DNA of 34,039 nt from Oscillospiraceae bacterium (lineage in GTDB: Bacteria; Bacillota_A; Clostridia; Oscillospirales; Oscillospiraceae). The position numbers and the translations under genes are program-made. Below, one piece after another: positions 1 through 34,039 of this stretch. Numbering within the stretch: the first letter of the stretch is position 1; each line of letters opens with the position of its first letter. The notes beneath the pieces were generated by a model. The model ran no database searches. It was given only the letters and a program-made list of their open reading frames with translations, and was not told the origin of the DNA. The DNA lies in NCBI GenBank assembly GCA_017939025.1, contig JAGBAI010000067.1, forward strand, positions 1 through 34,039, written 5' to 3'.

Positions 1-297
1 GATAAAGACCATATCCGTGCCTTCCAGAGCCTTGGCAATGGCAGCCCGGGATTCCTCAGCGGACTTCTTGCCGATCTCGGGCTTGGAGCCTGCGCCCATA
101 CCACCGGTGAGCTTCTCACCGATCTGGATCTTGTTCTTGCAGATGGATTTATTCAGATCCTGCTTATCAGTGTTCACGGCCACGAATTCCACGCCGTCCA
201 CACCAGCTTCGATCATTCTGTTGATAACATTGTTGCCGGCGCCGCCGACACCGATCACTTTGATTTTTACAACGCGATCCTGTAAACTCTCGGACAT
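1..297 (-). CDS. ftsZ: Cell division protein FtsZ (N-terminal part, cut by window edge)
   Basis: Tubulin-like GTPase that forms the cytoplasmic Z-ring and recruits the divisome. Only the first 99 codons are inside the window. The N-terminus reads [20 protein letters not shown], with the GVGGAGNN nucleotide-binding loop at residues 16-23, then the conserved NTDKQDL and [12 protein letters not shown] stretches. The ATG at 297 is chosen because AGGAGG lies just upstream with good spacing. An in-frame ATG at 366 would add 23 residues but has no ribosome binding site and would sit only a few bases after the predicted transcription start. It is the last dcw gene visible, directly after ftsQ with no ftsA between, and has its own promoter in the 165-bp gap. 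Identity is certain; the C-terminal tail is not visible. Confidence 0.97.
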
Positions 298-375
298 ATT
301 GCTCTTCCTCCTATGTATCTGTTCGCTGTCGCGCTTTTCACGCTTACGATTTGAATTTTTACTCATGCTCTTTAC

Positions 376-404
376 ATTCTATCCTTTATTTTGAAATTGG
401 TCAA
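376..404 (-). promoter_or_regulatory. Sigma-A-type promoter for ftsZ
   Basis: On the minus strand: -35 TTGACC (399-404), 17-bp spacer, -10 TAGAAT (376-381). Expected start near 369, giving a leader of about 70 nt before the ftsZ ATG. It lies in the AT-rich ftsQ-ftsZ gap. It would allow ftsZ expression independent of the upstream dcw promoter. Confidence 0.7.
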
Positions 405-462
405 TAGAAAATCTTCAATTAAAGTAAAATATTTACAAAATAATTACATTTTCCGGTAGACC

Positions 463-1710
463 TTAAGCAAACGGTGTATATCCCACCTGGTCAGGCCAGA
501 TGGTAAAGCTGATGTCCAGAATTCCGGACTGGTAATCGCTCATCTGCAGGATCACATCGTTCATACAGGTAATTTTATACTCCAGATTGGCAGTATCTCC
601 CAGATTCACCTGGTAGCGGGTACCATACCAAAGGATAATATCCTCCAGCCGGGATACATCCACACTGGCAGCAGAACCAACGATATCGTTAGCCTCCAGT
701 GCCTGCAAAATCTGAAGGGCGGCTGCCAGGCGTTGGGCATTGGTCTGGGTCACAGGAACCGGCTGACCGGCGTTGGGATCCCCTTCGGGATAAGTTTCCG
801 TAGAAACGGTCTCCACAGCAATGCCAATGGTATCGGGAACCGGGCTTTCCAGCTGTACACCCAGAACCTGGGTATGGTTGGCAGCCTTGCTGCCAGTACC
901 TGCCTCTACGACACGTCCATCGGAGTTGATCAGCCACCAGGCCTCATTCTGATCCTTGATGGCGTAAACCACATCATCCTCTTCGATGATAATATTGACA
1001 GTACCGGGTAATTTTATACCGAAACGCACCGTATCTACATAGGGAAGATTGGCTTTTATCAGCGCACCCGCTCTGGGGCGGCTGAATGTCAGCAGATTGT
1101 CACCAGGCTCGGTGGTAGTCTTCTTCTGAATGCCGGAGGCCTTTTCAATCACATAGGGATCATATACCTCCGCACCGGAAATGGTAATATGCTCCACCTT
1201 AAAAAACACGGCCAGACTCATAACCACCGCTGCCACCACTGCCGTAATGGTGACCAGCTGAACCAGCAGACGGTTTCGGTTAAAGGCTTGGGGCTGGGTA
1301 TAGATCACCGCCGGAGTCGGCTGCTTGGGGCGGTTGCTTTTTTTCTTCTTTTTCTCCGTATTTTTCTTTGCGGTCTTTTGAATGGCATCACCCACTGCAG
1401 TTACTGCATTTTTTCTGGGCTTGGAATTGCCATAAGAACGCTTCTTGGCACCGATATCCTCCGGATCCGGTTTTTTGGGCGGACGCTGGCCTTTGCCGGG
1501 ATCCTGCTTTTTCCTTGCCGGAGCTTTCTTTTTCAGCGGAACGGTCTTGCCCGTAGATTTCTTTTCGGCAGGTTTCTTCCGGGGACGGAAGGTTTCTTCC
1601 TTCGTTTGGGATTTAGCCGTACGCTGGGCGTCCGCTGGAGATCCCTCCCTGTGTACCGGGCGAGACTTCGGGGGCGTATCCGCTTCCCGGTTCTTTTGTG
1701 TTGTATCCAT
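463..1710 (-). CDS. ftsQ: Cell division protein FtsQ/DivIB with long basic N-terminal tail
   Basis: Bitopic divisome protein (415 aa) that in known systems partners with FtsL and FtsB/DivIC at the septum. Three parts are visible. Residues 1-145 are a low-complexity Lys/Arg/Pro-rich cytoplasmic region with several KKK runs. A single membrane helix follows at about 148-170. The extracytoplasmic part starts with a POTRA-like domain (about 172-240, KVEHITISGAEVYDP) and continues with a beta-rich FtsQ/DivIB domain. The cytoplasmic tail is far longer than the roughly 20-30 residues of Bacillus DivIB. The gene follows murG by 25 bp and precedes ftsZ; murB, often found here, is absent. The ATG at 1710 has an AGGAGGAACG ribosome binding site. 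Family assignment rests on position, topology and POTRA-like sequence. Confidence 0.9.
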   Translation of the reverse strand: MDTTQKNREADTPPKSRPVHREGSPADAQRTAKSQTKEETFRPRKKPAEKKSTGKTVPLKKKAPARKKQDPGKGQRPPKKPDPEDIGAKKRSYGNSKPRKNAVTAVGDAIQKTAKKNTEKKKKKSNRPKQPTPAVIYTQPQAFNRNRLLVQLVTITAVVAAVVMSLAVFFKVEHITISGAEVYDPYVIEKASGIQKKTTTEPGDNLLTFSRPRAGALIKANLPYVDTVRFGIKLPGTVNIIIEEDDVVYAIKDQNEAWWLINSDGRVVEAGTGSKAANHTQVLGVQLESPVPDTIGIAVETVSTETYPEGDPNAGQPVPVTQTNAQRLAAALQILQALEANDIVGSAASVDVSRLEDIILWYGTRYQVNLGDTANLEYKITCMNDVILQMSDYQSGILDISFTIWPDQVGYTPFA

Positions 1711-1735
1711 TTATCGTTCCTCCTGGGAATGGGGG

Positions 1736-2857
1736 TTAGTGCTTCGTCAGTTCCTCCACGATCTGGCAAATCCGTTCTGTGGAATCCAGCCGCACCATGG
1801 CACGCAGCTTCCGGGACATGCCAGAGCGCAGTTCTTCATCGTCCAGAAGCGCCTTCACCTGTGCATACATTTTTTCAGGTGTGCAGTCCTTTTCCAGCAT
1901 CACCACGGCGCCGCCGCCCTCTTCCAGAACACGGGCGTTCTTTTCCTGGTGATTATTGGTCACATTGGGAGAGGGCACCAGAATACAGGGGGTTCCGGAT
2001 GCTGCAATTTCATTGCAGGTGGCACTGCCGGCCCGGCCAATGACCACATCTGCCGCTGCCATAACTGTAGGCATGTTGTAAATATACTCCCGGATGTCAA
2101 TCTCCGGCACGTTTTCATAATCGACACCGTTGCCCTTTACCCGTTCAGGCATCCACGCTTTACCGAAACTTCCGGTGGCATGGATATGGGTGAAGGGGAA
2201 GCCATCCTTCTGTTCCAGAGGCATCATATCCGCCATAGTCTCGTTCATGACCTTGGCTCCCTGGCTGCCGAAGGCGGAAACCACCACATGGCCCCTTAGA
2301 CCCAGCTCCGCCCGGGCCGCTTCTTTGGTGGTATAGAGGAATTCCTGCCGAAGGGGCATGCCAACTACTTCCACCTTTTCCGGGTGTTTATAATGATTCA
2401 CACTTTCGTCAAAGGCCACCAGAACCCGGTCTGCTTTGCTGGCAGCCATTTTGGTGGTAACTCCCGGCAGGGCATTGGCCTCATGGACACAGGTAGGGAT
2501 CCCCAGGGACTGGGCCGCATACAGCGCCGGGAAGCTGGCATAGCCGCCGGTACCGATAACCGCATCAGGCTTAAATTCCCGGAAAGTGCGCTTGCATTCC
2601 TTCACAGCATCCAGAACGCACTTGACTGCGTGAAGATTCTGCCTGATGCCCTTCATATTCAATTTCCGGCTCAGACCGGAACCGGGCAGACATTTCAGCT
2701 CATAGCCAGCCTGGGGCACCAGTTTTTCTTCCATATGGCCGGTAGCACCAATGAACAGAATCCTGGCATCAGGATAGCGCTGCTTCATCATATCCGCAAC
2801 AGCAATGGCAGGATTGATATGTCCGGCAGTGCCACCGCAGGTAAAGATCAGATTCAT
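1736..2857 (-). CDS. murG: UDP-GlcNAc:lipid I GlcNAc transferase MurG
   Basis: Membrane-associated GT28 glycosyltransferase that adds GlcNAc to undecaprenyl-PP-MurNAc-pentapeptide, making lipid II on the inner face of the membrane. At 373 aa it is of normal length. Visible signatures are the G-loop GGTAGH (8-13), GTGGYAS, HEANALPG, the loop AFGSQGA, and the C-terminal UDP-binding block GRAGSATCNEIAASGTP followed by NNHQEKNA. The start ATG at 2857 overlaps the TGA of ftsW (ATGA), so the two are probably translationally coupled. Substrate comes from MraY in the same cluster. Identification is secure. Confidence 0.97.
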   Translation of the reverse strand: MNLIFTCGGTAGHINPAIAVADMMKQRYPDARILFIGATGHMEEKLVPQAGYELKCLPGSGLSRKLNMKGIRQNLHAVKCVLDAVKECKRTFREFKPDAVIGTGGYASFPALYAAQSLGIPTCVHEANALPGVTTKMAASKADRVLVAFDESVNHYKHPEKVEVVGMPLRQEFLYTTKEAARAELGLRGHVVVSAFGSQGAKVMNETMADMMPLEQKDGFPFTHIHATGSFGKAWMPERVKGNGVDYENVPEIDIREYIYNMPTVMAAADVVIGRAGSATCNEIAASGTPCILVPSPNVTNNHQEKNARVLEEGGGAVVMLEKDCTPEKMYAQVKALLDDEELRSGMSRKLRAMVRLDSTERICQIVEELTKH

Positions 2858-4011
2858 GTGATTTCCTCCTGAATTTTTCTATGATCCCGGTAACGGGATA
2901 TCTGTAAAACGATCCCCATTTCCCCCAGATTCACCGCCAACGCTGTGCCGCCATAGGAGAAAAAGGGCAGCGCAATGCCGGTAGAGGGAAGCAGGTTCGT
3001 GACTACGCAAAGGTTAAGAATGGTCTGTACAGCGATCAGCGTCACCAATCCCGAAGCCAGAACTGTAGAAAACCGGTCCCGGGCATGAAGTGCGATCCAA
3101 TAGCCCCGCAGGATGGTCAGAGAAAACAACGCCATAATTCCCACCACACCCAGAAGGCCCAGTTCTTCGCAGCAGATCGCAAAGATATAATCGTTGTATT
3201 GAAACGGTAAATAAAGATATTTCTGCCGGGATTTTCCAAATCCCAGACCAAACACGCCGCCGGAACCGATGGCGTACAGGGATTGCAGGATCTGATAACC
3301 GGTATCACCCGGATCCTGCTCCGGATGGAGCCATGCGGTGACCCGGTCACCGGCATAGCCCATAAGGGTAATGTAAACTACCACAAACACTGCCGCCGCA
3401 CCGGCACCCGCCATGAGCCATTTGGGGCTGGTGCCCGCCACGAACATCATCACCACTGCCACCATGCCCATAAGCATGATGGCAGATAAATGCTTTTCCA
3501 GCGCCAGGGGAACCAAAATGCCCATCAGGGTCATACCAAATCCCAGCACACCGTAACGAAACTGTCTTGCGTCCTGACCGTAATTCCGGGTCAGGCGGGC
3601 AAATAACAAAATCATGGTAAACTTTGCTACCTCGGAGGGCTGAAACTGGATCCCGGCAATGTTGATCCAGCGTTTTGCACCATTGACCTCCTGCCCGATA
3701 ATCAGCACACTGAGCAGCAATATGATGCTGATACCATACAGCGGCCAGGCAAGCCGGTACCACAACTGCGGCGGGATCCGGCTGAAAAAATACATGGCAA
3801 TCAGGCCAATGGCAGCACAGACTGCCTGTTTTTGCAGATATTTGGTAGAAATTTCATAGCTGGTATCGTACTCACTTTGGGCATAGCTGGCAGAATACAG
3901 CATTGTAAGGCCCACAACCAGCAAAAGCAACACCAGAAATAAGAAGGGATAGTCAACACTTGCCGCCATACGGCGTTCCTCTTTGGCAGGAAGCTTCCGC
4001 TCCGATGCCAT
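2854..4011 (-). CDS. ftsW: SEDS-family septal glycosyltransferase FtsW/SpoVE
   Basis: Polytopic SEDS protein (385 aa) that polymerises lipid II with a cognate class B PBP; the PBP encoded upstream in this cluster is the likely partner. About ten hydrophobic segments are visible. Typical SEDS motifs are GAKRWINIAGIQFQPSE, the QSLYAIGSGGVFGLGFGKSR stretch, and LPSTGIALPFFSYGGTA near the C-terminus. The ATG at 4011 is chosen over an in-frame start 19 codons upstream because GGAAGGAG precedes it. Its 3' end overlaps murG. It follows mraY directly, where murD normally intervenes. Whether it serves vegetative division (FtsW) or spore cortex (SpoVE) cannot be told from sequence alone. Confidence 0.93.
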   Translation of the reverse strand: MASERKLPAKEERRMAASVDYPFLFLVLLLLVVGLTMLYSASYAQSEYDTSYEISTKYLQKQAVCAAIGLIAMYFFSRIPPQLWYRLAWPLYGISIILLLSVLIIGQEVNGAKRWINIAGIQFQPSEVAKFTMILLFARLTRNYGQDARQFRYGVLGFGMTLMGILVPLALEKHLSAIMLMGMVAVVMMFVAGTSPKWLMAGAGAAAVFVVVYITLMGYAGDRVTAWLHPEQDPGDTGYQILQSLYAIGSGGVFGLGFGKSRQKYLYLPFQYNDYIFAICCEELGLLGVVGIMALFSLTILRGYWIALHARDRFSTVLASGLVTLIAVQTILNLCVVTNLLPSTGIALPFFSYGGTALAVNLGEMGIVLQISRYRDHRKIQEEIT

Positions 4012-4046
4012 AGAATACTCCTTCCCTATTACGCGATTGCGGATGC

Positions 4047-4066
4047 GGGAGAGCAAAGGCCCTCCC
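4047..4066 (-). promoter_or_regulatory. Hairpin in the mraY-ftsW gap
   Basis: The minus-strand transcript can form an 8-bp stem with a 4-nt loop (GGGAGGGC / GCUCUCCC, one G-U pair) between mraY and the ftsW ribosome binding site. No T-tract follows, so it is unlikely to be an intrinsic terminator. It sits where murD is found in many dcw clusters. Function is unknown: mRNA processing, stability, or chance. Confidence 0.4.
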
Positions 4067-4074
4067 AACAGGAT

Positions 4075-5049
4075 TCAGATAAACAGCCCGCCAATACCGA
4101 ACCAGGCCAGAACACAGGCTGCTGCGGTAACGGCAGTAAAGACCAGAACGATCTTGACTTCCTTCCAGCCGCACATTTCAAAATGATGGTGAATCGGAGA
4201 CATTTTAAACAGCCGCTTACCGTGGGTCAGTTTGAAATAACCTACCTGCAATATCACGGACAGAGTCTCACAGATGTAAATGATTCCGACAAAAATCAGA
4301 ATCAGGGGCATCTCCAATGCAAAAGCCAGGGCGCAGACCACACCACCCAGGAACAGGCTGCCGGTGTCGCCCATAAACACCTTGGCAGGATGCCAGTTGT
4401 AGAACAGGTAGGCAATCAGACCGCCAACCAGCGTTGCAGGCAGCAATGCCAGATCAAATTTGCCCAGTGCCACAGAGGCGGCGGTAAAGAAGATCATGAC
4501 CGGGATGGTCACACTGCCGCAGAGGCCGTCGACACCGTCGGTCAGATTCACCGCGTTGACACAGCCTACCATAACAAACATGGCAAAGAAAATGTACAGG
4601 ATCGGATGCAGCTGGAAGCTGACATTAAAGAAAGGAATGTACAGGTGGGTATCCATGCCTGCCTTATACATGGCGTACAGGAACAGGGCAGAAACCGCCA
4701 TCTGCAGCATAGCCTTCTGCAAAGAAGTCAGGCCCAGATTGCGCTTGTATTTCAGCTTGGTAAAGTCATCCAGGAAACCAATAAAACCATAGCACAGAGC
4801 AAGTCCCAGCACGAAAAACACCGTCGGATCCTGCACCACAAAAGCGCTGAGACCAATGACCACCACGGAGGCGGCTATAAACATCAGTCCACCCATCATG
4901 GGAGTACCTGCCTTATAATTATGCCAGGTAGGGCCGCTTTCCCGGATAGACTGGCCCGCCTTAATAGCCCGGAGCACAGGGATGATCAGCCGGCCAAAAA
5001 GCAGAGACAGCACAAAAGCAAAGGCTGCTGCAACAAAGAGTTTCATCAT
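4075..5049 (-). CDS. mraY: Phospho-MurNAc-pentapeptide translocase MraY
   Basis: Polytopic enzyme (324 aa, normal length) that transfers phospho-MurNAc-pentapeptide from UDP to undecaprenyl phosphate, giving lipid I. Diagnostic motifs are the aspartate pair in GFLDDFTK (91-98), NLTDGVDGL (168-176), the MGDTGSLFLGG segment, and the cytoplasmic HHHFEMCGWKE loop near 287-297. About ten hydrophobic helices are present. The start ATG at 5049 follows an AGGAGG-type site and lies 14 bp after murF. MurF makes its substrate and MurG uses its product, both encoded alongside. The early conserved segment with GTPMMGG is intact. Confidence 0.97.
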   Translation of the reverse strand: MMKLFVAAAFAFVLSLLFGRLIIPVLRAIKAGQSIRESGPTWHNYKAGTPMMGGLMFIAASVVVIGLSAFVVQDPTVFFVLGLALCYGFIGFLDDFTKLKYKRNLGLTSLQKAMLQMAVSALFLYAMYKAGMDTHLYIPFFNVSFQLHPILYIFFAMFVMVGCVNAVNLTDGVDGLCGSVTIPVMIFFTAASVALGKFDLALLPATLVGGLIAYLFYNWHPAKVFMGDTGSLFLGGVVCALAFALEMPLILIFVGIIYICETLSVILQVGYFKLTHGKRLFKMSPIHHHFEMCGWKEVKIVLVFTAVTAAACVLAWFGIGGLFI

Positions 5050-5063
5050 ATGGATTTCCTCCC

Positions 5064-6422
5064 TTATTTTATATCTTTCAGGAATTCTTCCAGTACCAGT
5101 TCCAGGTGCATGCCGTGGCTTGCCTTGAACAACAGCACATCGCCAGGCTTGGCATAGCGTTTCAGCGCCCGGGCCATTTCCATCCGATCATCAAATGCCC
5201 AGGCCATATTTTCCGGCATGCCGCCGGTGCAGATGCCGTCCATGACCCGTCCGGCATGGGGACCGTAGGCAAAGACCATGTCCGCCTTTTCAGCAGCGAT
5301 CCGGCCTACCTTATAATGCTCCGCCTGAGCGCAGTCGCCCAGCTCCAGCATATCGCCCAGCACCGCAATGCGCCGACCGGGCCGGTTGCCCAGAACGCCC
5401 AGAGCTGCCGCCATGGATTCCGGGCCTGCGTTGTAACAGTCCTTAATAATGGTATATTCTCCGGCTTTAAAAATCTCTTGGCGGCCGGACATATTCTGGA
5501 AGGATGCCAGACTTTCACTGATCCGTTCAGAGGACACTGCCAGCTTCAGCGCCACGGAAATTGCCGCCATGGCATCACCCACATAGTGTTCACCTTCCAG
5601 CTCCATGGCAACAGGAATGGACAGCTTTCCTGCTGTTGCCGTAAAGCGCAGAACATCGCCCTCCTGCCGGACATCGGAGGCCTGAACATCGCAGCCTTCG
5701 CTCTGGCCGAAATAGGTGATCCGCTGCTGGGGCTTCCGGTCCAGATACCGCAGAAGGGTATCGTCACCGTTTAACAATAGCATACCATTGGGACTCATGC
5801 CCTCAATGATCTCCATTTTGGCCTCCCGGATGCCGATCTGGGAACCCAGAAATTCAATGTGCATGATACCGATATTAATAATCACCGCAATATCCGGATA
5901 GGCGATTTGGGAAAGATAGGCAATCTCCCGGAAATGGTTCATACCCATTTCCAGAACCGCCACCTCTGTATCCAGAGGCATCCCCAGAATTGCCATGGGC
6001 ATACCGATATCGTTGTTGTGATTGGCAGGGGTCTTGCTGACTTTAAACGTACTGCTTAAGACAGAAGCAATCATTTCCTTGGTGGTGGACTTACCTACAG
6101 AACCGGTGACCGCCACCACTTTGGCACCGATGCGCTTTAATTCCTCCCGGGCAATATCACCCAGGGCGGTACGGGGGTCGTCCACATAGATGGCAGGATA
6201 ATCCCCTACCTTTCGGGTGCACAGCACTGCTGCTGCCCCCTTTTCCATGGCTGCGGGGATAAAATCATGCCCGTCTCTCGCGCCCTGGAGTACAATGAAC
6301 AGCTGACCGGGTTTGATCACCCGGGTATCATTATTGGCACCGATGAATTCCACATCGGCATACTTTTCTTCTACGGTGCCGCCGCACCATTTTGCCGCCT
6401 GGCGGAGCGTTATAGTAGCCAT
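5064..6422 (-). CDS. murF: UDP-MurNAc-tripeptide:D-Ala-D-Ala ligase MurF
   Basis: Cytoplasmic Mur ligase (452 aa) that adds D-Ala-D-Ala to the UDP-MurNAc-tripeptide, completing the pentapeptide. Seen: an N-terminal substrate domain (about 1-95), the ATP loop TGSVGKST (106-113), the NHNNDIGMP block, the EMGMNH motif, and the C-terminal DCYNAGPESM segment that corresponds to the family DAYNANP motif. The gene begins 1 bp after the murE stop, which suggests coupled translation. All key ligase motifs are present and the length is standard. It lies in the usual murE-murF-mraY order. Confidence 0.96.
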   Translation of the reverse strand: MATITLRQAAKWCGGTVEEKYADVEFIGANNDTRVIKPGQLFIVLQGARDGHDFIPAAMEKGAAAVLCTRKVGDYPAIYVDDPRTALGDIAREELKRIGAKVVAVTGSVGKSTTKEMIASVLSSTFKVSKTPANHNNDIGMPMAILGMPLDTEVAVLEMGMNHFREIAYLSQIAYPDIAVIINIGIMHIEFLGSQIGIREAKMEIIEGMSPNGMLLLNGDDTLLRYLDRKPQQRITYFGQSEGCDVQASDVRQEGDVLRFTATAGKLSIPVAMELEGEHYVGDAMAAISVALKLAVSSERISESLASFQNMSGRQEIFKAGEYTIIKDCYNAGPESMAAALGVLGNRPGRRIAVLGDMLELGDCAQAEHYKVGRIAAEKADMVFAYGPHAGRVMDGICTGGMPENMAWAFDDRMEMARALKRYAKPGDVLLFKASHGMHLELVLEEFLKDIK

Positions 6423-6423
6423 A

Positions 6424-7875
6424 TCAGTTCCTCAATTCCTGCAGGTGGGCTGCAACCTCTTCCCGTTCATCCAGATGGTACTTGTGGCCTCCGATATCCT
6501 GATAAGTTTCGTGGCCTTTTCCTGCAAGTACAATTATATCATCTTTTTTCGCAATGTCCATAGCATATCTGATGGCAGAGCGGCGATCTTCTATCACAAA
6601 ATATTCCCCATATTCCTTTTTTACCCCTTTTAGGATATCTTCAATGATGGACGTGGGGTTCTCCGTCCGGGGATTGTCGGAGGTGATGACGGCAATGTCC
6701 GAAAGCTTTACGCCAATTTCCCCCATAATGGGCCGCTTCATGGGATCCCGGTCACCGCCGCAGCCAAAGACCGCAATGACCCGGCCCTTGCAGAACCCCT
6801 TTACAGAAGACAGTACATTTTCCAGTCCGTCCGGGGTATGGGCATAGTCAATGAGAACGCTGTAAGGTGTGCCAGGAGTAGGTACCACCTCTACCCGGCC
6901 TTTAACACCTTGGGCATCCTTCAGCGCGTTGGCGCAGTCCGCCAGGGAAATTCCCAGCTGCTTCGCAATGCCCATAACGGTCAGAGCATTGTACACCGTG
7001 AATTTTCCGGGAATAGGCAGTTCCACTGCCGCTGCTTCTCCCTCACAGCAGGCTGTGAACCGGATTCCCTCAGCAAGCAGTTCCAGATCTTTGGCATACA
7101 GCCCCTTTTCCTGTTCCACAGAAGTAGTAAGTACCGGACAGGCGGCAGTATCCAGAATTCGCCCCGCATAGCTGTCATCCATGTTGACAACCGCCCTGTC
7201 ACACCGGCGAAACAGTTCTGCCTTGGCATCACAGTAAGCATCCATGGTTTTGTGGAAATCCAGATGATCTTCCGTCAGATTGGTAAAGGCTGCAATGTCA
7301 AAATGTGTGCCGCCGATGCGCTCCAGAGTCACCGCATGGCTGGAAACCTCCATCACCACATGGGTGCAGCCAGCGTCGCGCATCCTGGCAAAGAGGGCTT
7401 GCAAGTCAAAGCTCTCCGGAGTAGTCCGTTCGGTGGGAATCACCTCTTCCCCCACCATATTGGCCATGGTACCGATGAGGCCAACTTTGGCACCCAATAC
7501 CTTTTCCAGCACCTGCTTCAGCAGCAGCGTGGTGGAGGTTTTGCCATTGGTGCCGGTAACACCGATCATGGTCATGCTCTTTGCCGGATGGGAGAAGAAA
7601 TTGCATCCCAACAGAGCCAGCGCCAGCCGATCGGATTCCACCAGCACATAAGGAACAGCCCCCTCCGGTCTCTTCGCCGTGACCACCGCTGCAGCACCTT
7701 TGGAGAGGGCCATGGGAATGAATCGGTTTCCGTCAGAAGCAAATCCCGTCACCGCCACAAAGAGGCTTCCGGGGGTAACCTTCCGGGAATCATAGTGTAC
7801 ATCGCAAATTTCCAGTTCCAGATCCGCGGTACATTCCAATACCGGGATATCCTTGATCAGTTCCTTTAATTTCAT
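6424..7875 (-). CDS. murE: UDP-MurNAc-dipeptide ligase MurE, meso-DAP type
   Basis: Mur ligase (483 aa) adding the third stem-peptide residue. Visible are the ATP loop GVTGTNGKTS (105-114), the TTPES block (151-155), the Lys of the YCDAKAELF segment (about 218, the carbamylated lysine in this family), and DNPR at 400-403. DNPR is the established specificity motif for meso-diaminopimelate, whereas lysine-adding enzymes differ there. The wall is therefore predicted to be the direct meso-DAP type. The ATG at 7875 has a GGAGG site; the preceding PBP gene ends 22 bp upstream. Secure identification. Confidence 0.97.
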   Translation of the reverse strand: MKLKELIKDIPVLECTADLELEICDVHYDSRKVTPGSLFVAVTGFASDGNRFIPMALSKGAAAVVTAKRPEGAVPYVLVESDRLALALLGCNFFSHPAKSMTMIGVTGTNGKTSTTLLLKQVLEKVLGAKVGLIGTMANMVGEEVIPTERTTPESFDLQALFARMRDAGCTHVVMEVSSHAVTLERIGGTHFDIAAFTNLTEDHLDFHKTMDAYCDAKAELFRRCDRAVVNMDDSYAGRILDTAACPVLTTSVEQEKGLYAKDLELLAEGIRFTACCEGEAAAVELPIPGKFTVYNALTVMGIAKQLGISLADCANALKDAQGVKGRVEVVPTPGTPYSVLIDYAHTPDGLENVLSSVKGFCKGRVIAVFGCGGDRDPMKRPIMGEIGVKLSDIAVITSDNPRTENPTSIIEDILKGVKKEYGEYFVIEDRRSAIRYAMDIAKKDDIIVLAGKGHETYQDIGGHKYHLDEREEVAAHLQELRN

Positions 7876-7897
7876 CGGTATTCCTCCAAAATGGCTG

Positions 7898-10177
7898 CTA
7901 ATCTCTTGCCGCCGTATCGGTAAATTCCAGTGTTACAGTGCTTCCCACAGGAATCTGTGTTCCTGCCGGAATGCTTTGGGCCGTGACAGTCACCTGTGGA
8001 GAAATATCCATATTCCCCGAAGTGAGAATATACAGTCCCAGTATACCGGCAGCATCGGAAGCCTGCTGCCGGTTCATTCCGGTAAACTCCGGCATTTCCA
8101 CCAGCCGCTGCTCCGGCCCGCTGCCCAGATACAGCAAAATCTCACTACCCTCCGGTACCACCTGCCCCGCTGCCGGAAGCTGGCCGGTCACAGTCTCACC
8201 GCTGCCGACAAATTTTGCTGTAAGTCCTAATTCTTTTAGTTTACTCTGTGCATCCGCCTGTGTCAAGTCCGTGTAATGCTCCAAAATCCGTTCCGCAGCT
8301 GTATTCATGTTTTTGTGAACCCCCAGATAGGGCAGGATGTCCGCCATTACCGCCCCCACCGTTGGTGCCGCCATCACGCCGCCGGAAATATAGATCCCCG
8401 TTTCCCGGGAGGGGGTATCCAGTGCCACCAGGACAATGTATTCCGGATCCTCCATGGGGGCGATGCCCACAAAGGAAACGATCTTGTCCTGAACCCGCTG
8501 CCCATTTTCGTCGAAAACATCGATCTTTTCGCTGGTACCGGTCTTACCACCAATGGAAAAGCCTGCTACGGAAGCATTTTTTGCAGTCCCCTCGGTAACG
8601 ACAGATTCAATGAGGGTGCGCATGGTATCCGAGGTTTCCCTGGAAATAGTCTGTCTGGTAACCGTAGGCTCACTTTTATATATGGTATCGCCCTCAGCAT
8701 CCAGGATTTCGGAAATGATGTAAGGTTCCAGCAAATTGCCTCCGTTGACCACTGAGGCAATTGCCCGCACCAGCTGCAGCGGCGTAATTTTAAAGGTCTG
8801 CCCAAAAGAACCGGAGGTCAGCGAAGCTGTTCCCCACTTATCCGTATTGGTAACCAGCGCCTTATCAAAGAAAACCCCCTTGCTCTCCCCTGCCAGTTCG
8901 ATTCCTGTTTTCTCCAGAATCCCAAATTTTTCAATATACTCATAAAACCGTTCTCCGCCCAGCTTCAGTGCGATATGGGCAAAGGCAATGTTGCAGGAAT
9001 TTTGCAGCGCCTGTGGTGTCTGCTCCGCCCCATGGCCTGTGGAGCGCCAGCAGTGCAGCAGCTGGGAGCGGCCTGGGATCTGCTCCGAACCGGAGCAATG
9101 AAATGGTGTATTCAGATCAATGGCACCGCAATCCAGCGCTGCCGCCATGGTCAGCACCTTGAAGGTGGAACCCGGCTCATAACCATCTGACAAGACCCGA
9201 TTGCGCCACTGCTTCAGTCTTGCTGCTGTCAGCGCTTCGCTGTAGTCTTCACTGCCGCTTTCCTTCAATGCTTCCAGCTGCGCCGCTGTTTCCGGATCGG
9301 CAATATCCTGATAATGGTTCGGATCATAACTTCCCAAGGTCGCCATTGCCAAAAGTTCCCCGGTTTTGGCATTCATCACCAGGCCAAAGGCACCGTTTTG
9401 CACCTGATACCGGTCAATTGCCGCCTGCATCTGCTTTTCCAGACAGGACTGCACTGTCATATCCAGCGTCAGTACCACCGAAGATCCCTGCCGGGAGGAC
9501 AGATAATTTTCATAAGAGAAGGGCATATCCATCTCATTATTGCCCTTGGTAGTGACCACCTTCCCGGCTGTACCGGAAAGATAGCTGTCACTGGCAGCTT
9601 CGATTCCTTCGGAACCGTCACCACCGGCATTGGTAAAGCCCACCACCTGGGCCGCCAAAGACCCGAAGGGATAGCTGCGCTGGGAAGTGGGCTCCAGATG
9701 GATGCCGGAAATATTGTTTTCATTGATATAAGCACGGATGGCAGCGGCAGTCTCCTGGTCGATCCGGCTGCCTACCTGCTTGTAGCGCTGTTTCCGGTCC
9801 GCTGCCTGTTCTTCGATCCATGCCGGATCCTTGTCCAGAATGTCTCCCAGGAAAGCGGCAATGGCCGGAATATCCGCTTTGGACTGTTTCAGCTCATGAG
9901 GGTCCAGGTATACGTTTTCCACAGTGACGGAAGTTGCCAGAATGTTCATATTCCGGTCCAGGATCTGTCCCCGATTGGCCATAACAGTCGTACTGCGGGT
10001 CTGATTCCGCAAAGCCAGAGAAGCATAATAATCGTATTCCCTTACCATCAATGTGTACAGCCGAAACAGTACCGGCACAAATGCCAGCAACCCCAACAGC
10101 AGCGCTGCCAGCATGATGCGTCTGTGCTGGCCGGTATTGAAGCGCAGGCGGTCATATTGCTTTTTTCGTTTCCCCAT
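7898..10177 (-). CDS. Class B penicillin-binding protein with two PASTA domains (PBP2B/SpoVD type)
   Basis: Septal or sporulation transpeptidase (759 aa) anchored by one N-terminal helix (about 20-44). A dimerisation domain follows, then the transpeptidase domain with catalytic Ser337 in STFK (337-340), the SCN triad (394-396) and KTG (545-547). The C-terminus holds two PASTA-like repeats (about 630-688 and 693-755). In Bacillus two paralogues occupy this locus: PBP2B (divisional, two PASTA domains) and SpoVD (spore cortex, one PASTA domain). Only one copy is seen here, so it may serve division, sporulation or both. FtsW, encoded downstream in the same cluster, is the expected SEDS partner. 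It is separated from ftsL by a 93-bp gap containing a strong hairpin. The gene symbol is left open between pbpB/ftsI and spoVD. Confidence 0.93.
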   Translation of the reverse strand: MGKRKKQYDRLRFNTGQHRRIMLAALLLGLLAFVPVLFRLYTLMVREYDYYASLALRNQTRSTTVMANRGQILDRNMNILATSVTVENVYLDPHELKQSKADIPAIAAFLGDILDKDPAWIEEQAADRKQRYKQVGSRIDQETAAAIRAYINENNISGIHLEPTSQRSYPFGSLAAQVVGFTNAGGDGSEGIEAASDSYLSGTAGKVVTTKGNNEMDMPFSYENYLSSRQGSSVVLTLDMTVQSCLEKQMQAAIDRYQVQNGAFGLVMNAKTGELLAMATLGSYDPNHYQDIADPETAAQLEALKESGSEDYSEALTAARLKQWRNRVLSDGYEPGSTFKVLTMAAALDCGAIDLNTPFHCSGSEQIPGRSQLLHCWRSTGHGAEQTPQALQNSCNIAFAHIALKLGGERFYEYIEKFGILEKTGIELAGESKGVFFDKALVTNTDKWGTASLTSGSFGQTFKITPLQLVRAIASVVNGGNLLEPYIISEILDAEGDTIYKSEPTVTRQTISRETSDTMRTLIESVVTEGTAKNASVAGFSIGGKTGTSEKIDVFDENGQRVQDKIVSFVGIAPMEDPEYIVLVALDTPSRETGIYISGGVMAAPTVGAVMADILPYLGVHKNMNTAAERILEHYTDLTQADAQSKLKELGLTAKFVGSGETVTGQLPAAGQVVPEGSEILLYLGSGPEQRLVEMPEFTGMNRQQASDAAGILGLYILTSGNMDISPQVTVTAQSIPAGTQIPVGSTVTLEFTDTAARD

Positions 10178-10200
10178 AGCAATGCTCCTTTAATCCAACG

Positions 10201-10233
10201 AATGGGCAGCAAGGTTGACCCTCGCCGCCCATT
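10201..10233 (-). promoter_or_regulatory. Strong intercistronic hairpin between ftsL and the PBP gene
   Basis: On the minus transcript a 33-nt segment can pair along its whole length: a 7-bp outer stem (AATGGGC / GCCCATT), a further 7 bp including two G-U pairs, and a 5-nt loop (GUCAA). There is no T-tract after it and the PBP ribosome binding site follows about 15 nt later. It could be an mRNA processing or stability element, or could modulate translation of the PBP. Function is inferred only. Confidence 0.5.
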
Positions 10234-10270
10234 GCAGCTCTTATCTCATTGTACGGGGTGAACCTAAAAT

Positions 10271-10744
10271 TTATGCGAACATGTCCTCAAAATGCTGGCG
10301 GATCATATCCACCCGATTGGGTTCCGGCTCCTTCACCGGCATCGTAACGGTAACGGTGCGGTTTTCCAACTGGTCTGCGGGAACCATGCCCAAGGCAAGG
10401 GCCTTGGCCTCAATATCCGCCAGATCATAGCCTTCCCGGTATTCCTTTTCCAGCTTGGCGTTCTGCTTATGCAGGAAAGAAACATAGGTTGCCATCTGCT
10501 CATATTCTGCCCAGTCAGCCTTCAGTGCCAGAGCACCCGTAATCATGGTTGCCAGCATAATCACAGACACAATGATACTCGCTACAGCAACCGGATCCAC
10601 ATAGATCAGCTCCACCTGCTGCAGCCGTGCCAGAGGCCGTCTGGCTTTGGCCTTCTTGCGCTCTTCTTCCAGCTCCAGGGCTCTAGCCTCACTGCCATGG
10701 ACATAGAACTGGCCGATATATTGGATCTTGGGCTTCTGAGCCAT
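10271..10744 (-). CDS. ftsL: Cell division protein FtsL
   Basis: Small bitopic divisome protein (157 aa). A charged cytoplasmic N-terminus rich in Glu/Arg/Lys (about 18-45) precedes one membrane helix (about 50-74). A coiled-coil follows (about 77-108), then the FtsL/DivIC-type segment with LADIEAKALALGMV. No enzymatic motif is present, as expected for a scaffold that activates the FtsW-PBP pair. It lies between rsmH and the PBP gene, the canonical ftsL position, 20 bp after rsmH. Sequence conservation in this family is weak, so the call depends mainly on position and topology. Confidence 0.88.
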   Translation of the reverse strand: MAQKPKIQYIGQFYVHGSEARALELEEERKKAKARRPLARLQQVELIYVDPVAVASIIVSVIMLATMITGALALKADWAEYEQMATYVSFLHKQNAKLEKEYREGYDLADIEAKALALGMVPADQLENRTVTVTMPVKEPEPNRVDMIRQHFEDMFA

Positions 10745-10764
10745 ACATGGTCATCCCTTCTGGG

Positions 10765-11696
<932 letters not shown>

Positions 11697-11700
<4 letters not shown>

Positions 11701-12125
11701 AAGCCAATTGCCTCCAGAGATGCCAGCAGCTTTTCGGGAGTCAGATTCTCCAGTTCAAAGGCAGCAAATTCCTTTGCATCCCAAATTTCCGCCTGGCCTG
11801 CACGGCCCACAATCATGACCTCCCGGTCGATACCGGCGTACTGCAGCAGGCATGGGGTCAACGGAAAGCGAAACTGTTTATCGGGATTGCATTCGGCCGC
11901 ATTCATAAAAATCAGGCTGGTAGGGCCGGAACGCTGGGCCAGAGGCAGTGCATTGAAGTTATCGGAAAGGCGTTTCCACTCTTCCGCCGTATAAATGGTG
12001 AGACACCGATGGCCGCTGTTGACACCCAGGGTGACGAAAAAAGTATCTCCCAGTTCCGCCCGCAGTTTGGACGGAACGAACAAACGGGACTTGTCATCCA
12101 GTTTGGCGCCATACTTGCCGATCAT
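11697..12125 (-). CDS. mraZ: Transcriptional regulator MraZ
   Basis: First dcw gene (142 aa), an AbrB-fold DNA-binding protein that in studied bacteria represses its own operon through repeats in the promoter-leader region. Two swapped-hairpin half-domains are visible: residues around 10-18 (DDKSRLFVP), which match the family DxxxR motif well, and around 82-90 (DKQFRFPLT), which is more divergent. The GGAGGTGAGC ribosome binding site lies just after two direct repeats, so MraZ binding could also affect translation. The preceding promoter and repeats fit autoregulation. Length is normal. Confidence 0.96.
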
Positions 12126-12140
12126 GTGCTCACCTCCATT

Positions 12141-12174
12141 CCCTTTTACTCCACTTTACTACCCTTTTACTCCA
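12141..12174 (-). promoter_or_regulatory. Two direct repeats, probable MraZ operator
   Basis: TGGAGTAAAAGGG occurs twice on the minus strand (12162-12174 and 12141-12153), 21 bp apart start to start, about two helical turns. Each contains the TGG/GGG-type half-site pattern reported for MraZ. They lie between the mraZ promoter and its ribosome binding site. Binding by MraZ is inferred from family knowledge. Confidence 0.65.
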
Positions 12175-12183
12175 AGTAAAGAC

Positions 12184-12212
12184 AGTATACTACCACTGAA
12201 GAGAAAAATCAA
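12184..12212 (-). promoter_or_regulatory. Sigma-A-type promoter of the dcw operon
   Basis: -35 TTGATT (12207-12212), 17-bp spacer, -10 TATACT (12184-12189) on the minus strand. Start expected near 12177, so the direct repeats lie in the first part of the leader. It lies about 70 bp downstream of the clpC-type gene on the same strand, with no clear intrinsic terminator between them. Some clpC transcripts may read into the dcw genes. Confidence 0.75.
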
Positions 12213-12280
12213 TCTTTTTCTGTCGTTTTTTTCGGTTTTTGGCGTAAAATACAGCGTTTTCGAACACCCGTTCTATATAA

Positions 12281-14602
12281 TTACGAACAAAAGGACACCT
12301 TTCCATCCTCGATCCGCAGTTTCAGCTTGCCGGGACGGCGGCTGCAGCGCAGCAGGTAGCTGGCCAGAGGTCCTTCCACCTCTGTCTGTACCAGCCGGCG
12401 CAGCTGCCGGGCACCATCCTTGCCCAGATTTTTCTCCAGCAGGAAGGAGGCTGTTTCCTGTTGAATCTGCAGCTGAGTTCCCAGGATGGCGCTGCGTTCC
12501 TGAAGCTGCCGCAGGTATTTCCAGACAATGGCTTCCATCGCCCCGTTATTCAATGTTCCGAAATGCACGGTCTGATCGATGCGTCCCAGAAATTCCGGAG
12601 AAAAAGCCTGGTACAGAGCTTTGCTCATTTCCGTCTCCCGTCCCAGGGCGCAGAAGCCCAGTCCTTCGCCCCGGACCTGACTTCCCACATTGGATGTCAT
12701 GACCACGATGGTATTTTTGAAGCTGACCTTCCGGCCTGTGGAATCCGTCAGTTCCCCCTCTTCCATGATCTGAAGCAGCAGTCCCAGCACATCCGGATGG
12801 GCCTTTTCCAGTTCATCCAGCAAAACCAGACAGTAAGGACGGCGGCGGACAGCCTCTGTCAATTTACCCCCCTCTTCATATCCCACATAACCGGGAGGTG
12901 CACCGATCAACCGGGAAACGGACTGCTTTTCCATAAATTCCGTCATATCCAGCCGGATCATGGCATCCTTGCTGCCATAGACCTCCTGCGACAATACCCG
13001 GCAAAGCTCTGTTTTTCCCACACCGGTGGGGCCGGTGAACAGCAGGCTGGCAATAGGGCGGTTTGCGTCCCGGATACCACTATAACCCCGGCGAACCGCC
13101 TCCGCCACAGCCTCCACCGCTTTCTCCTGTCCCACCACCTGGGAGGACAGCACCCCCTCCAGTTCCAGCAGCCGTTCCCGCTGTCCGGCACTGAGCCGCC
13201 CCACCGGGATCCCGGTCCGGGCAGAAACCACCCAGGCGATGTCTGCACCGGTGACGCTGCGGCTGCGCCGGGTTCCTTCCGCAGGCTTGGAAAGGCTCTG
13301 CATCTTATCCCGCAGCTCTGCCGCTTTTTCAAATTTCCGTTCCCGGACAGCGCCCTGCAGCTCCTGTTCCAGCTCCTGGCGGACAGTACTTCCCTTTCCT
13401 CCCTCCTCGATTCGGTTCCGGGCTGCCGCCTCATCCAGCAGGTCGATAGCCTTATCCGGCAAATACAGATCCGGCAGGTAACGCACCGAAAGACGTACGG
13501 CATCCTTCATTGCTTCTTCTGTGATCCGCAGATGGTGATGCCGTTCCAATCCCGGCCGCAGTGCCCGCAAAATTGCAAGAGTCGCATCCGTGGAGGGTTC
13601 CTCCACAGCCACCGGCCGGAATCGCCGTTCCAGTGCCGCATCCTTTTCAATATATTTCCGGTATTCCTCCCGGGTCGTAGCCCCCAGCATCTGCAATTCT
13701 CCCCGGCCCAGTGCTGGTTTGAATATATTGGCCGCGTCGATAGCCCCCTCCGCCGCACCGGCACCGACAATGGTGTGCATTTCATCTACAAATAAAATCA
13801 CATCACCGTTGCGTCTGATCTCCGCAAGGACATCCCGTAACCGTTCTTCAAATTCGCCCCGGTATTTCGTACCCGCCACCAGATTGGCCATGTTCAGACT
13901 CACCAGCCGTTTCTCCTTCAGCTGAGGAGGAACATTACCAGTGGCCATTCTCTGGGCCAAACCTTCCGCAATGGCCGTCTTTCCCACACCGGGTTCTCCC
14001 ACCAGGGCCGGATTATTTTTATTCTTGCGGCACAGAATGCTGACGACTGTATCAATCTCCTTTTCCCTTCCGATCACCGGCTCCATCGTGGATGCCTTTG
14101 CGATCAGGTCTTCGCTGAACTGTTCCAAAAGTCTCGTTGTGACCGCCTCCTTTTTTGCTTTTGCCCGGATCTCCTGCTCCCATCGCAGGTGATCCAACGT
14201 ATAGGTAAACAGTGCATCTGCACTGACACCGCTCAGCTGCAGCAGTTCTCCCGCCCCGGAATGTTCCCTGCGGGCCATTGCAAGCAGCAGATGATGAGGC
14301 TGGACACACCGCTGCCCCTGCTGCCTTGCCTCCCGGGCGGCACCGCGCAGCAGTTCCCGCACCTCCGGTGTCAGCCCCTGGGGCAATGGCAGATCCGGAG
14401 TTCCGGCACCATAAAGCAGCTGCGCCATTGCCTCTGTCAGATCCGGATCAACACCCAGCTGCCGCAGTACCAGCCCCATTCCCTCAGGTTCCCGGGACAT
14501 GACCAGCAGCAGATGGACAGAGCCCACATAACTGTGCCCCAGGCTCCGTGCTTTCTGGGCGCAGCCGCGCAGCAGCTGCTCCACTTCTGTATGATATCGC
14601 AT
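12281..14602 (-). CDS. clpC: ClpC-type AAA+ unfoldase
   Basis: Hsp100 ATPase (773 aa) that unfolds proteins and feeds them to the ClpP peptidase. Domain order: two ClpN repeats (about 1-140); AAA-1 with Walker A GEPGVGKT (202-209) and Walker B ILFVDE (269-274); a short middle region with a UVR-like motif ([19 protein letters not shown], about 419-437); AAA-2 with Walker A GPTGVGKT (524-531) and Walker B LVLLDE (593-598). LGF at 648-650, in the AAA-2 loop, matches the ClpP-docking tripeptide. It is a little shorter than Bacillus ClpC. The usual ctsR-mcsA-mcsB genes are absent next to it and no CtsR heptad repeat was seen upstream. RBS is CTGGAGGAA. A weak promoter candidate (TTGCAA-N17-TATAGA on the minus strand) lies near 14686-14714. 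Confidence 0.93.
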
Positions 14603-14708
14603 AACTTTCCTCCAGAGTTAGCTTAAGGTAACCCAAAAAGTACCCTCTTTTCTGGAAAATCATCCCCATGGCTGGCAAAAAATATTCTATAAATTTTTAA
14701 AAAAGCAA

Positions 14709-14736
14709 TTGCAATTTCCGAAATACATGCTACAAT
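14709..14736 (+). promoter_or_regulatory. Promoter of the ferredoxin gene
   Basis: -35 TTGCAA (14709-14714), 16-bp spacer, -10 TACAAT (14731-14736). Expected start near 14743, about 50 nt before the ferredoxin ATG. The same AT-rich stretch carries the upstream region of the divergent clpC-type gene. Confidence 0.6.
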
Positions 14737-14742
14737 GTAGTT

Positions 14743-14758
14743 ACGTTAAACATAACGT
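14743..14758. promoter_or_regulatory. Inverted repeat at the ferredoxin transcription start
   Basis: ACGTTA-AACA-TAACGT is a perfect 6-bp inverted repeat with a 4-bp centre, located right at the predicted +1 of the ferredoxin promoter. The position fits an operator, or a small 5' hairpin stabilising the mRNA. No binding protein can be named. Confidence 0.4.
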
Positions 14759-14792
14759 GAAACCCAATAAGAAAATTATGGAGGTAAATATC

Positions 14793-14963
14793 ATGGCATA
14801 CGTTATCACTGACGCTTGTGTTGCTTGCGGCTCCTGCGCTGACCAGTGCCCCGTTGAGGCTATTTCCGAGGGCGAAGGCAAGTACGTTATCGACGCTGAT
14901 GTCTGCGTTTCCTGCGGCTCCTGCGCTGATCAGTGCCCCACCGAAGCTATCGAGGAAGGCTAA
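14793..14963 (+). CDS. 2[4Fe-4S] ferredoxin, clostridial type
   Basis: Small electron carrier of 56 aa. Two CxxCxxCxxxCP motifs bind two [4Fe-4S] clusters: Cys9, 12, 15 and 19, and Cys38, 41, 44 and 48. The two halves are near duplicates (VACGSCADQCP and VSCGSCADQCP), as in classic clostridial ferredoxins. Such proteins serve as low-potential donors or acceptors for anaerobic oxidoreductases. The ATG at 14793 is preferred because GGAGG lies at 14780-14784. The gene is monocistronic between its own promoter and a strong terminator. The partner enzyme is not in this window. Confidence 0.95.
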   Translation: MAYVITDACVACGSCADQCPVEAISEGEGKYVIDADVCVSCGSCADQCPTEAIEEG

Positions 14964-14990
14964 TTAGCTGTTATTTCTTCATAAGCTCTT

Positions 14991-15025
14991 AATTGGCCTG
15001 CGCTCTTGCGCAGGCCAATTTTTTA
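14991..15025 (+). terminator. Intrinsic terminator after ferredoxin
   Basis: A perfect 13-bp stem AATTGGCCTGCGC / GCGCAGGCCAATT with a 4-nt loop (TCTT) is followed by a run of T. It ends the ferredoxin transcript. Confidence 0.92.
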
Positions 15026-15034
15026 TTGTATAAT
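15006..15034 (+). promoter_or_regulatory. Candidate promoter of trmN6-type gene, embedded in terminator
   Basis: -10 TATAAT (15029-15034) is a consensus hexamer; the -35 TTGCGC (15006-15011) is poor but correctly spaced (17 bp) and lies in the loop and descending arm of the preceding terminator. Start expected near 15041, about 27 nt before the ATG at 15068. Confidence 0.45.
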
Positions 15035-15067
15035 ACCTTCATCTTGATTAAACCGGGAGGAAACCCT

Positions 15068-15760
15068 ATGGAACAGCTTCCTAACGGATATACTTTGGCA
15101 CCTGCGGAAGGCGCTTTCCCTTTAAGCACTGACTCCATGGTACTCTCCCATTTCGCCAAACTGCCAAAAAATGCCCGGGTTCTGGACTTGGGTTCCGGCT
15201 GCGGAACATTGGGACTGCTGCTGTGCAGCAAAAACGAATACTGCCAGGTTACCGGAATCGAACTGAGCGAGCAGGCTCACGCTGCCGCTTCAGAGAACAT
15301 CCGCCGCAACAAGTTGGACACCCGCATGGAAAGCATATGCGCTGACCTGAGGTCGGTATCTGAGAAGTTTTCGCCGGGCAGTTTCTCCTGCTGTATTTCC
15401 AATCCGCCTTACTTTTCCGGCGGCCCCGCCAGCCAAAGCCACCCGACTGCCCGGCGGGAGGATCACTGCACTCCGGATGACCTGTTCCGGTCCGCCGCCT
15501 GGGCATTAAAATATGGCGGCGATTTCTTTCTTGTACACAAGCCGGAACGGCTGGCGGAGCTCATTGCCAAGGCTGCAGTTCACAAGCTGGAAGCCAAGCG
15601 CCTGCTCCTGCTGCGTCACAAGGAAAACGGCCCCATCACCCTGATTTTTCTCCAGTTCCGGAAAGGCGCCCATCCCAGCTTAAAAATCGAAGAAAAAGCC
15701 CTGTTTTCCAGCAACAACGAACCAACTTCCTATTATAAAGAAATCTATCATATCCCATAA
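15068..15760 (+). CDS. TrmN6/YabB-type tRNA (adenine-N6) methyltransferase
   Basis: Class I SAM-dependent methyltransferase of 230 aa. Motif I VLDLGSGCGTLGLLL starts near residue 38 and the catalytic NPPY of N6-adenine methylases is at 112-115. An early LSTDSMVLSHFA segment is typical of the YabB/YfiC family that modifies A37 of tRNA1(Val). The ATG at 15068 follows GGGAGGAAACCCT; a longer reading would start inside the upstream terminator and is rejected. It lies 40 bp before rsmI, reproducing the yabB-rsmI neighbourhood of Bacillus, except that the small GIY-YIG gene yazA is missing. The exact tRNA substrate is inferred from the family. Confidence 0.85.
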   Translation: MEQLPNGYTLAPAEGAFPLSTDSMVLSHFAKLPKNARVLDLGSGCGTLGLLLCSKNEYCQVTGIELSEQAHAAASENIRRNKLDTRMESICADLRSVSEKFSPGSFSCCISNPPYFSGGPASQSHPTARREDHCTPDDLFRSAAWALKYGGDFFLVHKPERLAELIAKAAVHKLEAKRLLLLRHKENGPITLIFLQFRKGAHPSLKIEEKALFSSNNEPTSYYKEIYHIP

Positions 15761-15800
15761 CTTTCCACTTTCAACTCTCAACTCATCAAGGAGGCACACC

Positions 15801-16637
15801 ATGCCCGGAATGCTCTATCTCGTCCCCACCCCCATCGGCAATCTGGGGGATATCTCTACCCGCTGCCGGGAAACTTTGGAAGCGGCCGATTTCATCGCCG
15901 CCGAAGATACCCGGGTATCTTTGAAGCTTTTAAACCATCTGGGCATCAAAAAAAGCCTCGTCAGCTACTACGAGCATAACAAGGCCTTCAAAGGCGATAA
16001 AATTGTGGAACGTATTCTCGCAGGAGAAACCTGTGCACTGGTATCCGATGCAGGCTCCCCTGCCATCTCCGATCCTGGCGAAGATCTGGTAAAGCAATGC
16101 GCAGCCGCAGGCATCACCGTCTGTGCCATTCCCGGTCCCTGCGCTGCCATTACCGCATTGAGTATCTCCGGCCAGGCCACCGGCCGTTTCTGCTTCGAAG
16201 GTTTCCTGTCTACGGCGAAAAAGAGCCGGAAGGAACATCTGGAAAGTCTGAAAACAGAGCAGCGTACCATGATTTTCTACGAAGCTCCCCACAAGCTTGT
16301 AAGCACGCTGGAGGATCTGTCCGAAGCATTTGGCTCTGACCGACCCATCAGCCTCTGCCGGGAGCTGACCAAGCTCCACGAGGAGGTCGTCCGCACCACC
16401 CTGGGCGAAGCCGTGGCAAAATACACACAAACGCCTCCCAAAGGTGAATTCGTCCTGATAGTCGCCGGTGCCCCTGCAAAAGAAAAAGAGACCGCCTCTG
16501 AAACCGATGCTGCCGCAAGAGTCCAGCAGCTCATTGCCGAAGGTCTCAGCCGCAAGGATGCCGTGAAGCAGACGGCAAAGGAACTGGATCTTCCCAAAAA
16601 TGTAGTTTACGATATTGCCCTAAAGGATTCCGAATAA
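15801..16637 (+). CDS. rsmI: 16S rRNA (cytidine-1402-2'-O) methyltransferase RsmI
   Basis: SAM-dependent enzyme (278 aa, normal length) of the tetrapyrrole methylase fold that adds the ribose methyl at C1402, complementing RsmH. Seen: LYLVPTPIGNLGDIS at the N-terminus, AAEDTRVSLKLLNH, LVSDAGSPAISDPG, AIPGPCAAITALS and the FEGFL-FYEAPHKL stretch. The C-terminal 50 residues are helical and Lys-rich, as in other RsmI proteins. The RBS AAGGAGGCACACC precedes ATG 15801. It is probably co-transcribed with the upstream methyltransferase and is followed by a terminator hairpin shared with the convergent acyltransferase gene. Confidence 0.96.
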   Translation: MPGMLYLVPTPIGNLGDISTRCRETLEAADFIAAEDTRVSLKLLNHLGIKKSLVSYYEHNKAFKGDKIVERILAGETCALVSDAGSPAISDPGEDLVKQCAAAGITVCAIPGPCAAITALSISGQATGRFCFEGFLSTAKKSRKEHLESLKTEQRTMIFYEAPHKLVSTLEDLSEAFGSDRPISLCRELTKLHEEVVRTTLGEAVAKYTQTPPKGEFVLIVAGAPAKEKETASETDAAARVQQLIAEGLSRKDAVKQTAKELDLPKNVVYDIALKDSE

Positions 16638-16644
16638 CAAAGAA

Positions 16645-16674
16645 GGCGCTGAAGCAAATGCTTCAGCGCCCTTC
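16645..16674. terminator. Bidirectional terminator between rsmI and the acyltransferase gene
   Basis: An 11-bp perfect stem GGCGCTGAAGC / GCTTCAGCGCC with loop AAAT separates two convergent genes; the stem can be lengthened past a one-base bulge. T-runs are short on both sides, so efficiency may be moderate. Confidence 0.75.
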
Positions 16675-16687
16675 GTATATATTACAG

Positions 16688-17698
16688 TTACTTCCGAACA
16701 GAACGTATTTTCTCCCGTACTGTAAAAGATATGCCGCTTAGCACCAACAAACCCAGCACAAAGAATGTATATCCGCCCTTCGTCATACCGTTCAGCAACT
16801 GCCGCAAAGCTAAGTACAACACCAAATGCCAGTAAAAGACATCCATGCTGATTTTCCCCAGCATAACCAACGGCTTCCACCGCAGCACCCGGGAACAAAG
16901 GCCCTCTTCCCATGACAAATACAGAATCATAGGGCAAATCACAAAGGAAAATGCCACTGCACTGTCTCCGCTGATTACCTCTACGCCATAACCCCACAGC
17001 AAATATGCACAAAGCAACAGACTCACAAAACAGGACGGTTTCAGCCATTTTCTGTTCTTTTCCAGCAGTGGAAATAGCTCTGCCAAAGCTGAACCCAGGA
17101 AGAAATTTAGAAAAGCACTGCCATTTCCAGGATAACAGAAAGGCATCTGCATTTGTGCAGTGTGCAAATAATAGCCCCATACAATAGCTGCCGCAAGGCA
17201 AAACCGATATTGTGTTTTTGTCTTCGTTACAGAAGTCACAGCATAAAATAGAATATAGCACAACAGCAGCGCCGCCACAAACCACGTGGGACTGTTATAG
17301 GGATTCTCCCCCGTCATACTTCCCTGCAGCAGTAAAAAAGTAAAGGCGACCTTTCTCAAGTTCACCGCGCTGATGCCATACTGCCAAACCGCAACTGCCA
17401 ATGCTGCTAAATTGGTCACAGCATACATAGGATACAGCTTTTTCAGTCGTCTTGTAATGTAAGCATCAAAAGAAATCCTGCCTTCTGCAATTCTCTCCCG
17501 ATAACCGTAAACCATCAAAAAACCGCTGAGCATAAAGAACATGCTGTTGCCAAGGCTTCCACCATAAAGACGGATGTACGGCATTCCAGGGACGGATTCG
17601 AATACCGCATCTATTAAGAACGAATTATGCAGCACAATGATCCATATAAAAAGCCCTTTTAATGATGTTAAGGATCCAAAGCCGCCGCGTTCTTTCAT
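16688..17698 (-). CDS. Acyltransferase-3 family membrane protein
   Basis: Integral membrane acyltransferase (336 aa) with about ten hydrophobic helices. The N-terminus SLTSLKGLFIWIIVLHNS has the family layout of a basic residue followed about ten residues later by a catalytic His. FFMLSGFLMVYGY and the ITRRLKKLYPMY motif are also typical. Members O-acylate cell-surface sugars, lipids or antibiotics; the acceptor here is unknown. RBS is GGGGGG, 6 nt before ATG. Its promoter (TTGACA-N17-TAAAAT) is overlapped by a 34-bp palindrome, which suggests control by the divergently encoded XRE protein. The gene looks AT-richer than its flanks and, with the regulator, splits the rsmI-abrB neighbourhood, so recent acquisition is possible. 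Confidence 0.85.
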   Translation of the reverse strand: MKERGGFGSLTSLKGLFIWIIVLHNSFLIDAVFESVPGMPYIRLYGGSLGNSMFFMLSGFLMVYGYRERIAEGRISFDAYITRRLKKLYPMYAVTNLAALAVAVWQYGISAVNLRKVAFTFLLLQGSMTGENPYNSPTWFVAALLLCYILFYAVTSVTKTKTQYRFCLAAAIVWGYYLHTAQMQMPFCYPGNGSAFLNFFLGSALAELFPLLEKNRKWLKPSCFVSLLLCAYLLWGYGVEVISGDSAVAFSFVICPMILYLSWEEGLCSRVLRWKPLVMLGKISMDVFYWHLVLYLALRQLLNGMTKGGYTFFVLGLLVLSGISFTVREKIRSVRK

Positions 17699-17727
17699 TG
17701 CGATCCCCCCTTTCGTTGTTATATTGC

Positions 17728-17756
17728 ATTTTAATCTTATGGTTGTAATTTGTCAA
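17728..17756 (-). promoter_or_regulatory. Sigma-A promoter of the acyltransferase gene
   Basis: -35 TTGACA (17751-17756) matches consensus; 17-bp spacer; -10 TAAAAT (17728-17733), minus strand. The -35 and spacer lie inside the 34-bp palindrome. Confidence 0.75.
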
Positions 17757-17771
17757 CATATTACAACCATA
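17738..17771. promoter_or_regulatory. 34-bp near-palindromic operator candidate
   Basis: The perfect 11-bp arms TATGGTTGTAA (17738-17748) and TTACAACCATA (17761-17771) flank a 12-bp core that is itself mostly symmetric, so 26-30 of 34 positions agree with two-fold symmetry. It overlaps the acyltransferase promoter and lies just upstream of the XRE gene, the usual place for a local repressor site. Confidence 0.65.
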
Positions 17772-17790
17772 GTCGGTTATAATTTCCGAC
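17772..17790. promoter_or_regulatory. Second small inverted repeat and -10 of the XRE gene
   Basis: GTCGG (17772-17776) and CCGAC (17786-17790) flank a TATAAT hexamer (17778-17783) that would serve as -10 for the plus-strand XRE gene. No good -35 was found at 16-18 bp, so the promoter call is tentative. Confidence 0.4.
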
Positions 17791-17826
17791 AAAATTCAAT
17801 ACAATAGATAAAAAGGAGGGGTATGT

Positions 17827-18150
17827 ATGGAACATGACGCATTTCTTGTCAATATGGGCAGCAGGATCGCCAGACGCAGGAAAGAACTGCATCTGACACA
17901 GGAGCAGCTTGCTGAAAAAATTGGGGTCAGTCTTCAGACCGTCTCCTGCATTGAACTGGGAAAAAAGGCTCCGCGTCCGGAGGATCTGGCAAAACTATGT
18001 CTTCATCTGAACATCTCCTCCGATTATATTCTCTACGGCAAGCGCAGCGAACTACAGTTGAGCAGTACCATTACCAAGCTTTCCAGATTACCTCCCGATG
18101 CTTACCAAATTATTGAATCCCTTGTTGATTTGCTCGATGTACATAACTGA
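17827..18150 (+). CDS. XRE-family transcriptional regulator
   Basis: Small DNA-binding protein (107 aa). A Cro/CI-type helix-turn-helix fills about residues 9-67 (SRIARRRKELHLTQEQLAEK, then VSLQTVSCIELGKKAPRPEDL). The remaining 40 residues form a short helical tail that probably dimerises. There is no sensor or peptidase domain. It is transcribed away from the acyltransferase gene with the 34-bp palindrome between them, so it likely controls that gene and perhaps itself. The ATG at 17827 has AAAGGAGGGG upstream; an ATG 4 bases earlier is in another frame. The signal it responds to is unknown. Confidence 0.88.
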   Translation: MEHDAFLVNMGSRIARRRKELHLTQEQLAEKIGVSLQTVSCIELGKKAPRPEDLAKLCLHLNISSDYILYGKRSELQLSSTITKLSRLPPDAYQIIESLVDLLDVHN

Positions 18151-18158
18151 TAACAAAA

Positions 18159-18197
18159 ATCCCCCGAATGCAGTTTCTTATCCTGCATTCGGGGGAT
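18159..18197. terminator. Bidirectional terminator between XRE gene and abrB
   Basis: A stem of 15 bp (ATCCCCCGAATGCAG / CTGCATTCGGGGGAT) with a 9-nt loop. On the minus strand it is followed by TTTTTG, a good terminator for abrB; on the plus strand by CTTTAA, weaker. Confidence 0.88.
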
Positions 18198-18207
18198 CTT
18201 TAACGGA

Positions 18208-18450
18208 TCAATATTCCGCAATTTTCTTAGCGCATTCCTGACATACATTCTTCCTACGGTAGGACAGCAGATTCCGGGAGGATCCGCAGAACAGGCAAGC
18301 CGGTTCAAATTTTTGCAGAATAATCCGGTCATTCTCCATGTAAATTTCCAATTCGTCCCGCTCCGCGATATCCAGCGTGCGGCGCAGCTCGATGGGCAGA
18401 ACGATTCTGCCAAGTTCATCTACCTTTCGAATGATCCCTGTCGACTTCAT
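18208..18450 (-). CDS. AbrB-family transition-state regulator with C-terminal zinc ribbon
   Basis: DNA-binding regulator of 80 aa. Residues 1-47 closely match Bacillus AbrB (MKSTGIIRKVDELGRIVLPI, then ELRRTLDIAERDELEIY), which represses post-exponential genes. The C-terminal part differs from Bacillus AbrB: Cys52-x2-Cys55 and Cys70-x2-Cys73 form a likely zinc ribbon, a layout known in clostridial AbrB-like proteins. ATG 18450 is chosen because it gives the canonical N-terminus; AGGAGG is 12 nt upstream, rather far. A TTG at 18480 would add 10 residues. A consensus promoter drives it and spmA diverges from it. Confidence 0.9.
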   Translation of the reverse strand: MKSTGIIRKVDELGRIVLPIELRRTLDIAERDELEIYMENDRIILQKFEPACLFCGSSRNLLSYRRKNVCQECAKKIAEY

Positions 18451-18509
18451 TGCGGCCAGTTCCCTCCTGTTATTCTCCAATAGTCCTTTATCGACTTATT
18501 TGTTTTATC

Positions 18510-18538
18510 ATTATACTGTCAGACCACCGCTATGTCAA
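18510..18538 (-). promoter_or_regulatory. Consensus sigma-A promoter of abrB
   Basis: TTGACA (18533-18538), 17-bp spacer, TATAAT (18510-18515) on the minus strand: a full match to the consensus. Two further TTGAC boxes lie immediately upstream (18556-18560, 18565-18570) in an AT-rich tract that may be an AbrB autoregulatory site. Confidence 0.88.
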
Positions 18539-18555
18539 ATGATTTTTGCAAAAAA

Positions 18556-18585
18556 GTCAACTTTTGTCAAAAATATCCATACATT
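18556..18585 (+). promoter_or_regulatory. Sigma-E-like promoter of spmAB
   Basis: CATACATT (18578-18585) fits the sigma-E -10 consensus CATACAnT. GTCAACTT (18556-18563) partly matches its -35 (GTCATATT-like) at a 14-bp spacing. In Bacillus spmAB belongs to a sigma-E operon, which supports the call. Start expected near 18592. Confidence 0.55.
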
Positions 18586-18629
18586 TTCCCTTCATCGCCG
18601 CATATGGTATGCCAAAAGGAGGGATCACG

Positions 18630-19202
18630 ATGGTCATGAGCCATATCTGGACATTCTTTCTTGGTGTCAGCATCCTGTGCAGCATTCTGACGGGAAGCGG
18701 CAGTGCCCTGTCTGCGTCTGTTTTACAGGGCGCCCAGGCAGGTGTCACATTGGCGATTTCCATAGCCGGAAGCCTGTGCCTGTGGTCGGGTGTCGGAAAA
18801 CTGATGGAGCGCGTTGGTATCACAGCACTGACCTCCCGGCTGCTGAAACCGCTCCTCAATCAGCTGTTTCCTTCCACAAAGCACGACCCGGAATTATCCC
18901 AGGCTTTGAGCGGCAACATTTGCGCCAATCTCCTGGGATTGGGAAATGCCGCCACCCCTATGGGGATCCGGGCCGCAAGGGCTTTAAAACGGGATCACGA
19001 AGCCACGGACGAGCTGTGCCGTCTGATCGTGCTGAATACTGCGTCCATTCAGCTGATCCCTTCAAATGTTGCAGCAATCCGAAGCGCTTTAGACTGTGCC
19101 GCACCCTTTGACATTCTTCCGGCGGTGTGGATCACCAGTCTTTTCTCCGCCGGACTGGGTATCGGTGCTGCCTGGCTTTTGGGGAGGTTCTTTCGGAAAT
19201 GA
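18630..19202 (+). CDS. spmA: Spore maturation protein A
   Basis: Integral membrane protein (190 aa, close to Bacillus SpmA) with a nucleoside-recognition/Gate-type fold. Visible family blocks are SIAGSLCLWSGVGKLMERVG, NICANLLGLGNAATPMGI and LNTASIQLIPSNVAAIRS. In Bacillus, SpmA and SpmB are needed for full dehydration of the spore core; the molecular activity is not settled. The ATG at 18630 has AAAGGAGGG six bases before. The stop overlaps the spmB start (ATGA), so the pair is translated together. Its presence shows that the organism, or a recent ancestor, makes endospores. Confidence 0.95.
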   Translation: MVMSHIWTFFLGVSILCSILTGSGSALSASVLQGAQAGVTLAISIAGSLCLWSGVGKLMERVGITALTSRLLKPLLNQLFPSTKHDPELSQALSGNICANLLGLGNAATPMGIRAARALKRDHEATDELCRLIVLNTASIQLIPSNVAAIRSALDCAAPFDILPAVWITSLFSAGLGIGAAWLLGRFFRK

Positions 19203-19708
19203 CAGACTACCTCGTTCCACTCCTTCTGCTTCTGAGTGCCGCGCTGGCGCTTAGAAAACAGGAAAATGCCTACGATGTCCTTCTGGAAGGAGCCGCTGAG
19301 GGACTTTCCCTTTTGAAAAGCATTCTTCCAGCGCTGATCCTGTTGCTGACATCCGTCCATATGCTCCGGGCCTCCGGCGCAGCGGAGCTTCTGAGCCGCG
19401 CCCTATCTCCCCTTTTTTCCTGTGTCGGCATCCCACCAGAAACGGCGCTGCTGGTACTGATCCGTCCTATCAGCGGCAGTGCCGCTCTGGCTGTGGGGGC
19501 AGAGCTGATGGCACAGCATGGAGTTGATTCACTAGTGGGACGAACCGCTGCAGTGATGCTGGGCTCCACGGAGACGACCTTCTATACCATCAGCGTCTAT
19601 TTCAGTGCCGCCGGAATCCGGAAGACCCGCTATACCATTCCCGCAGCGCTCTTTGCCGATCTTGTGGGCTTCACCATGGCCAGCTGGAGCGTCCGGTGGT
19701 TCTTCTGA
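19199..19708 (+). CDS. spmB: Spore maturation protein B
   Basis: Membrane protein (169 aa) related to SpmA and encoded directly after it with a 4-bp overlap. Family features seen are LLKSILPALILLLTSVHMLRASGA, IRPISGSAALAVGAELM, and GSTETTFYTISVYFSAAGIR. Several hydrophobic helices are present and the length is near that of Bacillus SpmB. The overlapping start is preferred over an in-frame ATG 24 codons upstream that lies inside spmA. No clear terminator follows; the next gene has its own promoter. Confidence 0.95.
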   Translation: MTDYLVPLLLLLSAALALRKQENAYDVLLEGAAEGLSLLKSILPALILLLTSVHMLRASGAAELLSRALSPLFSCVGIPPETALLVLIRPISGSAALAVGAELMAQHGVDSLVGRTAAVMLGSTETTFYTISVYFSAAGIRKTRYTIPAALFADLVGFTMASWSVRWFF

Positions 19709-19724
19709 TTGCGAAAACTTTCTG

Positions 19725-19754
19725 TTTACAGAACCCACATTCATGTGCTATGAT
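19725..19754 (+). promoter_or_regulatory. Promoter of the exonuclease gene
   Basis: -35 TTTACA (19725-19730), 18-bp spacer, -10 TATGAT (19749-19754). Start about 30 nt before the ATG. The RBS (AGAGG) is weak and lies beside a small TATAAC/GTTATC repeat. Confidence 0.55.
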
Positions 19755-19789
19755 ATACGGTAGGATTATATAACACAGAGGTTATCAAC

Positions 19790-20806
19790 ATGAATTACAT
19801 CGTAATGGACATGGAATGGAACCAGCCCTGGCCCGGCTCCCCATCCTCCAAGAAGGTGCTACCTGTTCAGATCCGGGGCGAGATCATCCAGATCGGCGCT
19901 GTCCGGGTCACAGAGGATCAGCAGGTAGCGGACGAATTCCAGATCATGATAAAGCCCAAATTCTACCGGCACTTAAACCGCCGGGTCAGTAAGCTGACGG
20001 GTATCAAGGAATCCCAGCTCCGGGAAGAGGGTGTTCCCTTCCCCGAAGCCATCGACGCCTTCCGCCAGTGGTGCGGCGAGGATATCATTTTCCTCACCTG
20101 GGGCTTTGACGATATTGGCATCCTCCGGGAGAATCTACAGCTGTTCAATCTGGAGACCGGCTTCACCGACCGGTGGTACAATGCCCAGATGATCTTCAAT
20201 GCCCAGACCGACGGTTCCACCTCTCAGAAGGCTCTGAAAACCGCCATGGAGATTTTTGGCATTGAAGCAAGCCGCCCTGCCCACGACGCTCTGGGTGATG
20301 CCTACCACACTGCCCTGATCTGCGCCCGGCTGGATCTGAAAAAGGGTGCCGCAGAATATGATGAAGCGCTGAAAAGTCACGAAAACGGCTTCCACGGTGC
20401 GGAGCTCCCCGGCTGCATCGCCCGGAAGGTATTCTACGACTATTCCGACAAGCGGGCCGCATTAAGCGCCATGTCCGGTGAAGAAAATATCTGTCCCATC
20501 TGCGGTTCCCGGATGCTTGGCTCCCGGTGGTTTGCCCAGCCGGGGCACCGGTATATGGATCTGGCCACCTGCCCCGAGCATGGCAAGTTCCTCATTCGGG
20601 TCCGCCTGTCCACCCAAAGTGACGACACCATCCGGGTCAGCCGACTGACCTATGAAGCCACCTCCGAGGCCGCCGAAGCCTACGCCCGCCGGGCGGAAAA
20701 GGCCGACCCCGAGGAACCCATCGGCACCAGCACCCGCAGAAGACGCCGCCGCAGAAGAAGCAGTGCGGCAAAGGTGCAGGAAAATGCAGCTCCCACAGAA
20801 GAATAA
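19790..20806 (+). CDS. DEDDh 3'-5' exonuclease with zinc ribbon and Arg-rich tail
   Basis: RNase T/DnaQ-type exonuclease of 338 aa. Catalytic set visible: D7 and E9 in MDMEW (Exo I), D107/D108 in TWGFDD (Exo II), H165 and D170 in HDALGDAYHT (Exo III), so DEDDh. After the nuclease domain (about 1-185) comes a second region with Cys235-x2-Cys238 and Cys261-x2-His264, a likely zinc ribbon. The C-terminus is acidic and then carries eight consecutive Arg (316-323). The zinc ribbon and basic tail suggest nucleic-acid contacts; the substrate (DNA or RNA) cannot be fixed. Monocistronic, with its own promoter and terminator. Confidence 0.88.
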   Translation: MNYIVMDMEWNQPWPGSPSSKKVLPVQIRGEIIQIGAVRVTEDQQVADEFQIMIKPKFYRHLNRRVSKLTGIKESQLREEGVPFPEAIDAFRQWCGEDIIFLTWGFDDIGILRENLQLFNLETGFTDRWYNAQMIFNAQTDGSTSQKALKTAMEIFGIEASRPAHDALGDAYHTALICARLDLKKGAAEYDEALKSHENGFHGAELPGCIARKVFYDYSDKRAALSAMSGEENICPICGSRMLGSRWFAQPGHRYMDLATCPEHGKFLIRVRLSTQSDDTIRVSRLTYEATSEAAEAYARRAEKADPEEPIGTSTRRRRRRRRSSAAKVQENAAPTEE

Positions 20807-20812
20807 CGCACA

Positions 20813-20843
20813 AACAGGACGGAAATTCCGTCCTGTTATTTTA
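20813..20843 (+). terminator. Intrinsic terminator after the exonuclease gene
   Basis: AACAGGACGGAA / TTCCGTCCTGTT inverted repeat with almost no spacer (the real loop will be larger), followed by ATTTTAATTATTTTTT. Confidence 0.85.
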
Positions 20844-20871
20844 ATTATTTTTTAATTTTTCTCCAGAGAGA

Positions 20872-20900
20872 TTGCATCATCTTTTTCCATAATATATACT
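20872..20900 (+). promoter_or_regulatory. Promoter of small membrane protein gene
   Basis: -35 TTGCAT (20872-20877), 17-bp spacer, -10 TATACT (20895-20900). Start near 20907, just before a GAAGGGAG ribosome binding site. Confidence 0.65.
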
Positions 20901-20929
20901 AATACCAATCACGAAGGGAGTGCCGGACT

Positions 20930-21343
20930 ATGAAATATCTTCTGTTTTCTCTATTTGCCATCCCCTGGGCCTTTCTGGGACTTTACGGTGACATTGCCCT
21001 GCACACTGTCTGGCTGTATATCCCTGCGGTGCTGGTACCTGTTTCCATTGGCTGGTATTGGGGCAAGCGCGGTGTGGTTCCCATCGCCCTGGCAGGAAAT
21101 CTGCTCACCGCCCTGTCCTCCTTTTTGTTTACCCTTTGTTTCAGAACCGACCGATGGAATGCCTACTTTAAACCTTTCGGCGGCATCGGGATGCTGGCGA
21201 TTCTTTGGCTGATTCCGATGCTGGTACAGATCCTCATCTGGCGGCGTTACCGCAAAGATAAGCTGACGGAAATTCTTCTGTGGATCACCGCCGTACTGAT
21301 CCTCTGCTGGCCCAACTTGTGTATGTTTTTGGCCTTGGTCTGA
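20930..21343 (+). CDS. Small four-helix membrane protein, function unknown
   Basis: I do not recognise this protein (137 aa). It has four hydrophobic segments at about 2-20, 25-42, 50-70 and 84-103, plus a final one near 113-136, so four or five membrane helices depending on where the first ends. Short charged loops (RTDRW, RRYRKDK) separate them. There are no enzymatic motifs or Cys pairs. It is monocistronic with a recognisable promoter, a GAAGGGAG site and a strong terminator, so it is probably expressed. Neighbours (exonuclease, lipoproteins on the other strand) say little about its job. Confidence 0.75.
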   Translation: MKYLLFSLFAIPWAFLGLYGDIALHTVWLYIPAVLVPVSIGWYWGKRGVVPIALAGNLLTALSSFLFTLCFRTDRWNAYFKPFGGIGMLAILWLIPMLVQILIWRRYRKDKLTEILLWITAVLILCWPNLCMFLALV

Positions 21344-21380
21344 GAATTCAGACAGTGTTCTTTATACATAAAAGATTACG

Positions 21381-21412
21381 AAAACAGGAAGCCAAGCATG
21401 GCTTCCTGTTTT
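21381..21412. terminator. Bidirectional terminator between membrane protein and lipoprotein genes
   Basis: A 14-bp stem AAAACAGGAAGCCA / TGGCTTCCTGTTTT with a 4-nt loop (AGCA); it provides a T-run on both strands and lies between convergent genes. Confidence 0.9.
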
Positions 21413-21418
21413 ATTGAT

Positions 21419-22318
21419 TCAGTCCATCATATTTTCATAAATTGCGTTCAGCATTTCAAAATGGTAATTGCACAAAGAAGGGTAGTCAGTGCATTTTGCG
21501 CCACAGATGGAACCGTCCAAATCTTCAAACTGGCATCCGCCAATATTGCTGCTGGATTTGCTATTATTTTTGGAGTTCTCCACGCTTTCTGAAAGGCAAT
21601 CCATGCAGTACATAGCATCTTCATCAATATAACAGCCACAATTCAGACAGCTTTGGGAATGGGCAATGCAGCAGTTGGTATCTCCGGAAGTTGCAATATA
21701 TCGGGAGCATCCCTTGTGGGCACAAACTGTTGTAGGCGTTCCATAGTCATTTGTAAAGGGTGAATATGGCTCCGTCTCCACTATGTCAGCAGGAACACCA
21801 TTTGTTGGTTCTTCGGAAGAAGCAACGATGCTCAGCGCCATTGCATACACATCCTCACCGCTTACAACAGGCTTTTGGTGGCTGTTGGTTCCGTCCCGAT
21901 TTAAGATCAGCATTAAATCACCATTGTTATCCGCAAAACCAAAATGCATAACATCGGTGTTTCTGTTGTTCAGAATCATCGCTGTCCCTAATGACATACT
22001 ATATACGTGGTCAAAACCATCCAAGTATTCTTCTGCCCAATATCCCTCAACCGCATCCCGTTCTTCGGCAGTGAATACACCCGAAAAATGATGATTGGCA
22101 GTTATTTCAATAGTAATATCTGCCAATAGTTCCATTGTTTCCATTTGTGAAACAGTAAAAATATCGCCTTCGTAGAAAAGGCCTACCGTATGCCAGCTAC
22201 CTACCAAGGGATCCGCAGGTGCCGTTGACTCTGTAACAGAAGAATCTTTCTTACCGCATCCAGCGGTGAAGCAAAGCAATGCTGCCAGAAGAAAAGCAAT
22301 GTATTTTTTCATATTCAT
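21419..22318 (-). CDS. Lipoprotein with C-terminal Cys/His clusters, function unknown
   Basis: Secreted lipoprotein (299 aa): signal peptide with lipobox TAGC, lipidated Cys21, then a Ser/Thr linker. Residues 38-165 look like a small beta domain (VGSWHTV, LILNRDGTN). The last 100 residues hold 13 Cys: C199-x4-C204-x11-C216 with H220; C224-x2-C227 with C238-x2-C241; C262, C272, C276, C283 with H286. The middle set looks like a zinc ribbon and the flanking sets resemble each other (Cys then Cys-x2/3-His). Such modules are unusual outside the membrane. The start ATG overlaps the TGA of the preceding lipoprotein gene (ATGA), so the two products are made together. AT-rich composition differs from the flanking genes. 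Function unknown. Confidence 0.82.
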   Translation of the reverse strand: MNMKKYIAFLLAALLCFTAGCGKKDSSVTESTAPADPLVGSWHTVGLFYEGDIFTVSQMETMELLADITIEITANHHFSGVFTAEERDAVEGYWAEEYLDGFDHVYSMSLGTAMILNNRNTDVMHFGFADNNGDLMLILNRDGTNSHQKPVVSGEDVYAMALSIVASSEEPTNGVPADIVETEPYSPFTNDYGTPTTVCAHKGCSRYIATSGDTNCCIAHSQSCLNCGCYIDEDAMYCMDCLSESVENSKNNSKSSSNIGGCQFEDLDGSICGAKCTDYPSLCNYHFEMLNAIYENMMD

Positions 22319-23238
22319 CCCATTGCTGTAAAGCCCAAATCTGCCAGAGTGATACCGAGACCAGTCTGTCCCAGAATCGTAGAAACGCCTTCAATCATAT
22401 ACGTATAATGTTCCTGCAATGCGGCACGGCTAGTGGAATCCATCTCTGTTTCAGAATGGCTTTTACCATAAATATCTGTATAGTAGTAAAGGTAATTGCT
22501 CGGATTCAACTGGGTATTAATTGTAGCGGAGGAAATGTTGAATGTACCATCGCCGGAAGTATTGTTCTCCGTTCCCAAACCTGTCAATTTTGTGCTGATC
22601 TGGAACTGTGCTTCCGGGTTTCCTCTCGTAATGGTAACGGCAAGGTCACTGAAATTCATAATACCCATAACCTCAATCTTATTACCATTATAAAGGATCA
22701 GCTGCTCGGGATTAGTGGAAACGATTGCCAAATCTGTCTGGATGATTTGTCCGCTGCCGGATTTATTTACATAGGAAAGCTTTGTGGTAGATTCTATTTT
22801 TTCACCATGTTCTATAATATATGTGTGCAGTGCTTTCCATGCAGCTTCCAAGCGATATTCCATAGAATCACTGTAATCACCCAATGCGGAGAAAAGATTT
22901 AGTGCTGTTGCATAGTCTTCGCTCTCATAGGCATTTACAGCAATGTGATACTGACAATCTAATGCTTTCTCTGCGCTATCTTCATAATCATCTAATGTGG
23001 TAAATAGGTTCATAGCAGTTGCGTAATCTCCGCTATTATAGAAGTTGAGGGCAATTCCATAATTACAGGCAATTACTTTTTCTGCACTGTCTTCGTAATC
23101 CCCCAACTCCAGAAAAAGAACAATAGCTTCTTCATAATTTCCAGCTTCATACAGATCCATTGCCTTGTTATAGTCACTATTCCCGCAACCGGTCAAAAGC
23201 AACACAAGCACCATTACCACCAGAATACATTTTTTCAT
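22315..23238 (-). CDS. Lipoprotein with three TPR-like repeats, function unknown
   Basis: Lipoprotein (307 aa): short signal peptide, lipobox LTGC, lipidated Cys18. Residues 23-132 contain three 37-residue repeats starting at Tyr23, Tyr60 and Tyr97, each with the pattern A-x3-Y-x2-G/E-x-Y-x2-A-x2-L/F-x-L-x-D-Y-x-D-S, a TPR/Sel1-like helical hairpin for protein contacts. Residues 140-307 are a beta-rich region with no recognised motif. The ribosome binding site GAAGGGG precedes ATG 23238. The only visible promoter is upstream of a structured leader and terminator, so expression may depend on read-through. Probably acts with the overlapping lipoprotein gene product at the membrane surface. Confidence 0.82.
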   Translation of the reverse strand: MKKCILVVMVLVLLLTGCGNSDYNKAMDLYEAGNYEEAIVLFLELGDYEDSAEKVIACNYGIALNFYNSGDYATAMNLFTTLDDYEDSAEKALDCQYHIAVNAYESEDYATALNLFSALGDYSDSMEYRLEAAWKALHTYIIEHGEKIESTTKLSYVNKSGSGQIIQTDLAIVSTNPEQLILYNGNKIEVMGIMNFSDLAVTITRGNPEAQFQISTKLTGLGTENNTSGDGTFNISSATINTQLNPSNYLYYYTDIYGKSHSETEMDSTSRAALQEHYTYMIEGVSTILGQTGLGITLADLGFTAMG

Positions 23239-23264
23239 TTTTGCCCCTTCTTTCTCTGCAAATT

Positions 23265-23292
23265 AAAAAAGTGCGCAGCCGAAGCTACGCAC
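23265..23292 (-). terminator. Terminator/attenuator with UUCG tetraloop
   Basis: Minus strand GTGCGTAGC-TTCG-GCTGCGCAC followed by TTTTTT: a 9-bp stem (one G-U) closed by a C(UUCG)G tetraloop. It lies between the only visible promoter and the lipoprotein start codon. Confidence 0.88.
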
Positions 23293-23421
23293 CGAAAAAC
23301 GCATGGCTCCATTGCCGCGACGCAATTCTTTGGAAACCCACAGGGAACGCAAAGCGGAGAATGCGTTTTTGCCAAAGCAAAAAGCACATTCCCTGTGTTT
23401 TTCCTTATTGAATTGCGTCGC
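23265..23421 (-). ncRNA. Structured leader or small RNA upstream of the lipoprotein pair
   Basis: From the predicted start at 23421 the minus transcript begins with GCGACGCAATTC (23421-23410), which pairs perfectly with GAATTGCGTCGC (23328-23317). Inside, 16 nt at 23404-23389 pair with 23347-23332 (two mismatches forming a 2x2 internal loop). The apical part holds two hairpins: TTTTTGC-TTTG-GCAAAAA and ACGCA-N10-TGCGT. It ends in a terminator (23292-23265). The T-tract is 27 nt before the lipoprotein ATG. It could be an attenuator for that operon or a free RNA of about 157 nt. No T-box motif or known riboswitch core was recognised. Confidence 0.6.
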
Positions 23422-23427
23422 AAATTT

Positions 23428-23456
23428 ATGTTATCACACCTATCCGGAATATTCAA
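23428..23456 (-). promoter_or_regulatory. Extended -10 promoter of the leader RNA / lipoprotein operon
   Basis: -35 TTGAAT (23451-23456), 17-bp spacer, -10 TAACAT (23428-23433) preceded by TGA, an extended -10. The expected start (23421) coincides with the first base of the leader's closing stem. Confidence 0.6.
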
Positions 23457-23512
23457 GGGAATTGGGAACGTTATCCTCTTTTTCTTGATATACGGAACAC
23501 ATCGCCAACCAA

Positions 23513-23548
23513 AAACCTGCACAGTCCACAACCGGTCTGTGCAGGTTT
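23513..23548 (-). terminator. Intrinsic terminator after mreB
   Basis: Minus strand AAACCTGCACAG / CTGTGCAGGTTT, 12-bp stem, 12-nt loop, then TTTTTGG. It separates the recD2-comF-mreB operon from the lipoprotein leader. Confidence 0.88.
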
Positions 23549-23574
23549 CCTTAATATAATATAGTCTCCGCAGA

Positions 23575-24621
23575 TCAGGCACGCATGGCGCGCTTTCTGG
23601 CAATGTTGATGGGGCCCTCCTGCATGTTGTTGATCCAGGCAAGGCTCTTGCCGGCACCGTAGGCGGTGCAGGAATCGGGATCGTCTGCCAGGACACAGGC
23701 GATACCGGTGCGCTCCATCAGCAGCATGTCCATGCCCCACAGCTGACCACAGCCGCCGGTGATGGTAATGCCGTTTTCAGAGATATCGGACACCAGTTCC
23801 GGACTGGTCTGTTCCAGAACCGCCAGCACCTCGTCAGCAATCTGACGGGCAGGACGGCGGAGAACTTCGTAAATCTCCGTCGAGGTCAGGGTGACCATCT
23901 TGGGCATACCGGTCTTGAAGTCACGGCCCTTGACATTCATGCTGCGCTCTTCGTCCCGGGGATAGACCTGACCGATCTGGATTTTAATATTCTCCGCGGT
24001 GACCTGGCCGATGACCACACCGTGCTGACGGCGGACGTACCGGGCGATCATCTCATCAAAATAGTTGCCCGCGATCTTCAGAGAGGAGGAAACGGAAACG
24101 CCGTTCATGCTCAAAACTGCGATATCCGTCGTACCGCCGCCCACATCCACCACCAGATGTCCGCTGGCTCCCCGGATGTCCAAACCAGCACCCAGGCCGG
24201 CAGCCAGAGGCTCTTCGATCAGGAATACACGGCGGGCACCGGCTTCGATGGCAGCGTTGATGACAGACCGCTCCTCGACCTCAGAAACACCGGAAGGAAC
24301 AGAGATGACCACTCTGGGCTTGGGGGTGAACAGGCCTGCCTTGGTGGCAGTCTTGAACATTTCCTGGAGCATCTTGACCGTCATCTCATGGTCAGATACG
24401 ATGCCGTCCTTCAACGGGTGCATAGCTACCACGTTGCCGGGGGTACGGCCCAGCATGTTCCGGGCAGCAGCACCCACCTGCAGGATCTTGCCGGTATTCT
24501 TGTCCACCGCCACAACGGAAGGCTCCCGGACGACCAGGCCCTTGCCGTCGGCATAGATCAGAACATTGGATGTACCCAGGTCCACGCCCAGGTCATTGCT
24601 AAACATAGAAAACAGAGACAT
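23575..24621 (-). CDS. mreB: Rod-shape determining protein MreB
   Basis: Actin-like ATPase (348 aa) that forms membrane-bound filaments guiding lateral wall synthesis. Seen: an N-terminal hydrophobic/amphipathic start (MSLFSMF), the phosphate-1 motif DLGVDLGTSNVLIY, the VSEVEERSVINAAIEAGARR block, the phosphate-2 motif VDVGGGTTDIAV, and the adenosine motif ITGGCGQLWGMD. In the last, the usual third Gly-like position is Cys, a mild deviation. Neither mreC nor mreD follows; a terminator comes right after. It is the third gene of a recD2-comF-mreB operon, 9 bp after comF. It could be an Mbl- or MreBH-like paralogue, which sequence alone does not settle. Confidence 0.94.
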   Translation of the reverse strand: MSLFSMFSNDLGVDLGTSNVLIYADGKGLVVREPSVVAVDKNTGKILQVGAAARNMLGRTPGNVVAMHPLKDGIVSDHEMTVKMLQEMFKTATKAGLFTPKPRVVISVPSGVSEVEERSVINAAIEAGARRVFLIEEPLAAGLGAGLDIRGASGHLVVDVGGGTTDIAVLSMNGVSVSSSLKIAGNYFDEMIARYVRRQHGVVIGQVTAENIKIQIGQVYPRDEERSMNVKGRDFKTGMPKMVTLTSTEIYEVLRRPARQIADEVLAVLEQTSPELVSDISENGITITGGCGQLWGMDMLLMERTGIACVLADDPDSCTAYGAGKSLAWINNMQEGPINIARKRAMRA

Positions 24622-24630
24622 ATTACACCT

Positions 24631-25269
24631 TTACTTTCGTGCGGCCAAAACGGCGCAATGTACTTCCTTCGCCCCGGCGAGCTTCAGCATCCGGGCACAT
24701 TCTCCGGCAGTGGAGCCAGTGGTAAACACATCATCCAGCAGCAGGATCCGCTTTCCGGCAACATCGGCCCCGGATCTTACCCGGTATGCACCCAACACAT
24801 TGGCCCGGCGCTTTGCTTCACCGGAAATGCCGGATTGGGGGCGGTTATGACGAATCTTTTTCAGCAGCTGCACCGGAGTCATTCCCACAGCGGAGCCAAC
24901 AGCCTTAGCCAGCAGTGCCGCCTGGTCATAGCCCCGGGTCAGCTTCCGCAAGGGACTGACAGGGACCCAACTGAGCGTATCAAACCCCTCCGGGTAAACC
25001 TCCAGGATCTTTTCTCCCAAAATACGCCCAAAGGCAGGGGCATAGTGTCTGGCATGATAAAATTTATAACGCAGAATACTTTTTCTTACGTTCCCTTCAT
25101 AGTACCAAACTGCAGCGAAACTGTCAAGAAAATGTGTTCCTTTTTTCCGGTTCGGGTAATCCGGACCGAAAATCCGGCACTCTTCGCAAATATCCCGCTC
25201 GCCCTGTGCCAGAAGTTCCCGGCAGAGGACACATTTAGGAGGGAACAGCAGCTTCAGCAGCGCTTTCAC
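24631..25269 (-). CDS. ComF-family phosphoribosyltransferase-like protein
   Basis: ComFC/GntX-type protein (212 aa) with an N-terminal zinc finger (Cys13-x2-Cys16 and Cys28-x2-Cys31) and a phosphoribosyltransferase fold whose PRPP loop is ILLLDDVFTTGST (175-187). Family members are needed for transformation or single-strand DNA handling in naturally competent bacteria, though no enzymatic activity is well established. It starts 1 bp after recD2, so the two are coupled. The neighbouring RecD2 helicase fits a DNA-processing role. No other competence gene is in the window. Confidence 0.92.
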   Translation of the reverse strand: MKALLKLLFPPKCVLCRELLAQGERDICEECRIFGPDYPNRKKGTHFLDSFAAVWYYEGNVRKSILRYKFYHARHYAPAFGRILGEKILEVYPEGFDTLSWVPVSPLRKLTRGYDQAALLAKAVGSAVGMTPVQLLKKIRHNRPQSGISGEAKRRANVLGAYRVRSGADVAGKRILLLDDVFTTGSTAGECARMLKLAGAKEVHCAVLAARK

Positions 25270-25270
25270 A

Positions 25271-27487
25271 TTATTCCACCTTCCCCTGCAGCCGCAGCTT
25301 GAGACCGGAATAACGCCGGTTCTTTTTGGCGTTGTTTACCATGGCAGCCACCGTATCCTCCCGGCCCACAATGATCAGCAGCTCCCGCGCCCGGGTGATG
25401 GCCGTGTAAAGGATGCTGCGGCTGAGAAGATAGGGTGAACCATTCCAGGCTGTTAAGATTACCGCCCGGTATTCACTGCCCTGGCTTTTGTGGACTGTCA
25501 TAGCATAGGCCGGTTCCAGTTCATTGAGCTGGGTAAAATCATAGTCCGCTTCCCGGTCATCAAAGCAGATCGTCATGGTCTCGGTGCCGGTATCGATGGC
25601 CTTAATGATGCCAACGTCACCGTTGAAAATGCCGGTACCAACTTCACTGCCATCCGTACGCTTCCACATGATGTCATAATTGTTGCGGATCTGCATGACC
25701 CGGTCGCCTTCCCGGAATATATAATCCCCGAACTGCCGCTCCTTTTTATCGGGGGATGCAGGATTCAGTGCATTCTGGAGCATCCGGTTCAATTCTCCGG
25801 TACCCACACCGCCCTTGCGGGTGGGAGAGAGCACCTGAATCTGGTCGGAGGGAATTCCCATATTCTTCGGCAGCCGGGTGGTGCATAAATCCCGGATCAG
25901 CTGAGACACCTCTTCCTCACTGCGCTTTCGCATGAAGAAAAAGTCACTGGTTTTGGTATTGTTCAGTTCCGGCAATTCTCCCCGGTTGACCCGGTGGGCA
26001 TTCATAACAATAAGACTTTCCTGTGCCTGCCGGAAGATTGACTTCAGCCGCACCGTGGGCAGTACACCACTGCGAAGCATATCGCTAAAGGGAAAACCCG
26101 GGCCCACCGGCGGCAGCTGATCCGGGTCACCCACGAGGATCAGCCGTTTTCCCGTGGGAACCGCTTTCAACAGACTGTGCAGCAGCTGCACATCCACCAT
26201 GGACATCTCGTCCACGATCACCGCATCACATTTCAGCGGATTGTCCTCATCTCTGACAAAGAGCATTTTTCCCGTTGTCTGATCGATGCTGGCCTCCAGA
26301 AGCCGGTGGATGGTGGAGGCTTCTTCTCCCGTGACCTCCGTCAGACGCTTGGCCGCACGGCCTGTGGGAGCGGCCAGCAAACATTTCAGCTGCATCCTTC
26401 CCAAAAGTTCCAATATACCATTTAATATAGTTGTCTTACCGGTACCGGGGCCTCCGGTGATCAGCAGCAGGCCGGAGGATGCCGCCTCCCGGATGGCCTG
26501 TTCCTGCTCCGAAGAATAGGCGATGCCGCTTTCCTTTGCGATCTCACGGATCCGCCTGTCCAGATCTTTGGGAACCGGAAAGCTGTTTCCTGCAAAGGAA
26601 AGCAGCATTTGCGTAGATTCCGTCTCTGCCTCATGCAGCTGGGGCAGATAGATCACCGTGATACCAGCCAGGGTCTGCCGCATCAGCCGATCCACCTGTA
26701 AAAGCCGAACAATACCCTGTCGGATATCCTCCGGCTCCACACTGAGCAGCTGAGCCGTGGCTGGAACCAGCTTTTCCTCCGGTAAAAAGCTGTGTCCTGC
26801 CAGAAGGTTATAATGCAGTTCAAACAGGATCCCCGCCTCCACCCGTCGTGGATCGGCGGCAGCGATCCCCAGTTCAATGGCAAACCGGTCTACCGCGCCA
26901 AAGGGAGCTTCCAACTCCTCATCCATCAGAAGGTAAGGATCGTCATACAATAACTCTATGGTATTGTCACCGTATAATTTGTAAGTACGCACCGCCAATT
27001 CCGCAGGCAGGTGATGCAGTGCAAAAAATTCCATGATCTGGCGCATACCCACCTGGAGTTTGAATTCATCACCGATGCTTTTCGCTTTTTCCCGGGAAAT
27101 ACCGGATACCTCCGCCAGTCGCTCCGGCTCCCGTTCCATCACAGCCAGCGTTTCACTGCCAAAGTGTTCCACGATCCGGGCTGCCATCCGGGGGCCGATA
27201 CCCTTAATGACCCGGCTGCTCAGATAATTTAAAATCTCCATAGCAGTCTGAGGCAGCAGCCGCTCCAGAAATTCCGCTTCGAACTGCCGTCCATAACTGG
27301 AATGGGTGCTCCAGCGGCCCGTAACCATAAGCCTCTCACCTACAGAAGGCATAGGGATGGTACCTACCACCGTCACATTCTGTCCCCCGCCCACATTCAA
27401 ACGCAGAACCGCATAGCCATTTTCATAATTCTGATACACCACGGCACTTACTGAGCCCTGAATGATCTCCATTTCCTGTTCCGTCAA
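25271..27487 (-). CDS. recD2: RecD2-type ATP-dependent DNA helicase
   Basis: Superfamily 1B 5'-3' helicase (738 aa) of the RecBC-independent RecD2 type. Layout: an N-terminal OB-like region, tandem helix-hairpin-helix-like segments (about 92-145, VIKGIGPRMAARIVEHFG and LAEVSGISREKA), Walker A GGPGTGKT (345-352), Walker B VIVDEMSMVD, LVGDPDQLPPVG (motif III), and a C-terminal UvrD-like domain with AMTVHKSQGSEY and YTAITRARELL. The start is TTG at 27487 with GGAG upstream; ATG 27472 is possible but its GGAA is too close. A hairpin (GCGGCGA/TCGCCGC, 27510-27525) lies in the leader. Confidence 0.94.
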   Translation of the reverse strand: MTEQEMEIIQGSVSAVVYQNYENGYAVLRLNVGGGQNVTVVGTIPMPSVGERLMVTGRWSTHSSYGRQFEAEFLERLLPQTAMEILNYLSSRVIKGIGPRMAARIVEHFGSETLAVMEREPERLAEVSGISREKAKSIGDEFKLQVGMRQIMEFFALHHLPAELAVRTYKLYGDNTIELLYDDPYLLMDEELEAPFGAVDRFAIELGIAAADPRRVEAGILFELHYNLLAGHSFLPEEKLVPATAQLLSVEPEDIRQGIVRLLQVDRLMRQTLAGITVIYLPQLHEAETESTQMLLSFAGNSFPVPKDLDRRIREIAKESGIAYSSEQEQAIREAASSGLLLITGGPGTGKTTILNGILELLGRMQLKCLLAAPTGRAAKRLTEVTGEEASTIHRLLEASIDQTTGKMLFVRDEDNPLKCDAVIVDEMSMVDVQLLHSLLKAVPTGKRLILVGDPDQLPPVGPGFPFSDMLRSGVLPTVRLKSIFRQAQESLIVMNAHRVNRGELPELNNTKTSDFFFMRKRSEEEVSQLIRDLCTTRLPKNMGIPSDQIQVLSPTRKGGVGTGELNRMLQNALNPASPDKKERQFGDYIFREGDRVMQIRNNYDIMWKRTDGSEVGTGIFNGDVGIIKAIDTGTETMTICFDDREADYDFTQLNELEPAYAMTVHKSQGSEYRAVILTAWNGSPYLLSRSILYTAITRARELLIIVGREDTVAAMVNNAKKNRRYSGLKLRLQGKVE

Positions 27488-27543
27488 ATCGTTTCCGCTC
27501 CCATTCCCGGCGGCGAAATCGCCGCGTCCTCTGTTTTGAGCCT

Positions 27544-27572
27544 ATTTTACATGATTTTGCCGCAAATGAAAA
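27544..27572 (-). promoter_or_regulatory. Candidate promoter of recD2-comF-mreB
   Basis: Minus strand -10 TAAAAT (27544-27549), 17-bp spacer, weak -35 TTTTCA (27567-27572). It is the best candidate in the 284-bp divergent gap shared with the atp operon. Confidence 0.45.
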
Positions 27573-27684
27573 GCCCCTTCACGAATCTTTTACAAAGATC
27601 CTGGCAAGAATGTCACAAATGAGAAAAACTGTCTATATACAAGTTCGACAATTTTTTATAAAATAATTGGTAAATATGTACACC

Positions 27685-27713
27685 TTGAATCTTAATCCAA
27701 TATAAGGTATAAT
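27685..27713 (+). promoter_or_regulatory. Promoter of the ATP synthase operon
   Basis: -35 TTGAAT (27685-27690), 17-bp spacer, consensus -10 TATAAT (27708-27713). Start near 27720, about 50 nt before the first gene. The rest of the 284-bp gap (27573-27684) is AT-rich with only a small ATCTTT/AAAGAT hairpin. Confidence 0.75.
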
Positions 27714-27771
27714 AACTTGGAATTCTTATGATCATTTTTTATTTTAATCGTTGCAGCCAACGGGAGGAAAT

Positions 27772-28029
27772 ATGAAAATTTTAAATCTGCTGATGTGGGT
27801 GGGCCAGTTTGGGTTCTCCATCATTTTTCCTACGCTGTTTTTCCTGCTTATGGCGGTATGGCTGCAGAATACGTTCAGCCTGGGCATGTGGATTATCGTG
27901 GTTTTGGGAATTCTGGGTGTGCTTACCTCCGTCAGTACCACGAAATCCTGTATCCGTTCCCTGCTGAAAGCAACGGAAGAAGCCAGCGGCACCTCTGAGG
28001 CACCTGTAGGCTTCAATGACCACAAATAA
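27772..28029 (+). CDS. AtpZ/AtpI-like small membrane protein, first gene of atp operon
   Basis: Small membrane protein (85 aa) with two helices (about 4-30 and 37-58), separated by a short turn, and a polar C-terminal tail. Position and topology match the AtpZ-type proteins that precede atpI in many F-ATPase operons and are thought to help c-ring assembly or Mg2+/Ca2+ handling. Sequence motifs are few, so the call depends on context. GGGAGG precedes ATG 27772 with good spacing; an in-frame start seven codons earlier lacks a site. Confidence 0.7.
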   Translation: MKILNLLMWVGQFGFSIIFPTLFFLLMAVWLQNTFSLGMWIIVVLGILGVLTSVSTTKSCIRSLLKATEEASGTSEAPVGFNDHK

Positions 28030-28045
28030 GTAAAGGAACATTCCC

Positions 28046-28513
28046 ATGAAATTACAACCCGCCTCCCGCAGGGAGATCAAACGCATCACCATCGGCACGC
28101 TGGCCTGCGACGGTATCATGATCGCAGGACTGTTCCTGTGCAGCCAGTTCGGTATCGGCAAATTCGAGCTTTCCCGGATCCTGCTGGGAGCCTTCTTTGG
28201 CAGTATCATTGCTGTACTGAATTTCACCATCTTGTGCCTGACGGTACAAAGTGCCGTGGAAATGGAAAACAAGCGGAAAATGAAGGCTCGTTTCCAGCTG
28301 AGCTACAATGTCCGCATGATCATTCAGGCTGGCTGGGTGGTAGCCGCATTTCTGATCAAGCCCGTCCACTTTGTCGCCGGTGCCCTGCCCATTTTTTTCC
28401 CCAATGTGGTAATTTATTACTTGCAGTTCAAGGGCAAGCTCTATCCTAAAGAAGAGCAGAACCGTACGGAAGTTATGGAGACTTCCAAAGCCCCGGAGCA
28501 AACAGACATGTAA
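28046..28513 (+). CDS. atpI: ATP synthase subunit I (AtpI)
   Basis: Membrane protein (155 aa) with four hydrophobic segments (about 15-37, 43-68, 88-105 and 109-126) and a charged C-terminus. AtpI proteins assist assembly of the c-ring in F-type ATP synthases. The LSRILLGAFFGSIIAVLNF segment and its place between the AtpZ-like gene and atpB support the call. RBS is AAAGGAACATTCCC, fairly weak. Family conservation is low. Confidence 0.8.
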   Translation: MKLQPASRREIKRITIGTLACDGIMIAGLFLCSQFGIGKFELSRILLGAFFGSIIAVLNFTILCLTVQSAVEMENKRKMKARFQLSYNVRMIIQAGWVVAAFLIKPVHFVAGALPIFFPNVVIYYLQFKGKLYPKEEQNRTEVMETSKAPEQTDM

Positions 28514-28547
28514 ATTCAACCGAATACTTGTAAAGTGAGGTTTTTGT

Positions 28548-29426
28548 ATGGATATTTCGATCAATGGTGCCGGTATTATTAAGGAGTTTACCAATGTGCC
28601 GCTGTTTGGCACCGTTCAGATCACCCAGACTCTGGCAGTAAGCTGGCTGCTGCTAATCGTCATCTCTGCACTGCTCATCTGGCTGGGCAGCGGCCTGAAG
28701 GTGACGAACATCTCCCGGAAGCAGGCCGTGGCCGAAATGGGTGCCACTGCCCTGCTGAACTTCGTCCGGGGCAATATGGGCAAGGAATTTGACCATTACA
28801 TCCCCTTGGTGGGCACCATTTTCGTTTCTTCCGTGGTTTCCAACCTGGTGGGTCTGCTGGGCCTGTGGAGCCCCACGGCAGACCTGATGACGGAGCTTGC
28901 CTGGGCGCTGGTTGTGTTCGTTCTGATCACCTATCACAAGATTAAGTCCGCAGGCTTCGGCGGCTACATGAAGGGTTTTCTGGATCCCATCTTCGTCATG
29001 GCACCCATCAACGTCATGAGCGAGCTCTTCACGCCAATCTCCATGGCCTGCCGTCACTTCGGTAATATCCTCTCCGGCACCGTTATCAGCGCATTGATCT
29101 ACGCTGCTCTGACTGTTGGCAACAATGCCCTGTTCGGTGCTCTGGGATCTTCCCTGTATGTAGGCATCGTGATGGCTGTCGTTGGTGTCGCGCTGTTCTT
29201 CGTGGGCAAGAAGTCCGGTAAGAAGCTGCCCCTGATCATCGGCATCATCGCTGCCATTCTGGGCATCCTGGCTGTGCTGACCAACCTTGGTGCCACCTTC
29301 CCCTGGCTGATGGTGGGTATCCCCGCGCTGCCCAGCCTGTATTTCGACTGGTTCGGCGGCTGCATCCAGGCATTCATCTTCTGCACCCTGACCACTCTCT
29401 TCATCAAACAGGCCGCCGGCGACTAA
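28548..29426 (+). CDS. atpB: ATP synthase F0 subunit a, with extra hydrophobic insertion
   Basis: Stator membrane subunit forming the ion half-channels against the c-ring (292 aa). The essential Arg is R169 in SMACRHFGNILSG, and the C-terminal helix GGCIQAFIFCTLTTLFIKQ is conserved. Other family features: FTNVPLFGTVQIT at the N-terminus and PLVGTIFVSSVVSNLVGLL. It is about 50-60 residues longer than most bacterial a subunits. The surplus sits between the two long membrane-embedded helices (about 200-247) and looks like two extra hydrophobic helices joined by KKSGKK. No frameshift or repeat suggests an artefact. Confidence 0.94.
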   Translation: MDISINGAGIIKEFTNVPLFGTVQITQTLAVSWLLLIVISALLIWLGSGLKVTNISRKQAVAEMGATALLNFVRGNMGKEFDHYIPLVGTIFVSSVVSNLVGLLGLWSPTADLMTELAWALVVFVLITYHKIKSAGFGGYMKGFLDPIFVMAPINVMSELFTPISMACRHFGNILSGTVISALIYAALTVGNNALFGALGSSLYVGIVMAVVGVALFFVGKKSGKKLPLIIGIIAAILGILAVLTNLGATFPWLMVGIPALPSLYFDWFGGCIQAFIFCTLTTLFIKQAAGD

Positions 29427-29487
29427 CGCGCAAAACGGCCATTTGAATAAACAAACAAAAGACGTATTATTTTTTAGGAGGAACTAA

Positions 29488-29769
<282 letters not shown>

Positions 29770-29813
29770 TTTCCGTTCAGTTAACCGTATATTGACCGGA
29801 AGGAGGCCAATCA

Positions 29814-30323
29814 ATGGAAACAATTTATCAGTCCCTGGTGGCGGTAAATCCCGTAACACTGATTGCCCAGATCTGCAACTTATTTATTCAGCTGTTCGTA
29901 TTCAAGAAATTCTTCTGGGATAAGATTCTCAACATCCTGGATCAGCGCCGCGAGGCTGCTGACAAGGAGATCACCGATGCCCAGGCCGCCCACGCTGAGG
30001 CGGATGCCATCAAGGCCACCTACGAGCAGAACATGAAGGAAGCCAAGGAAAAGGCAGAGGACATTCTTCTGAATGCCCAGAAAACCGCTACCGCTCGCAG
30101 CGAGGAGATCATCAGCCAGGCCCAGCAGGCCGCTGCCCAGATCAAGTCCAAAGCGTCTTCCGACATCGAGATGGAAAAGAAAAAGGCCATCAACGATGCC
30201 AAGAACGAAATTTCCGGCCTGGCCATGGCCATTGCCGGCAAGGTCGTGGAGCGGGAGCTGAATACCGCTGACCAGTCCGCACTGATCGACCATTTCATTA
30301 ACGAATTGGGTGACGGCGTATGA
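29814..30323 (+). CDS. atpF: ATP synthase F0 subunit b
   Basis: Peripheral stalk subunit (169 aa). One N-terminal membrane helix (about 9-30, PVTLIAQICNLFIQLFVFKK) is followed by a long charged helical region rich in Ala, Glu, Lys and Gln that forms the dimeric coiled coil reaching the F1 head. The length is usual. The GGAAGGAGG site lies well before ATG. The stop codon overlaps the atpH start (ATGA), coupling production of the two stator subunits. Confidence 0.95.
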   Translation: METIYQSLVAVNPVTLIAQICNLFIQLFVFKKFFWDKILNILDQRREAADKEITDAQAAHAEADAIKATYEQNMKEAKEKAEDILLNAQKTATARSEEIISQAQQAAAQIKSKASSDIEMEKKKAINDAKNEISGLAMAIAGKVVERELNTADQSALIDHFINELGDGV

Positions 30324-30859
30324 CAGAGGTCGGAAGTGTTTACGGCGAATCCCTGTACGAGCTGGCCAAGGAAGAAAACCTGACCAGGCTCATCGGGGAG
30401 CAGGCTGCTGTGTTGCAGCAGTCCTTTCAGCAGGAGCCGGACTTCATCCGACTGCTGTCCTCCCCCAACCTGACCAAGGCGGAGCGCTGCCAGATCCTAG
30501 ACGACAGCTTCCGCGGCTCTGTGCATCCGTATCTTCTGAACTTTCTGAAGATTCTGACGGAAAAGGGCTATATGCGCCATTTTTCCGACTGCTGTGATGC
30601 CTATATGGAGCACTTTGATCAGGACAACGGCATTCTGCGGGTGAACGCTGTCACTGCTGTGGCACTGACACCGGAGCAGGCCGACAAGCTTACCGCAAAG
30701 CTTTCCCGGATCACAGGCAAGGACGTTGCCCTGCGAAACCGGATCGACCCCGCAGTCCTGGGCGGAATCCGCCTGGACTATGACGGTCAGCGTCTGGATG
30801 ACACCGTTTCCCACCGTATGGAGGCGATCCGGGACGTCCTGAATAAGACCGTACTCTGA
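30320..30859 (+). CDS. atpH: ATP synthase F1 subunit delta
   Basis: Stator subunit (179 aa) joining the b dimer to the top of the alpha3beta3 head. It has the helical N-terminal domain (YGESLYELAKEENL, LLSSPNLTKAERCQIL) and the typical C-terminal LRNRIDPAVLGGIRLDYDGQ segment. Order atpF-atpH-atpA and the 4-bp overlap with atpF are standard. All regions are intact and length is normal. Confidence 0.95.
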   Translation: MTEVGSVYGESLYELAKEENLTRLIGEQAAVLQQSFQQEPDFIRLLSSPNLTKAERCQILDDSFRGSVHPYLLNFLKILTEKGYMRHFSDCCDAYMEHFDQDNGILRVNAVTAVALTPEQADKLTAKLSRITGKDVALRNRIDPAVLGGIRLDYDGQRLDDTVSHRMEAIRDVLNKTVL

Positions 30860-32383
<1,524 letters not shown>

Positions 32384-32398
32384 GGGAGGAGGTTACCC

Positions 32399-33247
32399 AT
32401 GGCTGGCGTTTCCACCAAGGAAATCAAAAACCGAATCCGAAGCATGGAGTCTACCAAGCAGATTACCAAGGCCATGGAGATGGTCGCTGCCTCCAAGCTT
32501 CGCCGCGCCCAGGCGCAGGTTTCCAATTCCCGACCCTATTTCCAGATCCTTTACTCCACCATTCAGGACATTACCCGCAGCAACAAGGACTTCTCCTCCA
32601 AGTACCTTCAGGAGCGGGAAGTGAAAAAGGTGATGTATATCGTCATCGCCGGTGACCGCGGCCTGGCTGGCGGCTATAACAGCAATATTCTGAAGATGGT
32701 GCACACGGAGATCCAGGATAAGGACGCCGTTGTACTTCCCATCGGCAAAAAGGCCGTGGATTTCTTCCGCGGCAAGAAGATCCCCGCGCTGACCGAGAGC
32801 TATGCAGAGGCCGCCGGTGTCTCCATCGGTGACTGCTTCTCCATTTCCAAGCAGCTGAGCAAGGCATTCCTTGCCGGGGAATTTGACGAAGTTTATGTGG
32901 CTTACACCAATTTCGTTTCCGTCCTGTCTCAGGTACCTGCTACCATGAAGCTGCTGCCCCTGGCAAAGCCCGAGGCTGCGGAAGCTGCAGATACCCGTGG
33001 CTGCGTCCCTGTTTACGAGGGTGAGCCGGAGGAGGTATTCGCCTCCATCGTTCCCGAATATCTGGGCGGCATCCTTTACGGTGCCCTGTGCGAAAGCCGT
33101 GCTGCTGAGCAGGCTGCCCGCCGCAGCGCCATGGACTCCGCTACCCAGAACGCCGACGAGATGATCGCTGACCTGAGCCTGAAGTTCAACCGGGCCCGTC
33201 AGGCTGCCATCACCCAGGAGATTACCGAAATCGTCGCCGGTTCTTAA
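32399..33247 (+). CDS. atpG: ATP synthase F1 subunit gamma
   Basis: Central rotor shaft (282 aa). The N-terminal helix has the conserved KNRIRSMESTKQITKAMEMVA segment, followed by ASKLRRAQ and a Rossmann-like middle domain (IVIAGDRGLAGGYNSN). The C-terminal helix ends with SLKFNRARQAAITQEITEIV. It starts 15 bp after atpA with GGGAGGAGG. It is followed by an unusually long 148-bp gap before atpD that contains a palindromic repeat element. Confidence 0.97.
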   Translation: MAGVSTKEIKNRIRSMESTKQITKAMEMVAASKLRRAQAQVSNSRPYFQILYSTIQDITRSNKDFSSKYLQEREVKKVMYIVIAGDRGLAGGYNSNILKMVHTEIQDKDAVVLPIGKKAVDFFRGKKIPALTESYAEAAGVSIGDCFSISKQLSKAFLAGEFDEVYVAYTNFVSVLSQVPATMKLLPLAKPEAAEAADTRGCVPVYEGEPEEVFASIVPEYLGGILYGALCESRAAEQAARRSAMDSATQNADEMIADLSLKFNRARQAAITQEITEIVAGS

Positions 33248-33255
33248 TTTGTTCA

Positions 33256-33368
33256 TGTCATTCCGAGCCAGTTCTCAGACTGGCGTGGGAATCCCCCGGA
33301 TCGACGTGACACCCCCCGGCATGTCCGGGAGATTGCCACACCAGTGTGCGCACTGGTTCGCAATGACA
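33256..33368. repeat. MITE-like palindromic repeat element between atpG and atpD
   Basis: A 113-bp imperfect palindrome. Ends: GTCATTCCGAGCCAGT (33257-33272) against ACTGGTTCGCAATGAC (33352-33367), two mismatches. Middle arms GTGGGAATCCCCCGGA and TCCGGGAGATTGCCAC also pair with two mismatches. Local hairpins GCCAGT/ACTGGC (33267-33284) and ACCAGTG/CACTGGT (33340-33357). The GTCATTnCGA...GTGGnAATC pattern resembles dispersed palindromic repeats seen in many bacterial genomes. It has no coding capacity. Confidence 0.8.
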
Positions 33369-33374
33369 CTCTAA

Positions 33375-34039
<665 letters not shown>

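Follow-up and report, generated by a model that had tools for sequence, protein, structure and literature searches.

Positions 23421-23265 (minus strand) of a 34,039-nt stretch of DNA from an Oscillospiraceae bacterium, here referred to as the window, hold a 157-nt unit of promoter, leader and terminator which probably acts in cis as a transcription attenuator operating by strand exchange, and which would represent a riboswitch-like leader class absent from Rfam 15. Comparison of the sequences of many copies shows the alternative pairings, their overlap, a fixed promoter and a position in cis, and the copies make up a real, conserved, cis-acting RNA family that is best read as a new orphan class of riboswitch-like attenuators. 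Among the three options offered in the initial annotation of this DNA, a new cis-regulatory RNA is favoured by the present analysis, and a stand-alone sRNA and a dispersed repeat are disfavoured; the antiterminator (A:B), the pseudoknot (P:A) and the size of the family had been missed.

The leader locus and its parts

The genes around the leader are ordered recD2, a comF-like gene, mreB, the leader and the lipoprotein pair. The promoter (23456-23428, minus strand) is read from the sequence as a -35 element TTGAAT (23456-23451), a 17-nt spacer and an extended -10 element TGA-TAACAT (23436-23428). Its register is conserved: of 140 copies, 130 have TGnTAnnnT at one register (-11 from the first base of the model) and 107 have TTGn at -31. 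The start predicted from this promoter, at about 23421, falls on the first base of the closing stem. The case for promoter and terminator is carried by this conservation and not by a simple consensus scan, in which the window promoter was not listed and the single terminator-like site in the window was no excess over shuffled sequences (mean 0.8). The 164-nt stretch 23425-23262 folds at -76.6 kcal/mol compared with -46.5 ± 4.0 kcal/mol for 200 dinucleotide shuffles (z -7.5, none of the 200 as low), and the leader RNA from predicted start to the end of the T-run (23421-23265) scores 150.8 bits with the covariance model, the window being one of the eight sequences from which that model was built.

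The closing helix S1 joins S1-5' (23421-23410) to S1-3' (23328-23317), with 12 pairs in the MFE structure and compensatory changes in all 11 counted pairs. Near the start of the segment following S1-5', ATA is found in 121 of 140 copies as conserved unpaired bases at the S1/S2 junction. H5 (23397-23379) has two possible partners, namely S2-3' (23350-23339), the 3' strand of the upper stem, and P (AAAAACGCAUUCUCC, 23370-23356). P takes in the apical hairpin on its 3' side together with the bases that follow, typically AAAAACGCAUGCUC, and is complementary to A (GGAGCCAUGCGUUUUU, 23310-23295; typically GGAGCUGUGCGUUUUU), situated just 3' of the closing stem. A is complementary also to B (23292-23284), so that it may pair with P as a pseudoknot or with B as an antiterminator, and B itself serves both as the 5' arm of the terminator and as the 3' arm of the antiterminator. 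The 3' arm and tail of the terminator, found in the sequence, are C (23279-23271) and the T-run (23270-23265), and the UUCG-loop terminator as a whole (23293-23270) has compensatory changes in 9 of 9 counted pairs. The linker L, GGCAAU (23316-23311), is similar to a portion of S1-5', and S1-3' may pair with it. The 12-bp closing stem, the inner stems and the UUCG-capped terminator had all been described in the initial annotation and are upheld here, and the covarying pairs in relatives that it named as a check were found in copies of the leader family. A larger subtype of about 200-217 nt was observed in L313, L317, L355, L370, L371 and L381, and in L313 P and A are complementary over 14 bases.

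The first gene behind the leader (23238-22315, minus strand) encodes a 307-aa lipoprotein-like protein with TPR-like repeats and a lipobox read from the sequence; its ATG is separated from the T-run by 26 nt, close behind it as previously noted. The second gene (22318-21419, minus strand) overlaps the first by 4 bp and encodes a 299-aa lipoprotein-like protein with no Pfam match. Neither lipoprotein had a tblastn relative among 80 recD2 loci (E <= 1e-4), and the sole tblastn relative of the first among the non-viral loci examined is in L313, a leader copy from another genome with such lipoprotein genes behind it. The nearest recD2 relatives of the window are 84% identical in L001 and 81% identical in L003 (Candidatus Faecousia), and together with the gene order they put the window within Oscillospiraceae. 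The leader was absent from all 80 recD2-neighbourhood loci when searched by blastn and nhmmer, and the covariance model gave no match there at E <= 0.01; leader homologues in the same genomes sit at other places. In L056, a close relative with an MreB 96.5% identical (compared with window 23575-24621), the site after mreB is taken up by a different lipoprotein-like ORF, with no leader.

Covariation of the alternative pairings

The alternative pairings were assessed by a swap test, in which native duplex energies were compared with those of partners exchanged between copies, a procedure that leaves some relatedness among sequences. For set 1 (98 copies aligned, one antisense match dropped, 92 non-redundant sequences tested) z was -25.1 for S1, -19.5 for B:C, -11.5 for P:A, -7.8 for A:B, -14.7 for H5:P and -28.4 for H5:S2-3', and for each of these six pairings the native value was reached by none of 2000 permutations. 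The comparison pairs P:B, P:C, A:C, H5:A and P:S1-3' gave z between -0.7 and +1.7, and S2-3':A, a pair outside the model, was weakly non-null (z -2.4). Set 2 (n = 42 after two antisense rows of 44 were dropped; not dereplicated) gave z -14.1 for S1, -10.3 for B:C, -9.4 for P:A, -3.7 for A:B, -7.8 for H5:P and -15.6 for H5:S2-3', with four controls between -1.6 and +1.0. Set 3 (44 copies from two further genomes, not dereplicated and including near-identical copies common to both genomes) gave z -16.8 for S1, -13.2 for B:C, -9.1 for P:A, -6.6 for A:B and -7.4 for H5:P; its controls A:C and H5:A stood at -0.4 and +1.5, P:B was not null at -3.1, and the mean for H5:S2-3' was left unused because one row yielded no duplex.

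The limits of S1 and B:C came from a model fitted to these two helices, whereas those of P:A and A:B did not. P was placed by its A-run in set 1 and by local hairpin energy in sets 2 and 3, in neither case by fit to A, and the H5:P values of sets 2 and 3 are therefore partly selected. The placement was made by hand in four set 1 copies (L287, L303, L307 and L318), and P is visibly misplaced in at least one set 2 row (L355) that was kept. The weakest of the main pairings was A:B, for which 22 of 42 natives in set 2 beat their own median swap. Both B:C and A:B nevertheless covary, the latter more weakly, and a mutually exclusive terminator and antiterminator are thus found in the family.

Column counts over 33 pairs in set 1, which include one antisense row (in A2), gave standard pairs in 95.7% of cells versus 84.3% after shuffling, and 367 cells changed on both sides versus 101.5; structures slid along the alignment were 29-55% paired. 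The first block of P:A was 96.8% paired, and its nine pairs comprised three with two-sided change, five with one-sided change and one with none; at each of two columns, 9 sequences had both bases exchanged to give U-A or A-U. The second block was 88.6% paired, with a last, misaligned pair at 31%.

The RCAA motif of S1-5' recurs in L. Pairing of S1-3' with L was better between native than between swapped partners, by pair counts in sets 1 and 2 (z 8.1 and 6.2, respectively) and weakly by energies in set 3 (z -2.9). On the window this pairing is far weaker than S1 (-5.6 versus -16.6 kcal/mol). P1 is a switching helix in many riboswitches, and the S1-3':L pairing suggests that S1 may be a switching helix of the same kind.

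Distribution of the leader family

The covariance model was built from eight copies, two of them from the centre genome G018, which is included in all of the group draws. Matches were found in 64 of 300 genomes drawn at family level at E <= 0.1 (61 at E <= 0.001), in 101 of 295 at order level (E <= 0.001) and in 97 of 391 at class level (E <= 1e-4). At phylum level the single match among 398 genomes was G018 itself, a count that seems at odds with the class-level figure unless the phylum draw spans many classes. Copy numbers per genome in these draws are lower bounds, 7-9 candidates having been scored per genome. Eight genomes chosen for their many copies, with up to 150 candidates scored in each, held 8, 9, 10, 10, 14, 16, 24 and 27 matches (E <= 1e-4). 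For 75 of the 80 recD2 loci the source genomes were searched in two batches, with matches in 10 of 50 and 10 of 25 (E <= 0.001). One cultured carrier is Oscillibacter valericigenes An860, in whose genome (G179) the copy L244 lies. A DNA search of 25 recD2-locus genomes found homologues at 72-76% identity in G018, G014, G006 and G025, that of G025 matching over the 3' three quarters only, and the shorter 3' matches from the same search were further copies, as the covariance model later showed.

Complete copies in tandem were observed in L262, L322, L432, L433, L435 and L437 and in G515:C7, G1359:C33 and G1261:C80, with three in a row in G452:C48; in L262 the downstream copy has its own promoter.

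No Rfam 15 family reached its gathering score in the window. The leader region had three sub-threshold matches at E <= 10, which were taken as chance; none is a T-box, riboswitch or 6S RNA, in keeping with the earlier statement that no such core could be recognised. A cmscan of 20 other leader loci (56.6 kb) returned just two tRNAs above gathering score, both true tRNAs in flanking sequence, and weaker matches there were likewise taken as chance. Judged by Rfam 15 and the open-access literature, in which a description of the family was not found, it is apparently undescribed. A motif of this family might have been picked up in the prediction of structured RNAs from human microbiomes (PMC8040213), whose main text, as distinct from its supplementary motif lists, contains none of the words 'lipoprotein', 'Ruminococcaceae' and 'Faecalibacterium'.

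Proteins encoded behind the leader

ORFs were sought on the same strand alone; the flank was too short in 2 of 140 copies, and no ORF was present in 4 of the other 138. The resulting 134 ORFs, in which one tandem pair counts a gene twice and the ORF of L286 is doubtful, start within 60 nt in 114 cases. By a crude pattern of our own for signal peptides, signal-like N-termini were seen in 66 of the 134 downstream proteins versus 180 of 1314 recD2-locus ORFs (Fisher p 5e-20). Lipobox-like N-termini were likewise more common (25 of 134 versus 34 of 1314, p 4e-12), as were proteins of 80 aa or less (33 of 134 versus 153 of 1314, p 1e-4). The most frequent Pfam families among 132 of the proteins, the duplicate and the doubtful ORF being omitted, were LRR_5 (11), AMP-binding (6), zinc ribbon (6) and SLH (5). 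The targets are rich in secreted proteins, lipoproteins and LRR or S-layer proteins, and no single pathway emerges from them.

In the genomes G1277 and G1243 an ORF was called behind 37 of 44 copies, 27 of them within 60 nt, and about two thirds of the proteins begin, by eye, like secreted proteins, with LRR_5 in the one scanned for L430. Seven encode proteins of 79-84 aa with a weak N-terminal resemblance to MraZ or MazE, which stayed under the Pfam cut-off in both examples scanned. No ORF was called behind the remaining 7 of 44 copies, a count that goes against the cis reading.

Several downstream proteins recur. A protein of about 50-65 aa (MPDYEKLYH and variants) is encoded behind L237, L250, L282, L291, L298, L302, L309, L320 and others, and had no Pfam match in the example scanned (L237). 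The same holds for a second small protein (FKDILFDLINESDALD and variants), behind L268, L283, L292, L304 and L318 (L304 scanned). In two genomes the leader and such a small gene lie directly upstream of dnaA (L295, 763-2073) and of mnmE (L298, 585-1943), as identified by Pfam; dnaA and mnmE are often near the replication origin. Six copies (L261, L273, L312, L331, L369 and L371) precede a protein with the N-terminus TG(Y/F)PS(I/V)DKPWLKYY, and these are presumably the six AMP-binding, acyl-CoA ligase-like targets recognised by Pfam.

A model of attenuation by strand exchange

H5, P, A and B each have two partners, and the chain can consequently be paired in two consistent ways. From this we infer an OFF state composed of H5:S2-3', P:A and B:C and an ON state composed of H5:P and A:B. 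Transcription would start at the first base of S1, and the apical hairpin H5:P would form first; once made, S2-3' could capture H5 and thereby free P. A, made just after closure of S1, would then pair either with P, as a pseudoknot across S1, or with B. Where A is taken by P, B would be free for C, the terminator would form and RNA polymerase would stop at 23265. Where P is kept by H5, A would pair with B, no terminator would form and the lipoprotein operon would be transcribed. What tips the balance may be a cellular signal, perhaps an ion or a small molecule, that the genes of a cell-surface regulon have in common.

We infer the order of these events, the geometry of the pseudoknot, the sign and identity of the signal and any role of S1-3':L. 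The order fits the predicted folds of growing window transcripts, in which H5:P appears at 72 nt, H5:S2-3' at 84, A:B at 144 and B:C at 156; A:B is present in the fold of a transcript that stops behind B, and B:C in that of the full-length transcript. The A:B form of the window is about 6 kcal/mol less stable than the B:C form, as calculated with a folding program that cannot score the pseudoknot. With S1 closed and straight the pseudoknot geometry is a real concern, since a linker of about 6 nt should not span the distance to P at the end of the long stem; P:A would therefore require that the RNA bend sharply at the S1/S2 junction or that S1 open.

A small molecule or an ion is put forward tentatively as the signal. 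With the same reserve, one may imagine that the family answers to a global signal not recognised before and makes up a new class of riboswitches. Its promoter-leader cassette, present up to about 27 times in a genome, would then set the cell-surface programme in a large group of gut Clostridia, most of them uncultured, and within the series of strand exchanges the pseudoknot would be a direct anti-antiterminator. The obvious guess for such a regulon, c-di-GMP, is disfavoured as a signal, given that a search of 30 carrier genomes, which are incomplete drafts, showed a GGDEF domain in 11 and none in 19, and Rfam c-di-GMP models matched neither the window nor any of 20 other loci at E <= 0.5. If the attenuator model is true, one RNA switch would be present at many loci in some gut bacteria (27 matches in one draft genome) and the leader would mark a common set of surface LRR proteins, S-layer proteins and lipoproteins. 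The carriers are known here mainly from metagenome assemblies; the leader would provide a concrete handle on how these bacteria change their surface, and it would pose a sharp question as to the intracellular signal behind the switch.

Alternative explanations

The switch might instead be worked by an RNA-binding protein, for instance an antiterminator protein holding H5:P or A:B, and we consider this unlikely yet worth keeping in mind. A large and mixed set of surface-protein targets would suit a dedicated regulator, and the long conserved helices could be protein sites, but the conserved unpaired bases at the S1/S2 junction would suit a ligand pocket as well. Considerably less probable is an unregulated attenuator that lets through a fixed fraction of transcription and keeps expression low or noisy in the absence of any signal. 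Such a device would accord with window states that differ by about 6 kcal/mol when the pseudoknot is left aside and with targets whose pathways point to no ligand; however, the maintenance of several alternative helices by compensatory change is hard to explain without switching.

The position of the leader ahead of genes bears on whether the unit could be a stand-alone, trans-acting sRNA of about 157 nt, 6S-like or antisense, with the nearby gene incidental. Under a strict rule (ATG, ribosome site of four or more bases, within 60 nt of the T-run) a gene start was found behind 103 of 134 copies, compared with 9 of 136 opposite-strand upstream controls and 27 of 378 random downstream points. 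A lax rule gave 112 of 134, 29 of 136 and 137 of 378, respectively, and reliance is placed on the strict rule because of this last figure. The excess of strict gene starts argues that the leader acts in cis, and it is this position that makes a stand-alone sRNA improbable. An sRNA would be consistent with a complete transcription unit having a fixed promoter and a covarying terminator, with a terminated product that would exist on either reading, and with the 7 of 44 copies lacking a called gene; against this, it is not obvious what a simple sRNA would gain from a pseudoknot and an antiterminator that covary, and no 6S match was obtained. Gene starts and compensatory changes together describe a conserved, structured leader just upstream of genes.

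That the leader is a dispersed mobile repeat, its promoter landing ahead of genes, is more improbable still: it is multi-copy (27 matches in one genome), absent by BLAST and covariance model from the 80 recD2-neighbourhood loci and at times in tandem, and three within-genome pairs are 0.97, 0.93 and 0.80 identical, but copies within genomes are overall about as divergent as copies between them (median identity 0.54 over 91 within-genome pairs versus 0.52 over 9639 other pairs), and compensatory changes and the spacing to start codons likewise speak against it. The many identical copies by which the initial annotation would have recognised a mobile repeat are accordingly not seen among the copies compared. 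No viral contig carried the exact motif pair, a result that says little since only 22 of 140 known copies hold that pattern; the matches listed for a 14-base pattern in viral contigs were taken as chance, and a 3.3-kb piece of the window had no near match in plasmids.

Comparison with known systems

The attenuator proposed here shares traits with several known RNAs. T-box RNAs have a long leader with competing antiterminator and terminator, as this leader does, but the T-box reading was rejected in that no T-box model matched, and amino-acid or tRNA-charging genes are not among the target families seen. 6S RNA is a long imperfect hairpin with a closing stem and its own promoter, all of which are found in the leader at a similar length. 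The 6S reading was also rejected: no 6S model matched, and unlike 6S RNA the leader has many copies per genome, an attenuator at its 3' end and a position in cis. The c-di-GMP-I (GEMM) riboswitch is found at several places in a genome, ahead of genes for adhesins and surface proteins, and often includes a terminator. The leader is similarly multi-copy, upstream of surface genes and equipped with a terminator, but differs in having no Rfam match and in that GGDEF was not found in 19 of 30 carriers (drafts).

In the fluoride, ZTP and preQ1 riboswitches an upstream pseudoknot competes with an intrinsic terminator hairpin. For the fluoride riboswitch this is described also in PMC11077080. The upstream pseudoknot predicted for the present leader would likewise compete with an intrinsic terminator. 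Unlike these three, the leader has no Rfam match, the partner in its pseudoknot would be the antiterminator strand itself, over about 12 bp, and further strand exchanges would be linked to it.
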